Below are positions 1-64,000 of a stretch of DNA of 64,000 bases, in pieces. A program made the position numbers and the translations under genes. Position 1 is the stretch's first letter. Each line of letters begins with the position of its first letter. Source of the stretch: Stigmatella ashevillena. GTDB lineage: Bacteria > Myxococcota > Myxococcia > Myxococcales > Myxococcaceae. The notes below the pieces were generated by a model that did no database searches, was not told the origin of the DNA, and saw only the letters and a program-made list of their open reading frames with translations. The DNA lies in contig NZ_JAQNDM010000002.1 in NCBI RefSeq assembly GCF_028368975.1, positions 1,798,001-1,862,000 of the forward strand. The letters run 5' to 3'.

Positions 1-659
1 CCGCTCGCGTCGTCGCCATCGGCATTCGCTTCGCGGGGCTCGTTGCGTGCGAGCCGCTCGCGCTCTTTGTAGTGGTGGTAGAGCTGCAGGACCTTGCGCA
101 CGTACTCCTGGGTCTCTGTGTAAGGCGGCACGCTGCCGCCGTACTTGCGGACCGCCTGCGGGCCCGCGTTGTACGCGGCAATCATCTTCACCATGTCGCC
201 TTCGAACGTGTTGGCGAGCACCCTCAGGTAGCGCACCCCCCCTTCGATGTTCTCCTTCTCGTCGAAGATGTCCTTCACGTACATCTCCGTCGCCGTCTGG
301 GGCATGAGCTGCATCAGCCCACAGGCGCCCTTGGGGGACACCGCGTTGGAGTCGAAGTTGCTCTCGGCCTGCATGATGGCCCGCACGAGGCTCGCGGGGA
401 TGCGGTAGCGCCGGGCGGCCGTCGAGATGTGCGGCTCGAGTTCCCCGGGCGCACTGGCGCGCCCCCTCACGGGCGCCGAGGGCTTCTGCGCTTCGGTGAA
501 GGTCCCCTTGAGCTGGCGGGCCTTCTTGCTGCCCGGGGGAGGAACATTCGTATAGATGATGGTGCCGTCCTTCTCCACGTAGCGGTAGATGCCCTCGGAG
601 GCAAAGGCCCCCAGGGGAAGCAGCAACCCGCTGAGAAGGAAGACGAGACCTGTGCGCAT
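1..659 (-). CDS. Lytic transglycosylase, SLT domain (3' end outside window)
   Basis: Begins at ATG 659 and stays open to the left edge, so the C-terminus is missing. The product starts with a hydrophobic signal-like segment (MRTGLVFLLSGLLLPLGAFA), followed by a short DUF4124-like stretch (GIYRYVEKDGTIIYTNVPP, about residues 24-42). A soluble lytic transglycosylase domain follows, with the catalytic-Glu motif QAESNFDSNAVSPKGACG and the family signature AAYNAGPQAVRKYGG. It should cleave peptidoglycan glycan strands in the periplasm with formation of anhydro-muropeptides. It is divergent from nadB across an 86-base gap. The family call is firm; the individual role is unknown. Confidence 0.9.
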   Translation of the reverse strand, partial: MRTGLVFLLSGLLLPLGAFASEGIYRYVEKDGTIIYTNVPPPGSKKARQLKGTFTEAQKPSAPVRGRASAPGELEPHISTAARRYRIPASLVRAIMQAESNFDSNAVSPKGACGLMQLMPQTATEMYVKDIFDEKENIEGGVRYLRVLANTFEGDMVKMIAAYNAGPQAVRKYGGSVPPYTETQEYVRKVLQLYHHYKERERLARNEPREANADGDDAS

Positions 660-745
660 GGCGGCCCGGTAACCTTAGACCCCCGCCAGAAACTCCTCAA
701 GAAAACGCCTTGTTTCCGGCACTTACACCCGTTAAGGGTCGGCCC

Positions 746-2335
746 ATGCCCCAGCGCTTCGACTTTCTCGTCCTGGGGGGCGGTGTTGCAGGACTCTCGT
801 TCGCCCTCCAAGCCGCCCGGCATGGCTCCGTCGCCGTGCTCACCAAGCGTGAACGTTACGAGAGCAACACCCAGTACGCCCAAGGGGGCATCGCCAGCGT
901 GCTGGCGCCCACGGACACCTTCGAGGCGCACGTCCTGGACACCCTGGTGGCCGGGGCGGGCCTCAACCACCGGGACGCGGTGGAAGTCACGGTGCGCGAG
1001 GGGCCCGAGCGCATCCAGGCGCTCGTCGAGTTCGGCGCCGAGTTCAACCGGCACTCCAGCGGTGAATTCGATCTCACCCGGGAGGGCGGCCACTCCGCGC
1101 GGCGCATCATCCACGCAGGCGACATCACCGGCCGGGAAGTCCAACGCGCGCTGCTGGCCGCGTGCGATGCCCAGCCCAACATCACCTTCCTGCAGCACAC
1201 CGCCGCGATCGATCTCATCCTGGACCGGCGCTCCACCCCAGGCCGGGCCGGCCGGTGCCTGGGCGCCTATGTCCTCACCGAGAGCGGCCGCATCGACACG
1301 TTGCTGTGCAAGGTGACGGTGCTGGCCACGGGCGGGGCCGGCAAGGTGTACCTGTACACCTCCAATCCGGATGTGGCGACGGGGGATGGTGTGGCCATGG
1401 CCTACCGGGCGGGGGCGCAGGTGGCCAACATGGAGTTCTATCAATTCCACCCCACGTGCCTGTACCACCCGGAAGCCAAGAGCTTTCTCATCAGCGAGGC
1501 GCTCCGGGGCGAAGGCGGCAAGCTGCGGCTGCGCAATGGGCAGACTTTCATGGAGCGCTATCACCCGCTCGGCGCGCTGGCGCCCCGCGACGTGGTGGCC
1601 CGCGCCATTGACGCGGAGCTCAAGCGCACGGGAGATGACTGCGTCCACCTGGACATGACGCACCTGGGGCGCGCCTTCCTCACCGACCGCTTCCCCAACA
1701 TCTACGCCACCTGCAAGGCCTTCAACATCGACATGGCCGTGCAGCCCATCCCCGTGGTGCCCGCGGCGCACTACATGTGCGGCGGCGTGGTGACGGATCT
1801 GCACGGCCGCACCTCCGTGCCCGGCCTGTATGCCGTGGGGGAGGTGGCCCACACCGGGCTGCATGGCGCCAACCGGCTCGCCTCCAACTCCCTGCTGGAG
1901 GGGCTTGTTTTCGGCCATCGGGCCGCCCTGACCACCGCCGAGGAGATCCGCACCCTCCCCTCTTCCGTCCAGGAGCCTCCCGAGTGGGATGCCGGCAGCG
2001 CGGTGGACTCGGACGAGAGCGTCGTCGTCACCCACAACTGGGATGAAATCCGCCGCCTCATGTGGAACTACGTGGGCATCGTCCGCACGGACAAGCGCTT
2101 GATGCGCGCCCGGCGCCGGTTGGATCTGCTGCGCGAGGAGATCCGCGACTACTACTGGCGCTTCAAGGTGACCCAGGACGTCATCGAACTGCGCAACATC
2201 GCCGACGTGGCCCTCCTCATCGTCGACTGCGCCAGCCGCCGCAAGGAGAGCCGTGGCCTGCACTTCACGCTCGACTACCCCAACACCGATGACCACCATG
2301 GGATGCGCGATACGGTCGTCTCACGCGAGCTCTGA
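746..2335 (+). CDS. nadB: L-aspartate oxidase NadB
   Basis: Flavoprotein that oxidises L-aspartate to iminoaspartate, the first step of de novo NAD synthesis. It carries the N-terminal dinucleotide-binding motif LVLGGGVAGLSFAL, the FAD/substrate segment NTQYAQGGIA and the conserved HGANRLASNSLLEGLVFG near residue 380, followed by the helical C-terminal domain. At 529 residues it is of usual length. ATG 746 is preferred over an in-frame ATG 36 bases upstream because AAGGG (734-738) lies 7 bases before it and the Rossmann strand then starts at once. nadA and nadC are not adjacent. The rhomboid gene follows after 6 bases, so the two are probably cotranscribed. Confidence 0.95.
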   Translation: MPQRFDFLVLGGGVAGLSFALQAARHGSVAVLTKRERYESNTQYAQGGIASVLAPTDTFEAHVLDTLVAGAGLNHRDAVEVTVREGPERIQALVEFGAEFNRHSSGEFDLTREGGHSARRIIHAGDITGREVQRALLAACDAQPNITFLQHTAAIDLILDRRSTPGRAGRCLGAYVLTESGRIDTLLCKVTVLATGGAGKVYLYTSNPDVATGDGVAMAYRAGAQVANMEFYQFHPTCLYHPEAKSFLISEALRGEGGKLRLRNGQTFMERYHPLGALAPRDVVARAIDAELKRTGDDCVHLDMTHLGRAFLTDRFPNIYATCKAFNIDMAVQPIPVVPAAHYMCGGVVTDLHGRTSVPGLYAVGEVAHTGLHGANRLASNSLLEGLVFGHRAALTTAEEIRTLPSSVQEPPEWDAGSAVDSDESVVVTHNWDEIRRLMWNYVGIVRTDKRLMRARRRLDLLREEIRDYYWRFKVTQDVIELRNIADVALLIVDCASRRKESRGLHFTLDYPNTDDHHGMRDTVVSREL

Positions 2336-2341
2336 GGACTG

Positions 2342-3052
2342 ATGGCGCGCAAGCCCCGCATCCTGGATGCTCCCAACCCCTCCCAGCCCACGGCCCCCGA
2401 GCCCCCGCCGCGGCGATGGACACCGGTGTGCAGCGCCGTCCTCGCCCTCTCGGTGGTGATGTTCTTCCTGGATGGCTTCCTGCTGCGGCAGGGGCTGATT
2501 CCCGGCGGAGAATGGCTGGAGCGGTCCGGCAAACCGCTGGCCCTCTTTGGGCCCCTCATCCAGCAGGGCCAGCCCTGGCGCGTGCTCACCTACGCGTTCG
2601 AGCACGGCGGGCCCATCCACCTGCTCTTCAACATGTCGGCGGCCTTCACGCTCGGCCCCAGCCTGGAGCGAGCCATTGGCTCGTGGCGCTTCTTGGGGTT
2701 GTCGCTGGTGACGTGCGTGGGCTCGGCCGCCTTCGCGCTCCTGTTTGACTTCGACCAGCCCACCGTCGGCGCCTCGGGGATGATCCTCGGCTGGCTGGGC
2801 GCCCTGCTCCCCATTGCTCCGGGCTACACGCGGCGGCAGTTGGGACTGTGGCTCCTCCAGATTGCCCTCATCAGCCTCATTCCTGGCGTGAGCTGGGCAG
2901 GGCACCTCGGCGGTGTCCTCTTTGGCCTGCCCTGCGGCCTGGCCTTGAAGATGGGCAAGGCCGTCTACGCGCGGGCACTGCCCCTGTTGCTCTTCATCGC
3001 CGCCGTGGTGGCCGTGTACGCGGCCTACCCGGAGCGGCACGGAGGTTTCTGA
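2342..3052 (+). CDS. Rhomboid family intramembrane serine protease
   Basis: A 236-residue polytopic membrane protein. Catalytic features are visible: GASG with the nucleophile Ser at about residue 145, His at about 188 in WAGHLGG, and the HLLFNMSA stretch whose His and Asn stabilise the oxyanion in rhomboids. It should cleave transmembrane segments of other proteins within the inner membrane; substrates are unknown. GAGGA lies just before the start codon. It sits between nadB and the LOG gene in a probable three-gene transcript with no obvious functional link. Confidence 0.9.
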   Translation: MARKPRILDAPNPSQPTAPEPPPRRWTPVCSAVLALSVVMFFLDGFLLRQGLIPGGEWLERSGKPLALFGPLIQQGQPWRVLTYAFEHGGPIHLLFNMSAAFTLGPSLERAIGSWRFLGLSLVTCVGSAAFALLFDFDQPTVGASGMILGWLGALLPIAPGYTRRQLGLWLLQIALISLIPGVSWAGHLGGVLFGLPCGLALKMGKAVYARALPLLLFIAAVVAVYAAYPERHGGF

Positions 3053-3053
3053 C

Positions 3054-3647
<594 letters not shown>

Positions 3648-3653
3648 GCCCGC

Positions 3654-4283
3654 TCAGCGCGCGTGAACCCGCAGCTCGGCGTGGCCCAGCGTGGAGGCCA
3701 GCCGCAGGTGGACGTGGCTGGCGGTGGGGGGAATGACGGGCGTGCCGTCCGTGAGCACCTTCGGGAAGCGCACCCGGTAGGCGATCCAGAACACCCCCAT
3801 ATAAGGATAGAACGAGCGCATGGCCAGGTTCGAGCGGCCCATGCGCTCGATGGACACCGGCTCCACCTCCATGGAGGGCGTCAGCAGCACGACGCGCCAG
3901 ATGGTGTTCTTCCGGCCAAAGTCCTCGAAGCGGTAGTCGTTGACGTGGACCCCCATCCAGAACTCGTGGAACTGGGCCTCCTCGTTGCGCTCCTTCGCCA
4001 GCAGCTCCTCCACGCGAGGGCGCGGCAAGAACTGGAACTGGGCCTGGCGCTGCACGCGGGCCTCTCGGAAGGGCATCGTCTGGAACGTCGCCCCCGCGAA
4101 CACGCGCGTATCGAAGCCGTCGTAGATCTCGGCCCGGTCCGAGTACTGAGAGAAGATGTCCTGGTAGGCCTGCTCGGCACGGCGGTCCGTCAACTGGGGG
4201 GCCGGATCACCGATGGTGGGAGGGGTGGTGGTGCAACTGGACAGCAGCGCCAACACCCCCGCAGCAAAGAAGCCCTTCTTCAC
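3654..4283 (-). CDS. Putative lipoprotein, unknown function
   Basis: A 209-residue protein starting at GTG 4283 with a clear lipoprotein signal (VKKGFFAAGVLALLSSC), the lipobox cysteine lying about 17 residues in. The rest has no domain I recognise. It is rich in aromatic and charged residues and contains conserved-looking segments such as FHEFWMGVHVNDYRFEDFG and a C-terminal beta-rich part. Its GTG start overlaps the pyrE stop codon (GTGA), so it is translationally coupled as the last gene of the bactofilin-padC-pyrE operon. It is likely anchored in the outer or inner membrane. Confidence 0.75.
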   Translation of the reverse strand: MKKGFFAAGVLALLSSCTTTPPTIGDPAPQLTDRRAEQAYQDIFSQYSDRAEIYDGFDTRVFAGATFQTMPFREARVQRQAQFQFLPRPRVEELLAKERNEEAQFHEFWMGVHVNDYRFEDFGRKNTIWRVVLLTPSMEVEPVSIERMGRSNLAMRSFYPYMGVFWIAYRVRFPKVLTDGTPVIPPTASHVHLRLASTLGHAELRVHAR

Positions 4284-4846
4284 GGAATGAAGTCCTTCCG
4301 GGTGAAGAGCGAGAAGAGTCGGTGGCCCGAGGCCTCCACCGCTTCGCGTCCTCCCTCGAGCCGGTCCACCAGCGCGAAGGCGCCCAGCACGTTCAGCCCC
4401 TCGGCCTGCGCCCGCTCGATGGCCTTGAGGGTCGAGCCCCCCGTCGTCACCACATCCTCCACGATGGCGACCGGCGCATGCTGGCCCAGCGCGGCCAGCC
4501 CTTCGATCCACTGGCCCGTGCCGTGCCCCTTGGGCTCCTTGCGGACGATGAAGGCCTCGATCGGTGAGCCCGCCAGGTAGCTGGTGAGGCTGACCGCCGA
4601 GGCGAGGGGATCGGCTCCGAGCGTCAAGCCGCCCACGCCCACCGCCAGCGAGGCCTCGCGGAGAATGACATCCAGCAACAGCCGACCAATGAGGAAGTGC
4701 CCCTCGGCGAGCAGCGCCGTGCGCTTGCAATCAATGTAGAAGTCCGACTCCTTGCCCGACGAGAGCACCACGCGGCGCCGCTCGAAGGAATGCTCGGTCA
4801 GCAACTCCAACAATCGCGAATGGTCACGTGCCAGTGGGGTTGCCAT
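4280..4846 (-). CDS. pyrE: Orotate phosphoribosyltransferase PyrE
   Basis: Transfers phosphoribosyl from PRPP to orotate to form OMP in pyrimidine synthesis. The 188-residue protein has the PRPP-binding motif VAIVEDVVTTGGST (about residues 126-139), the N-terminal SSGKESDFYIDCKR substrate segment, and usual OPRTase length. The start ATG 4846 directly abuts the padC stop with no spacer, and the stop overlaps the lipoprotein start. It is therefore embedded in a chromosome-organisation operon rather than among other pyrimidine genes. Confidence 0.95.
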   Translation of the reverse strand: MATPLARDHSRLLELLTEHSFERRRVVLSSGKESDFYIDCKRTALLAEGHFLIGRLLLDVILREASLAVGVGGLTLGADPLASAVSLTSYLAGSPIEAFIVRKEPKGHGTGQWIEGLAALGQHAPVAIVEDVVTTGGSTLKAIERAQAEGLNVLGAFALVDRLEGGREAVEASGHRLFSLFTRKDFIP

Positions 4847-5755
4847 CTATAAACCCTCCAGGTACTCCACCAGCTCGGCCGAGTACCTCAGTTGCATCAG
4901 CAGTTCCGCCCTGCGGGCCTCATCCAGCGAGAGGAACACGTCCGCCAGCAGGGAGAGATCCTGGTTGAGCGTCCCCAGCCGCTGGGCGGCGTCCGCGGCC
5001 AGCTCGTCCGCGTCCACCTCCTCCTCCATCGACTCGGGCGCCAGCGAGTCCTCGGACTCCAGGGCCTTCTCCAGCATGTCCCGCGCCGCGGCGCTCAAGC
5101 GCCCCGCGGACTCCAGCGCCTCCCGCTTGGCCTCCAGCTCCTCGCGGTCCACCGGGGTGGCGTGGATGGCCGCCGCCAGGGCAATCAGCAGCGCATCCTC
5201 GTCCGACAGCCCCTCGTGGACACGTGCCTGGACGCGGTCCCTCTTGAGGAAGCGCAGGGCCGCCACGCGCCGGAAGCCGCAGATGATCTGGTAGCGGTCC
5301 TGCCCTACAGCGCGCACATCCACCGGGAACAGCTGCCCCAGCCGGGCGATGTCCGTGGCCAGCGCGGAGATCTCTCCGGCCGGACGGACCCGGAAGGTGA
5401 TGTCCTCCTCCACCTGCTCCAGCAGAAGCGAGGCCAGCACCATCCGATCCAGCGAGGGCGGAGGCCGCACCTCTCCGGACGGCGGAACCTGTCCGGGCTC
5501 CGCCTCGGACGGCGCCTCTGCTTGCACGCCTTGCGTCTCCTCCGAGGAATGAGCCTCTGGCGCTCCGGAGGCAGATGCCTCGGAGGCCGTTGCTTCCGCG
5601 GACACGGGGGGTTCAGCCCCGCCTTCAGGCTGGGCGCCCTGCCCCTGCTCCTCGGGGCGATCCGGTGCCCCTTCCTGCGGCGGAGGGGCCGAAGACAGCT
5701 CCTCTGGCATCTCCGGCTTCCCGTCCTCTCCGTCGACCCTGTTCTCGGCGTCCAT
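4847..5755 (-). CDS. padC: PadC-like ParB-domain protein of the bactofilin operon
   Basis: About 302 residues from ATG 5755. Roughly the first 110 residues are low complexity (Glu, Pro, Ala, Ser). A ParB-type N-terminal domain follows, with the CTP/nucleotide-binding box [13 protein letters not shown], then an acidic helical tail ([19 protein letters not shown]). I see no helix-turn-helix for parS binding, unlike true ParB. In Myxococcus xanthus, PadC is encoded with bactofilins BacN, BacO and BacP and tethers the ParABS segregation machinery to the bactofilin scaffold. The same gene neighbourhood here supports that assignment, which is inference from family and context. Confidence 0.8.
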
Positions 5756-5822
5756 CGGCACCCCTGGCTCGGCCCGGCACCGTGCCGCGCACGTCACCGT
5801 GGCGGCACGACGAAAGCACGCT

Positions 5823-6464
5823 CTAGCGGGCCTTCTTCTTCACCACGACCTTCTTCTTCGCACCTGCTCCCACCACGGGAGGCACCGGCGCGGACACCTC
5901 CGTCCGCGAAGCGGCCCCCACACTCGGCGCAGCAGGGGGCGGCGGCGGCAACGGCTTGGCCGCGGGCCTCGCGGGCGGCGGCGGGGGCGCGGGACGTGAC
6001 GGGGGCGCGGCAGGCGCTGTCCTCGCCGGAATGGCCGGCCGAGAGGGCACCGTGGCCACCGAGCGCACCGTGGGCCGGGTCACCTGCGGACGGGAGACAG
6101 GCACACGGCCCGGCTCCACCTCGCCCATGTCCACCCGGCCCCGGAAGCTGGCGCCGTCCACGATGATGACGCGCGGGGAGTGAATATCTCCCACCATGCG
6201 GCCCTCGCGGGTGAGCTCCACGCTCTCGGTGGCGTTGATGTTGCCCACCACCACGCCGCTGATGATGGCGTTGCGCACCGCCACGTTGGCCTTCACCACC
6301 CCCGTGGTCTCCACGATGAGGGTCTTGCTGAGCGTCAGCTCACCCTCGACGCGCCCACGGACGGTGAGGTCCTCATCGCCCGTCAGCTTGCCGCTGATGA
6401 GGATGGAGGGACCGACCACCGTGTTGTTACCGGACGAGCCGGTCAGATCCTTCGCCGTCGCCAC
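5823..6464 (-). CDS. bacP: Bactofilin BacP-like, with long Pro-rich tail
   Basis: A 213-residue bactofilin from GTG 6464 (AGGAG upstream). The core beta-helix occupies about residues 15-125, with repeating hydrophobic ladders such as [19 protein letters not shown] Pro/Ala-rich linker follows, ending in a strongly basic terminus ([11 protein letters not shown]). Bactofilins polymerise without nucleotide into membrane-associated filaments. In M. xanthus BacP forms subpolar scaffolds for PadC/ParA and the small GTPase SofG. The long tail separates it from the two short paralogues just upstream. It follows bacO with almost no gap. Confidence 0.85.
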
Positions 6465-6467
6465 GCG

Positions 6468-6791
6468 TCACCGCTCCTTCTGGTCCATGTCGACGTTGCC
6501 CTTGAAGGAGGCACCGTCGGCAATGAGGATACGGGGGGCCTTGATGTCGCCCACCACGCGGCAGTCCGTCTTCAGCTCGACCTTGTCGCTGGCGACGATG
6601 TTGCCCGTCACCCGGCCGGCGATCTCCACGTTCTGCGTTTCGATGTCCGCCTCGACGACGCCGCTGCCTTCCACGTAGAGGCTCTCCTTGAGAGAGATCT
6701 TCCCCTTCACCGTGCCCTGGATGACCAGGTCTTCGTCGCCGGAGATCTCCCCGTCGATGACGATGCTCGAGCCAATGACCGTATTCGCCAT
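6468..6791 (-). CDS. bacO: Bactofilin BacO-like
   Basis: A 107-residue protein consisting of little more than the bactofilin beta-helix (MANTVIGSSIVIDGEISGDE onwards), with repeat-like units of the form VxGxVxGxIxxxxxLxxE. The start ATG 6791 has a GGAGGGG element about 11 bases upstream. It is the middle gene of three consecutive bactofilin paralogues that probably copolymerise. BacN and BacO are distinguished here only by their order matching the M. xanthus locus. Confidence 0.82.
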   Translation of the reverse strand: MANTVIGSSIVIDGEISGDEDLVIQGTVKGKISLKESLYVEGSGVVEADIETQNVEIAGRVTGNIVASDKVELKTDCRVVGDIKAPRILIADGASFKGNVDMDQKER

Positions 6792-6839
6792 GAGTGTTGC
6801 ACCCCTCCGAAGGGTTGTGCTGCGTCCCGCGACGGGACG

Positions 6840-7181
6840 CTAGATGTCGTCCGGCAGCTTCACTTCCATCTCGATGGAGCCATTGAAGACGGCCCCGTCC
6901 TCGATGACGATGCGAGGCGCCTTGATGTCTCCGGCCACCTTCGCCGAAGTGTTGATGGACACCCGCGTCGAGGCGTCGATGTTCCCGCTCGCCTCGCCGT
7001 TGATGGTGAGCTCCTCGGCGCGGATATCCGCCTGAACCTTGCCGGTTCCCTCGATGGTGAGGTGGTTCTTCAGGGCAATCTGCCCCTCCACCCGCCCTTC
7101 GATGACGAGATCGCCGCCTCCCGTGAGGCTGCCTTTGATGACGATGCCCTTGCCGATGATGCCCGTTTCGCCCTGTGCCAT
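6840..7181 (-). CDS. bacN: Bactofilin BacN-like
   Basis: A 113-residue bactofilin (MAQGETGIIGKGIVIKGSLT) ending in EMEVKLPDDI, with the continuous beta-helix pattern of the family and very short termini. It is the first gene of the bacN-bacO-bacP-padC-pyrE-lipoprotein series. The promoter would have to lie in the short gap to the preceding hydrolase stop (7182-7232) or within that gene. A CATAAT element at about 7211-7206 on this strand could be a -10 box, but no convincing -35 accompanies it. Confidence 0.82.
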   Translation of the reverse strand: MAQGETGIIGKGIVIKGSLTGGGDLVIEGRVEGQIALKNHLTIEGTGKVQADIRAEELTINGEASGNIDASTRVSINTSAKVAGDIKAPRIVIEDGAVFNGSIEMEVKLPDDI

Positions 7182-7232
7182 GCGGTGGTGACCCTCGGGA
7201 GCGCCATTCGCGTAGATGCCCGCGTCATTATG

Positions 7233-8069
7233 TCAGAGATGGGCGGAGATCCAGCCGGAGATATCCCGGAAGACATCTTCGCGCCCCAGCTCGTTGAGCG
7301 GCTCGTGCAACATGCCGGGATACTCCTTGAACTTCTTGTCCGGGGAGCCCACCGCCTCGAAGAACGTCCGGGCCGCCGCCGGAGCGGCCACGCCGTCGTT
7401 GGATCCGCAGAAGATGAAAATGGGTGCTGTCACGCGACGGGCCTGGGCCAGGGCCTCGGTCTGGGCCTTGCCGGACTCGACGAACCAGCGCGGGGTGACG
7501 GTGTCGATGTAGAGGGGGTCCTCGCGCGTCATCCGGACGACTTCCGGGTCGCGGCTGAGATCCTCCGGCTTGAGCCCGCTCTTGATGCGCAGCGAAGGAA
7601 ACACCCGGCTTCCCATCCTCGCGGCCGCGCGCTTGGCCACGGGAGCCGCCAGGGCCAGCTTGAAGTAGGGGGCTGACAGCACCGCCCCCGCCACGCCCTC
7701 TGCCCCGCGCTCCAGGAAGTGGGCCACCATCAGCCCACCGTGGCTGTGGCCGAGCAAAAAGAGCTTCTGCTCCCCTGCCACCTTCCGCACCCGCTCCCAG
7801 TAGAGGGACAAATCATCCAGGTACTCCGACCACTGGGAGCAGTGGCCCCGGCGTCCATCCGCGCTGCCATGGCCGCGGTAATCGAAGCCGTGCACGGCGA
7901 AGCCCTCGGCCACCAGGGCGTCGGTGACGAAGCGGTAGCGCCGGATGTGATCGCCGTAGCCATGCACCAGCAGCACGTGCGCGCGCGGGGCCTCCTCCGG
8001 CACATCCATCGTCCAGAACAACCGGAGCTGGTCCTTCGCGGTGAAGAAACCCTCGTCGTGGCGTGCCAT
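7233..8069 (-). CDS. Alpha/beta hydrolase, monoacylglycerol lipase-like
   Basis: A 278-residue serine hydrolase. It shows the oxyanion segment LLVHGYGDHIRRY, the nucleophile elbow GHSHGG, FDYRGHGSADGRRG typical of the lysophospholipase/monoglyceride lipase branch, and a late Asp (CGSNDGVAAP) and His (GMLHEPLNE) completing the triad. No signal peptide is evident, so it is probably cytoplasmic. It lies between the TPR gene and bacN in the same orientation. Substrate specificity cannot be told from sequence. Confidence 0.88.
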   Translation of the reverse strand: MARHDEGFFTAKDQLRLFWTMDVPEEAPRAHVLLVHGYGDHIRRYRFVTDALVAEGFAVHGFDYRGHGSADGRRGHCSQWSEYLDDLSLYWERVRKVAGEQKLFLLGHSHGGLMVAHFLERGAEGVAGAVLSAPYFKLALAAPVAKRAAARMGSRVFPSLRIKSGLKPEDLSRDPEVVRMTREDPLYIDTVTPRWFVESGKAQTEALAQARRVTAPIFIFCGSNDGVAAPAAARTFFEAVGSPDKKFKEYPGMLHEPLNELGREDVFRDISGWISAHL

Positions 8070-8082
8070 CGGGTCCCGGAAC

Positions 8083-9969
8083 TTAGCGGCCCGGAGGCTC
8101 CGTGGACAGCATCTTCAGCTTCCGCTCCAGCCCCTCCTTCTGACGGGGCAACTCGGCGGCCTCCGGGTCCAACGTCAGCACCTCGATGGCGCTGCGCCAG
8201 GCCTCGGCCGCCTCTCCGGGCCGGGCCGCCTCCCGGTAGGCATCCCCCAGGTGCTCGAGGATGACGGGCTCGTCGGGCTCCAGTTGGACGGCGCGCTCCA
8301 GGGTCTCCACCGCGCGCTGGTACTCCTTGCGCCGGAAGTAGACCCAACCCAGTGAGTCGAGGAAGGCCCCCGTCTCCGGGCGCAAGGCCAACGCCCGCAG
8401 CACCAGCCGCTCCGCCTCCACCGTGTCCCGGCCATGCAGGACCAACATGTAGCCCAGGAAGTTCAATGCCGAAGCGTTGTCGGGGTTGACCAGCAGCACG
8501 GCCCGCATCTGCGCCAGGGCCCGGTCCACGTTCCCCTGCTGCTCATAGGCCACTCCCAGCGCGTACAAGAGCGCCTCGTCCCGAGGACGCTGAGAGAGGG
8601 CCTCCCGCAGCACCTCCACCCCTTCGGCGGGGCGCCCCTGACGCTGCCGACTGGCGGCGAGCGCCTCGTACAGCTCGGACGTGGGGGCGCGCGCCAGGGA
8701 CTCCTTCAACAGGGCCTCGGCCTTCTCGGGCAAGCCCCCCCGCTCCAGCGCCCGGGCATATTGCATTCCCAGGCTCACATCCTCCGGACTGTCCTTCAGA
8801 GCGTCCTGATAGAGCCCCAGCGCCGGGCCATGCTGTCCCACCCGGGAGAGGCACCCCGCGCGGCGGACACGCACCTCCTCGAACAGCTCCGAGGACTCGG
8901 GCACCTCGCCATAGGCCGCGGCGGCCTCGGCGTAGTGCCGCCTCCGCTCGTGCACGAGGCCCGCATAATAGGAGATGCGCGGCTCCAAGGAGGCGCCCCG
9001 GCGGGCCATGTCCAGCACCTCGGCCGCGGCGGCCGTCTCGCGCGAGGCGAGGAAGGCAAAGGCCACCTTCACCGCCAGCTCCGGATCGTTCGACAGCGAC
9101 AACAGCCGGTCGAAGTACGCGCGGGCCCGCGTGGCCGAGCCCAACTTGAGGGCCAGCCGGCCCGCCGACAGCAGCACATCGCGGTTGTCGGCATCCTGTT
9201 CGAGGGACCGGGAGAGCGCCTCCTCGGCATGCGAGAGCCGCCCGCCCGCCTCATACAGCCGGGCCAGGGTCACCCAGGCCTCCACATCCCCCGGGTCTCT
9301 CTCGGTGGCGCGGGCCAGCAGGCGCTCTGCCCGGGAGCGATCCCCCCGCTCGGCCAGGGCCAGCCCCAGGCGACGGTAGCCCAAGGACTCCCCGGGGAGC
9401 GCCGCCGCCAGCTCTTCCACCACCTTCACGGCCTCGTCCGGATCGCGGGTCTCCAGGTAGGCCTGGGCCAGAATCAGGTACGCCTCCGGTTCCCGGGGGC
9501 GCAGGGCCACCGCGCGGCGCAGGTGCAGCCGCGCCTGCGCGTAGCGCCTGGCCTCCAGCAGGGTGCGCCCGAGCATCACGTGGGCCGGGTAGTACCGGGG
9601 AGACCGCTCCACCGCGCGGCGCAGCTCGCGCTCGGCCTTGGCCAGCTCACCCAGCCGGGCGTACTCCTCTCCGAGCTGGGTCAGCAGATACGGGTTGCCC
9701 TCGTTCGTGGCCAGCGCCAGCCGCAGCTCATCCACCGCGGCCCGGTGCTCCCCCGTGTGGTGCAGCAACCGGGCCTGGAGAAAGTGCGCGTAGCTGGCCG
9801 GAGAGGAATAGCGCTCCTCCCCTTCCCGGGCGTTGATGGCCTCGCGCATCGCCTCGCGGTCCACGGCCGGGCGCCGGGAAGGCGCCGCGGACGCGGACGT
9901 GGACAGGCCCACCAGGACCAGCAACGGCACGGCTCGGTGGAGGCGAAAGGGGCGCACGCTGAGGCGCAT
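8083..9969 (-). CDS. Secreted/periplasmic TPR-repeat protein
   Basis: A 628-residue protein from ATG 9969, whose first residues form a signal peptide (MRLSVRPFRLHRAVPLLVLV followed by GLSTSASAA). The remainder is a long array of tetratricopeptide repeats, roughly 15 units of about 34 residues, e.g. NEGNPYLLTQLGEEYARLG and PDNASALNFLGYMLVLHG. The last repeats, LDSLGWVYFRRKEYQRAVE and ILEHLGDAYREAARPGEA, resemble periplasmic TPR adaptors. A longer reading frame upstream overlaps the kinase gene and was rejected because it lacks a signal peptide and family-like sequence. No partner can be named. It follows sgmT after 37 bases. Confidence 0.8.
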   Translation of the reverse strand: MRLSVRPFRLHRAVPLLVLVGLSTSASAAPSRRPAVDREAMREAINAREGEERYSSPASYAHFLQARLLHHTGEHRAAVDELRLALATNEGNPYLLTQLGEEYARLGELAKAERELRRAVERSPRYYPAHVMLGRTLLEARRYAQARLHLRRAVALRPREPEAYLILAQAYLETRDPDEAVKVVEELAAALPGESLGYRRLGLALAERGDRSRAERLLARATERDPGDVEAWVTLARLYEAGGRLSHAEEALSRSLEQDADNRDVLLSAGRLALKLGSATRARAYFDRLLSLSNDPELAVKVAFAFLASRETAAAAEVLDMARRGASLEPRISYYAGLVHERRRHYAEAAAAYGEVPESSELFEEVRVRRAGCLSRVGQHGPALGLYQDALKDSPEDVSLGMQYARALERGGLPEKAEALLKESLARAPTSELYEALAASRQRQGRPAEGVEVLREALSQRPRDEALLYALGVAYEQQGNVDRALAQMRAVLLVNPDNASALNFLGYMLVLHGRDTVEAERLVLRALALRPETGAFLDSLGWVYFRRKEYQRAVETLERAVQLEPDEPVILEHLGDAYREAARPGEAAEAWRSAIEVLTLDPEAAELPRQKEGLERKLKMLSTEPPGR

Positions 9970-10006
9970 TCTAGCGCGCGTTCCCCCTGCCCGAACAGCC
10001 CGGCCC

Positions 10007-12490
10007 TCAAGGCACCAGGGGGGCTCCCAGTTTGTCCAGGATGCGGTCCACGGGGTCGCTGTCCTGGCTGACATCCGCCACGGCCGGTTGGTAGGCGAGC
10101 CCCGACGAGGTTTGCAGCTCTGGCAACAGCCGCTGGATGACATTCCGCGCGGACTCGGCATCACACTCGGGCAGCATGACGCAGAACACGCCCGAGCCCA
10201 TGTGGGCCACGGCGTCCTGGGGGCGCAGCCGCTTGCGCAGCACATCCGCCACACCCCGGGGCACGTCCGCTTGGGGACGCTCCGGCCGCAGCACGGCCAC
10301 GCTCATGGGGCGGTGGTAGCGCCGGACCTTGGCCACCTCCACCTCCAGCTTCGCCATCAGGCCCCGCTTGTCGTACAAGTTGGTGCCCGGATCGCTGCCC
10401 GACCGAAGCGTCACCGCGCTCGGGCGCTCGACTTCCCGCTCGGAGGAAGCAGCCTTGAGCGCCCGCTCCGTGCGGTTGAGCAACTCCATCGCGTTGAACG
10501 GCTTGCTCATGTAGTCCACGGCCCCCAGGTTGAGGGCGCGGACCTTCTCGGCCACCCCCTGGTGCGCCGACAGGAGGATGACGGGGATGTGCGCTGTGTC
10601 CGAGGAGGACTTGAGCGCCACCGTGGCCTCGAGACCGTCCAGCTTGGGCAGGAACACGTCCATCACCACCAGCTCTGGCCGCATGGTCCGGGCCCGGGCC
10701 AGCCCCTCCTGGCCATCGCGGGCCACCTCCACCCGGTAGCGCGAGCGCAGCACCTCCGCGAGCACCGCGGCGATCTCCGCCTCGTCCTCCACCACCAGCA
10801 CGCGGGGCTGCACCGGCTCTTCCTTGACCACGGCCTGGGGCTTGCGCGGCGCCTCCTGCGCCATGGGCAGCGTGAAGACGAAGATGCAGCCACCCTCCGG
10901 AGGGCTCTCCGCCCAGATCTCCCCGCCGTGCAGCTCCACGAATTCCTTGCAGATGGCCAGCCCCAGCCCCGTGCCCTTGGGGCCATGGCGGTACCGGTCG
11001 AACACCAGGTGCAGCTCGTCCGGGGGAATGCCGGAGCCGTCGTCCTGCACCGTGATTTTCACCGCGTCGCCATCCGGCCGCGTCAGGCGCAGGGCGCGGA
11101 CCGTCACCCGCCCCGAGTCCTTCGCATGGTGGATGGCGTTGGTGATGAGGTTCTGGAGCACCTCGTGCAGCTTCACCTCATCCCCGATGAGCATCAGGCT
11201 CTCGGGCGCCTCGGCGCGCAGCGTCACCCCGCGCTGCGAAGCCAGGATGTTCAGCTCGTGGGTGCTCTCCTTGCAGAGCAGCGAAATGTCCAGCCGGCGC
11301 GGCTCGATGGACAGCCGCGCAGCCTCGCCCTTGCCCTTCTCCAGCAGCGACTCGACCAGACCGAGGATCTTCCGGCCCTGGCGGATAATGGCCTCGGTGG
11401 ACTGCTTCTGCTCGGCGGTGATGGTGCTCTCCAGGAGCAGCCGGCCATGGCCCAGCAACACCTGGAGCGGGGCGCGCAGATCATGGCTGCACACCGCGAT
11501 GATTTCGTCCTTGAGCCGGTTGAGCTCCTTGAGGCGGCGGTTCGCATCCGTCAGCTCGCGGTAGCGCTCCACATACGCCAGCTCCAGGTCCTCGCGCTTG
11601 CGCTTGACGGCCGTGTGCAGGCGGGAGTTGCGGATGGCGTTGGCCAGCACCCCAGCCACCGCCTGCGCGAACTGCTGCTCGTCCCGTCCAAAGGTGGTGT
11701 CCGGACGCGAGTGGCGCAGAAACAGCGCCCCCAACAAGTCATCCTGGCAGATAAGCGGCTGGACCAGGATGGAGTTCACCCCCAGGGGAAGGATGCTGGG
11801 GCGCACCTCGGCCATCAGCGGATCATTCTCCGCCTTCTCGATGAGCACCGCCTGGCGCGTCTCCAGCGCCCGGCGCAGCTCCGGGTAGCGGACGATTTCG
11901 ATCTCCAGCTGCACCAGGGAGGGGTTCTCCTGCGTGGCCACCACCGTACCCGTGCGGGCGTGCGAGCCCTCCACCAACACCACCGAGCAACGGTCCGAGC
12001 CGGTGACGCGGCCCACCTTGTCCACCGCGATGTGGAGGATCTCCTCCATCTCCAGCGAGCTGGTGGCCGCCTGGGTGATGTCCAGCAACATGCCCATGCG
12101 CAGCCGGGTGCGCTCCTCGCTCTCGCGCAGGCGCCCGGCGCGCACCGCCGCCTCCACCCGGGGCACCATCTCCTCGGCGCCCCGGATGAAGCCGTCCACC
12201 GCCAGCTTCTTCAGGGTCTCCGGAGAGCGCGAACGGGACACGTCCGCCAGAATGGGCACGTGCCGCAGTTGCTCGATGCTGCGAATGCCCTCCAGCGTCT
12301 CCGCCGCCTGCTTGGCCGCCGTGGCCAGCAGGATGACCTCGGGCTGGAGGCTGGTGGCTGCCTGCGGCACCCCCTCCATGTCCTCGGCCGAGGCACACGC
12401 GAAGCCACTCTCGGCCAGCCGCGTCAACAAGGCCTCACGGGCCGTGCGCGCGCCCACCACCAGGACGCGGCCGCGCTGCTCGGGCGGCAT
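10007..12490 (-). CDS. sgmT: SgmT-like hybrid histidine kinase with degenerate GGDEF domain
   Basis: A 827-residue cytoplasmic protein. Order: a degenerate receiver (about 8-125; Ala56 occupies the phospho-Asp position in VILLATAAK), GAF (about 145-300), HisKA with His336 in CSHDLRAPLQ, HATPase_c (DDGSGIPP, GTGLGLAICK), a receiver with Asp611 (LVVMDVFLPKLDG), and a C-terminal GGDEF-like domain. The GGDEF motif has become GSGVF near residue 764, but an RPQD inhibitory site stands five residues before it, so it should bind rather than make c-di-GMP. This matches M. xanthus SgmT, which with DigR controls matrix proteins. ATG 12490 is chosen over GTG 12517 because GAGG precedes it by 6 bases. Confidence 0.82.
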   Translation of the reverse strand: MPPEQRGRVLVVGARTAREALLTRLAESGFACASAEDMEGVPQAATSLQPEVILLATAAKQAAETLEGIRSIEQLRHVPILADVSRSRSPETLKKLAVDGFIRGAEEMVPRVEAAVRAGRLRESEERTRLRMGMLLDITQAATSSLEMEEILHIAVDKVGRVTGSDRCSVVLVEGSHARTGTVVATQENPSLVQLEIEIVRYPELRRALETRQAVLIEKAENDPLMAEVRPSILPLGVNSILVQPLICQDDLLGALFLRHSRPDTTFGRDEQQFAQAVAGVLANAIRNSRLHTAVKRKREDLELAYVERYRELTDANRRLKELNRLKDEIIAVCSHDLRAPLQVLLGHGRLLLESTITAEQKQSTEAIIRQGRKILGLVESLLEKGKGEAARLSIEPRRLDISLLCKESTHELNILASQRGVTLRAEAPESLMLIGDEVKLHEVLQNLITNAIHHAKDSGRVTVRALRLTRPDGDAVKITVQDDGSGIPPDELHLVFDRYRHGPKGTGLGLAICKEFVELHGGEIWAESPPEGGCIFVFTLPMAQEAPRKPQAVVKEEPVQPRVLVVEDEAEIAAVLAEVLRSRYRVEVARDGQEGLARARTMRPELVVMDVFLPKLDGLEATVALKSSSDTAHIPVILLSAHQGVAEKVRALNLGAVDYMSKPFNAMELLNRTERALKAASSEREVERPSAVTLRSGSDPGTNLYDKRGLMAKLEVEVAKVRRYHRPMSVAVLRPERPQADVPRGVADVLRKRLRPQDAVAHMGSGVFCVMLPECDAESARNVIQRLLPELQTSSGLAYQPAVADVSQDSDPVDRILDKLGAPLVP

Positions 12491-12652
12491 CTCGGGCCTC
12501 ACAGCATGCCTCGACACTCAGGGGCGCCAGAGGCCCCGGAAGGAAGTGGCTCCAAGCCGATCAGTGCGTGAACCTTCATGGGGTCGTTTCGAATCATGCC
12601 GTTGAACCCGCCCGTGAACCAGCAGACCGGCCCACGAGCCTCTGCACCAAAA

Positions 12653-12680
12653 TTGAGAGGGATGGCATGCAGCGTATACT
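12653..12680 (+). promoter_or_regulatory. Sigma-70-like promoter before the OmpA-family gene
   Basis: TTGAGA (12653-12658) and TATACT (12675-12680) are separated by 16 bases. If used, transcription would start near 12687. That is downstream of the ATG annotated for the next gene and right at an in-frame GTG (12688). The rest of 12518-12652, between the divergent kinase and OmpA genes, shows nothing else I can identify. Confidence 0.45.
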
Positions 12681-14802
12681 CGCCCCCGTGCATTCCCCTC
12701 GAATCTTCCCGCCGATCCGCCTCTGGCGTGCCTCGGCCCTGACGGCGTGCTTCGCCGCGTCCCTGGCTCAGGCGCAAGGGGCGGATGGGTGGAGCACTTT
12801 TCCTCCCAGTTCCACACCTGCGGCAAGCGGGGTGCCAGGAGGGCCCTCGCCCTCCTCCTCTCCCGAGGCAGGCAAGGCCCCCGCGCCGCCGCCGCCCACC
12901 GTCGTCTCCACCCAGGAGCGGGTCCTTCCCGGAGGCGAGCCGCATACCCCCTCCACCCTGGGGAACGCGTGGACGGATCCCAAGAACCTCCGCCATACCG
13001 CCAGTGCCAGCGGGGGCGTGGGGCTGCTGCGCGTGGCGGGCGCGGACCTGGGCCCCCCCCGCCTGCTGCGCTTCTCCCTCACGGGCGAGTTCTTCCAGAA
13101 CGACAGCTTCCCGGTGCGTGGGGCGGCCCACACGCGCACCACGGGGAGCTTCGCGCTTGCCTACGCTCCCTTCGAGTTCCTCGAGGTGTTCACCGCCTAC
13201 ACCGTCTCGGCGAACACCAACTCGCGCGCCTCGCCCAACCTCATCCAGTCGCTGGGGGACCTGACCTTTGGGGCCCGCGGTGCGAAGCGCTGGGCCCCCG
13301 GCCTGTGGGCGGGCGTCGACCTGCGCGTCATGACCTTCTCGGGCGTGGGCAACCAGGACGTGGACCGGTACGCCTTCGGCTTCGCCCCCCGCCTGATTGC
13401 GACCTATGACGTCCCGGAGATCCGCCCCGAGTTCCCGCTGCTGCGCGCCCACGGCAACCTCGGCTTTCTGTTCGACGGAACAGGAGACCTGGCAGGTTCC
13501 ACGCCGCTGAACGCCTCCGAGGAGTACGGGCTGGGCGTCAACCGCTACCACCGCTTGGGCCTCGGCCTCGGCGTGGAAGCGCCCTTGCGCGCCTTCATCC
13601 CGTTTCTCGAATTCGGCCTGGCCTACCCACTGGGTGTGGAGAGCGGAGGCCTTATCGCCCCGGATGGACGGACGGTGTCCTCATTCAGCGCGGCGCAGAA
13701 GACGTTCACCCTGGGGGCCAAGGTCACCGCCCTCAAGGACGTCACCTTCAGCGTGGGGGCCGAGCTGGGCCTCTCGCGCACGGTGGGCCTGGGCGTCCCG
13801 GCCACCCCTCCCCTCAACTTCTTCCTCGGGGCCTCCTACACCGTGGACCCGTTCTCGCGAGGGGGGACGACCAAGATCGTCGAGACCGTCCGGGAACGGC
13901 CCGTGACCGTGGAGGTGCCTGTCGCCCCGCAAACCGTCCAGGTCTCCGGGGTGGTGCTCGATGCCAAGACGCGCAAGCCCTTGCCAGGCGTCCTGGTCAT
14001 GCTCCCCGGAGCCGGTCTGCCCCCGGTGGCGACCGATCCGCAGACGGGCCGCTTCCTCACCTACCCACTGCCGGGCGGCGCCATCCGGATTGCCATCCAA
14101 AAAGAGGGCTACCGCCTCGTCGAGCGGGACATCACCCTGGTCCCCGGCCAGCACCAGACGCTGGAGGTGACGATGGAGAGCATGGCCCAGCCGGGCACCC
14201 TCACCCTCTCCACCACCGCCCAGAAGAAGCCCGTGGCGGCCACCCTGCGGCTCCGCGGCCCCCGGAAGCAGGAGCTGGCCACCACCCCGGCCGCCGCCAC
14301 GAAGCTGGAGGTCCCCGCGGGCCAGTACCTGGTGGACGTCATCGCCCCGGGCTACCTGGCGCAGACCCGCGAGGTCCAGGTCGCCGAGGGCACGGCGCAG
14401 GCACTCTCCTTTGACTTGAAGCCCGCGCCCAAGAAGAAGCTGGTGACGGTGGCGCAGAACAAGTTGGAGCTCCTCCAGCAAGTCCAGTTCACCAATGGCA
14501 AGGCCGTCATCCAGGCGAACAGCCAGCCCCTGCTGGCCCAGGTGGTGGACGTCATCGTGCGCAACAACATCCAGCGGGTGCGCATCGAGGCCCACACGGA
14601 CAACCAGGGCAACCCGGCCGCCAACCTGAAGCTCTCCCAGGAGAGGGCGCAGGCGGTGGCCACCTTCCTGGCCCAAGCGGGCCTCGACGCGGCGCGCGTG
14701 GAAGTCCAAGGCTACGGCGACGCACGCCCGATCGCCCCCAACCTCACCCCCCGGGGCAAAGAGCTCAACCGCCGCGTGGAGTTCATCATCTTGGAGCAGT
14801 GA
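12667..14802 (+). CDS. OmpA-family outer membrane protein with carboxypeptidase-regulatory-like domain
   Basis: About 711 residues. A signal peptide (ending ACFAASLAQA) precedes a Pro/Ser-rich spacer and a region of roughly 300 residues that reads like an outer-membrane beta-barrel. A CarboxypepD_reg-like beta-sandwich follows (VSGVVLDAKTRKPLPGVLV), then a PEGA-like segment. The C-terminal OmpA domain (about 600-711) has the peptidoglycan-binding signature RIEAHTDNQGN, NLKLSQERAQAV and GYGDARPIAPN. It likely links outer membrane and peptidoglycan. ATG 12667 has AGAGGG 5-6 bases upstream; GTG 12688 is an alternative compatible with the promoter overlapping the ATG. Confidence 0.82.
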   Translation: MQRILAPVHSPRIFPPIRLWRASALTACFAASLAQAQGADGWSTFPPSSTPAASGVPGGPSPSSSPEAGKAPAPPPPTVVSTQERVLPGGEPHTPSTLGNAWTDPKNLRHTASASGGVGLLRVAGADLGPPRLLRFSLTGEFFQNDSFPVRGAAHTRTTGSFALAYAPFEFLEVFTAYTVSANTNSRASPNLIQSLGDLTFGARGAKRWAPGLWAGVDLRVMTFSGVGNQDVDRYAFGFAPRLIATYDVPEIRPEFPLLRAHGNLGFLFDGTGDLAGSTPLNASEEYGLGVNRYHRLGLGLGVEAPLRAFIPFLEFGLAYPLGVESGGLIAPDGRTVSSFSAAQKTFTLGAKVTALKDVTFSVGAELGLSRTVGLGVPATPPLNFFLGASYTVDPFSRGGTTKIVETVRERPVTVEVPVAPQTVQVSGVVLDAKTRKPLPGVLVMLPGAGLPPVATDPQTGRFLTYPLPGGAIRIAIQKEGYRLVERDITLVPGQHQTLEVTMESMAQPGTLTLSTTAQKKPVAATLRLRGPRKQELATTPAAATKLEVPAGQYLVDVIAPGYLAQTREVQVAEGTAQALSFDLKPAPKKKLVTVAQNKLELLQQVQFTNGKAVIQANSQPLLAQVVDVIVRNNIQRVRIEAHTDNQGNPAANLKLSQERAQAVATFLAQAGLDAARVEVQGYGDARPIAPNLTPRGKELNRRVEFIILEQ

Positions 14803-14838
14803 TGCGATGAAGGCTCGGCGCGGGTAGAGTCGGGCGCC

Positions 14839-16452
14839 ATGATGGACCTCGCCCGATTGGCGCTCACGCGCACCGCCCTCTTGTCGCTCCCCCTCCTTGC
14901 CCTCGCCTGTGGCGGCAATGACAAGCCGCCGGTCAAGGATCCCCCCCAAGCCACCCTGTCGGTGACCCAGACCAACGTCGTCGGCACGAAGGTGACGGTG
15001 ACGGTGAGCGCCACCGGGTGCGATCAGATCGACAGCCTGTCGATCTACGACCAGGACACCTTCATCAAGGCGGTGGCCTACCCGGGCATCGGCCAGGTCC
15101 CCGTGGACATCCTGAGCAACGAGCTCCAGTACAAGCGGGGCATCGCCGCGTACCTCTCGCTTCGGGCGAAGGTGGTGTGCACCGACGCGCGCGAGAACTA
15201 CTCCCAGCCCCAGCCCGTCACCTTCTTCCCCGTGGCGGAGGTGATTGACGCCCCCGAGGGGGCTCAGGTGGTGACCGACGCCTTCGTCGCCGAAGGCAGC
15301 GGCGGCTCCGTCAGCTTCATCGGGTGCGGCAACGACATCAACGGGATTCCCTCCCTCTACCGCGTCACCAAGACCGGACCGTCCATCACCGAGAAGTCCG
15401 TGAGGATGCCGTTCCTGTGCACCACCGCCACGGTCATCACCCCCCCGAACCCGGTCTCCGGCAAGCGCTGGATCTGGACCCCCAACGCGGGGGCCTTCGC
15501 GTTCGACAAGGACCTGAACATCACCGCCCGGACGGACTACCTCGTGGACCTGCTGGCGGTGGGGTTGGATGGCGACGCGCTCGTCTATGACGCGGGCGCG
15601 GGCGGAGAAGACAAGGCCATCTACCGCATTGGCCACCAGAGCGCCTCGCCGCCCATCGCCTACAAGTGGAAGGCCCCCGTGCGAGGCTTCGCCATCACCA
15701 CCCCCGTGGCCACCACAGAAGGGGTCGTCATGGTGGCCTCCGTCACGGCCGACGGCGCCCCCAGTGGCCGGGCGAGAATCGTGGTGTCGAAGATCAGCTA
15801 CGGAGGCCAGAACGGCGCGGGCGGAGGCACGGAGGCAGGCGCCTACCTCATGAAGGAGTTCGCCAGCGCGGACACCATTCCGACGACCAGCCCCCCGGGG
15901 ACCTTCAGCGTGGACGGCACCCTGCTGTACGTCTCCTTCGGGCTCGCGGGCGCCACCACCGAGGTGCTCGCCTGCAAGACTCAGGCAGACGGGTGCGAGG
16001 GCACCGCACAGCGCTGGACCCAGCCCCCCGTGCTTCCCGCGCAGATCGTGGTCACCGTCCCCTTCGCGAACAACTCCCGGCTGGCGGCCATCGCGCCCCA
16101 GCGCGTGTACATCCTCGATGCGAGCACCGGCGCCGTGCTGAACAAGGACCAGGCGCCCCTGACCCCCACGGGCGCGCTGGTGGTGAACCAGATCCAGTCG
16201 GGCGGCGGCGGCCAGTTCCCCGAGGCCTTCTACCTGCTGAACAGCGCGGTGGCCCAGCCCAACCTGCCCTCTCCCCAGCCCCTGGAGATCGTCGCCACGG
16301 AGAAGGCCTCCAATGGCGAGCTGTTCCGCTACCAGATCAACGCCGGCAGCATGAGCGCGGCGGTGGACGACGAAGGCACCCTCTGGCTGCGCGTGGGCAC
16401 GAAGCTGGTCCGCCCCCTCTCCTTGAGCGATTACCGGCGGGTGCAGCAGTAG
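14839..16452 (+). CDS. Putative lipoprotein, beta-propeller-like, unknown function
   Basis: A 537-residue protein with a lipoprotein signal (RTALLSLPLLALAC, then GGND without an Asp at +2, compatible with outer-membrane sorting). The mature part is beta-rich with repeated Gly/Thr/Val blocks. An Ig-like beginning (PPQATLSVTQTNVVGTKVTV) is followed by repeated WIWTPNAGAFAFDKDLN-type blades suggesting a propeller, but I cannot assign a family. It follows the OmpA gene on the same strand after 36 bases and may belong to the same transcript. Confidence 0.7.
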   Translation: MMDLARLALTRTALLSLPLLALACGGNDKPPVKDPPQATLSVTQTNVVGTKVTVTVSATGCDQIDSLSIYDQDTFIKAVAYPGIGQVPVDILSNELQYKRGIAAYLSLRAKVVCTDARENYSQPQPVTFFPVAEVIDAPEGAQVVTDAFVAEGSGGSVSFIGCGNDINGIPSLYRVTKTGPSITEKSVRMPFLCTTATVITPPNPVSGKRWIWTPNAGAFAFDKDLNITARTDYLVDLLAVGLDGDALVYDAGAGGEDKAIYRIGHQSASPPIAYKWKAPVRGFAITTPVATTEGVVMVASVTADGAPSGRARIVVSKISYGGQNGAGGGTEAGAYLMKEFASADTIPTTSPPGTFSVDGTLLYVSFGLAGATTEVLACKTQADGCEGTAQRWTQPPVLPAQIVVTVPFANNSRLAAIAPQRVYILDASTGAVLNKDQAPLTPTGALVVNQIQSGGGGQFPEAFYLLNSAVAQPNLPSPQPLEIVATEKASNGELFRYQINAGSMSAAVDDEGTLWLRVGTKLVRPLSLSDYRRVQQ

Positions 16453-16472
16453 GCCACCGCCCGCGAGGAGAC

Positions 16473-16504
16473 CGGCCCCGCCCCGTGGCTCAGCGGGGCG
16501 GCCG
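16473..16504. terminator. GC hairpin between convergent genes
   Basis: CGGCCCCGCCCCG and GCGGGGCGGCCG form a strong GC stem with a small bulge around a short loop. It lies between the lipoprotein stop (16452) and the convergent RND-exporter stop, which falls within the loop and right arm. There is no T-tract on either side, so a bidirectional terminator role is only suggested by position. Confidence 0.4.
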
Positions 16505-18736
16505 CTCCGAGGGGCCGTGCGCCTGGTGCGCCAGCGACAACCAGCGGGCCAGCGCCTTGGGCGCCCACCAGTTGAAGTCTCCGAAGAGGCGCATCATCGC
16601 GGGCACGAGCAGGATGCGCACCAGCGTCGCATCCAGCGCCACCGCGATGGCCATTCCCACCCCCATCGCCTTCACCACCACCACGTGGGCCAGGGAGAAC
16701 GCGGCGAACACGGCCACCATGATGGCCGCCGCGCTCGTGATGAGCCCCCCTGTGCGCTCGAGCCCCTCGGCCACCGAGTGGGCATTGTCATGGGTCCGCT
16801 CCCACTCCTCGCGCATCCGGCTGAGCAGCAGGACCTCGTAGTCCATCGACAGGCCGAACAGGGCGCAGAAGAGGAGCACCGGCAACGAGGGCTCGATGGG
16901 ACCAGGCTCGAAGTTCAGCAGCCCGCTCAGGTGCCCCTCCTGGAAGATCCACACCAGCGCCCCGAAGGACCCCGCGATCGACAGCAGGTTCATGAGCATC
17001 GCCTTGAGCGGCAGCACCACCGAGCCGAGCAGGACAAAGAGCACCAGGCACATCAACCCCATCACGAAGCCGATGGCCCACGGGGTATGGGCCCTCACGA
17101 AGTGCCCCGCATCCACATCGCTGGCCGTCTGCCCCGCCACCAGCAGCTTCCCATCTCCGACAGCGCGCTCCTTGCGGACCGCCTCGACGATGTCCCGGGC
17201 GGCCTGGCTCGAAGCAGGCGCCTCGGTGAGCACCCTCATGACCGTCACACTGCCGTGCAGGTAGGCATCCCGGGCCTGCGAGAACTCCGGAGGCAGCATG
17301 TCCTCGGGAAAGTCCGGCAACTCCTGGTACGCGTCCCGGTCCATCGTCTCCTTGAGGTTGACGATGCTGTCGATGCCGATGACGCCCGGAATCCGTGCGA
17401 GCTGGCGGCTCTTGTCATAGAGCGCCCCCATGCGCTCCGCGGTGAACGCGCTGCCCGAGGGAAACTGCACCACCACCACCAGGCCGTTGGCGGCTTGCCG
17501 GGGAAAGAGCTGCCGGAGAGACTCCGCGCCCCGCCGGGCTTCGGTCTCCGCGGGCAGCGCGGTGATGTCGGTCGCGGCCAACTGGAGCCGCAAAAACGGC
17601 AAGCCCACCGCCACCAGGATGAGCAGCGTGGGCACCAGCACGAGCACGGGATGGCGCATGACCCAGGTGGCCAGGCCATGCCAGAGCCCCTCCTTGTCCG
17701 CAAACAACCTTGGAAAGGGAACACGGCCCCGGTTCACACGGGGGCCCAGCCAGGACAGCAGCGCCGGCAGGACGGTCAGCGCGAAGACCACCGCGAAGGC
17801 GACGACCAGGGCGCCGCCGATCCCCATCGCACTGAGGTACGAGCCCCGGTAGAACAAGAGGCCCGCGAGCCCCACGGCCACGGCGAGCCCGGAGAAGGCC
17901 ACCGCGCGCCCCGCGGTGTCGAGCGTCCGCTCCAGCGCCGCCTCGACGTTCTGCTCCCGCTCGAGCTCCGAGCGAAAGCGGCTGACAATGAAGAGCGAAT
18001 AGTCAATCGCCACCCCCATGCCAATGAGCGACACGACGTTGATCGTGTACTGGGCCATATCGGTGAAGTGCGACAACACGAACACGCCCGCCACGCCCGA
18101 GAGCACCGCGAGCCCTCCCACCGCCAACGGCAGGAGCGAGGCCACCCAAGTCCGGAAGACGCGCAGCAACACCAGCAGCGCCAGGGGAAAAGAGATGAGC
18201 TCGGCGCGCAGGAGATCCTCCTCGAGCAACTGGTTCAGCGCGTCGATGAAGGCGATCCGGCCCGTGAGGGTGGCCTGCAACGGTCCAGCGCTCAGCACCG
18301 CGCGGACCTCGGGGAAGGCGCGGGTCGCCTCGCGGATATCCCCCTTGAGCCGGACCAGCGCCAAGGTGTCATGCCCCGTGCTGGCCTGGAGCTGCGCAGC
18401 CACGGCCTTCGGCGCCCCCAGGGGGGAGAGCACCCCCTCCACCGTGGGCAGCTTCGCGACGGCCTCCAGCGTGCCCTTCAGCGCCTCCTGGAACTCCTTG
18501 CTGGTGCTGCTCAAGGTGTCCGAGTGGAAGACGACGGCGAGGGTGGTGTCGGTCGAGCCCACCGTGGTGGCCGACGCGAGCTGCTGAGCCTGCTCCGCCT
18601 CGGTGCCCTCCACGACTCCGGTGCTCAGGCGTCCCCCCCGAACGAGGGCGGCAAGGGCCAGCGCGAGGAACACGGCACTCGCAACGAACACGCGCCCCCG
18701 GTGGTGATGAATGGCCCTCGCGAGCGCGCGAAACAT
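16490..18736 (-). CDS. MMPL/RND-superfamily transporter linked to the sterol genes
   Basis: A 748-residue membrane protein with the twin MMPL architecture: one N-terminal TM helix, a periplasmic loop of about 140 residues, a block of five or six TM helices (ISFPLALLVLLRVF, SLIGMGVAIDYSLFIVSRF), a second loop (about 390-550) and a second TM block ending GLSMDYEVLLLSRMREEWE. The duplicated GxxxDY segments are the RND/MMPL proton-relay signature. Family members move lipids; HpnN moves hopanoids and BstA is an RND sterol transporter in Methylococcus. It begins 35 bases after the cyclase stop, so sterol or other polycyclic lipid export is a reasonable inference, not shown. Confidence 0.85.
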   Translation of the reverse strand: MFRALARAIHHHRGRVFVASAVFLALALAALVRGGRLSTGVVEGTEAEQAQQLASATTVGSTDTTLAVVFHSDTLSSTSKEFQEALKGTLEAVAKLPTVEGVLSPLGAPKAVAAQLQASTGHDTLALVRLKGDIREATRAFPEVRAVLSAGPLQATLTGRIAFIDALNQLLEEDLLRAELISFPLALLVLLRVFRTWVASLLPLAVGGLAVLSGVAGVFVLSHFTDMAQYTINVVSLIGMGVAIDYSLFIVSRFRSELEREQNVEAALERTLDTAGRAVAFSGLAVAVGLAGLLFYRGSYLSAMGIGGALVVAFAVVFALTVLPALLSWLGPRVNRGRVPFPRLFADKEGLWHGLATWVMRHPVLVLVPTLLILVAVGLPFLRLQLAATDITALPAETEARRGAESLRQLFPRQAANGLVVVVQFPSGSAFTAERMGALYDKSRQLARIPGVIGIDSIVNLKETMDRDAYQELPDFPEDMLPPEFSQARDAYLHGSVTVMRVLTEAPASSQAARDIVEAVRKERAVGDGKLLVAGQTASDVDAGHFVRAHTPWAIGFVMGLMCLVLFVLLGSVVLPLKAMLMNLLSIAGSFGALVWIFQEGHLSGLLNFEPGPIEPSLPVLLFCALFGLSMDYEVLLLSRMREEWERTHDNAHSVAEGLERTGGLITSAAAIMVAVFAAFSLAHVVVVKAMGVGMAIAVALDATLVRILLVPAMMRLFGDFNWWAPKALARWLSLAHQAHGPSERPPR

Positions 18737-18771
18737 AGAAGTCCGGCTCCTTCAAACGGTGCGGCGACTGG

Positions 18772-20724
18772 CTACCGCTTGTCGCACACCGCGAGCGCCC
18801 AGACGGGGAAGATCCGCAGGTAGGCGTCGTAATGAATGGCACATGTCCGATTGAAGATGCCGGCAATGGGCTCCGGAGGCCAACGGCCATCCGCCTGCTG
18901 GCGCTCCCGCAGCCACCGGACGCCGCGCTGAGCCGCATCGGAGCTCTGCTCCCCGGCAGCCGCGAGCGTCAACAGCGCCCACGAGGTGTTGACGGCATGC
19001 CCCTGCTTGCCTTCCACCCACCGTGCCTGCCGACAGCTTTCGACGACCTCACTCCAGGCGCCATCGGACCGCTGGTACGAGCGAAGGAAGGCCGTGGCCC
19101 GGCGCAGGGCCATGTCCTCGGGAAGGGCGCCCGCGGCGATCAGGCCATTCACCCCGAACCACGTCCCATAGGTGAAGCAAACGCCCCAGGAGCCGATCCA
19201 CGAGCCATCCTCGCGCTGGGCCCGCCGGATGAAATCGGCCCCCCGCGCAATCGCCTGGTCCACGCGCGCATCCGGCACCGGGTGGTGCTTGCGCCAGGCG
19301 GCCAGGGCCTGCACGCAGGCCGAGGTGCACTCCACATAGCTGACGTCCACCATGATGGTGGAGAAGACATCCGAGGGGTTGAGCAGCTCGAGCAGCTTGG
19401 GGCCCCGCTGAAGCTCATACGTGGCCCAGCCCCCATCTTCGTTCTGCATCGAGAGGATGAACTGCACCGCGTCCTGGAGGCGGGCCTGGGGCACGCGGTT
19501 GAGCCCCAAGGGCTCGAGCACGAGCGAAGCCTTGAGCCCCTCGGCCGTGCAGTCGCTGATGGGCCAGCCATGGTCCCGGGTGCTGAACGGCCAGCCGCCC
19601 TTGCTGGGGTGCCGGAAGAAGCGCTGGGGCTCGGGCGTGTCCTCGAGCACCTGGTTCGCCTCGATGAACCGGGCCGCCTCTTCCAACATCGGCCGGTGGC
19701 GCTCCGTCTCCCCCGTTGCGGCCACCGCCTGAACGGCAAAGGAGGTGTCCCACAGCTCCGACGAGTTGTATCCGTTCATCCGGACGCCGTCGGCGCCCTC
19801 ATAGAAGTAGTCCGGCAAACGCTCCAGGTGGGCACGCACCTCGGGGCCCTCCGGGTTGACGAAGTGCCAGACCACCATGTTGAGCACTTTGTTGATGGGG
19901 CCGATGCAGATGTAGTGGGTGGCCTCGTCCTCGGCGCGAATCTGCTCCAGCGCGAAATCGAGCGAGCGGGCCCGCAGCCGCGCTCCCGCGAGCCGCTCAT
20001 AGCCATACATCACCTGATTGGCGGCCTTGAGCCAGAAGGTCCGGGGGGTGAAGACATCCGTCGGGGACACGCGCTCACGCGCGGCGGCCCAGTCCACCTG
20101 GGCATACGTCCCATCGAAAATCTCATGCCGGATGGCCGCCAGCAGCGGCGTCTCGGGGGCCCGGGCCTTGCGCCCATACAGCCAGCTCATGGGCAGGTAC
20201 ACCATGCGGCAATGGCACCAGAGCCTGGAGGGATGGAAGGGCAGCGACTCGGGCAACAGCCAGAGCTCGGGAGGAATCGGCTGGAGCCCCCCGTACTCAT
20301 ACAGCCCCAGCAACGCGAGGATGATCTTCCCCCACGCCCCACTGCTCAGCGGCCCTCCCCGCGGGAGGAACCACTGCCGCGCCTTGCGCAACCCGGCATC
20401 GTCCTCCCCCACTCCCAGCAGCCGGAGGGCGACGTAGTTGAGCACCGAGGTGAACACCTGGCTGGGCGCTTCGACATCCAGCCCCCAGCCCCCATCGGCG
20501 TTCTGGTGGTTGCGCAGGTAGGCGATGAGCCCCTCGCGCTGCGCGGGCTCGGGGGTACGCCCCATCACGTGCAGCCCCGTGACATAGATGGGAATGAGGA
20601 ACTGCGGCCCTCCATAGTCGCCGTACCAGGAGCCCTCGGCATCCTGGGTGGCGGCCAGCACGTCCAGCCCCCGCTGGATGACGGACACGGACTTGGGGAG
20701 CCGCTCGCCGGCGGTGACGCTCAT
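18772..20724 (-). CDS. 2,3-Oxidosqualene cyclase, cycloartenol-synthase type
   Basis: A 650-residue triterpene cyclase with repeated QW motifs (QNADGGWG, QNEDGGWATYE, QREDGSWIGSWG, QRSDGAWSE, QQADGRW). The catalytic motif is SDCTAE (Asp391), the form found in oxidosqualene cyclases, not the DxDD of squalene-hopene cyclases. Residues that steer plant cycloartenol versus lanosterol synthase are readable: Tyr319 (GYNSS), His385 (RDHGW) and Ile389 (PISD). They match plant CAS Tyr410/His477/Ile481 rather than the Thr/Cys-or-Gln/Val of lanosterol synthases. Its ATG overlaps the squalene synthase stop (ATGA). Stigmatella aurantiaca is known to carry such a cyclase and make cycloartenol. Confidence 0.92.
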   Translation of the reverse strand: MSVTAGERLPKSVSVIQRGLDVLAATQDAEGSWYGDYGGPQFLIPIYVTGLHVMGRTPEPAQREGLIAYLRNHQNADGGWGLDVEAPSQVFTSVLNYVALRLLGVGEDDAGLRKARQWFLPRGGPLSSGAWGKIILALLGLYEYGGLQPIPPELWLLPESLPFHPSRLWCHCRMVYLPMSWLYGRKARAPETPLLAAIRHEIFDGTYAQVDWAAARERVSPTDVFTPRTFWLKAANQVMYGYERLAGARLRARSLDFALEQIRAEDEATHYICIGPINKVLNMVVWHFVNPEGPEVRAHLERLPDYFYEGADGVRMNGYNSSELWDTSFAVQAVAATGETERHRPMLEEAARFIEANQVLEDTPEPQRFFRHPSKGGWPFSTRDHGWPISDCTAEGLKASLVLEPLGLNRVPQARLQDAVQFILSMQNEDGGWATYELQRGPKLLELLNPSDVFSTIMVDVSYVECTSACVQALAAWRKHHPVPDARVDQAIARGADFIRRAQREDGSWIGSWGVCFTYGTWFGVNGLIAAGALPEDMALRRATAFLRSYQRSDGAWSEVVESCRQARWVEGKQGHAVNTSWALLTLAAAGEQSSDAAQRGVRWLRERQQADGRWPPEPIAGIFNRTCAIHYDAYLRIFPVWALAVCDKR

Positions 20725-21770
20725 GGCGTCAGGCACTCTGGCTGGAGGGTCCCCGAGAGACACTGCATGTAGAGGGCGCGCAGCACCGTATCGGACGCGA
20801 CGTTCTGCTGGGTCAGCAGCATGATCTCCCGCACGGCGGCGCGGGTGATCTTCACCGGCTGCGGCTCGAAAACGGCGGGATTGTTCTCCAGCCGCGAGAG
20901 CGAGAGCACGGCGAAGAACAGGGGCCACAGACAGAACAGCCTCAGGCCAGGCTCGTCCACCGGCAGCCGCAGCGCATACTCCAGGGAGATGTCCGCCTCA
21001 CGCCGGGCCACAGCCACCAGTTCGTTGAGCATCCCCACGGCGCGGCCCCGGTTCTCCGGCTGCAACAGCGTGCGGGCGGTGAGCCCGTGCGCCGCCATGA
21101 CGGTCCTGGGCAGCCAGCAGTAGCCTCGCTCCAGATCCTCGCGGATGTCCTTGAGGATGTTGATGAGCTGCAATGCCCGGCCAAAAGCGGGCGACAGCAT
21201 CCGCAGCTCGTCTCCCTGGCGCGCGAGCTGGGGAGCGAAGCCAATGAAGAGCTCCGTCAGCATCTCGCCGACCGTCCCTGCCACGTAGTAGCAGTAGGTC
21301 AGTGTGGCCTCCAGGTCCCTCAGGCCGCTTGCAGGTGGGGCGAGCGCGAGATCCCGGCTCACGTCGGCCATGCCCTCGGCCATGGCGCGCACACACCGCG
21401 CGATGGGCGGCTGCGTCCATGACGGCAGGCCCGCGAAGGCTTCCAGTACGGTCCCCGTCCGGCGCATCAGACGCGATTCGGGCTCGGGAACGGTCTCTCG
21501 CAGCCACTCCCCTACCTGGGCGGTATAGCGAGGCACCTGATCGCGCCACCCCTCGGGCAGCTCGACGAGGCGGGCAAACTCCGAGAGGAGCTGGGCTCGC
21601 ATCGTGGCACTGCAAGTGGCCTCGTCCTCGATCGTATCCACGATGCGGCAGAGGAGGTAACCCACGGTGACGACGAGATCCAACGGCTCGGGGAGAACCG
21701 GGATATTGAGGGCGAAAGTCCGAGAGACCTCGGGCAGCGCCTCGCGGCAGAAAGCTTCAGGGTTGCTCAT
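20721..21770 (-). CDS. sqs: Squalene synthase (farnesyl-diphosphate farnesyltransferase)
   Basis: A 349-residue member of the squalene/phytoene synthase family. It has both Asp-rich motifs, DTIEDE (about residue 58) and DIREDLERGYCWLP (about 205), and YCYYVAGTVGEMLTELF, which resembles the YCHYVAGLVG of true squalene synthases. It condenses two FPP via presqualene diphosphate to squalene. Coupling to the oxidosqualene cyclase by overlapping ATGA, and the divergent squalene epoxidase 55 bases away, favour squalene over phytoene as product. ATG 21770 is the only start fitting the family N-terminus; a longer upstream frame crosses the divergent gene. Confidence 0.88.
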   Translation of the reverse strand: MSNPEAFCREALPEVSRTFALNIPVLPEPLDLVVTVGYLLCRIVDTIEDEATCSATMRAQLLSEFARLVELPEGWRDQVPRYTAQVGEWLRETVPEPESRLMRRTGTVLEAFAGLPSWTQPPIARCVRAMAEGMADVSRDLALAPPASGLRDLEATLTYCYYVAGTVGEMLTELFIGFAPQLARQGDELRMLSPAFGRALQLINILKDIREDLERGYCWLPRTVMAAHGLTARTLLQPENRGRAVGMLNELVAVARREADISLEYALRLPVDEPGLRLFCLWPLFFAVLSLSRLENNPAVFEPQPVKITRAAVREIMLLTQQNVASDTVLRALYMQCLSGTLQPECLTP

Positions 21771-21778
21771 GATGTGCC

Positions 21779-21811
21779 GCCCGTTGAGAACGGGCAAAAT
21801 TGCGCTATAGC
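21779..21811 (+). promoter_or_regulatory. Divergent promoter region with palindrome, squalene synthase / epoxidase
   Basis: The 55-base gap holds a perfect 7-bp inverted repeat with 3-base centre (GCCCGTT-GAG-AACGGGC, 21779-21795). Inside it lies TTGAGA (21784-21789), a -35-like hexamer 16 bases before TATAGC (21806-21811) for the epoxidase gene. The octamer GCTATAGC (21804-21811) is itself a palindrome, so a -10 could be read in either direction. The palindrome overlapping the -35 suggests a shared operator. The predicted start site leaves only about 8 bases before the epoxidase ATG. Confidence 0.5.
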
Positions 21812-21825
21812 AGTGAGCTGCGGCT

Positions 21826-23205
21826 ATGGGGAGCTTCTTGAATACGGACGTGGTCATCATCGGGGCAGGCCCGGCTGGCTGTGCAAGCGCGGCGGCATTG
21901 TCACACTTGGGCCATTCAATTCTTCTCGTCGATGCGGGACAGGACCGCGGCAAGCAGCTCGCGGGCGAGCTGCTCCATCCTCCCGGGGTGGAAGATTTGC
22001 GCACGCTGGGCTTTGGACCCGCGCTGGAGGCCTGTAAAGGCCAGCCCGTTCAAGGCTTCGCCGTCGTGGACACCCGGCGGGGGCGGCGAACCACCCAGCT
22101 GACCTACAATGGCTTGAGCCGGGGCCTGTCGCTCGAACACGCGCGCTTCGCGGAGAGCCTGCTGGAGGCTGTGGAACGGCTGCCCGGCGTCACCGTGTGG
22201 CGCAAGACGCGGCTCACCGCCATCCATCGCAACGATGCCGACGGCGTCGCGCTCACGGTCGTGCGCGGTGGGGAACAGCAGCAGGTGCTCACACCTCTGT
22301 TGGTGGCGGCGGACGGGCGGAGTTCCTTCGTCCGGAAGCTCCTGGGCATCGAAGAGCAGCACGAGCGGCTCTCCAGCATGGTGGGCGTGACGGTGGATGC
22401 GCAGGCCCTGCCCCATGCCGGCCACGGGCACATCTTCATTGGAGGAAACGCCCCGGTCCTCGCCTACGCCATCGAGCCCGGCGTGGCGCGGGTGATGGTC
22501 GACGTTCCCTTGGGTGCGACCGCTCAGAGATTGCACTCATCACCTGAACTTCTGAATGGGGTACCCCAACCGCTGCGAGGCGCCATTCTGGAGGCGCTCG
22601 AGCGTGAAACACCGCGGATGGCCGCCAATGACACACGCCTGCCACGCCGGGTGACCCAGGGCCGGGTCGTCCTCGTGGGAGACGCAGCGGGCTGCTGCCA
22701 CCCGGTGAGCGCCAGTGGGATGGCCTCGGGGATCAGCGACGCGATGGCGCTCCAGCAGTCGCTCCGGGAGAGCCTCCACAATGTCCCCCGCGCCCTGCGC
22801 CGCTACGTCCAGCGCCGCCGCTCGGCCCAGCGGACGCGCATCGCCCTGGCTTCTGCCCTCTATCAGGCGTTCTCCATTCAGCGCGAGGACATGGATGCCC
22901 TGAGGACGGGGCTGCTCCGCTACTGGGAGGAGAGCACCACCGGCGGGCGCAACTCGATGGAGCTGCTGTCGACGCGCGAGACGCGCATGTGGGTCATGGC
23001 GCGCGAGTACATGCGGGTGGTGGGCTATGGCATCGGCGCGCTGACTTCGGAGGCCTTCAGCCACCAGCGCCGGGACTTCGAGACCCTCATGCGAGCGGGA
23101 ACGGGCCTGCTCACTTCGGCGTTCCCCCACCTCCAGGACTCGGCGCGCGGAGGATTGGAGGACGCCTTCGCGACGTTCGCCGCCAGCAAGGAGCGGCGCC
23201 GATGA
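21826..23205 (+). CDS. Squalene monooxygenase (squalene epoxidase)-like flavoprotein
   Basis: A 459-residue class A flavoprotein monooxygenase. It has the FAD Rossmann motif VVIIGAGPAG (residues 9-18), the second FAD motif VLVGDAAGCCHPVSASGM (GD at 285-286), and QLAGELLHPPGVEDLRTLGF, closely resembling GELLQPGG of eukaryotic squalene epoxidases. It should convert squalene to 2,3-oxidosqualene, the substrate of the cyclase nearby. A geranylgeranyl-reductase-type role is the main alternative, made less likely by the cyclase's DCTAE motif, which demands an epoxide. C-terminal residues beyond 330 are helical. The start ATG lacks a good ribosome site. Confidence 0.85.
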   Translation: MGSFLNTDVVIIGAGPAGCASAAALSHLGHSILLVDAGQDRGKQLAGELLHPPGVEDLRTLGFGPALEACKGQPVQGFAVVDTRRGRRTTQLTYNGLSRGLSLEHARFAESLLEAVERLPGVTVWRKTRLTAIHRNDADGVALTVVRGGEQQQVLTPLLVAADGRSSFVRKLLGIEEQHERLSSMVGVTVDAQALPHAGHGHIFIGGNAPVLAYAIEPGVARVMVDVPLGATAQRLHSSPELLNGVPQPLRGAILEALERETPRMAANDTRLPRRVTQGRVVLVGDAAGCCHPVSASGMASGISDAMALQQSLRESLHNVPRALRRYVQRRRSAQRTRIALASALYQAFSIQREDMDALRTGLLRYWEESTTGGRNSMELLSTRETRMWVMAREYMRVVGYGIGALTSEAFSHQRRDFETLMRAGTGLLTSAFPHLQDSARGGLEDAFATFAASKERRR

Positions 23206-23225
23206 TGGACTCGGACGGCGAAAGC

Positions 23226-23402
23226 TTAAGCCCCTGGACATAGATGTTGTCCAGAGGAGCGGAGTCGTAGGTCGGGACGGCGCAGTGCGTACCGCACAGC
23301 CTCCAGAGTGTAGTGCAGCTGCATGCGCTCGGGTACACCCGCCGAGCGGCCGATGCCCTGTAGCCACTCACGCACCGCCTCGTCCACCCACAACCGTCCC
23401 AT
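23226..23402 (-). CDS. Small ORF or gene fragment inside an inverted-repeat element
   Basis: A 58-residue frame (MGRLWVDEAVREWLQGIGRS onward, ending RSSGQHLCPGA) with host-like G/C third positions. It starts between the two 19-bp repeats and reads through the left one to its stop. I do not recognise the product. It could be the tail of a gene truncated by insertion, or chance coding in a non-autonomous element. Confidence 0.3.
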   Translation of the reverse strand: MGRLWVDEAVREWLQGIGRSAGVPERMQLHYTLEAVRYALRRPDLRLRSSGQHLCPGA

Positions 23403-23430
23403 ACCGGGGGGTGGACAACATCTATGTCCG
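23235..23430. repeat. Small element bounded by 19-bp inverted repeats
   Basis: TGGACATAGATGTTGTCCA at 23235-23253 is matched by its reverse complement at 23412-23430 with one mismatch. Similarity extends outward (TTAAGCCCC on the left versus CTAAGCGTC read inward from the right). Each arm also contains an inner TGGACA/TGTCCA pair. The 196-bp unit looks like a miniature inverted-repeat element or the two ends of a deleted IS. It lies directly beside the ISAzo13-family insertion. Confidence 0.55.
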
Positions 23431-23438
23431 GACGCTTA

Positions 23439-24719
23439 GGAGCCTCGCAAAAATAAATTGAGCAACTCAGGTATTATAGAAGCATGAAGAACGTTGACGA
23501 ACTGCGAACAAAGTACGAGGCGATAGCGCCGCTCCTGAACGAACGTTCTCGTCGTCGGTGGGCGGCACTAGAGGCACGTGCCTATGGATATGGTGGCATC
23601 AGTGCTGTGGCACGCGCGACAGGACTGACACGCAACACGGTGATGGCAGGACTGCGTGAACTGCAAGGCACTGAGGATGAGCCAATCTCACTGGAGCGCG
23701 TACGGCACCAAGGCGCCGGACGCAGGCGACTGGCGGTGACGGATAAGCAACTCAAACCACTTCTGGAGAAGTTGGTAAACCCAGTTACACGAGGCGATCC
23801 ACAACACCCCCTGCGTTGGACGAGCAAGAGCACGCCCCATCTTGCTGCTGAGTTGACGAAGCAGGGGCATTCTGTCAGTGCTGGCACTGTGGCGACAATG
23901 CTGAAGGCGATGGGCTTCAGCCTGCAATCTCCTCGCAAGGTACGTGAGGGCGGTTCGCACAAGGATCGAGACAAACAGTTCAGACACATCAACCGACAGA
24001 CGCAGCTATTCCAAAAGAAGGTGCAACCCGTCATATCGGTAGATACCAAGAAAAAGGAGCTTGTAGGGCTCTTCAAAAACGGAGGGCGCGAGTGGCAAGT
24101 CCATGGAAAGCCCGAGGAAGTGAACGTCTATGATTTTCCTCCTCTTGCCGAAGGCAAGGCTATCCCGTACGGAGTTTATGATGTAACACTGAACGCAGGT
24201 TGGGTGAGCGTTGGTGTCGATCACGACACGCCGCAGTTTGCTGCGAATGCGATTCGTGAGTGGTGGAAACACATGGGAAGCAAAGAGTACCCGGCAGCGA
24301 CGGAGCTACTCATCGTGTCTGACTCTGGGGGAAGCAACAGCGCTCGCTCGCGAGTATGGAAGATCGAGTTGCAGCGACTTGCCGATGACATCCGCATGCG
24401 CATCCATGTCAGCCACATGCCTCCGGGTACAAGTAAATGGAACAAGATCGAGCATCGACTCTTTTGCCACATCACGCAAAATTGGCGAGGTCGGCCGCTC
24501 ATGAGCTATGAGACAGTAGTGAGCCTCATCAGTCACACAACAACCCGCACAGGCTTGAAGGTCAAGGCAACACTTGATCGACACCTCTATCAGACGGGGA
24601 TCAAGGCGGCTGATACGGAGATGAAGGAATTACAGATCAAGCGCTCAAGATTCCATGGAGAGTGGAACTACACATTCACTCCACGCTCCGACTTGCTCAA
24701 GTAATTTTTGAGAGGCGCC
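23439..24719 (+). mobile_element. ISAzo13-family insertion sequence
   Basis: Imperfect terminal inverted repeats of 27 bp (23 of 27 identical): GGAGCCTCGCAAAAAT... at 23439-23465, and GGCGCCTCTCAAAAAT... reading in from 24719. The trinucleotide TTA lies directly outside both ends (23436-23438 and 24720-24722), consistent with a 3-bp target duplication. One full-length transposase gene fills it, and its stop codon lies inside the right repeat. The element looks intact and about 1.28 kb long. Confidence 0.8.
23484..24704 (+). CDS. ISAzo13-family transposase
   Basis: A 406-residue transposase. The N-terminus has an HTH-like region (GGISAVARATGLTRNTVMAG) and the body has a DDE-type nuclease: VISVDTKKKELVG (first Asp), LLIVSDSGGSN (second Asp) and KWNKIEHRLF (Glu). 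These are typical of the ISAzo13/Rhodopirellula-type family. Base composition is lower in G/C than surrounding housekeeping genes, indicating recent arrival. It catalyses cut-and-paste movement of the surrounding IS. The frame is uninterrupted. Confidence 0.88.
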   Translation: MKNVDELRTKYEAIAPLLNERSRRRWAALEARAYGYGGISAVARATGLTRNTVMAGLRELQGTEDEPISLERVRHQGAGRRRLAVTDKQLKPLLEKLVNPVTRGDPQHPLRWTSKSTPHLAAELTKQGHSVSAGTVATMLKAMGFSLQSPRKVREGGSHKDRDKQFRHINRQTQLFQKKVQPVISVDTKKKELVGLFKNGGREWQVHGKPEEVNVYDFPPLAEGKAIPYGVYDVTLNAGWVSVGVDHDTPQFAANAIREWWKHMGSKEYPAATELLIVSDSGGSNSARSRVWKIELQRLADDIRMRIHVSHMPPGTSKWNKIEHRLFCHITQNWRGRPLMSYETVVSLISHTTTRTGLKVKATLDRHLYQTGIKAADTEMKELQIKRSRFHGEWNYTFTPRSDLLK

Positions 24720-24722
24720 TTA

Positions 24723-25087
24723 GAGCCGTCCCAAGTGACCATCAGGGAACCACAAGGCTTTTGCGGTACCCCTGTTTCAAGGTCCGGTCCCTGCTGGAAA
24801 CATTCGAGGCGCGCCCGCTCGGTTCTGCATACGCCGACAGGTGTGGAGCGCTCACGCACCGTGCGTGAACGGACAGGCTTGCTATCCGCCTGTACCGCTA
24901 CTTTCTATCCATGCGCGCGATGCGAATCGCTCCATTGAAGGGGGGAGTAACGCCATTTGCACTTTCCGTAAGCTGCAAGTGAGAACGCTTCCTCTTTTTC
25001 AATTTTGTCCTACACAACAGCAACTTTCATCGGAACTCAGCCCATACTTGATTGCAAGTCCTAGTCTTTATTGGTTCGATAATACGC
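24723..25087. other. Intergenic stretch with a 17-base palindrome upstream of the NACHT gene
   Basis: No convincing gene. A perfect palindrome with one central base (TCACGCAC-C-GTGCGTGA, 24852-24868) could be an operator or a hairpin. Composition changes from G/C-rich to A/T-rich near 24890. A GATAAT at 25078-25083 sits too close to the NACHT start to be its -10 unless the mRNA is leaderless. No good -35 was found. Confidence 0.4.
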
Positions 25088-27406
25088 ATGTCCACTGGCA
25101 TCGAAGAACAGCTACTGGAGCACACTGCGGCTGCGGCTTTTCAACTAGTCCGAGATGGGCTCAAGGGGATGAAAGACTTCGTCGCCTACGAGAACGCAAT
25201 TCAGCGAGCAATGCGGGAGTATGCCCGAAAATTCCTGGCGCGTTACGGGAATGTCAAAATTCTCAATATGGAGCAACCTGTCCCCCTAAACGATATTTAC
25301 GTGGCTGCTGAATGGATCCCTCCTATCGAACTGAAGAGGTTCAGATCGATTGAAGAGTTGCAAGAGATGTTCCTACGTGAAGGGAGACAAGCTCGTACTC
25401 AAAGAAACCTCAGCAAGCAAAGATATGACTGTCTAGAAATAGCCAACAAGGCTCAGTTTCTCAATATTTTAGGCACCCCTGGAGCAGGCAAGTCTACATT
25501 CCTACGGCGGCTTGGCTTGGAGGCTCTGCGCCCCCGGAGCAATTGGGACGATTCCGTTCTAAGACCACTAGGCCTTAAAGCTGGCCTACCTAGCCAAGAG
25601 CGCAGTCGCTACAAGCACGATCGTTTGCCTATTCTGATCGAACTTCGTCGTTTTCGTACAGAGGAGATCGATCTCGTCAAGCTCCTTCAGCACGAACTGA
25701 CAACATGCGGATTGCCCGAGGCTGAGAGGCTCCTGAAAGCTCTCTTGAAAAAGGGACGCCTTCTGCTATTGCTTGATGGTGTTGACGAAGTTCCTGGAGA
25801 GCGGCTCGACAAAGCTATCACTCACATCCGTGACTTTGTAGATCGCAATAGCGATAATCAATTCGTCATTTCCTGTCGGACTGCGTTTTACAAGGACTAC
25901 TTCCCCAGATTCAGAGACGTACTTCTTGCTGATTTTAATGACGAGCAGATTTCCAGATTTGTCAAGAATTGGTTTAGACTTGAGCAGGACTCAAGTCATG
26001 GCATCGCTGACGAGTTTTTGAAAATTCTTGTCGATCCTGCAAATGCTTCCGCACGTGAGTTGGCTAATAGCCCCTTGCTGTTGACCTTCCTCTGCCTCGC
26101 TTATGATGATCGTCAGCATCTACCACCCAATCGAAGTGAACTTTATCGACAGGCGCTGGATATTCTGATGGAGCGCTGGGCCGCATCCAAACGTGTCCAC
26201 AATGAACCTGTCTACCGTGAACTTCATTCGCGACTGGAGGTGCAAATGCTCGCAGAAGTAGCAGCTCCTGCATTCCAAAACAACAGGTACTTCTTCACTC
26301 GTCGCGAACTAGCTTATGGAATCAGCGAGTTTTTGCGCGAAGAACTTAATGCCCCCAAGCATCTGAATGCCGATCAAGTAATAGATGCCATCGAACTTCA
26401 GCAGGGACTGCTCGTCCAGCGAGCCACTGATGCTTGGTCGTTTTCACATCTCACGCTTCAGGAATATTTAACAGCCTTATGGTACGTGGATAATCGTAAA
26501 GTTGACTTCCTCATCGACAAGCACCTGTCAGACGTTCGCTGGAGAGAAATCTTCATTCTTGCCGCCGGAATCGCTAGCAAAGCAGATGACATGCTCTTGC
26601 AGATGCAGAAAGCCTCAACTAAATTGCTAGTCAATACTCCTTGGGCTGTTCAATGCCTGAACTGGAGCACCGATAGGACTCCGCCAGCGGACAATGCCTT
26701 GCAGGGAGCAGCCAATCGTGCCTGGAGTCTTTATCTCTGCCTCGAACACGCACTCCTCACAAATGCCTCGCATAGCAGACACTCGATGGCCACTGTAGAC
26801 AAATTTGTCGCTGTAGACAAACTTGCCTTAAGCCTTTCTGTTGACCTTGCGCTTGACCGTGTTCTCAGCCGCGCCCAAGAGCACATCAACGAAATTCCCT
26901 CCAATCGCAACCCGGGCCATACAACAACTATCAATCCTCTCAACCACAACCGCAACGTCTTCTTTAATCTCATTTGCAGCTACCTGGCCCTAGAAAGCGC
27001 CGATGTCGCCATAAAAAAAGCCTTCCAAGATAGTATCCACATTAAAAATCGTGAAGAAACCATACTCCAGAGTAAAAAAATCTTAGACTCATTAAGGGAG
27101 AGCGTATATAATCTCATACAATCAGCTAGCGAAATATCAGACAACAAAGCCTTTACGACCTGGACACGTCCTTCCTCGACACTTTTCGATACGGTTCCGA
27201 AGCCACCACCTGTTCCTTCTACAACGGAATTACGTGCCCTGGAATCATACCTATACGTTTGTCAATTGATTTTGAGCTGCCAGGCTGCGGCTACACGCGT
27301 CAGCCGACCTGCTTGGGAGGATATCTGCCAGCGCATGATGACCCCTCCGGTGAAGCCATATTCTAAAATTTCTCAAGCGCGCCGCCACCGGAAGACTCGT
27401 GAATAG
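25088..27406 (+). CDS. NACHT-domain STAND NTPase, candidate anti-phage sensor
   Basis: A 772-residue protein. The N-terminal helical domain (about 1-120) includes KFLARYGNVKILNMEQPVPL, as seen in bacterial NACHT proteins. The NACHT NTPase has Walker A GTPGAGKST (129-137), Walker B LLLLLDGVDEV (Asp230) and a VISCRTAFY sensor segment, then the winged-helix/helical part (FSHLTLQEYLTALW). About 280 C-terminal residues are alpha-helical with no LRR, TPR, WD or enzyme motif that I can see. Bacterial NACHT genes protect against phages. ATG 25088 fits the family start; TTG 25052 is an alternative. It is markedly A/T-rich and flanked by mobile elements, indicating horizontal transfer. Confidence 0.85.
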   Translation: MSTGIEEQLLEHTAAAAFQLVRDGLKGMKDFVAYENAIQRAMREYARKFLARYGNVKILNMEQPVPLNDIYVAAEWIPPIELKRFRSIEELQEMFLREGRQARTQRNLSKQRYDCLEIANKAQFLNILGTPGAGKSTFLRRLGLEALRPRSNWDDSVLRPLGLKAGLPSQERSRYKHDRLPILIELRRFRTEEIDLVKLLQHELTTCGLPEAERLLKALLKKGRLLLLLDGVDEVPGERLDKAITHIRDFVDRNSDNQFVISCRTAFYKDYFPRFRDVLLADFNDEQISRFVKNWFRLEQDSSHGIADEFLKILVDPANASARELANSPLLLTFLCLAYDDRQHLPPNRSELYRQALDILMERWAASKRVHNEPVYRELHSRLEVQMLAEVAAPAFQNNRYFFTRRELAYGISEFLREELNAPKHLNADQVIDAIELQQGLLVQRATDAWSFSHLTLQEYLTALWYVDNRKVDFLIDKHLSDVRWREIFILAAGIASKADDMLLQMQKASTKLLVNTPWAVQCLNWSTDRTPPADNALQGAANRAWSLYLCLEHALLTNASHSRHSMATVDKFVAVDKLALSLSVDLALDRVLSRAQEHINEIPSNRNPGHTTTINPLNHNRNVFFNLICSYLALESADVAIKKAFQDSIHIKNREETILQSKKILDSLRESVYNLIQSASEISDNKAFTTWTRPSSTLFDTVPKPPPVPSTTELRALESYLYVCQLILSCQAAATRVSRPAWEDICQRMMTPPVKPYSKISQARRHRKTRE

Positions 27407-27684
27407 TTGGCTCAAAGCGTCTACCCAACAACGTTGGTTATTCGACTTCTCGCAATGAACCTCTAAATTTACAGCACACTTTTGGTCCTATTCTCAGCTT
27501 GTTCTACAACGGACCCGACACAGCTCAACCAAGTGGTCATTCCATGGGGCTTCCATGGGGTCCCTTCGTTGCACCGGAGCCCGTTGTACTTCCAGTGACT
27601 GTTAGCCTGACGCGCCACATGGCCGTCATGGCAGATCTAGATGCACAGAAGCAGTAAGATCCGGAAAAATTCCCAGAGTCCACA
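27407..27684. other. Gap after the NACHT gene with possible decayed coding remnants
   Basis: No intact gene. One forward frame reads as a lipoprotein-like start (IYSTLLVLFSACSTTDP, about 27466-27516) but lacks an initiator because of an in-frame TAA. Another frame ends PWGPFVAPEPVVLPV...DAQKQ with stop 27655-27657. Together they could be remnants of one frameshifted gene; this is weak. Confidence 0.2.
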
Positions 27685-27712
27685 CTAAGTTCGAGTTTCG
27701 CACTTTTGAGAG
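27685..27712 (+). repeat. 28-bp inverted repeat, intact left copy
   Basis: Begins CTAAGTTCGAG and ends CACTTTTGAGAG. An inverted copy with a single mismatch lies on the other strand, but it is split into pieces by the group II intron and the IS66 element. This uninterrupted copy is what allows both insertion points to be placed to the base. The 27713-27931 interval between the copies shows no gene. Confidence 0.7.
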
Positions 27713-27983
27713 CGTTCAAAGGGAGCATTCTCAGAGGAGAAACAGGCCTTTCAGGGGGAAGAGAGAGAGTTTCGAAGGACCTATGGAACTCCGAGGGGCG
27801 CTGAAAACTCCGGCCTCGGGAGCATTGGTACAGCGTAGACCGCCCTTGAAGAGTCACTCTCTCCGAGGGCGAATACCTCAAGATGGAACGTGAGCCAACA
27901 TATGCTCATACCCAAGGGAATGGTTTTATCCCTCTCAAAAGTGGTCGGGTGGTCCGGGCGATTGCTCCCCCGGGGCTCCCACG

Positions 27984-28016
27984 GAGCCGGACGTGCGCAA
28001 CTCACGCATCCGGCTC
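27984..28016 (-). ncRNA. Group II intron domain V
   Basis: On the minus strand an 8-bp lower stem (GAGCCGGA pairing with TCCGGCTC) carries the AGC catalytic triad near its 5' end. The upper stem (GCGT/GCGC with a short loop containing GAG) is followed by the ACG bulge. The terminal loop is not a canonical GNRA tetraloop, which may mean some decay. Domain VI-like sequence follows to the 3' splice site. Confidence 0.7.
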
Positions 28017-28113
28017 TTCGTCGCATGGTTTCGCCATGAGCAGACGACTGTACATCCTCACGCTTCCCCTGGCTTTGCGCCAGCTCCGCTATCCGTCGAA
28101 GTGACGTTGACAC
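28017..28113 (-). pseudogene. N-terminal remnant of group II intron reverse transcriptase/maturase
   Basis: From GTG 28113 the frame reads STSLRRIAELAQSQGKREDV, resembling the extreme N-terminus of intron-encoded proteins (…RIxELAK…). It then runs straight into domain V after about 30 codons. No reverse-transcriptase motifs (YADD), maturase or HNH region remain, so a deletion has removed nearly the whole gene. Confidence 0.5.
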
Positions 28114-28787
28114 GGTGCTTGGGGCTCCGTGTCCCCACCGTGTTTCCCTCCTACGGTTCCTCCATACCTTCCACTCTCCCCGGCCGACGAGGCATTACCC
28201 CCGCCTTTGGATACGGCGCACCTCATCCGGGCGCCGTATGGACTTCAATCCTTCTGACCAGTGCGCTGCCCAGCGCACAGTACGAGGCGCTCCGACTCCC
28301 TGTCGTTCTGCCTGCACGGCTTCGTTTCCTTCGCCATGGCAATACCATCGCCACCCATCTTTCGCTCTCAGGAAGGTCGGGCGCCCATCCTTGAGCCAGG
28401 GTTGTTCTCCGGCGTCACCAACCGGTCTTCTGTCATGGAAACGTCAGGGCCTCCCCAGGTTCCTGAGCAACCCCCTGTGGACGTGCCCCAGTCTTCGACC
28501 CCGGTGAGACCGGGAGCTCAGGCCGTTCAATCTCCCATGCGGCCTTCCGCTGTTTCGACGGCGTCGACTCTCGCGACAAGTTCCTTTCGGGGCTCCATCA
28601 CGCGGCCCGCCCACTCTCGCTGTCTACGCTTCGCAGCCCGGGTTACCCCTGCACCACGCAAGACTCGCTTCCGGCCAGTAGCCTACTTTGCCGGGCAGGA
28701 TTCGCACCTGCTGGGTTGCTCGTGAAGTTTCTGTTCTACATCGCTTCCTCTTCACCCAAGCTTTGCCTGGCGCACCGAAAATCGAAC

Positions 28788-30366
28788 GTAAGCGTTCACC
28801 GGACTGGGCTGTCTGAGGGGCGAGCGGGAGAGAACAGAGGGCAGAGGAATCTGTCGACAGGGTAGGCCGAGGAAGATACTACCTGTGAGGTGAGCCCAGG
28901 AGATGCCAGAGATGTCCGAATCGCGGAGCTGGAAGCGCAGGTGGCGCAGAGGGACGAGCGCATTGCGCAGCTGATGGCGCTGGTGAGTGCGCTCACCCAA
29001 AGGGTGGCGGAACTGGAGCAGCGGCTGGCCCAGAACTCCAGCAACTCCTCGCGTCCCCCCTCATCTGATGCGCCTGGCAGCCCGCGCCCCGGGAAGAAGC
29101 TCACCGGGAAGAGACCCGGCGGCCAGCCCGGACACAAGAAGCATGAGCGAAGGCTGGTGCCGTCCGAGGCCGTGCAGCACTTCGTCGAGTTGGTTCCCAC
29201 GCAGTGCAAGAGCTGTCGCAGAAAGCTGGTAGGGCGGGACGCAAAGCCGCAGCGGCATCAAGTGGTGGAGGTGCCGCCCCTGTCAGCCGTCATCACCGAG
29301 TACCGCAGCCACGCGTTGGAGTGCAGCGCGTGCGGTACGGTGACGCGACAGCCGGTGCCTGCGCATGCGCGCAGCGCCTTCGGGGACAGGTTGGGTGCCC
29401 TGGCCAGCCTCCTTGTGGGCAAGTACCGGCTGTCCAAGCGGCTGGTGAAGGACGCGCTGTCAGACATGCTGGGTGTCGAATTGTGTGTGGGCAGTGTGGT
29501 GAACCTCGAAGAGGAGATGGCCGATGCGCTGGCGCCTGGGGTGGCTCAAGCCGCTCAGTGCGTGCAGTCAGCCACCACGGTGCATGCGGATGAAACCGGA
29601 TGGGTGGAGGGACGCGAGGGCGGCCGAGGCAAGCGCGCTTGGCTGTGGATGGTGGCCACCGCGCGGGTGGCCCTCTTCCATATCGCCACGAGTCGAGGCG
29701 GCAAGGTAGCGCGTACCCTGCTGGGAGAGGACTTCACCGGCTTCCTCGTCACCGACAGGTGGAGCGGCTACGCGTGGTACGACGCGGGCCTGCGGCAAGT
29801 GTGCTGGGCGCACCTCACCCGAGACTTCCAGGGCTTCATTGACCGCGGCGGTAAGGGCGGCCGCCTGGGCAAGAAGTTGATGCGCCAGAGAAACCGCTTC
29901 TTCACTTGGTACCACCGCGCGCGAGATGGGACCATGACTCGCCAAGAGTTCGAGAAGAGAATGCCCGAGGTAGAGCGCGAAGTGGGGCGACTGCTGCGCC
30001 GCGCCGCAGTGGGCGCGGAGAAGAAGACGGCAGGGATGGCCCGGGAGATTCTCCAGTGGGAAAAGTGTCTGTGGACGTTTGTCGACGTGCCGGGCCTGGA
30101 GCCAACCAATAATTTCGGCGAGAGGTGCCTCCGTCACGCCGTCATGTATAGGAAGACTTCCTTTGGCACTCAAGGCCCTCAGGGCAGTCGCTTCGTGGAA
30201 CGGATCCTTACCGCTGTCACCACCCTCAAGCTCCAACAGCGCGGCGTGCTAAACTTCCTGACGGATACGTTACACACGCACCGACGCGGCCTTCAGACAC
30301 CCTCGCTGCTGCCCGTTGCGGAGACTCCTCAGCTTGCCAACGCTGCCTGAGGTGGTGAACGGTTAC
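28788..30366 (+). mobile_element. IS66-family insertion sequence with 8-bp target duplication
   Basis: Terminal inverted repeats GTAAGCGTTCACC (28788-28800) and GGTGAACGGTTAC (30354-30366) match at 12 of 13 positions and begin with the GTAA typical of IS66. The flanks AATCGAAC at 28780-28787 and 30367-30374 are identical, the 8-bp duplication expected for this family. Only the tnpC-type transposase is present; the accessory tnpA/tnpB genes of larger IS66 elements are absent. Length is 1579 bp. Confidence 0.92.
28890..30350 (+). CDS. IS66-family transposase (TnpC type)
   Basis: A 486-residue transposase from GTG 28890. It has an N-terminal leucine-rich coiled coil (about 8-50), the NSSNSSRPPSSD segment characteristic of IS66, and GGQPGHKKHERR. 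A zinc-binding part follows (CKSC...CSACG), then the DDE domain: VHADETGW, FLVTDRWSGY and the EPTNNFGERCLR region containing the Glu. The C-terminal extension after FLTDTL is short. G/C-rich codon use resembles the host more than the NACHT gene does, suggesting origin from a related genome. Confidence 0.93.
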   Translation: MSPGDARDVRIAELEAQVAQRDERIAQLMALVSALTQRVAELEQRLAQNSSNSSRPPSSDAPGSPRPGKKLTGKRPGGQPGHKKHERRLVPSEAVQHFVELVPTQCKSCRRKLVGRDAKPQRHQVVEVPPLSAVITEYRSHALECSACGTVTRQPVPAHARSAFGDRLGALASLLVGKYRLSKRLVKDALSDMLGVELCVGSVVNLEEEMADALAPGVAQAAQCVQSATTVHADETGWVEGREGGRGKRAWLWMVATARVALFHIATSRGGKVARTLLGEDFTGFLVTDRWSGYAWYDAGLRQVCWAHLTRDFQGFIDRGGKGGRLGKKLMRQRNRFFTWYHRARDGTMTRQEFEKRMPEVEREVGRLLRRAAVGAEKKTAGMAREILQWEKCLWTFVDVPGLEPTNNFGERCLRHAVMYRKTSFGTQGPQGSRFVERILTAVTTLKLQQRGVLNFLTDTLHTHRRGLQTPSLLPVAETPQLANAA

Positions 30367-30374
30367 AATCGAAC

Positions 30375-31325
30375 TTAGAGCCGCCGACCCGTCGCGCGTG
30401 TGCGCAGGTTGTCGAGCAGCACGGCGAGCAGGAGAATCACCCCGCGCACCACGTACTGGTAGAAGGCCTGGATGTTCATCAGGTTCATCACGTTCTCGGC
30501 GATGCCCATGATGAGCACCCCCACCAGCACGCCTGAGATCGCGGCCCGCCCTCCCGCCAGGGACACACCACCCAGGACACAGGCGGAGATGACCGACAGC
30601 TCGAGTCCCTGAGCAGCATTCGGCTGGCCGCTGGTGATGCGCGAGGACAGCAGGATGCCGGCCACCGCGCAGAGCAATCCCTGGAGGGTAAAGATCCAGA
30701 TCCGGATGGCCCCCACGTTGACGCCTGCCAGGCGCGAGGCATCCGGGTTGCCGCCGATGGCCAGGGTGTTGCGCCCGAACACCGTGCGGTTCAGCACGAA
30801 GCCGAAGAGCGCGAAGCAGAGCACCATGACGAGCACCGGCAGGGGAATCCCCAGCGGGGCGCTCATCGCGATGTCGAAGTAGGCCGGATCATCCACCCCC
30901 ACCGCGCGTCCGTCGGAGGCGATCAGCGCCGAGCCGCGGACAATCTGCATCGTGGCCAGCGTCGTGATGAGCGCGTTGATCCGGAGCTTGGCAATCACCA
31001 CGCCGTTGATGGCGCCCACCACCACGCCCGCCAGCAGCGCGGCCAGGATGCCGAGCAAGAGGTTCTCGGTGCTGTTGGACACCATCACCGCGACCATGCC
31101 GGCGAAGGCCACCGTCGAGCCCACGGACAGATCAAAGTCCCGCGAGGCCAGGCAGAGCATCATCGTGCAGGCGACGATGCCGATGGTGACGACGGATTGA
31201 AGCAGGCCCAGGATGTTCCGCTGCGTCATGAAGCTGGGAACCGTGACGCAGACGATGCCCAGGGCCAGCAGGAACAGGATGACGAGCCCCTGCTCTCCGA
31301 GCACGGCCCTTTTCAAGCGATCCAT
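30375..31325 (-). CDS. araH: L-arabinose-type ABC transporter permease AraH
   Basis: A 316-residue polytopic permease of the ribose/arabinose (BPD_transp_2) family, with about 10 hydrophobic segments and the SRDFDLSVGSTVAF and NAAQGLELSVISACVLGGVSLAGG motifs. It forms the membrane channel with AraG as ATPase. Its TAA stop ends exactly where the IS66 target duplication begins, so the gene is intact even though the insertion lies directly downstream. It follows araG by 12 bases. Other C5/C6 sugar permeases of the family are close alternatives. Confidence 0.85.
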   Translation of the reverse strand: MDRLKRAVLGEQGLVILFLLALGIVCVTVPSFMTQRNILGLLQSVVTIGIVACTMMLCLASRDFDLSVGSTVAFAGMVAVMVSNSTENLLLGILAALLAGVVVGAINGVVIAKLRINALITTLATMQIVRGSALIASDGRAVGVDDPAYFDIAMSAPLGIPLPVLVMVLCFALFGFVLNRTVFGRNTLAIGGNPDASRLAGVNVGAIRIWIFTLQGLLCAVAGILLSSRITSGQPNAAQGLELSVISACVLGGVSLAGGRAAISGVLVGVLIMGIAENVMNLMNIQAFYQYVVRGVILLLAVLLDNLRTRATGRRL

Positions 31326-31337
31326 TTCAACATCCTC

Positions 31338-32837
31338 TCAAGCCGCCGTCCGGTCCGGCAGCGCCGCGGCCAGGATCTTCTCCTCGGCGAAGTCAGGCCG
31401 TTGAAACTCCGCGGCGATGCGGCCGCCGCACATCACCGCGATGCGGTCGCTGATGCCCATGACCTCGGGCAGCTCACTGGAGATGACAATGAGCGCAATG
31501 CCCTGCTCGGCCAACCCGTAGAGCACATCGTAGATCTCGCTCTTGGCGCCAACGTCGATACCACGCGTGGGCTCGTCGACGATGAAGATCTTGATGCCCT
31601 GCTCGGACAGCCAGCGGGACAAGATGACCTTCTGCTGGTTGCCGCCCGACAGGTTCTCGATGGCTTGCTTGCGCGACGGGGTCCGCACCCCCAACCGCTG
31701 GATGAAGGACTCGGCCATCTCGCCTTCCCGCCGGGTGTTCAGGATGCCGAAGGGCGAGAAGTGGCGGCGCGAGGAGATGGCGATGTTCTCCTCCACCGAC
31801 TGGCCCTGAAGAATGCCATCGGCCTTGCGGTCCTCGGGACACAGCACGAGGCCCGCGCGCACCGCCTGCCGGGGATGATGAATGTGAACCGGAACCCCAT
31901 CGATGCGCAGCTCGCCCGCGTGGCGTTTGTCAGCCCCATACAGGAGCCGCGCCAGCTCGCTGCGGCCGGCGCCCACCAGCCCGAAGAAGCCGAGGATCTC
32001 CCCCGCGCGAACCTCGAACCCCGAGGGGGCCGTCAGGCGCGAGCCCTCCAGTCCCGAGACGGAGAGGCGCACCGCGCCGGGCGTGCGGGCCCTCCAGCCC
32101 CAGATATCCTGGATCTCCCGGCCCACCATCTCCCGCACCAGCACCTCGCGCGTCAGCCCCTGCAAGGTGTCGTGCTGGGCCACCAACCGGCCATCCCGCA
32201 GCACGACGCAGCCATCACACAGGCGGAAGATCTCATCCAACCGGTGGGAGACATACAGGATGACCTTGCCGGCCGCGCGCAGCCGGTCCACCAGCCGGAA
32301 GAGGACTTCGCTCTCATGGGCAGACAGAGACGAGGTGGGCTCGTCCAGGGCGATGACCGAGGCGTCGAAGATGGCGGCCTTGGCGATCTCCACCATCTGC
32401 CGGGTGCCCAGTGACAGCTCGGCGACCTTGGCCTGGGGATTCACGTCGATGCCGGCCTCCCGCAGCACCGCACCGACCTTGGCGAACAGCTCCTTGAAGC
32501 GGACGACCCCGAACCGGGAGGGAAAGCGACCCAGCATGAGGTTCTCGGCCACCGTCAGCTCCGGCACGAGCTGAAGCTCCTGATGAACGACGGTCACCCC
32601 GGCGGCGATGGAATCGCGCGTCGAGGCAAAGCGATGCGCTTTTCCGCCGATGCGCAGCTCGCCCGTCTCGGGGGTGTAATCCCCCCCGAGGATCTTGATG
32701 AGCGTGGACTTGCCCGCGCCGTTCTCACCCAGCAGCCCAATGACCCGCCCCGCGGGGACCGAGAAGCTCAGCTCCTTGAGGGCCCGGACGCCGGGAAAGC
32801 TCTTGGTGATGTTCGTGAACTCGAGAAACGGCGCCAT
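31338..32837 (-). CDS. araG: L-arabinose-type ABC transporter ATPase AraG
   Basis: A 499-residue duplicated sugar ATPase. The first cassette has GENGAGKST, the signature-like LSLGTRQ and VIALDEPTSSLS. The second has a degenerate Walker A (GLVGAGRSE, usual in this family), the intact signature NLSGGNQQKV and IFIVDEPTRGID. These proteins energise monosaccharide import. It lies between araF and araH with short gaps. No arabinose catabolic genes accompany it. Confidence 0.87.
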   Translation of the reverse strand: MAPFLEFTNITKSFPGVRALKELSFSVPAGRVIGLLGENGAGKSTLIKILGGDYTPETGELRIGGKAHRFASTRDSIAAGVTVVHQELQLVPELTVAENLMLGRFPSRFGVVRFKELFAKVGAVLREAGIDVNPQAKVAELSLGTRQMVEIAKAAIFDASVIALDEPTSSLSAHESEVLFRLVDRLRAAGKVILYVSHRLDEIFRLCDGCVVLRDGRLVAQHDTLQGLTREVLVREMVGREIQDIWGWRARTPGAVRLSVSGLEGSRLTAPSGFEVRAGEILGFFGLVGAGRSELARLLYGADKRHAGELRIDGVPVHIHHPRQAVRAGLVLCPEDRKADGILQGQSVEENIAISSRRHFSPFGILNTRREGEMAESFIQRLGVRTPSRKQAIENLSGGNQQKVILSRWLSEQGIKIFIVDEPTRGIDVGAKSEIYDVLYGLAEQGIALIVISSELPEVMGISDRIAVMCGGRIAAEFQRPDFAEEKILAAALPDRTAA

Positions 32838-32858
32838 ACGCCTCCCAGACAGCAGCGG

Positions 32859-33845
32859 TTACTGGAGGCCGAGTTCCTTGCGCACCGCTTGGTAGGACTC
32901 ACGCGTCGCCAGCTTGCCGGAGGTGAGGATGAGCTTCTCCGGCTCCTTGTTCGACGTGATCCAGTTGTACATGTTGAGCGCCGTCTCATACCCATGGCGC
33001 TTCGGCGAGATGATGACACTGCCGTAGAACCCCGTCGGGGCGGGCTTCTTGAACTCATTGATGGCCGCATCCGAGCCGCCGATGCCCACGGCGATCACGT
33101 CCGTGGCCTTCAGCCCCGCCGCCTCGGACGCCCGGACGGCACCGAGCACCGCCTCGTCATTGAGACCAAACGCCACCCACTTCTTGATGCTGGCATTCTT
33201 GTTGAGAACCACGGTGGCTGCATTCAATGCCGCTTCCGTGTCGGTCTTGCTCTGGGGCGCATCGAAGATATTCGACGCCACGAAGCCATTCTGCTTCAGC
33301 ACGGAGATGGCTCCCTCGACGCGGTCCTTGGCGGTGGGAAGTTGATCATAGGACACGCGGATGGCCCCCACCTCCTTCAGGTTCCAGCCACGGGCTTTGA
33401 TCTGATCCACGATGGCTTGCCCCACGGCCTCGCCAATCTTGGTGGCCGAGATGCCCATGTGCGGCACGTTCTCGAGCGGCTTGCCCTTGCTGTTCACCAG
33501 CCGGTCATCCACCGTCATGAGCTTGAGCTGGTTGGCGGTGGCACGCGCCACCAACCCCGGCCCCAGCTTGACGTCTGGGGTGCAAATCACCACGCCTTGA
33601 GCGCCTTGGGCACCCAGGTTGTCGATGGCTGACAATGCTTTCTCGCCGTCCTCAGCGCCAATCTTGACCAGGGTAAAGCCCTTCTCCTTGGCCGCGATGT
33701 CCGCAAACTTCCATTCATCCTGGAACCAGGGCTCCTCGGGCTGTTTGACGACGAAGCCAATCTTGACATCGGCAGCAGAGGACGCAGTCGACGCCATGAG
33801 CACAGACATGGCACAAGCCATGAACAGCTTTTTCACGAAGCGCAT
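32859..33845 (-). CDS. araF: L-arabinose-binding periplasmic protein AraF-like
   Basis: A 328-residue periplasmic binding protein with a signal peptide (MRFVKKLFMACAMSVLMAST, cleavage after ASSA). The mature start (KIGFVVKQPEEPWFQDEWKF) is very close in pattern to E. coli AraF (LKLGFLVKQPEEPWFQTEWKF as I recall it). It also shares VICTPDVKLGPGLVA and AVGIGGSDA. It delivers L-arabinose (possibly also fucose or galactose) to AraGH. It is the first gene of the operon, with its own upstream region. Confidence 0.88.
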   Translation of the reverse strand: MRFVKKLFMACAMSVLMASTASSAADVKIGFVVKQPEEPWFQDEWKFADIAAKEKGFTLVKIGAEDGEKALSAIDNLGAQGAQGVVICTPDVKLGPGLVARATANQLKLMTVDDRLVNSKGKPLENVPHMGISATKIGEAVGQAIVDQIKARGWNLKEVGAIRVSYDQLPTAKDRVEGAISVLKQNGFVASNIFDAPQSKTDTEAALNAATVVLNKNASIKKWVAFGLNDEAVLGAVRASEAAGLKATDVIAVGIGGSDAAINEFKKPAPTGFYGSVIISPKRHGYETALNMYNWITSNKEPEKLILTSGKLATRESYQAVRKELGLQ

Positions 33846-33897
33846 TGTTTCCCCTCTAAGGTGGAAAGCCTTTGAGACAGGTTGTGTCCTACGGCTG

Positions 33898-33912
33898 CTG
33901 CTTATTCAGCAG
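33898..33912. promoter_or_regulatory. Inverted repeat downstream of the predicted araF promoter
   Basis: CTGCT-TATTC-AGCAG lies in the 5' leader predicted for the araF transcript, about 10-25 bases after the proposed start site. Its position suits a repressor operator or a small hairpin, but 5-bp arms are short and no regulator gene is adjacent. Confidence 0.3.
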
Positions 33913-33930
33913 AAGTCAATCGGCCCGCGG

Positions 33931-33958
33931 AGGGTAGTGCCTGAGATGAATTAGTCAA
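33931..33958 (-). promoter_or_regulatory. Predicted promoter of araFGH
   Basis: On the minus strand TTGACT (33958-33953) and TACCCT (33936-33931) are spaced by 16 bases, in the only sizeable gap (135 bases) between tlyA and araF. The -35 is good, the -10 mediocre. Transcription would start near 33924 with a leader of about 80 bases. Confidence 0.4.
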
Positions 33959-33980
33959 TGGCCACAAACCCAGGGCGTGT

Positions 33981-34721
33981 CTATGGCGCCTCGGCGACGA
34001 GGAGCGCCTCCACGTTGCCGGCGGGCCCGGGCACGGGACAGTCCATCACGCCTCGCACCGCGAGCCCCTGATCCCGGACAAAAGCCGCCACCGCATCAAT
34101 GGCCGCCTGACGGGCCGCCTCATCCCGCACCACGCCCCCCTTGCCAATGTTCTCCCGCCCCACCTCGAACTGCGGCTTCACCAGGGCCACCAGCAGCCCG
34201 CCCGCCTCCAGGAACGGCACCACGGAGGGAAGCACCTGGGTGAGGGAGATGAAGCTCACGTCGATGACGATGACACCGGCCTTCTCGGGCAGATCCTCGG
34301 CGGTGAGGTAGCGCGCGTTGACCCGCTCCCGCGAGCGCACCCGCGCATCGGTCCTGAGCTTCTCGTGGAGCTGGCCATACCCCACATCGATGGCGTGCAC
34401 GCGCAGGGCCCCTTCCTGCAAGAGGCAGTCGGTAAAGCCCCCCGTGCTGGCGCCGATGTCCGCGCCCACCTTGCCCCGCACCTCCAGCCCGAAGCGATCC
34501 ATGGCCGCCTTGAGCTTGAGGCCGCCGCGCGACACATAGGGAAGGACCTCGCCCTTGAGGCGCATCTCTGCTTCCACGGGCACCAGGGCCCCGGGCTTGT
34601 CCACCCGCTGATCGCCCACCACCACCTGACCGGCGAGGATGAGCGCCTGCGCTTTCGTCCGGGACTCGGCCAGGCCCCGCTCCACCACCAGAATGTCCAG
34701 GCGCTCCTTCCGAAGCTTCAT
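33981..34721 (-). CDS. tlyA: TlyA-family rRNA 2'-O-methyltransferase
   Basis: A 246-residue protein: an N-terminal S4 RNA-binding domain (RLDILVVERGLAESRTKAQA, about 6-60) followed by an FtsJ-like methyltransferase with the SAM site VGADIGASTGGFTDC and the motif VIVIDVSFISL. TlyA proteins 2'-O-methylate 16S and/or 23S rRNA and were earlier called hemolysins. The ATG overlaps the dxs stop (ATGA). The order xseA-xseB-ispA-dxs-tlyA is widespread in bacteria, which supports the call. Confidence 0.92.
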   Translation of the reverse strand: MKLRKERLDILVVERGLAESRTKAQALILAGQVVVGDQRVDKPGALVPVEAEMRLKGEVLPYVSRGGLKLKAAMDRFGLEVRGKVGADIGASTGGFTDCLLQEGALRVHAIDVGYGQLHEKLRTDARVRSRERVNARYLTAEDLPEKAGVIVIDVSFISLTQVLPSVVPFLEAGGLLVALVKPQFEVGRENIGKGGVVRDEAARQAAIDAVAAFVRDQGLAVRGVMDCPVPGPAGNVEALLVAEAP

Positions 34722-36469
34722 CGTCCCATCTCCAGCAGGGCCCTCCCGGCACGCCGCATGCCCGCGGCGTCCAGCCCCAGCTCCGCGCGCTGTGCCCGCG
34801 CATCTCCGTGCGGAATGAAGGCATCGGGCATGCCCATCAGCCGGACGCGCGGGGAGCATCCCTGCGCGGCATAGAGCTCCAGCACCGCGCTTCCCAGACC
34901 GCCGCGCGTCGTCCCCTCTTCCACCACCACCACATGCCCACACGCCGCGGCTTCCAGCAGGGCAGGCTCATCCAAAGGGCTCACCCATCGCGGATCCAAC
35001 ACGCTCCAGCCGGGCTCGGCGCGAGCGGCCTCCAGCGCGGCCAGGGCCAACGGCCCCAGCGCCACCAGGGTGAGCCGCGGCGCCGCGGCCCGGAGCAACC
35101 AGCGGGCGCCCTGGACGGGGCTCGTCCCGGCGGCGTGCAGTTCGGGAGGCATCCCTGGCAGGGTGCCCCGGGGGAAGCGGATGGCACTGGGGCCTGGGGC
35201 CGCGAGCGCGGCGGCCAGCAGGGGTGCCAAGTCCTCGCCCACCACGGGCGCCATCAAGGCCAACCCGGGCAACGCCCGGAGGGAGGAGAGATCATACGTC
35301 CCCTGGTGCGTGGCTCCATCCGCTCCCACCAGTCCCGCGCGGTCCACCGCGAAGAGAACGGGGAGCCCCGGCAGGCACACGTCGTGGACCACCTGGTCGA
35401 ACGCGCGCTGCAGGAAGGTGGAGTAGATGACGCACACAGGCCGGGCCCCCGCAGCGGCCAGCCCCGCGCAGAAGGTGACGGCGTGCTGCTCGGCGATCCC
35501 CACATCGTGCACACGGTCCGGGTAACGGGCCTTCAAGTCCACCAGCGCGGAGCCCTCCAGCATGGCGGGCGTCACCACCACCACGCGAGGGTCCACCGCC
35601 ATCGCATCGTCGAGGGCGGCGGCAAAAGCCTCGCTGAAGGTGCGCTGGCCTCCGCGCGAGCGCACCAGCTTTCCATCCCGCCACTCGTAGGGGCCCATGG
35701 CGTGGCCGCGCGTCTGCACGTCCGCCTCCGCGGGAGGAAAACCACGCCCCTTCTGGGTCATCGCGTGCACCACCACCGGCCGCGAGGAGTTGCGCGCCTC
35801 GCGCAGCGCCTTCAGCAGCGCCCCCAGGTCGTGTCCGTCCACGGGCCCCAGATAGGTGAAGCCCAGGCCCTCGAAGAAGGCCCGGGCCTCCCGGGTCCGC
35901 AGCAGCGCGGGAATGGCCCCCACGTTGGCCGAAATGGACATCTGGTTGTCGTTGAGCAGCACCACCAGGGGCAGGTGCGAACCGCCCGCGTTGTTGAGGC
36001 CCTCGAAGGAGAGTCCTCCGGTGAGCGCGCCATCGCCCAGCACGGCCACCACGTGCCCAGTCCGGCCCATCAGGCGCTTGCCCTCGAGCATTCCCAGCCC
36101 AGCCGAGACGGCGGTGCAGGAATGGCCCGCGGCGAGCGCATCCAATGGGCTCTCGCGCGGATCCAGAAAGGGCGCGATGCCCCCGGCCTGCCGGAGCGTG
36201 CCCATGCGCTCGCGCCTGCCCGTGAGCAGTTTGTGCGCGTAGGCCTGGTGCCCCACATCGAAGAGGATGGAATCCTGCGGGGAGTGGAAGACGCGGTGAA
36301 GCGCCACCACCAGCTCCACGGCCCCCAACGAGGCCCCCAGGTGGCCGCCCACCCGGCCACACACGGTGATGATCTCCTCCCGGAGCTCCTCGCACAGCCG
36401 CGGCAGTTCGGACTCGGGAAGACTCCGGACGTCCGCGGGCGAGTGAATTCGCGGGAGGAGCCCCGTCAC
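34718..36469 (-). CDS. dxs: 1-Deoxy-D-xylulose-5-phosphate synthase Dxs
   Basis: Thiamine-diphosphate enzyme joining pyruvate and glyceraldehyde 3-phosphate, the entry step of the MEP isoprenoid pathway. It has the ThDP/Mg motif GDGALTGGLSFEGLNNAG (about 145-162), the early FDVGHQAYAHKLLTGR and the transketolase-like central DVGIAEQHAVTFCAG. At 583 residues it is somewhat shorter than the usual ~620. GTG 36469 overlaps the ispA stop (GTGA). Together with ispA it feeds FPP to quinones, and plausibly to the squalene/sterol locus in this window. Confidence 0.93.
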   Translation of the reverse strand: MTGLLPRIHSPADVRSLPESELPRLCEELREEIITVCGRVGGHLGASLGAVELVVALHRVFHSPQDSILFDVGHQAYAHKLLTGRRERMGTLRQAGGIAPFLDPRESPLDALAAGHSCTAVSAGLGMLEGKRLMGRTGHVVAVLGDGALTGGLSFEGLNNAGGSHLPLVVLLNDNQMSISANVGAIPALLRTREARAFFEGLGFTYLGPVDGHDLGALLKALREARNSSRPVVVHAMTQKGRGFPPAEADVQTRGHAMGPYEWRDGKLVRSRGGQRTFSEAFAAALDDAMAVDPRVVVVTPAMLEGSALVDLKARYPDRVHDVGIAEQHAVTFCAGLAAAGARPVCVIYSTFLQRAFDQVVHDVCLPGLPVLFAVDRAGLVGADGATHQGTYDLSSLRALPGLALMAPVVGEDLAPLLAAALAAPGPSAIRFPRGTLPGMPPELHAAGTSPVQGARWLLRAAAPRLTLVALGPLALAALEAARAEPGWSVLDPRWVSPLDEPALLEAAACGHVVVVEEGTTRGGLGSAVLELYAAQGCSPRVRLMGMPDAFIPHGDARAQRAELGLDAAGMRRAGRALLEMGR

Positions 36470-37359
36470 GACCTCCGCTCCACCACGTAGCGGGCGAGCG
36501 CCGCCAGCGGGCCGCCCGCCCCTTCCAGGGGTTCCACGGCGGCCACCGCCTCCGCCACCTTGTCCGCAGCCAGCTTCCGGGAAGCCTCCAGCCCCACCAC
36601 CGCCGGGAAGGTGAAGCGGCCGGCCGCCGAGTCCGCTCCCACGGGCTTGCCCATGTCCTCGGCGGTCGCCGTCACATCCAGGATGTCATCGGCGATCTGA
36701 AAGGCCAGACCGATGGCCTCGCCATACGTGGTCGCCCGGGCCAGCGTCTCCGCGTTGCCCCCAGCGCCCAGCACGCCCATGCGGCACGCGACACGCAGCA
36801 GCGCCCCGGTCTTCATCCGGTGCAAACGCAGGAGATAGTCCAGGTGGGCTGGCCGGTCCTCGGCGACATCCAGCACCTGCCCCCCCACCATGCCTGCTGC
36901 TCCCGCGGCCCGGGCCAGCTCGCCACACAGCAGGCCACGGACCGGTTCGGGCCCCGAGCCCACCAGCGCGAAGGCTTCCGTGAGGAGCGCGTCCCCGGCA
37001 AGCAGCGCCATGCCCTCGCCATACACTTTGTGGTTGGTGGGCCGGCCCCGGCGCAGATCGTCGTTGTCCATGGACGGCAGGTCGTCATGCACCAACGAGT
37101 AGGTGTGGATGTACTCCACCGCGCACGCGGCATCCTCGACCGGGGCCAACGACGTGCTCTGCTGGGAGGTGGTGTCCGCGAACGTCAGGCACAACACCGG
37201 CCGCACCCGCTTTCCACCTGCCAGCAACGAGTAGCGCATGGCCTCCGCCAGGCGCGGAGGCGTCCCCGAGGGCTCCAGCCGGTCCGCGCGCGACTTCAGC
37301 AGGGCCTCCACGCGCGCCTGCTGGGTGGCCAGAAAGGACTCCAAGTGAAAGGTGCTCAT
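36466..37359 (-). CDS. ispA: Polyprenyl synthetase IspA (geranyl/farnesyl diphosphate synthase)
   Basis: A 297-residue all-helical prenyltransferase. Both Asp-rich motifs are clear: the first, DDLPSMDNDDLRRG (about 92-105, with the two-residue insertion typical of bacterial short-chain enzymes), and the second, FQIADDILD. The pattern upstream of the first motif (VEYIHTYSLVHDD) suits FPP synthase, though chain length is inferred. FPP is the substrate of the squalene synthase at 20721-21770. It overlaps the response-regulator stop by 4 bases. Confidence 0.9.
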   Translation of the reverse strand: MSTFHLESFLATQQARVEALLKSRADRLEPSGTPPRLAEAMRYSLLAGGKRVRPVLCLTFADTTSQQSTSLAPVEDAACAVEYIHTYSLVHDDLPSMDNDDLRRGRPTNHKVYGEGMALLAGDALLTEAFALVGSGPEPVRGLLCGELARAAGAAGMVGGQVLDVAEDRPAHLDYLLRLHRMKTGALLRVACRMGVLGAGGNAETLARATTYGEAIGLAFQIADDILDVTATAEDMGKPVGADSAAGRFTFPAVVGLEASRKLAADKVAEAVAAVEPLEGAGGPLAALARYVVERRS

Positions 37360-37754
37360 GAACGTTCCCCTTCCTCGGACTCCGACACAGGTATCAACGC
37401 ACGGATGCGGTTGATGAGCTTGTTGAGATCCAAGGGTTTGACGAAGTAGTCAGCGGCCCCCGCGTCCATCCCGCGGCGCCGGTCCTCCGGCTCGCCTCGG
37501 CCGCTGATGAAGATGACGGGGATGTCGCGGAAGCTCTCATTCTTCTTCACGGCCTTGCACAGCTCGAAACCATCGATCCAGGACATGTTCACGTCCAGGA
37601 GGATGAGGTGCGGGCGCCGCAGTTGCAGCGAGGAGATCAACCGCAGCCCGTTGGCCGCGCTCGACACCTCGAAGTTTTCGCTCTCGAGGGCCAACGCGAG
37701 CAGCTCTCGTGTATCGCGATCGTCATCAACGATGATGATTCTGGGCTTCTCCAT
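37356..37754 (-). CDS. Single-domain response regulator
   Basis: About 132 residues, almost entirely a receiver domain: IIIVDDDRDTRELL at the N-terminus, phospho-acceptor Asp in LILLDVNMSWIDGFE, Thr/Ser position in VIFISGRGE and the late Lys in DYFVKPLDLNKL. No output domain, so it probably signals by protein contact. The start is taken at ATG 37754 because GGGAG precedes it by 4 bases and the domain starts at once. ATG 37778, overlapping the xseB stop (TGATG), is an alternative. Its kinase is not identifiable here. Confidence 0.85.
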   Translation of the reverse strand: MEKPRIIIVDDDRDTRELLALALESENFEVSSAANGLRLISSLQLRRPHLILLDVNMSWIDGFELCKAVKKNESFRDIPVIFISGRGEPEDRRRGMDAGAADYFVKPLDLNKLINRIRALIPVSESEEGERS

Positions 37755-37777
37755 GGCGCTCCCAAGAGAGGCTTCCA

Positions 37778-38104
37778 TCAAAACGGGACATCATCTTCCG
37801 GGGGAGCCTTCGCGGCGGAGGGCTTCGGGGCCGCCGCGGAGGGCGGACGATTGCCCGGGGCCAGGGGGGCGATGGTTTCCCGTCCCTCCTCGTCCACCAG
37901 GAGTTGCTCGATGCGCTGCTCGGCCTCGTTGAGGAGCTTTTCACCCCGGCGAACCAGTCGAATGCCTTCCTCGAACGCCTTGAGCGACTCCTCGAGCGAC
38001 AGGGAGCCCCCCTCCAGCTTCACCACCATCGCCTCCAACCGGGCGACCACATCCCCGTACTGCTCCGGTGCTGGCTCCTCCACCACCTTGCCTGCCTTCG
38101 CCAC
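37778..38104 (-). CDS. xseB: Exodeoxyribonuclease VII small subunit XseB
   Basis: A 108-residue protein whose helical core (YGDVVARLEAMVVKLEGGSL and SLEESLKAFEEGIRLVRRGE) is the XseB fold, followed by an extra Pro/Ala-rich tail ending EDDVPF. It partners XseA in degrading single-stranded DNA. GTG 38104 is the start, with GGAGGAG 6 bases upstream; longer frames add non-family residues. It lies 84 bases after the xseA stop. Confidence 0.88.
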   Translation of the reverse strand: MAKAGKVVEEPAPEQYGDVVARLEAMVVKLEGGSLSLEESLKAFEEGIRLVRRGEKLLNEAEQRIEQLLVDEEGRETIAPLAPGNRPPSAAAPKPSAAKAPPEDDVPF

Positions 38105-38188
38105 GTCCGACTCCTCCACCACCGTGAAGATTGGGCGCGTGACTCTAGAAGACCCCCTCGCCCGGAGCCAGCCTGGACTGTGCACGCC

Positions 38189-39916
38189 TCAGCAGTCCGT
38201 CGGCCCGTTCACAGCCGTGACGGTGGCCTCGATCTCCTCGCACCCTTCGAGCGTTCGGGCGCTGTTGTGGGCGAACTTGATTCCCAGCGCCATGCCGAGC
38301 TGCACGTCGGTGATGGAACGCACCACCGCCCCATCACTCTTCCGGAAGGCGACCGCGTACCCCCGGGACATGACCTTCAGGGGGCTCAGCGCATCCAACT
38401 GGGCCGCCAGCCGCTGGAAACGGCCCTGGGACTCGGAGAGGACCTGCTCCTGGAGGGCAAGCAAGCGGGCCTTGTGGGCACTCACCCGGGCGCGCTCCGC
38501 CGCCACCCGGAGTGTCGGCGAGGCCCGCTCCAACCCGAGCCGCCCCCGGGCCAGCTCCGCCCGCCGGGTGGCGACCCCTAGACGCAGGGCCTCCTGAAGC
38601 CGGGCGGCCAGCCGCAGCAGGTGGGCCCGCTGCTCTCCCAGCCGGGTCTGGGGGCGCGCCCGCTGAAGCCGCTCTTGCAGCGCCCGGAGCCCCTCCCGCT
38701 TCGTCCGCAGCGCGGGCCGCAGCGCGCGCATCATCTCCTCGAGCTGCTCGGACAGGTGCAGGCGCTCCTGGCCCAAGCGCCTGCGCGGATCCACCAGCCG
38801 CCCGGCCAGGTGTCCCTGCCGTTCGCGCAACTCCAACAGCCTGCGCTCCGCCGCTTGGCGCAAGCGCGCGGCGTGGGTGTCCAGCGTCAGCTCCAGATCG
38901 CTCAGCACCGGGGCCAGTCGCTCCGCCGCGGCGCTCGGCGTGGGGGCCCGGAAGTCCGCCACGAAGTCCGCGATGGTGAAGTCGATCTCGTGCCCGATGG
39001 CCGACACCACCGGCACCGGGGAGGCATGGATGGCCCGCGCAACGGCCTCCTCGTTGAACGTCCAGAGGTCCTCGACCGAGCCGCCTCCCCGCGTCACCAC
39101 GATGACGTCCACGTCCGTGCGGCCCAGGCGCGCGATGGCCCGGGCCACCTCGGGAGCAGACCCCTCCCCTTGCACGCGCGCATCGCACAGCAGCACGCTC
39201 ATGCGGGGGTGGCGCGAGGACAACACGCGCAGGAAGTCTTGCAGCGCCGCGCCCGTGCGGCTCGTCACCACGCCGATGCGCCGGGGCAGGAAAGGCAGTG
39301 GACGGGGCGGGCGGATGCGGCGGCTTCCGATGAGCCCCTCGGCCGCCAGCCGCTCCTTGAGCTGCTCGAAGGCCAGCGCGAGCGCCCCCTCGCCGACGGG
39401 CTCCAACTTCTGGACGATGAGGCTGTAGCGCCCCTGGGGGGCGTACACGTCCACGCTGCCCTCGGCTACCACCTCCAACCCATCCCGCAGGGCAAACCGC
39501 AGCCGGGAGGCCTGAGAGGCCCACACCTTGGCATCGATGGAGGCTTCCACGTCCTTCAAGGAGAAATAGAGGTGGCCCCGCGCGTTGGCGCCGCGAAACC
39601 CTGAGACTTCGCCCCGCACGATGACCCGCGGGTAACGGGACTCGATCGTCTCCTTGAGCTGGCGCGTCAGGTCGCCCACCGACAGCACGGCGCGCGAGAC
39701 GCGGGCCGGGGCTCCCGGCAGTGGCGGCAGGGGAGAAGACACCTCGGTCCTTTCAGCAGCGGCCGCCAAGGGCACTTCCGCCCCGGCGGCTTTTCCAGCA
39801 GGGGACACTTTCCCGGAGGAGCCTTCCGCGGTCAGGGGCGTGAGGACACCGAACAGATCCCCCTGCTCCACCCCGGTGGGCGGCCCTTCGCCCACGGTCC
39901 CCCGGCGCCGCTTCAT
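38189..39916 (-). CDS. xseA: Exodeoxyribonuclease VII large subunit XseA
   Basis: A 575-residue nuclease subunit. About 75 N-terminal residues are a Pro/Ala-rich extension not usual in the family. Then come the OB-fold (VRGEVSGFRGANARGHLYFS), the catalytic region (RRIGVVTSRTGAALQDFLRV, VIVVTRGGGSVEDLW, SAIGHEIDFTIADFVADFRAPTPS), a long Arg/Leu/Glu coiled-coil stretch (about 330-500), and the C-terminal MSRGYAVAF. With XseB it processes ssDNA in repair. Its ATG overlaps the stop of the FHA-TPR gene. Confidence 0.92.
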   Translation of the reverse strand: MKRRRGTVGEGPPTGVEQGDLFGVLTPLTAEGSSGKVSPAGKAAGAEVPLAAAAERTEVSSPLPPLPGAPARVSRAVLSVGDLTRQLKETIESRYPRVIVRGEVSGFRGANARGHLYFSLKDVEASIDAKVWASQASRLRFALRDGLEVVAEGSVDVYAPQGRYSLIVQKLEPVGEGALALAFEQLKERLAAEGLIGSRRIRPPRPLPFLPRRIGVVTSRTGAALQDFLRVLSSRHPRMSVLLCDARVQGEGSAPEVARAIARLGRTDVDVIVVTRGGGSVEDLWTFNEEAVARAIHASPVPVVSAIGHEIDFTIADFVADFRAPTPSAAAERLAPVLSDLELTLDTHAARLRQAAERRLLELRERQGHLAGRLVDPRRRLGQERLHLSEQLEEMMRALRPALRTKREGLRALQERLQRARPQTRLGEQRAHLLRLAARLQEALRLGVATRRAELARGRLGLERASPTLRVAAERARVSAHKARLLALQEQVLSESQGRFQRLAAQLDALSPLKVMSRGYAVAFRKSDGAVVRSITDVQLGMALGIKFAHNSARTLEGCEEIEATVTAVNGPTDC

Positions 39917-41658
39917 TTGGAGATCTTCTCGAGCCAGGTCTTCGCCTTCCCGTGCGTCTCATCGTCCGAGGGAGTCATCGCGATGACCTCCTTGAACTTC
40001 GGGATGGCGTCCTCGGGGTTGGCGTCCTTGAGGGCATAGGCCTGCATGTAGATGTCCTTCGCCTTGACCCTCAAGTCATTGAGCAGGTTGGAGGCCCCCA
40101 CATGGCCCGGGTCCGCCTGGAGCGTCCGGCGCGCATATTCCACGGCCCGTGCCCACTGGCCCGAGGTCTTCGCGCTCGAGGCGCTCTTGTAGAAAATGTT
40201 CGCCGCGCGCGTGCCAGCATTCCGGGCCATGGTGCTCGGACCCCGGCCTTCGGTGATCTCCTTGTCCAGCGACAGCAGGCGCGCCAACCCCTTGGCATCC
40301 AAGTCCTCCAGACGCTTGTAGAGGGAGCCAAACTCCGTCATGTCCTTGAGGATGGCCTTGCACCTGGGCGCCTTGGCGACGCACGCATTGATGAGGGCCA
40401 CCGCGCCGGACAGGTCTCCATCGACGAAGCGGGTCACCCCCTGCTCCCACGGCTTGCCAGGGTTGGGCGGGGGCGGAGGCGGAGGCGGACGGTCCCGGAT
40501 CTCGATGAGCCGCACCGCCTCCTCGTTGAGCAGCTTGGCATCGCGGTGCGACTCGAAGGCCCGCAGCACATCGTCGGTGATGCGCTTGGCCTCATCCAAC
40601 TGCTTCTGATCGAGCAGCTTGCGCGCCTCGCGCGACTGCGCATCGCCCGCGTCCCGCAGGTTGCGCTTCAACACGCTCACCTGCTCGAACATCTGCGTGT
40701 CCTGGGTGACCTTGTCCAGCTCGGCCTTGGTCACGCCCAGCTTCTTCTCCTTCAGCGCGTCGGTCGCCGCCGCGAGGTGCTTCTGGTTCGGAATCTCCTT
40801 CTCGGCCCGGTCCAGGTAGTCCTTCAGACCTCCCATCTCGGGCTCGAGCGCCTGAAGCTCCAGCAACTTGTCGCGGGCCTCGGTCCACCGGCCCTCGCGC
40901 ACCATGTTCTTCGCATCCTGGAAGATGGCGCCCAACTGGGCCCTGCGGTCAGCCTCGAGGCGCGCCTGGTTCTGCCGCTGGGCGGCGAGCTTGCCTTGAC
41001 GGACCTGCAAGGCCACGAGCCCCAGCACCGCCAACAGGGCCACGCCACCAATGGCCCCCATGATGAGCTTCTTCTTGCGCGCCTCCTGCGGGTCCACTGC
41101 CTTGGGCGGCGTCGCCCGGGCCGACCGGACGCGCTCAGGCCGAGACGACGAGGCGCTCGCGGGCCCCGCCGAGGGACGCGGCCGGGAGGGCGAAGGCGCC
41201 ACCGGCACCATCATCGTCGAGTTCGCCATGTCGGCGAACGTCACCTCGGTATCCCCCAGGGTGACGATGTCTCCGTTGGCCAGCGACACCTCCTCGGTGA
41301 TCTGCTCGCCATTGACCAGGGTGCCGTTGCCTGAGCCCAGATCGCTCACCACCCACCCGCTGTCCACCCGGCGCAGCAAGATGTGGTTGCGCGAGACGGA
41401 GGAGTCCTGGATGCAGATGGCCGCTTCCTTCGAGCGCCCGACGACGTACTCGTCCTCGAGCAGCACGAACTCCTCGCCCTCCATGGGCCCAGCGGAGACC
41501 ACCAGCTTGTACCCGTTGGAGGACCGGGGAGGTGTCCGGACGGGCGCCGACGTCCCCGTCCTTCGCACGGGCCGCTGAGGCGCATCCCCACCAGAGGAGC
41601 CGCCAGAGGAGCCGCCTGAAGCCGAGGGCCTTCTGCGTGCCGGGGGAGGGTTCGACAT
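39913..41658 (-). CDS. FHA-domain protein with TM helix and TPR-like C-terminus
   Basis: A 581-residue protein. A Ser/Gly/Arg-rich start is followed by an FHA domain (about 40-140; YVVGRSKEAAICIQDSSVSR and GSGNGTLVNG are the phosphothreonine-binding loops), a Pro/Ser linker and one transmembrane helix (LIMGAIGGVALLAVLGLVAL, about 195-215). A helical region with TPR-like repeats, ending TPSDDETHGKAKTWLEK, completes it. It probably reads Ser/Thr-kinase phosphorylation at the inner membrane for the adjacent Tad-type machinery; kinase and partner are not shown. It is translationally coupled to xseA. Confidence 0.82.
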   Translation of the reverse strand: MSNPPPARRRPSASGGSSGGSSGGDAPQRPVRRTGTSAPVRTPPRSSNGYKLVVSAGPMEGEEFVLLEDEYVVGRSKEAAICIQDSSVSRNHILLRRVDSGWVVSDLGSGNGTLVNGEQITEEVSLANGDIVTLGDTEVTFADMANSTMMVPVAPSPSRPRPSAGPASASSSRPERVRSARATPPKAVDPQEARKKKLIMGAIGGVALLAVLGLVALQVRQGKLAAQRQNQARLEADRRAQLGAIFQDAKNMVREGRWTEARDKLLELQALEPEMGGLKDYLDRAEKEIPNQKHLAAATDALKEKKLGVTKAELDKVTQDTQMFEQVSVLKRNLRDAGDAQSREARKLLDQKQLDEAKRITDDVLRAFESHRDAKLLNEEAVRLIEIRDRPPPPPPPPNPGKPWEQGVTRFVDGDLSGAVALINACVAKAPRCKAILKDMTEFGSLYKRLEDLDAKGLARLLSLDKEITEGRGPSTMARNAGTRAANIFYKSASSAKTSGQWARAVEYARRTLQADPGHVGASNLLNDLRVKAKDIYMQAYALKDANPEDAIPKFKEVIAMTPSDDETHGKAKTWLEKISK

Positions 41659-41696
41659 GATGAGCCACCACTTCCTGCAAAGACGGGGGTACGAGC

Positions 41697-43241
41697 CTAC
41701 ATCGGCAGGCCGTACTGGAGAGCCTTCTCGATCACAAGATTGTGGCAGCGATGCTCGGTAGTAGGGAAGCGCCTCTTGACTTCCTCCACGGTTGCCCGAG
41801 CCCGGTCGCCATCCCGGAATTGCACGCTGCGCTGGAAATCGAGCACCAACCGGCGGCACTGGTGGTCCAACTCAGCGCCCGTCCGCAGGAGTGCATGGCG
41901 GACGTCCTGGTAGAACTCCGGCTTCTCCTCCAGCGCCTCCAGGGTGAGCCAGGCGGAGCGGTAGTACTTCCAGGCCTTGAAGAGGTTGTCCGAGCCCACA
42001 TCCCTCAGCCCGTAGAAGCGCAGCCCCTGGCTGTCCTCCTGGCGAGCCTTGGCCAGCAGCTGCTCGGAGGGCAACTCGGGCACGGGGATGACCTCCACAT
42101 ACACATTCCAGATCTGCCACCCCTCTCGCGCCGGAGGATTGCGGACGTTGTCGAAGACGATCTGGTTGAGCTCGCTGCGCTTGAGGAGCGGAATGGCGAG
42201 GATCTGCTCGATCTCCCGCTCGGCGGAGGTGGTGGTATCGGGAGGAACCCAGCCTTGCTGAACCCCATTGAGGCTGATGCTCACCTCCTCCTGGGAAACA
42301 TCGCTGGCCTGGTAATGCAACACGACCACCGCGCGGGTGGGCGACACGAACTCGAAATCGAACGCCTTGAGGTCGGAGCGCGTCCAGACCACCCCCTCGC
42401 CCAGCCCGAAGGAATCCGGCAGGGGACTCAGGCTCAAGACCGAAGGCTCCGGGCCCAAGGGACGCAGGGTGCCGTCAGGCCGGAACACCGACAGCAGCAT
42501 CACCGCGAGCGTCCCCACGAGAAGCCCCGCCCCCACGCCCACAGCCACCTTGCCCCTGGGAGACAGCCCAGCCCAGCCCAGCCGAAGCTGGCCTCCGAGC
42601 GTTTTCCCCATCTGCCGACGGAGGCGGGCCCGCTCAGCGGCGGACAGCGCCCCAGCCACCGGCTTCGGCAAAGCGCGCGGGGGGGCCTGCACGGGGGGCC
42701 GGGCAACCCGCAGCGGCAGGGGCATTTCAATGAGGGTGGGCGCGTTCCCGGGGAGTTTGGAGGAACTCGCCGGAAGCGCCGGAATCGCCACCTCTTCGGT
42801 GACGGCGCGGTGCGGGCCCGTGTCCTCCGCCTCGATGACCCGCATCTCCTGCTCGGTCTGGGCGCGGGTCAACCGGGCGCCGGGGCGCCCTCCCCTGCTC
42901 GGAGGGGCACCTGCCCGAACAGGCTCCACGGGGCGGGGCGCGGCCAGCGGGGTGAAGACGAACTCCACGGGCCCCACCACGAGCCGGTCGCCGCCACGCA
43001 GCTCCTGCTCCTTGTCCCGTGAGAGAGGCCTGCCGTTGTGGAGGGTTCCGTTCGCGCTGCCCAGCTCCGTCACGAAGTGACGGCCTCCCCGGGAGGCGAT
43101 GCGCAGGTGGCGCCGGGAAACCCCCTGCTCGTGCAGGACGATCTCGTTCTCGGCGGCACGGCCGATCCGTACCTCATCTTCCTCGAAGGAGATCTCCTGC
43201 CCTTCCTGGGGCCCTCTCGCGATGAGCAGCCGGACCCCCAG
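41697..43241 (-). CDS. FHA-domain membrane protein, apparently initiated at CTG
   Basis: About 514 residues. The frame opens immediately after the tadC stop, and no ATG, GTG or TTG precedes the FHA domain (IGRAAENEIVLHEQGVSRRH and GSANGTLHNG). The only sensibly placed initiator is CTG 43241, 6 bases after GGAGGA. Beginning at GTG 43073 would cut the FHA fold in half. A Pro-rich linker, a TM helix (VAVGVGAGLLVGTLAVMLLS) and a C-terminal beta/alpha domain of about 240 residues (QASDVSQEEVSISLNGVQQG) follow. This last part is also found in other Tad-associated FHA proteins as far as I can tell; its function is unknown. Confidence 0.75.
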   Translation of the reverse strand: MGVRLLIARGPQEGQEISFEEDEVRIGRAAENEIVLHEQGVSRRHLRIASRGGRHFVTELGSANGTLHNGRPLSRDKEQELRGGDRLVVGPVEFVFTPLAAPRPVEPVRAGAPPSRGGRPGARLTRAQTEQEMRVIEAEDTGPHRAVTEEVAIPALPASSSKLPGNAPTLIEMPLPLRVARPPVQAPPRALPKPVAGALSAAERARLRRQMGKTLGGQLRLGWAGLSPRGKVAVGVGAGLLVGTLAVMLLSVFRPDGTLRPLGPEPSVLSLSPLPDSFGLGEGVVWTRSDLKAFDFEFVSPTRAVVVLHYQASDVSQEEVSISLNGVQQGWVPPDTTTSAEREIEQILAIPLLKRSELNQIVFDNVRNPPAREGWQIWNVYVEVIPVPELPSEQLLAKARQEDSQGLRFYGLRDVGSDNLFKAWKYYRSAWLTLEALEEKPEFYQDVRHALLRTGAELDHQCRRLVLDFQRSVQFRDGDRARATVEEVKRRFPTTEHRCHNLVIEKALQYGLPM

Positions 43242-43244
43242 GGC

Positions 43245-44135
43245 CTATCCTCCGACGTTGCCGAACATGAACTGGAAGACGATGGGGCCGAAGAGCACCA
43301 TGAACACCGTGGGGAAGATGCAGGCGATCAGCGGAAAGAGCATCTTCACCGGCGCCTCGCCCGCCAGCTTCTCGGCGCGCTGCGTGCGGTCGATGCGCAT
43401 CTGCGTGGACTGGATGCGCAGCACCTTGCCGAGGCTGGTGCCCATCTTGTCCGCCTGGATGAGCGCGGTGACGAAGGTGGTGAGCGACGGCAGGTCCACC
43501 CGGAGGATCATCGCCTTGAGGGCCTCCTCGCGAGTCTTGCCCATCTTCAACTGCTTGAGGACGATCGACATCTCCTCCTTGAGCGGACCGGACTTGCCCT
43601 TCTCCACCACCTTGGAGAGCGCCGCGGTGAAGTCCAGGCCTGCTTCCACCGACAGCGTCAGCAGGTCCAGGTTGTAGGGCAGCGCCCGGGAGATCGCCAG
43701 GTGGCGCCGCTTCACCTGATCGTTCACCCAGATGGCCGGGTAGTACAGGCCGAACAAGGCCGCCAGGAGCGACCACGCCAGGTGCTGCGACAGCCCGTTG
43801 GCCAGGATCAGTCCCATGATCAGACCGATGACCAGGCCGATCTCCTGCAAGGCCATGATGTCCTCGGGCTTGTAGCCCGAAGGGTCTCCCGCCTTGATGA
43901 GCTTGCGGCGCATCTTGGACTCGTAGCCGGGCCACATGATGCGCCGGTTCACCGCGCCCATCTTGCGGATGGCCACCGAGCCCACGCCGCGAACGCCACC
44001 GGCGGACTCCTCGGCGACCTCGGAGACGAAGCCCTGGAAGAAGTTGTTGTAGATGCCGATGCCGAAGAAACCCGCTGCCGCTGCGGCGAACATCGCCGCG
44101 CCGACCAGCAGGATGGATGTGAAGATGTCCTGCAC
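43245..44135 (-). CDS. tadC: TadC-like type II secretion F-domain protein
   Basis: A 296-residue inner-membrane protein. An N-terminal TM helix and two central ones flank a cytoplasmic T2SSF helical domain (ALPYNLDLLTLSVEAGLDFTA and RVDLPSLTTFVTALIQADKMG, with GTSLGKVLRIQS), and a C-terminal TM pair ends FGPIVFQFMFGNVGG. Together with TadB it would form the platform of a Tad/Flp pilus or fibril assembly system. Its terminal GGAGGA is also the ribosome site of the next gene. Confidence 0.87.
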   Translation of the reverse strand: MQDIFTSILLVGAAMFAAAAAGFFGIGIYNNFFQGFVSEVAEESAGGVRGVGSVAIRKMGAVNRRIMWPGYESKMRRKLIKAGDPSGYKPEDIMALQEIGLVIGLIMGLILANGLSQHLAWSLLAALFGLYYPAIWVNDQVKRRHLAISRALPYNLDLLTLSVEAGLDFTAALSKVVEKGKSGPLKEEMSIVLKQLKMGKTREEALKAMILRVDLPSLTTFVTALIQADKMGTSLGKVLRIQSTQMRIDRTQRAEKLAGEAPVKMLFPLIACIFPTVFMVLFGPIVFQFMFGNVGG

Positions 44136-44145
44136 GGCCGCCTCC

Positions 44146-44991
44146 TTAGATATCGATGTTGACGATGCGGCGAATGATCAAGATGCCGAGGACTTCCATG
44201 ATGGCGATGACCGTCACCAGCACATAGCCGAACATGTGGTCCATCATCGGCTCCATCAGGTCGGGCCGCATCGAGTTGAGCACCATGCCCAGCACCGCGG
44301 GCATGGAGGCAACGATCCAGCCCTGCAGCTTGCCCTGGGAGGTGAGCGCGTCGATCTTCCCCTCCAAGCGGAAGCGCTCGCGGATCACCATGGAGATGGT
44401 CTCGAACATCTCCGCCATGTTGCCGCCGAGCTGGCGCGCGATGTTGGTGGACACCACGACCAGCTCCAGGTCGTCGCTGCCCACGCGCTTGCCCATGTTG
44501 ATGAGCGCCTCTTCCAGGGGCACGCCCAGCTTCACTTCCTTCACGAAGAGGCCGAACTCCTGCGACAGCGGCGGCAGCGCCTCACGCGCGACGTGCTCGA
44601 TGGCCTGCGGGAACGTGAGGCCCGCCTTGAAGGCGTTGGCCATGGCCTGCAGCGCATCCACCAACTGCACGTTGAACTTCTTGATGCGGCGCTTGCGGTA
44701 GTACTTCACCAGCAGCATCGGCAGGAAGAAGCCGAAGATGGTGGCCCCCACGCACATGATGGGGTTGAAGATGATGTAGGCCAGAATGCCCAGAAGGCAC
44801 ATCGACGCGATGTTGAGGATCAACATCTGCCGCGGGTCGATGAACAGGAACATGTCGCTCAAGTCGTTCATCGACTTGGTGACGTAGCGCTCCTGATATT
44901 GCTCGTAGGCCTTCGCGAGCACGGTGAAGATCACCAAGCTGAAAAAGAAGACCGAGCCGGTGACGAGGAGGAGGACGATTCCTGGCAGCAT
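44146..44991 (-). CDS. tadB: TadB-like type II secretion F-domain protein
   Basis: A 281-residue inner-membrane protein. It has the T2SSF domain in the middle (VQLVDALQAMANAFKAGLTF and IATNIARQLGGNMAEMFET-like text), preceded by TM helices (GIVLLLVTGSVFFFSLVIFT and IASMCLLGILAYIIFNPIM) and followed by a C-terminal TM helix. It is the partner of TadC, 10 bases downstream. It starts 50 bases after the cpaB stop. Confidence 0.87.
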   Translation of the reverse strand: MLPGIVLLLVTGSVFFFSLVIFTVLAKAYEQYQERYVTKSMNDLSDMFLFIDPRQMLILNIASMCLLGILAYIIFNPIMCVGATIFGFFLPMLLVKYYRKRRIKKFNVQLVDALQAMANAFKAGLTFPQAIEHVAREALPPLSQEFGLFVKEVKLGVPLEEALINMGKRVGSDDLELVVVSTNIARQLGGNMAEMFETISMVIRERFRLEGKIDALTSQGKLQGWIVASMPAVLGMVLNSMRPDLMEPMMDHMFGYVLVTVIAIMEVLGILIIRRIVNIDI

Positions 44992-45041
44992 GCGCGAACG
45001 TTCCCTTTAGCGGGCTGGACGCAAGGCGGTGGACAGAAGGA

Positions 45042-45854
45042 TCACGGCTGGACGGTCGCGCTCTTCTCGCCCGCGCCCTTGATGATCTGGATGATCTCGC
45101 GGCGCTTCTGCTCCAGCACGCGGGTACGCTCGCCGGACAGCAGCGTGCTGATGGTGGCGCGGCCGCGCTCCTCGATGAGGTCCACGTCGTCCTCGTTGCG
45201 CAGCGACAGCGTCAGGTTGCCCAGCTCCGAGGCCAGCACCAGGATCTCCGCCTCCTCGGGGATGACCAGCAGCGAGATGTTGGTGTAGTCGCGCTGGTTC
45301 TCCGGGATGAGGTTCACGTTCGTGGTACCGGTGATCTTTCCGGTGGCCAGCACGATGACGTTCTGGAGCAACGTCACCGCCACGCTCTCGTCCGTCTGCG
45401 GATCCCGGAAGGTGCCAATGACGTCCACGTGATCGTTGGGGCGGATCCAGCCACCCACGGAGGTGGTGGACTTGGCCTCGATGGTGACCGCGCGCCCCTT
45501 CTTCTGCACCTTGGTGGACAGGCGCTCGGCGGCCTTGGTCGTCTCGAACTGGCTCCAGAGCAACGGGTCGCCGGCCTGCAACGGCACGAGCACCTTCTGG
45601 TTCACCACGTAGTTGGCCGAGTCCGGCTTGACGACGGAGGAGGTGACGAACTGCTCAGGCACCGAGCGCTGGGAAATCATCTCGAAGGAGATGACAGAGC
45701 CTTCGGGGATGTCCTGGGCGGCCACCACCACCGGGACCAGGTTCCAGCCGCGGCGCACATCGGCTTCTTTCTTCTTGATGGCCGAGTAGGCAACGATACC
45801 GGCCAGCAGGCCCAGCACGAGCGCGACGACAAGCGGGGTCTTTCCCTTCAGCAT
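45042..45854 (-). CDS. cpaB: CpaB/RcpC-like Flp pilus assembly protein
   Basis: A 270-residue protein with one N-terminal TM helix (KTPLVVALVLGLLAGIVAYS) followed by a SAF domain (VVVAAQDIPEGSVISFEMIS) and the RcpC/CpaB beta domain (WIRPNDHVDVIGTF, TLLQNVIVLATG). CpaB is a periplasmic component of Tad systems, thought to work with the secretin. No secretin gene follows it here. It is the first gene after a good promoter and leads into tadB. Confidence 0.87.
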   Translation of the reverse strand: MLKGKTPLVVALVLGLLAGIVAYSAIKKKEADVRRGWNLVPVVVAAQDIPEGSVISFEMISQRSVPEQFVTSSVVKPDSANYVVNQKVLVPLQAGDPLLWSQFETTKAAERLSTKVQKKGRAVTIEAKSTTSVGGWIRPNDHVDVIGTFRDPQTDESVAVTLLQNVIVLATGKITGTTNVNLIPENQRDYTNISLLVIPEEAEILVLASELGNLTLSLRNEDDVDLIEERGRATISTLLSGERTRVLEQKRREIIQIIKGAGEKSATVQP

Positions 45855-45919
45855 TGCTCAGAACCTCAGACTGGCGAGGGAGTAAATACACAGGACGCAG
45901 GGCGTCCAAACGGGGTGGG

Positions 45920-45949
45920 ATGCTACCCGCCTGCTCCACTGAGTGTCAA
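45920..45949 (-). promoter_or_regulatory. Predicted promoter upstream of cpaB
   Basis: On the minus strand a consensus -35 TTGACA (45949-45944) is followed after 18 bases by TAGCAT (45925-45920). Transcription would start near 45913 with a leader of about 58 bases. It lies in the 197-base gap between the 46052 gene and cpaB, the largest gap in this block, so cpaB-tadB-tadC-FHA and the downstream genes probably have their own promoter. Confidence 0.55.
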
Positions 45950-46051
45950 AACCAGCGCACTTGCCGGTCGCGTAAGCCCTGGACATTCGAAGAGTCGATG
46001 GCCCGTCCACTCGCCTGGACAGCGTGCTGGGTGGGATGAGGCAGCCCCTAC

Positions 46052-46789
46052 TCAAGGCGATGGGCGCGCCGGGGGGTCCGGCAGATCCGGGTTGTAGAGG
46101 CCCCGCAGCACCAGGGGCGCACGGGTGTCATCCCGGAGGATCACCGGCGAGCCCCCCTCGAGTCCCACGAGCCGGAGTTCGAAGGAAGCCCCATCCGGGG
46201 ACACGTACACGAGCAGGCTCCCCGGAGCGAGCGGCTCTGGCAGCGCTTCCGGCGAGGCCGTCATCAGGGCCTGCGGGGGAACGCGCCGGAACACCCGGTC
46301 CCGTACCGCGATTCGAGCCTCTCCAGCGCGCTCGAGCGCGGCCCGCCAGGGCGCATGGGACACGGGTACCTCCCCCTTGTCCTGGAGCTGGCCCACCATG
46401 GCCCGCTGGACGCGCTGGCCCCACTGGATCAGCGCGATATGGAAAGCGGGTTCGGTCGGAGGTTCGGGAGGCGGCCTCCCCGCAGCCCCGAGCACGGCGC
46501 TGGCCCCTCCACCGAGGATGAGCCAGGACGCCGCCAAGGGGGCCGAACGTCCCCGGACCCAGGCCCACATCAGCCTCACCCCTCCCGCCACCGCCAAGAA
46601 CGAGCCCAGCAACAGCAGGGGCCGGGGGGGCTCCCCCAGGTGGTAGGGCACGCGAAGGGCGGAGAGAGCGTGCCGCCAGTCAGGGCTGGCCCCGGCCACA
46701 GCGCCTGCGGCGAAGCCGAGAAAGACGAGGGCGTGGAGCCACCGCAGAAGGGTTGGCGAGCGCCCGGAGGCCGCGGAACGCCCCGTCAC
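46052..46789 (-). CDS. Membrane protein in the Tad locus, unknown function
   Basis: A 245-residue protein starting at GTG 46789, which overlaps the stop of the small pilin-like gene (GTGA). Two or three hydrophobic helices occupy the N-terminal half (LHALVFLGFAAGAVAGA, LLLLGSFLAVAGGVRLMWAW, ASWLILGGGASAVLGAA). The C-terminal 120 residues are soluble and probably periplasmic, ending in a beta-rich part (LLVYVSPDGASFELRLVGLE). No family recognised. Position and coupling tie it to the Tad genes. Confidence 0.7.
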   Translation of the reverse strand: MTGRSAASGRSPTLLRWLHALVFLGFAAGAVAGASPDWRHALSALRVPYHLGEPPRPLLLLGSFLAVAGGVRLMWAWVRGRSAPLAASWLILGGGASAVLGAAGRPPPEPPTEPAFHIALIQWGQRVQRAMVGQLQDKGEVPVSHAPWRAALERAGEARIAVRDRVFRRVPPQALMTASPEALPEPLAPGSLLVYVSPDGASFELRLVGLEGGSPVILRDDTRAPLVLRGLYNPDLPDPPARPSP

Positions 46790-47016
46790 GGGAACGGCAG
46801 GTTCAGCACGAAGTAATAGGAGTCGTAGTAGATCTGATAGGACCTGAGGAACAGGTCGATGACGTTCATCTGCTGGTCCTCGCTCCACTGGATCTTGACG
46901 GTGGCTCCGATGACGAGCGCCACGAGCAGGACCCAGTTGAGCATGGAGTACTCGACCATGGCTTGGCCCCGCCAGCGGCGGCGCGAGGAACGGCTCAGGG
47001 TCTTCTCGGGCTTCAT
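46786..47016 (-). CDS. Flp/TadE-type prepilin-like small protein
   Basis: A 76-residue protein. A basic N-terminus (SRRRWRG) runs directly into QAMVEYSMLNWVLLVALVIG. G17-QAMV-EY fits the Flp prepilin processing pattern Gly/XXXXGlu-Tyr, with Glu and Tyr in the usual places before the hydrophobic helix. The remaining tail (MNVIDLFLRSYQIYYDSYYF) is rich in Tyr, Phe and Ile. It is a good candidate for the structural pilin or a minor pseudopilin. ATG 47016 overlaps the preceding stop. Confidence 0.75.
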   Translation of the reverse strand: MKPEKTLSRSSRRRWRGQAMVEYSMLNWVLLVALVIGATVKIQWSEDQQMNVIDLFLRSYQIYYDSYYFVLNLPFP

Positions 47017-47771
47017 GGGGCCTCCTCCTCCAGCCAGGGGAGCTGTGGGAACGCCTTGTCGACATACTCCAGACGCACCTGCGGTGTCTTCGCGTCCGGC
47101 AGGAGCATGCGCGCCTTGGCATTCACCCCGTACTCGACGACCTCGAGGGCGTGGGCGATCCGGGGAATCTCGATCTTGGCCAACTGGAGGATGGGAATCT
47201 CCCGGCTCAGCCAGGTGCGCTTGATGACCGTGCTCCGGTAGAGCAACTCAATGGGAACGGCGGTCACCGTACCGGCCGGGGTCATCAGGCGCGTCTCCTG
47301 CCCAGAGCGTATCACGGGAGTGGAGGGCCCCGCTCCGGGGGAAGTGGCGCGGGGACGCGGCGGGCGCTTCGCCAGCACGTGCTCGAGCGCCTCGGGCGAG
47401 TACTCCTGCGGCCGGTCGAACCCGATGGCGGCGATGAGGCGCGTCACCCCCCCGGCATCGAAGGCCACCCCCTGGCCCCGGGCCACCAGCATGCGAATCT
47501 GCGACAACGGGGCGCGCATCTCAGGGTGGGTGCCCATCTCCATCTCCACCCACAGGGCGTCGCGCCCCAGCCGGTCCTTCTCTTCCCCCACCACCGCCAG
47601 GCGCCAGTAGTGCACCCGGGCGCCGCCTCCATCGAGCCGGTACGTCACCCAGTCGCCGGCATGGGTAGAGCGCAGCCCCTTGGCGAGATGGTCGAGCAAG
47701 GACTTGCCGGGCATGGCCGCCCGTGCGGGAGCCGCCCCGAGCAGGAGAAGCACCAGCGCCAGCGCCCTCAT
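47013..47771 (-). CDS. Secreted protein in the Tad locus, unknown function
   Basis: A 252-residue protein with a signal peptide (MRALALVLLLLGAAPARA). The mature part begins AMPGKSLLDHLAKGL and contains WVTYRLDGGGARVHYWRLAVVG, suggesting a LolA-like or lipocalin-type beta fold, with a Pro-rich insertion near 140. No firm family. It overlaps its neighbours on both sides by 4 bases (ATGA), so it is strictly coupled within the Tad operon. Confidence 0.68.
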   Translation of the reverse strand: MRALALVLLLLGAAPARAAMPGKSLLDHLAKGLRSTHAGDWVTYRLDGGGARVHYWRLAVVGEEKDRLGRDALWVEMEMGTHPEMRAPLSQIRMLVARGQGVAFDAGGVTRLIAAIGFDRPQEYSPEALEHVLAKRPPRPRATSPGAGPSTPVIRSGQETRLMTPAGTVTAVPIELLYRSTVIKRTWLSREIPILQLAKIEIPRIAHALEVVEYGVNAKARMLLPDAKTPQVRLEYVDKAFPQLPWLEEEAP

Positions 47772-48568
47772 GGAGGGCTCCCTGGGCGAGCCTGCGCGGC
47801 CTTCTGCTGCCGCTCCCAGGCCTCCCGGCTCTGGCGCACGGCATCATCGTTGGGCACGGCATCCGGCCTGTCCGAGCCCATCCACATTTGAAGGATCGCG
47901 GTGGTCCCGGCATCCACCGGACTGAGCGTGGTGACCACCTGCTGCCCCTTCCGGGCGTGCTCCAGGGTGAAGCGCTGCTCGCCGCCCAGCTTGCCACCCG
48001 TCTGGCGGACCAACGAGAAGCCCTGCTGGGCCAGCCCCTCGGACACCTGCCGACGCACCGCTTCCAATTCCCCCTTCACCAGGGACGAGCGGCTCTGGGA
48101 GCCTCCGGGATCGTCCCGCGTGGTGATGTCCTGGCTGAAGAGGGTGCCCTCCAGCTTCACCAGTCCAGGCGCTTCCTTTCTCGGGGCGCGGACCCACAGG
48201 TCCCTCAGCACCGAGAAGCCCACCGTCTTGCCCAGGTGCTTGCGCAGCACCACGCCGCGCTGCAGCCCCTCGCGGGTGTAGAGCGCGGACACCACGGCCT
48301 CCTCCCGGAGGTCCCCCTCCACCACCGTGGGATAGCCCAATCCCCGCCAGTGCTTCTCGAAGTAGCCGGCCACCTTCTCCATCGTGTCGTCCGTGGTGAA
48401 GTATGCCAGCCGGTAGTACTCGCCCGAGATGACGAGATCCTGGCCGATGCGCGTATGCACGGCGCCTGGGTAGACGGGCAGCTCCTGCTCGGCGCCTGCG
48501 GTCCATGCCGCCAGCAGCACCCCGAGCAGCACGCCCCGGTGAAGCGCGCTACTCGCAGTTGACAACAT
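47768..48568 (-). CDS. Secreted protein in the Tad locus, unknown function
   Basis: A 266-residue protein from ATG 48568, overlapping the upstream gene by 20 bases. It has a signal peptide (LHRGVLLGVLLAAWTAGA) and a mature part starting EQELPVYPGAVHTRIGQDLV. The YPGA and YFTTDDTMEKVAGYFEKHW segments recall the small domain of secreted proteins that begin with a VPVYPGA-type strand. No enzyme motif is visible. It is probably periplasmic or outer-membrane associated and acts with the pseudopilin genes around it. Confidence 0.68.
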   Translation of the reverse strand: MLSTASSALHRGVLLGVLLAAWTAGAEQELPVYPGAVHTRIGQDLVISGEYYRLAYFTTDDTMEKVAGYFEKHWRGLGYPTVVEGDLREEAVVSALYTREGLQRGVVLRKHLGKTVGFSVLRDLWVRAPRKEAPGLVKLEGTLFSQDITTRDDPGGSQSRSSLVKGELEAVRRQVSEGLAQQGFSLVRQTGGKLGGEQRFTLEHARKGQQVVTTLSPVDAGTTAILQMWMGSDRPDAVPNDDAVRQSREAWERQQKAAQARPGSPP

Positions 48569-49739
48569 TGACGTTCGAGTCGCCACGGTTGGAAACCACG
48601 GGGGCCGAGGGATCATCGGACTGCGGGTTCTTGCAGCCCATGAAGTAGGCCCCCCGGGCCTTGAAGATCTTGATGTACTGGGACCGCTCGTAGGGCTGAT
48701 CCCGGAAGGGGGCCGTGTCGAAGCACTTGGGCCGGGGCCAATCGAGCTGGGAGAACTTGTCCAGGTTGTTGAGCCCGCCCTCGGCATCGGCGGGATAGGC
48801 CTCCACGCCGGTTTGAGGACCGATGCAGTCCCGGCTCCACGCCTCGTCCTCACCGGAGGGGGTAGGGCCGTAGTTGTGCGAGACGACGAAGGTCCCCAAG
48901 AACGCCGGGGCCACCTGACGGAGGAACGTCTCGAACTGCGCGATGATCCCCATGTGCTTCCGGAGCTCGTCCGCGACGCCCAGGAACACCATCCGGCTGA
49001 CCTGCTGGTAGATGCCATGGGGCATGTCATCGCTTCCGCCTCGGTGCGCGCCCGCGCGCCGCCCCCGGATGACCGCATCGCCTCCGTCCTCCATCGTCCA
49101 GGCGTCCGCATACAGGGAGAAGCGGCTCTTCAGGGCCAGGCTCTCCAGCTCCTTGCCTCCAAACATGTCCGTCTTGAAGAAGCCTTGAGCGCCGCCCTCG
49201 TCCAGGTAGTTCCGGGGAAGGAGCACGTTGTTGAAGCGCATGTCCACCTCCGCCGTGACCCAGCCCTTGGTGTTGAAGTCCCACGCACCCAGCATCCCAT
49301 TGCCCGCCCGGTTCAACGCCCCCACCGCCATGCTCGCGAACCCCTCGTCCGAGTTGCCGAGCACCAGCCCCTTCTCGAAGAAGCCGATCTCTTCGTTGCT
49401 CAAGGTCCCCTTCACATCGGAATACCGGGCGATGAAGTTGCCCGGCACCGCGTCCGGCTCCACCGAGTCCATGTCCTTGTAGCGCTCGAGCGCTTCGGCC
49501 ATGGCCTCCCGCTGGGCGGTGTCGAAGGCCTCGTCGTGCTTCGCCTTGGCGAAATCGCTCAGGGTATAGCTCGTCATCTCCCAGGCGGCGTAGCGCGCCA
49601 GCTCCTGGAGCTTGAGCTTCGCCCGCACCAGCTCGGTGAGGTACATGCTGAACATCAAGATCGCCACCAGCACCGGCACGATGAGGGCGAACTCGACCGT
49701 GGCGGTACCGCGCTGGGCGGATGAACGCAGCGGGCTCAA
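48549..49739 (-). CDS. TadE-like pseudopilin with large C-terminal domain
   Basis: About 396 residues. The N-terminus (SSAQRGTATVEFALIVPVLV) is a TadE-type prepilin segment, with Glu five residues into the mature helix. A long, mostly uncharacterised extracellular domain with six cysteines follows. No ATG or GTG is suitably placed; TTG 49739 overlaps the upstream TGA (TTGA), mirroring the ATGA couplings elsewhere in the operon. It is far longer than the 150-200 residues usual for TadE. Confidence 0.75.
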   Translation of the reverse strand: MSPLRSSAQRGTATVEFALIVPVLVAILMFSMYLTELVRAKLKLQELARYAAWEMTSYTLSDFAKAKHDEAFDTAQREAMAEALERYKDMDSVEPDAVPGNFIARYSDVKGTLSNEEIGFFEKGLVLGNSDEGFASMAVGALNRAGNGMLGAWDFNTKGWVTAEVDMRFNNVLLPRNYLDEGGAQGFFKTDMFGGKELESLALKSRFSLYADAWTMEDGGDAVIRGRRAGAHRGGSDDMPHGIYQQVSRMVFLGVADELRKHMGIIAQFETFLRQVAPAFLGTFVVSHNYGPTPSGEDEAWSRDCIGPQTGVEAYPADAEGGLNNLDKFSQLDWPRPKCFDTAPFRDQPYERSQYIKIFKARGAYFMGCKNPQSDDPSAPVVSNRGDSNVNVVNCE

Positions 49740-51829
49740 TGGGTGATGACCTTCTGCGGCATGTCCTTCAGCGCGCCGGGCAGCTTGTCCATCATCTGCC
49801 CCACGAAGGGCATGGTGTGCCGCCCTTGGTAGACGGACGCAAGGCGGGGACGCCAATACGGGTTGAAGAAATTCGGATGCTCGGCCCAGTTACCAGGGCG
49901 GTGGTAGTACGTCTGCCCGCGCGAGACGACGTTGAGCCCCTCGATGGCGGACAGGAACTTCATCCGCTTGTTCTGCATCTCCAGCGTGGGCGTCGCGGCG
50001 CTGAAGCGCCACTGCACCTTGCCCTCGTCGTTCAGGAGCGCGGGCGCATTGGAGCCCGTGCCCGCATGATCGGTGCCCCCCGCGTTCGTCACCTGCTCGG
50101 GCGTCTTGTGGAGCGCCACCCACGTGGAAGGCTGGTTGAAGTCATGCTTGTAACGCTCGGTGGCCTTCTCGGAGTCGGCCGAGCCTCCGCAGGTGTCGCC
50201 GTACTGGCCGGGCTCGAAGTGCATGAACGGAACGATCCCCTTCCAGGGATGGTTGCCATCCTCGGCGGGCATCACGTTGGCGGTGAAGACATCCAGCTTG
50301 GGGGCGAGGGGCGGACAGACGCCGAGCACCTCCAGCGCACACACCTCTTCCCGGTGCACGCCAATCTCCGACTCGGGCCCCCTCGGGGGATACAGCCGCT
50401 TCCAGGAGTCCCCCACGGGCTCGGTGGTGTGGTGGACACGCCAGTGCACACCGCCGTGCTCGTGGGAGTCCTCGTACTCGTTCATCGCCCAGATGCTGGT
50501 CTTCGTCGGGTGCTTGAACGGCAGGTAGTCGCTCTTGCCCTCCTTATAGCCTTTGCGAGGGTCTCCCCAGCACTCGCGGGGGTTGTCGCTGTCGCGGCAG
50601 GCCAGGGGGTTGCGCAGCCCAGGAAAGTTCGCCGGGCCGAATTTGATCCAGTAGAGGTCATCGGAGCCCAGGTTGTCGCCCTGCGCCAGCGCGCCGAGCG
50701 TGGGCTCGATGCCATCGTTCCAGTCCCGGATGGTGTTGCGCGGATCATAGGGCGTGGAGACCTTGCGGATCTTCGCGGCGTTGGGGTTGTTGTAGGTGAG
50801 GAACCGGGTCTGCCCGTACTTGGCGAAGCTGAAGATCGGCGTGTCGATGTCCGTGTTGAGCAGATCGCGGATGACGCCCAGACCATCGGGCAGGGGGATG
50901 AGGTCCCCCACCTTGCGTGAGGTGATGAAGCCCTCGGGGCAGGCACCGCCCCCCGCGTCACAGCCATAGCGCGTCCCGTTGGTGATGGTGGCCATGACGC
51001 GCTTGGCCCGCGCTTCTTTCTCCGCGTGCCGCCACCGGGTGGGATCGATGGGGGTGAAGGGATTGCGGCCCGCCCCCCCCTTGTCCACGTCGAGCGGGCG
51101 CGTGCCCGCCTCCCGGTAGTGGGCCTGATCGAACAGGCACAAGCTCAGCGCCCCCGAGGCAAGCTGGCCCAGCTTCGGGTCCACGTTCTTGTCATTGGCG
51201 AAGATGACGGTGTCCGTGGTCTGCGCCACGTGGGTGACGGTGGAGGCCATCACCGCCTGGGACGCAAAGAACATCACCCCGTTGAGCACCCGGTGGGTGG
51301 GAATCACCATCCTTCCCACGAGCTTGTCCGGGTTCAACGTGCGCAGCATCGTCTGGAAACCCTGGATGAGCTGCTTGAAGGTGCTCATGAACTTGTCGAT
51401 CACCTTGAGGATCTGCCCCAGGTAGGGCACCAGGTTTTCGAGCACGACACAGGCCACGGTCCAGAACGGCCCATCGGCATCTCCCGCGCACGGGTTGATG
51501 GTCCTCATGAACCCGTAGATGTCAGTGACGAAGGCCTCGGCGAAGTAGATGAGCGACAGCAGCGACTGCCACATCATGGCCGAGACGTAGTGGGAGACCT
51601 GGGTGCGGTTGGCGTAGGCGTAGAAGTTGAACGCCCGCGCCTCCATGGCCGCCATGGAGTAGGCCGCCGCATCCGCGGTGTTCTGCAGGCGGACACGCTC
51701 GTGCACGGTGTGGCCGATGTTCACGGTGGTGATGACCGCGATGGACATCACCAGCACCATCAAGGCAGCCATCACGAGCGCCTGTCCCTCCTGGCGCTGA
51801 AAGCTCTGACGAAGAACCCGGGTGAACAT
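49736..51829 (-). CDS. TadG/TadE-like large pseudopilin-type protein
   Basis: A 697-residue protein. The N-terminal Tad-type segment (QRQEGQALVMAALMVLVMSI followed by AVITTVNIGHTVHERVRLQN) matches the TadE/G N-terminal helix, with ADAAAYSMAAMEARAFNFYA after it as in TadG-like proteins. The remaining ~600 residues form a large Trp/Tyr/Asp-rich extracellular region with several cysteines and no recognised fold. It ends 3-4 bases into the next gene's start. It is probably surface exposed. Confidence 0.75.
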   Translation of the reverse strand: MFTRVLRQSFQRQEGQALVMAALMVLVMSIAVITTVNIGHTVHERVRLQNTADAAAYSMAAMEARAFNFYAYANRTQVSHYVSAMMWQSLLSLIYFAEAFVTDIYGFMRTINPCAGDADGPFWTVACVVLENLVPYLGQILKVIDKFMSTFKQLIQGFQTMLRTLNPDKLVGRMVIPTHRVLNGVMFFASQAVMASTVTHVAQTTDTVIFANDKNVDPKLGQLASGALSLCLFDQAHYREAGTRPLDVDKGGAGRNPFTPIDPTRWRHAEKEARAKRVMATITNGTRYGCDAGGGACPEGFITSRKVGDLIPLPDGLGVIRDLLNTDIDTPIFSFAKYGQTRFLTYNNPNAAKIRKVSTPYDPRNTIRDWNDGIEPTLGALAQGDNLGSDDLYWIKFGPANFPGLRNPLACRDSDNPRECWGDPRKGYKEGKSDYLPFKHPTKTSIWAMNEYEDSHEHGGVHWRVHHTTEPVGDSWKRLYPPRGPESEIGVHREEVCALEVLGVCPPLAPKLDVFTANVMPAEDGNHPWKGIVPFMHFEPGQYGDTCGGSADSEKATERYKHDFNQPSTWVALHKTPEQVTNAGGTDHAGTGSNAPALLNDEGKVQWRFSAATPTLEMQNKRMKFLSAIEGLNVVSRGQTYYHRPGNWAEHPNFFNPYWRPRLASVYQGRHTMPFVGQMMDKLPGALKDMPQKVITH

Positions 51830-51832
51830 GGC

Positions 51833-52810
51833 CTAGAGCCCCCAATCCGGGTTGAGGTGGAGAATCCACTTTCGGTGGAAGTTGGACTGCATCCGCAGGG
51901 TGTAGGTGGCCGTCAGCGGCAGGAAGTACCGCTTGCCCACCACGTTCGAGACCAGCGGGATGCTGCCGTTGGCCAACCCCCAGAGCACCCACATCTCGGG
52001 CGGGTACACGCTGTTGTAGCCGCGCTCGTGCTGGATGCCCCGCGCCATGCCCTTGAGGGCCTCGATGTCCGCGTTGGGGTTGAGCATGTTGCTCTTGGCC
52101 AGCGTGGGCCGGTCGATGGCGCCCGACAGGGCCACCCTCGCGTTGGAGGCATACCAGGCGGTGAAGATGACCCAGTTGGCGAACGGCACCCGCATCTCGT
52201 ACCAGTAGCGCAGGCGGATCGTCAGCCGCGTGGCCTTGCGGTAGACCGTCTCCGCATCATCCGGCTCGGGCAGGTTGAAGAACTTGCGGAGGTTGTCCTC
52301 CAGCGCTGGCACTTCCGGGTAGCTGGCGGCCCCATCGAAGTCCAGCTCCTTCCAGTCGTGCCCCTCGCGCAGCTTCCAGAGGGTGTCGATGGGGGTGAAG
52401 TACGCCGGGTTGATGGTGTCTACCCGGATCATCCCGAAGAGGTTCGAGCCGTTGAAGGACGCGGGGGGCCGCACTCCCGAGGCGCTCCACGCCAGGCTGC
52501 GCAGGGCCTCATCGTACAGTTGGTGCATTCCCCAGGTGACCGCCAGATTCGCCAGCGAGTCCGTGCGGCCCATGGTCGGCAGCAGGGCGATGATGGCCGC
52601 GTCGTGCATCCGCTCGTTGTTGCCGTTCCAGACACTGCCCGCGCGCGCGGCCTGGTAGGCGGCGTACTCCGTCATCAGCTTCGCGTGCTGGATCATCGTG
52701 AGCTGAACGATGCCCAGCGTCATGAAGACCATGAGCGGCATGATCAGTGCTGCCTCCACGGCGGCCTGCCCCGACTCCCAACGCGACGGCACTGAAGACA
52801 TGGTCTTCAT
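51833..52810 (-). CDS. TadE-like pseudopilin
   Basis: A 325-residue protein. The N-terminal segment SRWESGQAAVEAALIMPLMV is a TadE-type prepilin helix (Gly before QAAVEAAL). Its continuation (GIVQLTMIQHAKLMTEYAAYQAARAG) is the usual TadE helix. About 270 further residues are of unknown structure. It is the first gene of the block reaching down to 46052 and starts 71 bases after the anti-sigma gene. ATG 52801, three codons in, is an alternative start; neither has a good ribosome site. Confidence 0.8.
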   Translation of the reverse strand: MKTMSSVPSRWESGQAAVEAALIMPLMVFMTLGIVQLTMIQHAKLMTEYAAYQAARAGSVWNGNNERMHDAAIIALLPTMGRTDSLANLAVTWGMHQLYDEALRSLAWSASGVRPPASFNGSNLFGMIRVDTINPAYFTPIDTLWKLREGHDWKELDFDGAASYPEVPALEDNLRKFFNLPEPDDAETVYRKATRLTIRLRYWYEMRVPFANWVIFTAWYASNARVALSGAIDRPTLAKSNMLNPNADIEALKGMARGIQHERGYNSVYPPEMWVLWGLANGSIPLVSNVVGKRYFLPLTATYTLRMQSNFHRKWILHLNPDWGL

Positions 52811-52880
52811 TATCCCGGGATCGGAACAGGAGTTGCATCGGTCAATTGGACTTCGCCCTCCCTCGCCCGGAGAAACATCT

Positions 52881-54164
52881 TCACGGAGCGTGTGCGGGAG
52901 GCGAAGCCGGCAAGGATCCGGGCTGGGCCTGAGGCTTTGCCGCCGGGGCGTCCTGATTCAAGCGGCGGCGAGCCACCTGAGCTGCCTGGGAGCCAGGGGC
53001 CTCCTTCACGACCTGGGAGCAGGCCTCGATGGCGGCCTTGCGTCGGCCCAACGCGAACTCCGCATCACACAAGCGGGTGAGCAAGCTCAGGCGCTCTTCT
53101 CCCGTCGCACCCGCAGCCAGCGCTTCCCGGAGCAAGGAGACCTCGAGGACGCGCTTGTTGTCCTGGCGAGCCACGATGACCTGCTGAGACAACTCGGTCT
53201 CGGAGACAGGCCTCTCGGCAGGAGCGACGGCCCCCGAGGAAGGCGCCGAATTGGACTGGCGGGCCCGGCTCTCGTTCAGGCGCAGCGACGAGGAGGGGCC
53301 CCCGCCGACAAGGCTGTCATCCTTGAGGCGATTCGCATCTTCCTCATCGGAGTCCCGCTGCTGGGGGGCAGGCTCTAGCTCGTCCGCAACCTCCGCTTGT
53401 GCTTTCCGGGGGGCAGGGGTGGCAGCGGCAGGGGCCGGGGCGACAGGGGCAGGCGGAGGCGGAGGCGCCATGAACCCATCCACCAGCCCGGACACCTTGT
53501 CGCCAGGCGCCTCATACTTCGCCTCCTTGGACTTGGAGGCAAGAGACGTCCCTTTCTTGCCCGCAGGCGCAGGCATCGTCTTCTTCTTCTCAGCCCCCTC
53601 CCACGGCTGATCGCGCCTGGCCGTGGAGAGCTGAGGCATCTGCTGCTTGGAGGGGCTCTGCGTATCGAACTCGAGATCGGCATTGGGCTCGAAACCGGGC
53701 TCGATCGTGGCGGTCTCGGCACTGCTGGCCGGTGGGACCGCGCCTCTGTCCATGGAAGGCTTCGGTGCCGCCGCCTCCTGGGCCTTGGCGCTGAACTCAG
53801 GCTGGAACTGCACGTTCTGGGTGACCCGGAGCGTCACCATCCCAAAGACGCATACGGCCGCGACGCCCATGACGGGCACCGTCAAGCGCCGCCACAAAGT
53901 CTGCTTGGGCACGGGGCCCGCGGCCATGCTGCGGGCGGACTGCTGTGCATAGGCCAGCAAGGAGTCCAGCCCCGCCTCGGGCGCGGGCTCCAGGGAGAGC
54001 TGCGAAAAGGCGGAGCGAACCCCCCGGATGCTGGCGAGGGCCTCACGGCACCGCGGACATCCCTCCAGGTGAGACTCCACCGCGAGGGCCTCCTTGGCGG
54101 ACAGCTCGCCGTAGGCGAAGTCGAGGAGCCGATCCTCGGGAGCATGGAGGTGCTGGGGCTTCAT
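52881..54164 (-). CDS. Zinc-finger anti-sigma factor, membrane-spanning
   Basis: A 427-residue protein. The N-terminal zf-HC2/ASD region (DFAYGELSAKEALAVESHLE then GCPRCREAL) has the H-x3-C-x2-C zinc site of anti-ECF factors. One TM helix follows (LTVPVMGVAAVCVFGMVTLR, about 92-111), then a long Pro/Ala/Lys-rich periplasmic section and a C-terminal helical domain resembling a TPR hairpin (SLLTRLCDAEFALGRRKAAI). It should hold the coupled sigma factor inactive until a periplasmic signal is sensed. Its ATG overlaps the sigma gene stop (ATGA). Confidence 0.87.
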   Translation of the reverse strand: MKPQHLHAPEDRLLDFAYGELSAKEALAVESHLEGCPRCREALASIRGVRSAFSQLSLEPAPEAGLDSLLAYAQQSARSMAAGPVPKQTLWRRLTVPVMGVAAVCVFGMVTLRVTQNVQFQPEFSAKAQEAAAPKPSMDRGAVPPASSAETATIEPGFEPNADLEFDTQSPSKQQMPQLSTARRDQPWEGAEKKKTMPAPAGKKGTSLASKSKEAKYEAPGDKVSGLVDGFMAPPPPPAPVAPAPAAATPAPRKAQAEVADELEPAPQQRDSDEEDANRLKDDSLVGGGPSSSLRLNESRARQSNSAPSSGAVAPAERPVSETELSQQVIVARQDNKRVLEVSLLREALAAGATGEERLSLLTRLCDAEFALGRRKAAIEACSQVVKEAPGSQAAQVARRRLNQDAPAAKPQAQPGSLPASPPAHAP

Positions 54165-54811
54165 CCCGCCACCGTCTTTCCATCCTCGGCCAGATCCCCA
54201 TCCACGCCCAGCTCCGTCAGCCGCCGACGCAATCCCTCCAGGGCATACCGCATCCGGCTCTTCACGGTGTTCTCGGAGACGCCGGCCACCTCCGCGATGT
54301 CCTTGAACGCAATGCCGCTGTACTCGCGCAGGACGAAGACCTCTCGCTGCTCTTCCGGGAGGCTGGCCAAGGCACGGGACAGCAAGGGCCGGACCCGCGC
54401 GTTGTAGGCCCCTCGCTCCGGGCCCGCCCCCGGGTCAGGGAGGGCTTCGCCCAGCGTGCGGCCTTCTTCAGCCCCAGCGCCCACGCCCGTGGGGGCCTCC
54501 AGTGAAGAGGCCTGCCGGTAACTTTCTTTGCGAGCGCTGTCCACGCAGAGGTTCCTCGCAATCGTGTAGAGCCAAGTCGTGAACTTGGCCCGCGGCTTGT
54601 AGTCCCGGGCGCTGCGAACCACCTTCAACCACGTCTCCTGAAGCACGTCCTCAGCCCTCGCCGGATGCCCTGTGAAGCGGAGGATGAAGTTGAAGACCGG
54701 CATCCGGTGCCTGCGCACCAGCGCCTCGAACGCACGAGCGTCTCCCGCCTGGAAAGCGAGCATCAGCCCCTCGTCTGAGGTTTCCGGTCCCAATACTCCC
54801 TCACAAGCCAC
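54161..54811 (-). CDS. ECF-family RNA polymerase sigma factor
   Basis: A 216-residue sigma-70 group IV protein. Region 2 (FEALVRRHRMPVFNFILRFT, ARAEDVLQETWLKVV) and TTWLYTIARNLCVDSARK are followed by a longer than usual linker and region 4 (LPEEQREVFVLREYSGIAFK, then DIAEVAGVSENTVKSRM). It directs RNA polymerase to a small regulon and is controlled by the coupled zinc-finger anti-sigma factor. GTG 54811 is the start, with AAGGAG close upstream. Position directly before the Tad genes suggests, without proving, that it controls them. Confidence 0.9.
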   Translation of the reverse strand: MACEGVLGPETSDEGLMLAFQAGDARAFEALVRRHRMPVFNFILRFTGHPARAEDVLQETWLKVVRSARDYKPRAKFTTWLYTIARNLCVDSARKESYRQASSLEAPTGVGAGAEEGRTLGEALPDPGAGPERGAYNARVRPLLSRALASLPEEQREVFVLREYSGIAFKDIAEVAGVSENTVKSRMRYALEGLRRRLTELGVDGDLAEDGKTVAG

Positions 54812-54833
54812 CGGCTCCTTCCCTTCCCTGCCA

Positions 54834-54849
54834 CCGTTGTCTTCAACGG
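54834..54849. promoter_or_regulatory. Inverted repeat upstream of the ECF sigma gene
   Basis: CCGTTG-TCTT-CAACGG, a perfect 6-bp inverted repeat with 4-base centre, lies 22-38 bases before the sigma-factor start in the 56-base gap to the DUF2085 gene. It could be an operator. I could not identify an autoregulatory -35/-10 pair with confidence. Confidence 0.3.
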
Positions 54850-54867
54850 GTCACGGGACTGTTGGGT

Positions 54868-55275
54868 CTAGCCGGGTCGAGGCCTTCGGTAAGTAGCGAG
54901 AATGACAGGGAGCGCGACCGCTGTCACCAGCGCTGCTTGCGCCAGCAGCACGGCCGGCAGGGGGCGCTGCACATGAACGTAGAGAGAGCGGCCGAGCGCC
55001 ACGCCCAACAACACCCCCGTCAGGGTGCGCACGGCGTTGTGGCCGCCCGCGGGCCGGAAACGTCCCAGGGCCCAGTCCACCAGGGCTGGAAGCGTGAGGC
55101 CCAGCACCACCGGCACATCCCACTCCCAGGCCAGGGGCGCCCGGAGCACGAAGAGCCCTCCCAGCACGGCGAGCAGCACCGGGTAGGTGCCCAGACAGCG
55201 GGCGCACAGACGCACCCCACCCACCGAGTAGGTCCGGTTGTACTCCTCTTCCCGGTGGTGACTGAGCCAGAACAC
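54868..55275 (-). CDS. DUF2085 family small membrane protein
   Basis: A 135-residue protein. The N-terminal motif HHREEEYNRTYSVGGVRLCA then RCLG has the Cys-x2-Cys arrangement (CARC) typical of DUF2085. Three or four TM helices follow (GTYPVLLAVLGGLFVL, VPVVLGLTLPALVDWAL, LLAQAALVTAVALPVILA). Function is unknown in the family; the cysteines suggest metal or redox binding. It starts 1 base after the stop of the peptide-transporter ATPase upstream, so it is cotranscribed with that pair. Confidence 0.8.
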   Translation of the reverse strand: MFWLSHHREEEYNRTYSVGGVRLCARCLGTYPVLLAVLGGLFVLRAPLAWEWDVPVVLGLTLPALVDWALGRFRPAGGHNAVRTLTGVLLGVALGRSLYVHVQRPLPAVLLAQAALVTAVALPVILATYRRPRPG

Positions 55276-55276
55276 C

Positions 55277-56289
<1,013 letters not shown>

Positions 56290-56293
<4 letters not shown>

Positions 56294-57282
56294 GGCGCGG
56301 GCACCGGGTTGTGACATGCGGCCCGCTGGCCCTCCCGCTTGAGTTCCAAGGAAGGATCCACCTGGGCACACACGTCGAGCGCTCGCTCACACCGCTCCCG
56401 GAAGCGGCAGCCCCCCGGCAGGTGGCGCAGGCTCGGCACCATGCCCGGAATGGCCCTCAACCGCCTGCGCTCCCCTCCCCCCTCCACCGCCTGGAAGGAG
56501 GGAATGGAGCGCAACAGGCCCGCAGTATAAGGATGGGCGGGACGGGCAAAGAGGGCTTTGACCGGCGCCTGCTCCACCACGCGGCCGGCGTACATCACCA
56601 CCACCGCATCACAGCTCTCCGCCACCACGCCGAGATCGTGGGTGATGAGCATCACCGCCATCCCGCGCTCGGCCTGCAATCGCTTGAGCAGATCGAGGAT
56701 CTGCGCCTGAATCGTCACGTCCAGCGCGGTGGTGGGCTCGTCCGCGATGAGCAGTTCCGGGCCGCACGCCAGGGCCATGGCGATCATCACCCGCTGGCGC
56801 ATGCCTCCCGAGAGCTGATGGGGATACGCGTCCACGCGCTGGTCCGGCGCGGGAATGCCCACCTGATGCAGCATCTCCACGGCGCGCAACCGCGCCTGCT
56901 TCCGGTCCAGCCCCTGGTGCAGCCGCAGTGGCTCACCGATCTGCTCCCCCACCCGGTAGACGGGGTTGAGCGACGTCATCGGCTCCTGGAAGACCATGGA
57001 GAGGTGGTTTCCCCGCACGCGGCGCATCTCCTCCTCGGAGAGGGCGAGCAGGTTCCGGCCCCGGAAGCGGATCTCCCCGCCCACCACCCGGCCCGGCGGG
57101 TCCGGCACCAGCCGCATCACGGACAGGGCGGTGACACTCTTGCCACAGCCGCTCTCCCCCACCACCCCCAGGGTGCCCCCCGCCGGGATGGCGAAGGACA
57201 CATCGTCCACGGCCATCACCGCTCCCCCTTCCACGGAGAACCGGGTTTTCAGGCCGCGGACGTCGAGAAGGGGCTCGGGCAT
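56290..57282 (-). CDS. Oligopeptide/dipeptide ABC transporter ATPase (OppD/DppD type)
   Basis: A 330-residue ATPase. It has Walker [10 protein letters not shown], signature LSGGMRQRV, Walker [16 protein letters not shown]-loop [11 protein letters not shown] and the C-terminal extension [18 protein letters not shown] 57282 is preferred over an in-frame start 60 bases upstream because it gives the family-typical [11 protein letters not shown] start. It is the partner of the downstream OppF-type ATPase, with ATGA coupling. It powers uptake or export of peptides depending on the unseen permeases. Confidence 0.9.
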
Positions 57283-57322
57283 GGGCAAGGGCTCGGAGCG
57301 GAAGAACAGCCCGTCGGACCTC

Positions 57323-58282
57323 TTACTTCCGGACCAGCTCATCCAGGAACTCCTGCTCCTGGATGACTCCCTTGTTGATGAGCAGCCGGATGAGGGCGGC
57401 CACCATCTGGGCGGGCATCACCTTCTGGGTGACGGTGAGGGGCTCCTCCCCCTTGGACAAGCGCTCGAGGTTGTCGAGCACCTGGAGATCCTCCTCGGAG
57501 AAGTTCGGCGGGCGGTTCGGCTCCGGAGGCTTGACGTTCTTGGCGGCGCCTCCAAAAAAGACCACCGGCACCCGGGGCAGGCCGGGATCCTCTAGAGGAG
57601 GAGGCGGCGGCGGTGTCCCCGCCGAGCGAGGCCCCGTCCCCAACAGGTCATCGATGAAGTCCGAGCTGGCCTCCTTGGGCGGAGGCGGCGGAATGGCGGG
57701 GGCGGGCGTCAAGACGGGGGGCGCGGCACGCGCAGCTGGCGGACGGCTTTCCGATCCCCAGGTTCCCTGGACCGCGGCGGCGCCCCGTTCGATCCGCATC
57801 GGGCCATCGTCCTCTTCCAGGGCGGTGGCCTGAACGATGTCCAGCTTCTCCCCGCGCGCCAGGACGAGCACATTGTCGATGTCGTCCGAAGCGGCGACGT
57901 ACACGCGCAGCGGCTTGCGAACCTGGAAGCGCAGCTCATCCACCAGGGCCACGTCCCGGGGATCCTCCACGGCCACATGCAGCCGCTCGGACTTGCCCTC
58001 TCCCTCGACGCGGAAGGGGACGATGCGGTGCTCGGCCTGGAAGTCCAGTGAGAGCAGCGCCATCACCGCAGGTGGAATCTCTGGCAACTCCACGAAGGGC
58101 ATATCGAACTGGACGGCCAGGCACCGCGCGAGCTGGGCGGGCGTGATGAGGCCCATCGCCACCATCACCGAGCCCAGCCGGTGGCCTTTTCCGTAGTTCT
58201 TCTTCTGGGCCATGGCGGTGCGCACCTGCGCCTCCGTCACAGCCCCGGACTCGACGAGCAGTTCGCCGATCTTCTTGCGCAT
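57323..58282 (-). CDS. GspE/MshEN N-terminal-domain protein (paralogue 2)
   Basis: A 319-residue protein. Residues 1-150 form the type II secretion E N-terminal (MshEN) domain ([40 protein letters not shown]). The RLG-x-L-x-x-x-G pattern in some such domains binds c-di-GMP. A Pro-rich linker (IPPPPPKEA) and a C-terminal helical segment ([20 protein letters not shown]) follow. There is no ATPase domain. It is similar in layout to the gene just upstream, indicating tandem duplication. It is probably regulatory rather than a secretion motor. Confidence 0.78.
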
Positions 58283-58291
58283 GGGCAGAGC

Positions 58292-59047
58292 CTACCGCTT
58301 GACCTTGGCGATGTACTCCTCACGCGTGAAGATGCCCTTCTCGATGAGCAACTCCACCATGGCCTTGAGCGCGGCAACCTCCTTGCGCTGGACCTCTTCC
58401 ACCGTCTTGAGCAGCTCGGCCGGACTGCCCGAGGCGGCCCTGACCGCCGGAGTCTCCACGGAAGCGGGCCGGGCCGCTGCAGGCCGAGCCGCAGGAGGCT
58501 GTTGAGGCGCAGGAGGGGGGGCGCCGTCTACATCCTTCATGTTCTTGACCAGGGTACGGCCCTGGGCGTCCATGACCTTGAAGTTGGTGTCCGCCTCCCC
58601 CAGCTCCCCGCCTTCCTCGTACAGCCGGGCGAAAGCGCGTGCGATGGAGGTCCTGCCCGCAACGTTGGGGACGATGCGGCACCGGGTGATGGCGCGCAGT
58701 TCGTCCAGGTGGCGCACGTTGAGCGGATCCGCCACGGCCACCACCAGCGTCTTGCCGTCATCCCGGAGCTGCAACGGAAGCACCGCGAAGTCCCGCGCCG
58801 TCTGCGCCGGAACCTTGGCGCGCACGTGCGGAGGCACCATCTGCACCGCGTCCAGGTTCACCGCGGGGATGTTGAGCTGCTTGGACAGGGCCCGGACCAG
58901 GATGTCCTCGGACACCAGGCTCATGCGCACCAGGATTTCTCCCAGCTTGCCACCCCACTTCGCCTGCTCCGCCAGCGCGGCCTTGAGTTGGCTCTCCTGG
59001 AGTACGTTCGCCTTGATCAGCAGTTCGCCAAGCTTGATCTGTGCCAT
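58292..59047 (-). CDS. GspE/MshEN N-terminal-domain protein (paralogue 1)
   Basis: A 251-residue protein from ATG 59047. The MshEN domain (IKLGELLIKANVLQESQLKA, GGKLGEILVRMSLVSEDILV, then DPLNVRHLDELRAITRCRIV) is followed by a Pro/Ala linker and the C-terminal helix VAALKAMVELLIEKGIFTRE, which also ends its neighbour. The ATPase half of GspE/PilB is absent. It lies 9 bases from paralogue 2. The c-di-GMP-binding residues look less complete here than in paralogue 2, so the two may differ in ligand binding. Confidence 0.77.
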   Translation of the reverse strand: MAQIKLGELLIKANVLQESQLKAALAEQAKWGGKLGEILVRMSLVSEDILVRALSKQLNIPAVNLDAVQMVPPHVRAKVPAQTARDFAVLPLQLRDDGKTLVVAVADPLNVRHLDELRAITRCRIVPNVAGRTSIARAFARLYEEGGELGEADTNFKVMDAQGRTLVKNMKDVDGAPPPAPQQPPAARPAAARPASVETPAVRAASGSPAELLKTVEEVQRKEVAALKAMVELLIEKGIFTREEYIAKVKR

Positions 59048-59139
59048 GTCGCGTCCGGGGGGGAAGTCATCGGTCCCCGTCAAATCTCCATGTTAAACCC
59101 AGTTTGGGCTTTGCATCGCATTTCCGGCCGCAGCTGACT

Positions 59140-59967
59140 TCAAGCGCCGGGCGGCCCTCCCTCCGGGGAAGGAGGCACGGGCGGAACCTCCCGGCCGCGC
59201 TCGTCCACCTCTACCACGCGGGCTCCCTCGGGCGGAGTCAGTTCGAAGAGGGTCAGGTCCGGCGGCCCGTTGAGTGTCACATCGCTGTAGCGCAGCCGCA
59301 GCTCCGTCTGGGCCACCTCCGCCACCAACTCCACCTGGGTGGGGAAGACCTGATTTCCCCTCTCCTTGAAGTCCTCGAAGGACAGATCATACCCCGGCAT
59401 GCCCCGCACCTCGCTGCGCACCACCCGGAGGTACTTGGGGTGGATGTGGAGCGTCTGCGTCACCTCGCCCCGGTGGAGGGTGAGCACGTAGACACGCTTG
59501 CCCGTGTCCAACGACAGCGTCTTGCGCTCGGCGGGGATGAACGGCACCTGCCCGAGCATCATGGCCACCAGTTCCTCGCTCGGCAGCACGATCGGAAGAA
59601 AACGGGAGACATTCTGGGCGCTTGCGGGCCCCTGATAAAAAACATTGCCCTCGGTCTGATACAGGCCGAAGCGTTGGCCATCCGACACGAGGGCCGCCAC
59701 CGGCCTGTTGAAGAAGTCGGAGGTCTCCAGGTGAACCAGGGCGGGCCGGGAGATGGCCACGAACATGGACAGGGTGCCGTTGCCCTGGGGGGAGGCCACC
59801 CGGATTTTCGCGTCCCCCTGGAGCGTCAGCACATTGGCCTGCGCCCTCGAGGTCCGCTGGAAGAGGATTTCCGGGTCCTCAATGGGGCCTTCTGGACCGA
59901 ACTCGATGCGCTTGGGGCACCCCGAACAGACGACGACCAGGAAGATTGCTGCGGCTGCGCGGTTCAT
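59140..59967 (-). CDS. Outer-membrane-type lipoprotein, LolA/LolB-like fold suspected
   Basis: A 275-residue protein with a lipoprotein signal (MNRAAAAIFLVVVCSGC), then PKRIEFGPEGPIEDPEILFQ. The mature part is a long series of beta strands (AKIRVASPQGNGTLSMFVAI, PALVHLETSDFFNRPVAALV) with the pattern of DUF4292/LolB-type half-barrels. The C-terminal tail is Pro/Gly-rich. It probably carries or senses lipid at the envelope. It is divergent from exbB; the 43-base gap shows no strong promoter. Confidence 0.75.
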   Translation of the reverse strand: MNRAAAAIFLVVVCSGCPKRIEFGPEGPIEDPEILFQRTSRAQANVLTLQGDAKIRVASPQGNGTLSMFVAISRPALVHLETSDFFNRPVAALVSDGQRFGLYQTEGNVFYQGPASAQNVSRFLPIVLPSEELVAMMLGQVPFIPAERKTLSLDTGKRVYVLTLHRGEVTQTLHIHPKYLRVVRSEVRGMPGYDLSFEDFKERGNQVFPTQVELVAEVAQTELRLRYSDVTLNGPPDLTLFELTPPEGARVVEVDERGREVPPVPPSPEGGPPGA

Positions 59968-60010
59968 GGCTTAAGTCTCGGTCCTGGCCGAGCCTCCTGG
60001 CCACTTTTCC

Positions 60011-60715
60011 ATGAGCCTGACCGAACTTCTCCACTACCTGCGCCTCGGCGGCGTCACCATGGCTGTCCTCCTGCTCGCCTCCATCGTGGCGCTGGGGGTG
60101 GCCATCGAGCGCATCATTGCCCTCTGGGGGGTGAGCGAGAACTCTCGCGTCCTCGGAGAAACCGTCCACAAGCACCTGCTCCGGGGAGACCTGGCCGCGG
60201 CCCGCACCGCCTCCGAGCGCTCGAAGGCCGCCGTGGCGGACATCTTCCTGGCCGGATTCGACCGGCTGGAGCGGGCCCGGCTCACGGGCGGCGGCGTGGA
60301 ATCGGCCGTGGAACGGGAGCGGGCCCAAGTGGGGCTGCGGCTGCGGCGAAACCTGTGGCTGCTGGCCACCATCGGCTCGCTTGCCCCCTTCGTGGGCCTG
60401 TTCGGCACCGTGGCGGGCATCATGCGCTCCTTCAAGGACCTGGGGCTGGACGTGGAATCCGGCGGCACTGGCGGCACCGCCACGGTGATGACGGGCATCT
60501 CCGAGGCGCTGATCGCCACCGCCGTGGGCATCCTCGTGGCCGTGATCGCGATGGTCTTCTACAACTACTTCCAAGCGCGTCTGGCCCGGGTGCTCGTGGA
60601 GCTGCGCCTGCTGGGGGACGAGTTCGTGGAGCTGCTCCGGGAACGCCCGAGCCCTCCTGTCTCGCCCTCCTCCCCTCCCGAGCCCGCCGCCCGCGGCGAT
60701 GCCTCACCCGCCTGA
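60011..60715 (+). CDS. exbB: MotA/TolQ/ExbB proton channel family protein
   Basis: A 234-residue inner-membrane protein with three TM helices: VTMAVLLLASIVALGVAIER near the N-terminus, then LWLLATIGSLAPFVGLFGTVAGIM and EALIATAVGILVAVIAMVFY, the latter carrying the conserved Thr and Gly residues of the proton path. With the ExbD-type protein encoded 15 bases downstream it forms a proton-motive-force-driven motor. It could energise a TonB-like, Tol-like or gliding-type device; no tonB or tolA gene is adjacent. Confidence 0.88.
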   Translation: MSLTELLHYLRLGGVTMAVLLLASIVALGVAIERIIALWGVSENSRVLGETVHKHLLRGDLAAARTASERSKAAVADIFLAGFDRLERARLTGGGVESAVERERAQVGLRLRRNLWLLATIGSLAPFVGLFGTVAGIMRSFKDLGLDVESGGTGGTATVMTGISEALIATAVGILVAVIAMVFYNYFQARLARVLVELRLLGDEFVELLRERPSPPVSPSSPPEPAARGDASPA

Positions 60716-60730
60716 GCCGAGGAACCGCGC

Positions 60731-61183
60731 ATGGCGATGGGAAAAATACCGGGCAACGACGATGAAGGCAGCGAGGGGGTCTTCGCGGAGATCAACATCA
60801 CCCCCCTCACCGACCTCTTCCTGGTGCTGCTCATCATCTTCATGGTGACCAGCACGGTCATCGTTCAGCAGGGGCCCGGCGGGGGCGCCAAGGCGGGCCT
60901 CAAGGTGAACCTGCCCAAGGGAGGCGCCGCGGATGTCACCGCGCGCGCCACGGACATGTCCGTGGCCGTGCTCGCCAACGGACAGTATGTGCTCAGCGGA
61001 AACGTCGTCACCGAGGACGAACTCCGGAGCGCCTTCGACAAGGCCAAGGCCGACAACCCGGACACCGTCGTCATCGTCCAAGCCGACGAAGGGGTGTCTC
61101 ACGGCACCGTCGTGCAGGTCATGGAGCTTGCCAAGAGGGCGGGCCTGGGCCAGCTCGCCATCGGCGTGCGCGACGGAGAGTAG
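60731..61183 (+). CDS. exbD: ExbD/TolR family biopolymer transport protein
   Basis: A 150-residue protein with a cytoplasmic N-terminus, one TM helix (EINITPLTDLFLVLLIIFMV with the conserved Asp in PLTD) and a periplasmic domain (QYVLSGNVVTEDELRSAFDK, VVIVQADEGVSHGTVVQVME). It is the usual partner of ExbB for transmitting proton motive force. ATG 60731 has GAGGA about 11 bases upstream; the second Met could also be used. It is convergent with mgtE. Confidence 0.88.
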   Translation: MAMGKIPGNDDEGSEGVFAEINITPLTDLFLVLLIIFMVTSTVIVQQGPGGGAKAGLKVNLPKGGAADVTARATDMSVAVLANGQYVLSGNVVTEDELRSAFDKAKADNPDTVVIVQADEGVSHGTVVQVMELAKRAGLGQLAIGVRDGE

Positions 61184-61210
61184 GCAGCCGGTCTCGGCCT
61201 TCCCTGGGCA

Positions 61211-62536
61211 TCACAGCAACGCGCCGCTCAGGAACAGGCTCGCCACGGTGAAGTAGATGACGAGCCCCGAGACGTCCACCAGCGTGGCCACGAAGGGCGC
61301 GGAGGCACTCGCCGGATCGAACCCCGCCCGTCTCAGCGCGAAGGGCAGCATGGCGCCGGAGAGCGTCCCCCAGAGGACCACCCCCACCAGGGAGGTGCCC
61401 ACCGTCAGCGCCACCCGGAAGAAATGCTCGCCATAGCTGTGAAACAGGTACTGCCACACCACGATGCGGAAGAGTCCCACCACCCCCAGGATGGAGCCCA
61501 GGGCAAGCCCTGTGCCCACCTCCCGCCGCGCCACGCGCCACCAGTCGCGGAGGCGCACCTCGGAGAGCGCCAGCGAGCGGATGATCAGCGTGGTGGCCTG
61601 ACTGCCGGAGTTCCCGCCCGAGCTGATGATGAGGGGAATGAAGAGGCTGAGCACCACCGCGCGGGCAATCTCATGCTCGAAATGGCCCATGGCCGTGGCG
61701 GTGAGCATCTCTCCCAGAAAGAGCACCAGCAACCAGCCGGCCCTTTTCCGCACCATGGCGATGAAGCCCACCGAGAAGTAAGGCGCGTCCAGCGCCTCCA
61801 TTCCTCCCACTTTGTGAATGTCTTCCGTGGCCTCCTCCTGCATCACCTGGACAATGTCATCCACGGTGATGATTCCCTTCATCCGGTTCTCGGCATCCAC
61901 CACCGGGAGGACCATCAGTCCACGCTGGGAGAAGAGCTGTCCGACGGCCTCCTGATCCGTCGCCTCCGTCACCGTCAACACCTGGGTTACCATGAACTCC
62001 GAGACCGGCATGCCCGAGGGTGCCCGGAAGAGCTGGCTCAGGGACACCACGCCCAGCAAGTGCTGCTGCGAATCCAGCACATAGACTTCGTGGACCGTCT
62101 CCCCTGTCTGGCGCGTCTGCTGCCGCAGGTAGCGGATGGCCTCGTCACTGGTCATCTCCGGACGGAGCCGGGCGAAGCGCGGATTCATCAACCCGCCCGC
62201 CTCGTCCTCCGCATAGGCCAGCAGGGCCATCACCTCATGGCGGGTCGTGCCGTCCAGCTCCGCCAGGAGCGCCGCCCGGCCTTCGGCATGGGCCTCCTGC
62301 ACCACGTCCACCGCATCATCCGGCGCCAGCAACCGCATCCACGTCCGCCGCTCTCCAACGGGCAAGGCGAGGATGAGCGCTGCCTGCTCCTTGGCCTGCA
62401 AGGAGAGAAAAAAGGCGTCTGCCGTGGCATGCGGAACCAGCTTGAAGCTCTCCACCCGCTCTTCGAGCGACAACACCGGCCAGGCATCCCGCAACTCATG
62501 GGCCGCAATGAACTCGGGCTCTTGGCTCAACGGCAT
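61211..62536 (-). CDS. mgtE: Magnesium transporter MgtE
   Basis: A 441-residue protein. The cytoplasmic N domain (about 1-125), two CBS domains (about 130-250, e.g. LMVLPVVDAENRMKGIITVD), the connecting plug-helix region and five TM helices are present. The signature SGGNSGSQATTLIIRSLALSE in TM2 and LPFALRRAGFDPASASAPFV near the end line the Mg path. MgtE opens when cytoplasmic Mg is low. ATG 62536 has GGAGG about 8 bases upstream; longer frames are unlike the family. The 62537-62718 upstream gap shows no recognisable Mg riboswitch. Confidence 0.92.
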   Translation of the reverse strand: MPLSQEPEFIAAHELRDAWPVLSLEERVESFKLVPHATADAFFLSLQAKEQAALILALPVGERRTWMRLLAPDDAVDVVQEAHAEGRAALLAELDGTTRHEVMALLAYAEDEAGGLMNPRFARLRPEMTSDEAIRYLRQQTRQTGETVHEVYVLDSQQHLLGVVSLSQLFRAPSGMPVSEFMVTQVLTVTEATDQEAVGQLFSQRGLMVLPVVDAENRMKGIITVDDIVQVMQEEATEDIHKVGGMEALDAPYFSVGFIAMVRKRAGWLLVLFLGEMLTATAMGHFEHEIARAVVLSLFIPLIISSGGNSGSQATTLIIRSLALSEVRLRDWWRVARREVGTGLALGSILGVVGLFRIVVWQYLFHSYGEHFFRVALTVGTSLVGVVLWGTLSGAMLPFALRRAGFDPASASAPFVATLVDVSGLVIYFTVASLFLSGALL

Positions 62537-62718
62537 TGGAACGCCTCCCCGCGAAACGCACTGCCGGGAGGGCCGCCTTTGTTGCAACAGCAGAGCCAAC
62601 ACCCCGTTCAGCAGCCAACAGGGACAACGGGTGCATTGTCCGTGCGAGGCAGGGAGCCCCACGTTAGAACCCGAGGTCCATCACGCCTGCGGCCGTCCCA
62701 CCGGGAGCCCCTCACGGA

Positions 62719-64000
62719 ATGCGACTCGCCCAGCGCCTCTTCATCTCCCACTTCCTGCTGACCGCCGTTCTGCTGGGCGCGGCGGGCTTCGCGGGGGTGG
62801 CGCTGGTGCGAATCACGGCCCTTCTCACCTCCGTCCGGGAGGAGCAATTCGGAACCCTCCAAGAAGAGGAAGCCCTCCACCAGGCGTCCTGGGAGGTGGA
62901 AGTCGCTGCCCGGCAGGGCATCCTCGCGTGCGAGCAAGGCCCGTCCGCTGGGCAAAACGTGGCGGACGCCATGCGGTCCAACCTCGTGGAACTCGACCGT
63001 CTGCTCGCGGAGCACCACACAGCCGCCTCCCCGAGCCTCGTTCAGGCCGCGAAGGACTACAGGGAGTATGCCCACCAGGTCGCCCAGGGTGACGCCTGTG
63101 CGCTCCTGCTCTCGCCCGAGCTTCGCGAGCAGCGTCTCGTCTTTGACCTGCGACTCACGGAGGCGTGGATCTCCAGCATCCACTCCCTGCATCAAGCCGT
63201 GAAAGAGCGCGAGGCCGAGGCCTACGCCATTGGCGCGACCGCCATTGTGGTGGGCGGAGTGCTGGGAGGCTTCGCGTTGCTCGCCGCGTGGGGAGTGGCC
63301 CGTTGGGTGGCCCGGGGAGTGACCCAACCCCTGGCCCTGCTGACCGCTCAGGCCCATCAGGTGGGCCAGGGCGACTTCACCCCCTTGCGCCCGGTGAAGG
63401 GACCGGACGAAGTCCAGACCCTCTCGACGGAGCTGGAGCGGATGCGTGAGCGCCTCGGGGAACTCGGCCGCCTAAAGGATGCCTTCGTGGCCTCGGTGTC
63501 ACATGATCTGCGAACGCCCCTGACCCGGCTCAGGGCGGCGTTGGGCCTGATGGCGGATGGCACCGCCGGCCCTCTGACCGAGCAACAGCAACGGATGCTG
63601 GCGCTGGCCAGCAGTGCGTGTGAGCGGGAGATCCGCCTCGTCACGGCCTTGCTCGACATGTCACGGCTGAAGTCGGGCAAGGCCCTGCGGTGCGAGTCCG
63701 GCTGCAGACTGGATGACATCCTTCACCGGGCCCTCGAGAACGTGCAGGCCGAAGCGGAGGAGGCAGGGGTCCAACTGAAGCTGGACGCCGAGGGCAGCAC
63801 TCCCCCCGCCACGCTCGACCCCGTCCTCATCGAGCGTTCACTCACCAACCTGCTCAGCAACGCCATCCGCGCCTCCTCTGAAGGACAGCGGGTGCACGTG
63901 GTGCGCACGCTCTCCGAGCAAGGCGCTCCGGAGCGAAGCGGGCCGGGCCCCTGGGCCCAGATCATCGTCCGTGACGAGGGACCGGGCGTTCCCTCCGAGG
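62719..64000 (+). CDS. Membrane sensor histidine kinase (3' end outside window)
   Basis: Open to the right edge, at least 427 residues. It has an N-terminal TM helix (HFLLTAVLLGAAGFAGVALV), a periplasmic helical sensor of about 130 residues and a second TM helix (ATAIVVGGVLGGFALLAAWG). A HAMP linker follows (ARGVTQPLALLTAQAHQVGQ), then HisKA with VSHDLRTPLTRLRAAL (catalytic His), and the start of the HATPase domain (NLLSNAIRAS N-box and DEGPGVP G1-box). It should phosphorylate a response regulator, probably encoded just beyond the window. Confidence 0.9.
   Translation, partial: MRLAQRLFISHFLLTAVLLGAAGFAGVALVRITALLTSVREEQFGTLQEEEALHQASWEVEVAARQGILACEQGPSAGQNVADAMRSNLVELDRLLAEHHTAASPSLVQAAKDYREYAHQVAQGDACALLLSPELREQRLVFDLRLTEAWISSIHSLHQAVKEREAEAYAIGATAIVVGGVLGGFALLAAWGVARWVARGVTQPLALLTAQAHQVGQGDFTPLRPVKGPDEVQTLSTELERMRERLGELGRLKDAFVASVSHDLRTPLTRLRAALGLMADGTAGPLTEQQQRMLALASSACEREIRLVTALLDMSRLKSGKALRCESGCRLDDILHRALENVQAEAEEAGVQLKLDAEGSTPPATLDPVLIERSLTNLLSNAIRASSEGQRVHVVRTLSEQGAPERSGPGPWAQIIVRDEGPGVPSE

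Follow-up and report, generated by a model that had tools for sequence, protein, structure and literature searches.

A predicted cycloartenol synthase in a sterol-start locus of Stigmatella ashevillena

Cycloartenol has been reported from several bacteria, namely Stigmatella, Cystobacter fuscus, Fluviicola taffensis and Methyloceanibacter caenitepidi (Wei et al. 2016, PMC4919349), so that the preliminary description of the DNA studied here was right in calling the compound known from Stigmatella, with the other producers to be set beside that genus. For Stigmatella aurantiaca, the SE gene STAUR_5420 and the Osc gene STAUR_5418 are given in Table 4 of that paper, STAUR_2030 is listed under ERG11, and the species is entered with squalene and cycloartenol only, after Bode 2003 (PMC4919349). 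In Cystobacter fuscus, also a cycloartenol producer, the cyclase D187_003104 is classed as Cas and the SE gene is two gene numbers away (PMC4919349); it is by this description that we liken it to the enzyme studied here. For two lanosterol makers, Enhygromyxa salina and Plesiocystis pacifica, Table 3 of the same paper seems to be marked with a plus for cycloartenol too, and its text speaks of lanosterol rather than cycloartenol (PMC4919349). In addition, a 2025 paper treats the Myxococcaceae cyclases as predicted cycloartenol synthases which are apparently vertically inherited (PMC12004948). Both the cycloartenol of Stigmatella and Cystobacter and the predicted cycloartenol synthases of Myxococcaceae are already in print.

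Here we examine a cyclase gene in a window of 64,000 nucleotides (C2:1798001-1862000) from Stigmatella ashevillena, whose 10.95-Mb genome is in two contigs. The enzyme belongs to the same class as the cycloartenol synthase STAUR_5418 of S. aurantiaca, and the single gene number between STAUR_5420 and STAUR_5418 fits the SE-SQS-OSC gene order of the window (PMC4919349). The window cyclase is an ordinary ortholog of a known bacterial enzyme; the observation is confirmed and is not new, and the window extends the set of well-supported cycloartenol-type loci in Myxococcaceae by one.

The cyclase gene and its sterol-start locus

The gene for the oxidosqualene cyclase, a predicted cycloartenol synthase, lies at 18772..20724 on the minus strand, and its reading frame runs from the ATG at 20724 to the stop at 18772 and is translated into 650 amino acids. 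In the NCBIfam scan the protein scores 1058.8 bits with TIGR03463 (2,3-oxidosqualene cyclase), over the cut-off of 851, and 270.4 bits with TIGR01507 (squalene-hopene cyclase), under the cut-off of 431.1. The motif DCTAE stands at residues 391-395, a place where DxDD is not present and where the hopene-cyclase-like comparison rows have DVDD or DLDD. The enzyme is a TIGR03463-type oxidosqualene cyclase and not a squalene-hopene cyclase, and the earlier reading of DCTAE rather than DxDD is upheld. Of 81 loci, that of the window among them, all retain Asp391 and Cys392, and 80 retain Cys466, which a hand count equates with chain residue 533 of 1w6k. The solved structures matching best by phmmer are those of lanosterol synthase, 1w6k and 1w6j (621 and 620 bits); 1w6k, which we take to be the human enzyme, is a full-length homolog sharing DCTAE and Cys533. 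The profile search finds one match to TIGR03463 in the strain's own genome and, since the same search finds hopene-cyclase-like genes in other genomes, this genome can be regarded as being without a detected second cyclase of the superfamily. An open frame of 646 amino acids runs antisense to the cyclase (18832-20772, plus strand) and is likely a by-product of high G+C content.

The cyclase gene sits in a sterol-start locus with squalene synthase and squalene-epoxidase-like genes, where gene families and gene order, like the catalytic residues and the three residues treated below, are directly read. The squalene synthase gene (SQS_PSY family; 20721..21770, minus strand; 349 amino acids from the Met at 21770) matches PF00494 with 168.1 bits, and the best NCBIfam match of its protein is TIGR01559 squalene synthase with 118.5 bits, below the cut-off of 286.75; its TGA overlaps the ATG of the cyclase gene by 4 bases (ATGA). 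A gap of 55 bases (21771..21825), likely the site of the promoters of both divergent genes as we predict, separates it from a gene for a squalene-epoxidase-like FAD enzyme of 459 amino acids (21826..23205, plus strand). In the latter, PF01494 (117.8 bits) and PF08491 (Squalene epoxidase, 97.9 bits) are both over cut-off, and it is on PF08491 of Pfam that the name squalene epoxidase rests; in NCBIfam the UbiH/COQ6 hydroxylase subfamily matches best, with 119.3 bits under a cut-off of 224.65, and no squalene epoxidase model is among the best 25 of 79 NCBIfam matches. On the other side, 35 bases downstream of the cyclase and on the same strand, stands a gene for an MMPL-family transporter (16490..18736, minus strand; PF03176, 251.8 bits), whose role in sterol handling is putative and unproven.

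This arrangement was compared across the 30 family loci L082-L111, among which is that of the window, with flanks of about 1.5 kb; L110 stops at the cyclase. Squalene synthase is near the cyclase in 27 of the 30 and epoxidase in 28; the MMPL gene is directly beside the cyclase only in the 4 same-genus loci, among them the window's own. In several other genomes an MMPL gene stands about 4 kb from the cyclase, past the epoxidase. In two loci, L009 and L014, the epoxidase gene stands between those of the cyclase and squalene synthase, which suggests local rearrangement.

In respect of later sterol steps, the profiles Sterol_MT_C and ERG4_ERG24 have no match in the strain's own genome, and the controls are likewise without match. 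The P450 profile gives 18 matches there, two of them overlapping in one place; no CYP51 model is among the NCBIfam matches of the two best P450s of the 18, from a library that may hold none.

Just past the epoxidase-like gene lies an ISAzo13-family transposase gene (23484-24704; NF033519, 571.8 bits). Between it and an IS66 transposase gene stands a gene (25052-27406) whose protein weakly matches EruA, a NACHT antiphage protein (39.7 bits, cut-off 1000). Further along, at 30375-33845 on the minus strand, are L-arabinose-type ABC transporter genes, of which AraH and AraG are over their cut-offs and which include a weakly matching sugar-binding protein.

The three product columns and the predicted product

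In the phmmer alignment to 1w6k, with DCTAE lying on DCTAE, Y319 corresponds to T381, H385 to C449 and I389 to V453. The columns were counted by hand on the printed alignment from the anchors of query 324 on 1w6k 386 and query 325 on 387, the chain then having two additional residues before H385. The preliminary description had named Tyr319, His385 and Ile389 as the residues at the product-setting sites; a script check and this alignment place all three in the product columns, and the comparison with the human lanosterol synthase brings no other residues there. Because the columns are fixed by homology, chance is no concern for the triad. Plant-type cycloartenol synthases have Tyr/His/Ile in these three columns (Wei et al. 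2016, PMC4919349), as the window enzyme does, in contrast to Thr381/Cys449/Val453 of 1w6k. The set of Thr, Cys or Gln, and Val formerly ascribed to lanosterol synthases in general describes the eukaryotic enzymes; in bacteria, Tyr or His can occur with Val.

For bacteria the third column is the telling one. Where lipids were matched to sequences, the bacteria tested had I453 if they made cycloartenol and V453 if they made lanosterol (PMC4919349), and the window enzyme has Ile (I389) in the column of human residue 453. The prediction of cycloartenol, which had been presented as an analogy with plants only, is therefore supported by bacterial chemistry too. Tyr and His, on the other hand, are poor product markers in bacteria, since each of them stands with Val453 in some cyclases of the methanotroph order, and the full plant triad adds little there beyond Ile453, Tyr and His being common to Val-type cyclases. 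We consider it highly probable that the gene encodes a Myxococcaceae oxidosqualene cyclase, inherited within the family, with cycloartenol as its predicted product.

Oxidosqualene cyclases work by protonation from an Asp, a cation cascade and a final proton loss, which is taken from C19 in the formation of cycloartenol. In the window, squalene synthase would join two farnesyl diphosphates into squalene, and the divergent FAD enzyme would turn squalene into 2,3-oxidosqualene. Asp391, with Cys392 and Cys466 behind it, would then protonate the epoxide, and the cyclase would fold the substrate into the protosteryl cation. Once hydride and methyl groups have shifted, the Tyr/His/Ile pocket may favour proton loss from C19, which would close the 9,19-cyclopropane and give cycloartenol rather than lanosterol. 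In this scheme the product, the proton loss and the activity of each neighbour are deduced from published chemistry together with the established enzyme mechanism.

It might be supposed that the enzyme makes a mixture, in which cycloartenol is joined by lanosterol or parkeol in real amounts because the proton loss is steered by residues beyond the triad as well. Some Cystobacter strains are reported with lanosterol, so that strains of this genus vary and either product has been found, Gemmata makes both lanosterol and parkeol, and the triad itself rests on mutagenesis of eukaryotic enzymes (PMC4919349). However, S. aurantiaca is listed in that paper with no more than squalene and cycloartenol (PMC4919349), and a same-genus enzyme is 94% identical to the query, by which we judge a mixture quite improbable. 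It is likewise unlikely that the strain carries the gene but, during normal growth, leaves it unexpressed or without activity. Such a case appears to exist in Corallococcus coralloides, which has an SE gene and a cyclase classed as Cas and yet is described as giving only squalene in culture, with no sterols (PMC4919349), so that the gene does not guarantee the lipid. Against silence in the present strain stand the intact catalytic residues and neighbouring reading frames and the reported cycloartenol of S. aurantiaca (PMC4919349); moreover, silence would leave the product of the enzyme unchanged.

Distribution and descent of the cyclase

Within Myxococcaceae the best match reaches an E-value of 1e-140 or better in 47 of 96 genomes, the TIGR03463 cut-off is passed in 28 of 96, and the cyclase is present in 4 of the 7 genomes of the genus, the window included. 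By alignment the triad could be read in all 47 long-match genomes, giving Y/H/I in 46 and Y/Q/V in one (L189 of genome G051, likely the same gene as L025). A plant-type triad is thus the rule in this family, and the view of it as remarkable here finds no support. The closest enzyme, from the same-genus genome G037, is 94.0% identical and has the same triad, followed by those of G036 and G038 with 86.5-86.6%.

Outside the family, 62 of 99 genomes of the phylum were taken for the search, and long matches occur in 8 of the 62, with Y/H/I in three, A/H/V in two, and Y/N/V, Y/Q/V and Y/N/T in one each, the last being L140 of genome G165. Y/H/I is also found in loci labelled Bacteroidota, Hyphomicrobiaceae, Spirochaetota and Verrucomicrobiota. 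Among the best 80 of 462 relatives, taken from named records, a sample which leans towards the query and in which some entries are the same genes as loci from the genome searches, 74 carry Y/H/I, four Y/Q/V, one E/Q/V and one Y/N/V. These numbers do not conflict with the assertion that lanosterol is the product of most bacterial sterol makers, Y/H/I being seen outside the family in 3 of 8 long matches of the phylum and in 2 of 40 cyclases of the methanotroph order, and the larger sample being the one that leans towards the query. In 195 phylum genomes the DNA pattern D-H-G-W-x-I was found in 5 genomes and D-H-G-W-x-V in none; such counts are no survey, for the first Asp of the pattern varies, the His being preceded by A, E, P, K and other residues, and the alignment-based reading of the triad replaced them.

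A tree was built from 100 cyclases, three identical pairs among them, and 4 hopene-cyclase-like rows. The 100 include 6 of the 20 methanotroph loci then read and 5 of 33 family loci; 33 later-fetched loci stand outside the tree, which is without plant rows. It was made by a quick method without bootstrap, and 26 of 98 inner branches have support under 80. The window enzyme groups with two same-genus rows (support 100) within a 19-row Myxococcaceae clade (SH-aLRT 99), nesting with Corallococcus, Myxococcus and Citreicoccus, among rows that include no named lipid-tested producer. The deepest rows (A/H/V and Y/N/V) carry Val, and consequently the tree does not show Y/H/I to be ancestral.

These data also bear on the idea that the bacterium recently acquired a cycloartenol synthase from a plant; older papers, according to Wei et al., took the Stigmatella enzyme to be probably plant-derived (PMC4919349). 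The nesting with Corallococcus, Myxococcus and Citreicoccus, on a tree free of plant rows, and the presence of Y/H/I in the four other bacterial groups named above speak against such an origin. Weak evidence in the same direction is the higher phmmer score of 1w6k (621 bits) against that of 8j5z (475 bits), named 'Terpene cyclase/mutase family member' and presumably a protein of plant origin, which is not known to be a cycloartenol synthase. We rejected the transfer on the nesting within Myxococcaceae in that plant-free tree and hold it to be extremely improbable.

Val-type cyclases and the paired columns 449 and 453

The order around a Methylothermaceae genome, which we take to be Methylococcales, offers the main comparison with Val453. 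There, 28 of 101 genomes are over the TIGR03463 cut-off and 12 more have 575 to 751 bits. The 40 cyclases read comprise 29 A/H/V, 5 Y/N/V, 4 Y/Q/V and 2 Y/H/I, so that Val453 is accompanied by His449 in 29 of the 40 and by Tyr381 in 9. The pairing with Tyr381 is seen in other lineages as well; column 381 is unsure in the A/H/V rows, as the Ala adjoins a one-residue gap. All 28 over-cut-off members have His449 and Val453 (A/H/V) and are 35.4-39.6% identical to the query; they share TIGR03463 with it but differ in having His/Val where it has His/Ile. The top TIGR03463 score, 1184.9 bits, falls in a Val453 group, and hence a match to this model is not informative on product. For the Methylococcales tested by Wei et al., dimethyl and methyl sterols are listed, and cycloartenol is not in that list (PMC4919349); a bacterial Y,H,V triad is spoken of in PMC5101207.

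Nine cyclases of this order (L212-L220) differ from its A/H/V members in having Y/N/V or Y/Q/V, and their identity to the query is about 41-42%. Three from Methylothermaceae genomes (L040:8001-9977, L046:8001-9932 and L211) have Y/H/I with DCTAL in the place of DCTAE; on the tree, L040 and L046 are placed together with enzymes from Bacteroidota.

Among the 100 tree cyclases, columns 449 and 453 read H-I in 83, H-V in 8, Q-V in 6, N-V in 2 and N-T in 1. All 8 H-V rows are those of the A/H/V group; the other 92 rows (91 with Tyr, one with Glu) contain no H-V, Q-I or N-I, and the same holds for 24 further Tyr rows outside the tree. At least six changes are needed on the tree at each of the two columns. 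With the 92 rows, five independent pairs on well-supported branches differ at 449, and 453 changes too in all five; when the full 100 rows are taken, it changes with 449 in four or five of the five. By the sign test, paired change has a p of 0.0625, the lowest that five pairs can give.

A tentative reading, which we regard as possible and somewhat less than an even chance, is that outside the Ala/His/Val cyclases His449/Ile453 is one switch, repeatedly changed between cycloartenol and lanosterol states; the window enzyme would then be in the cycloartenol state. Under this reading the pair would have turned together to Gln/Val, independently in several lineages, and a single time to Asn/Thr, Asn/Val making up further cases of either direction. 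If the paired changes hold up, bacteria would provide natural test cases for the switching of product choice. A natural comparison is the Y/Q/V cyclase L047:8001-9905 of a Myxococcota genome, which is 48.5% identical to the query and keeps the SE-SQS-OSC order, together with L138, the same sequence as L047 on the tree; L047 also has an MMPL gene further off.
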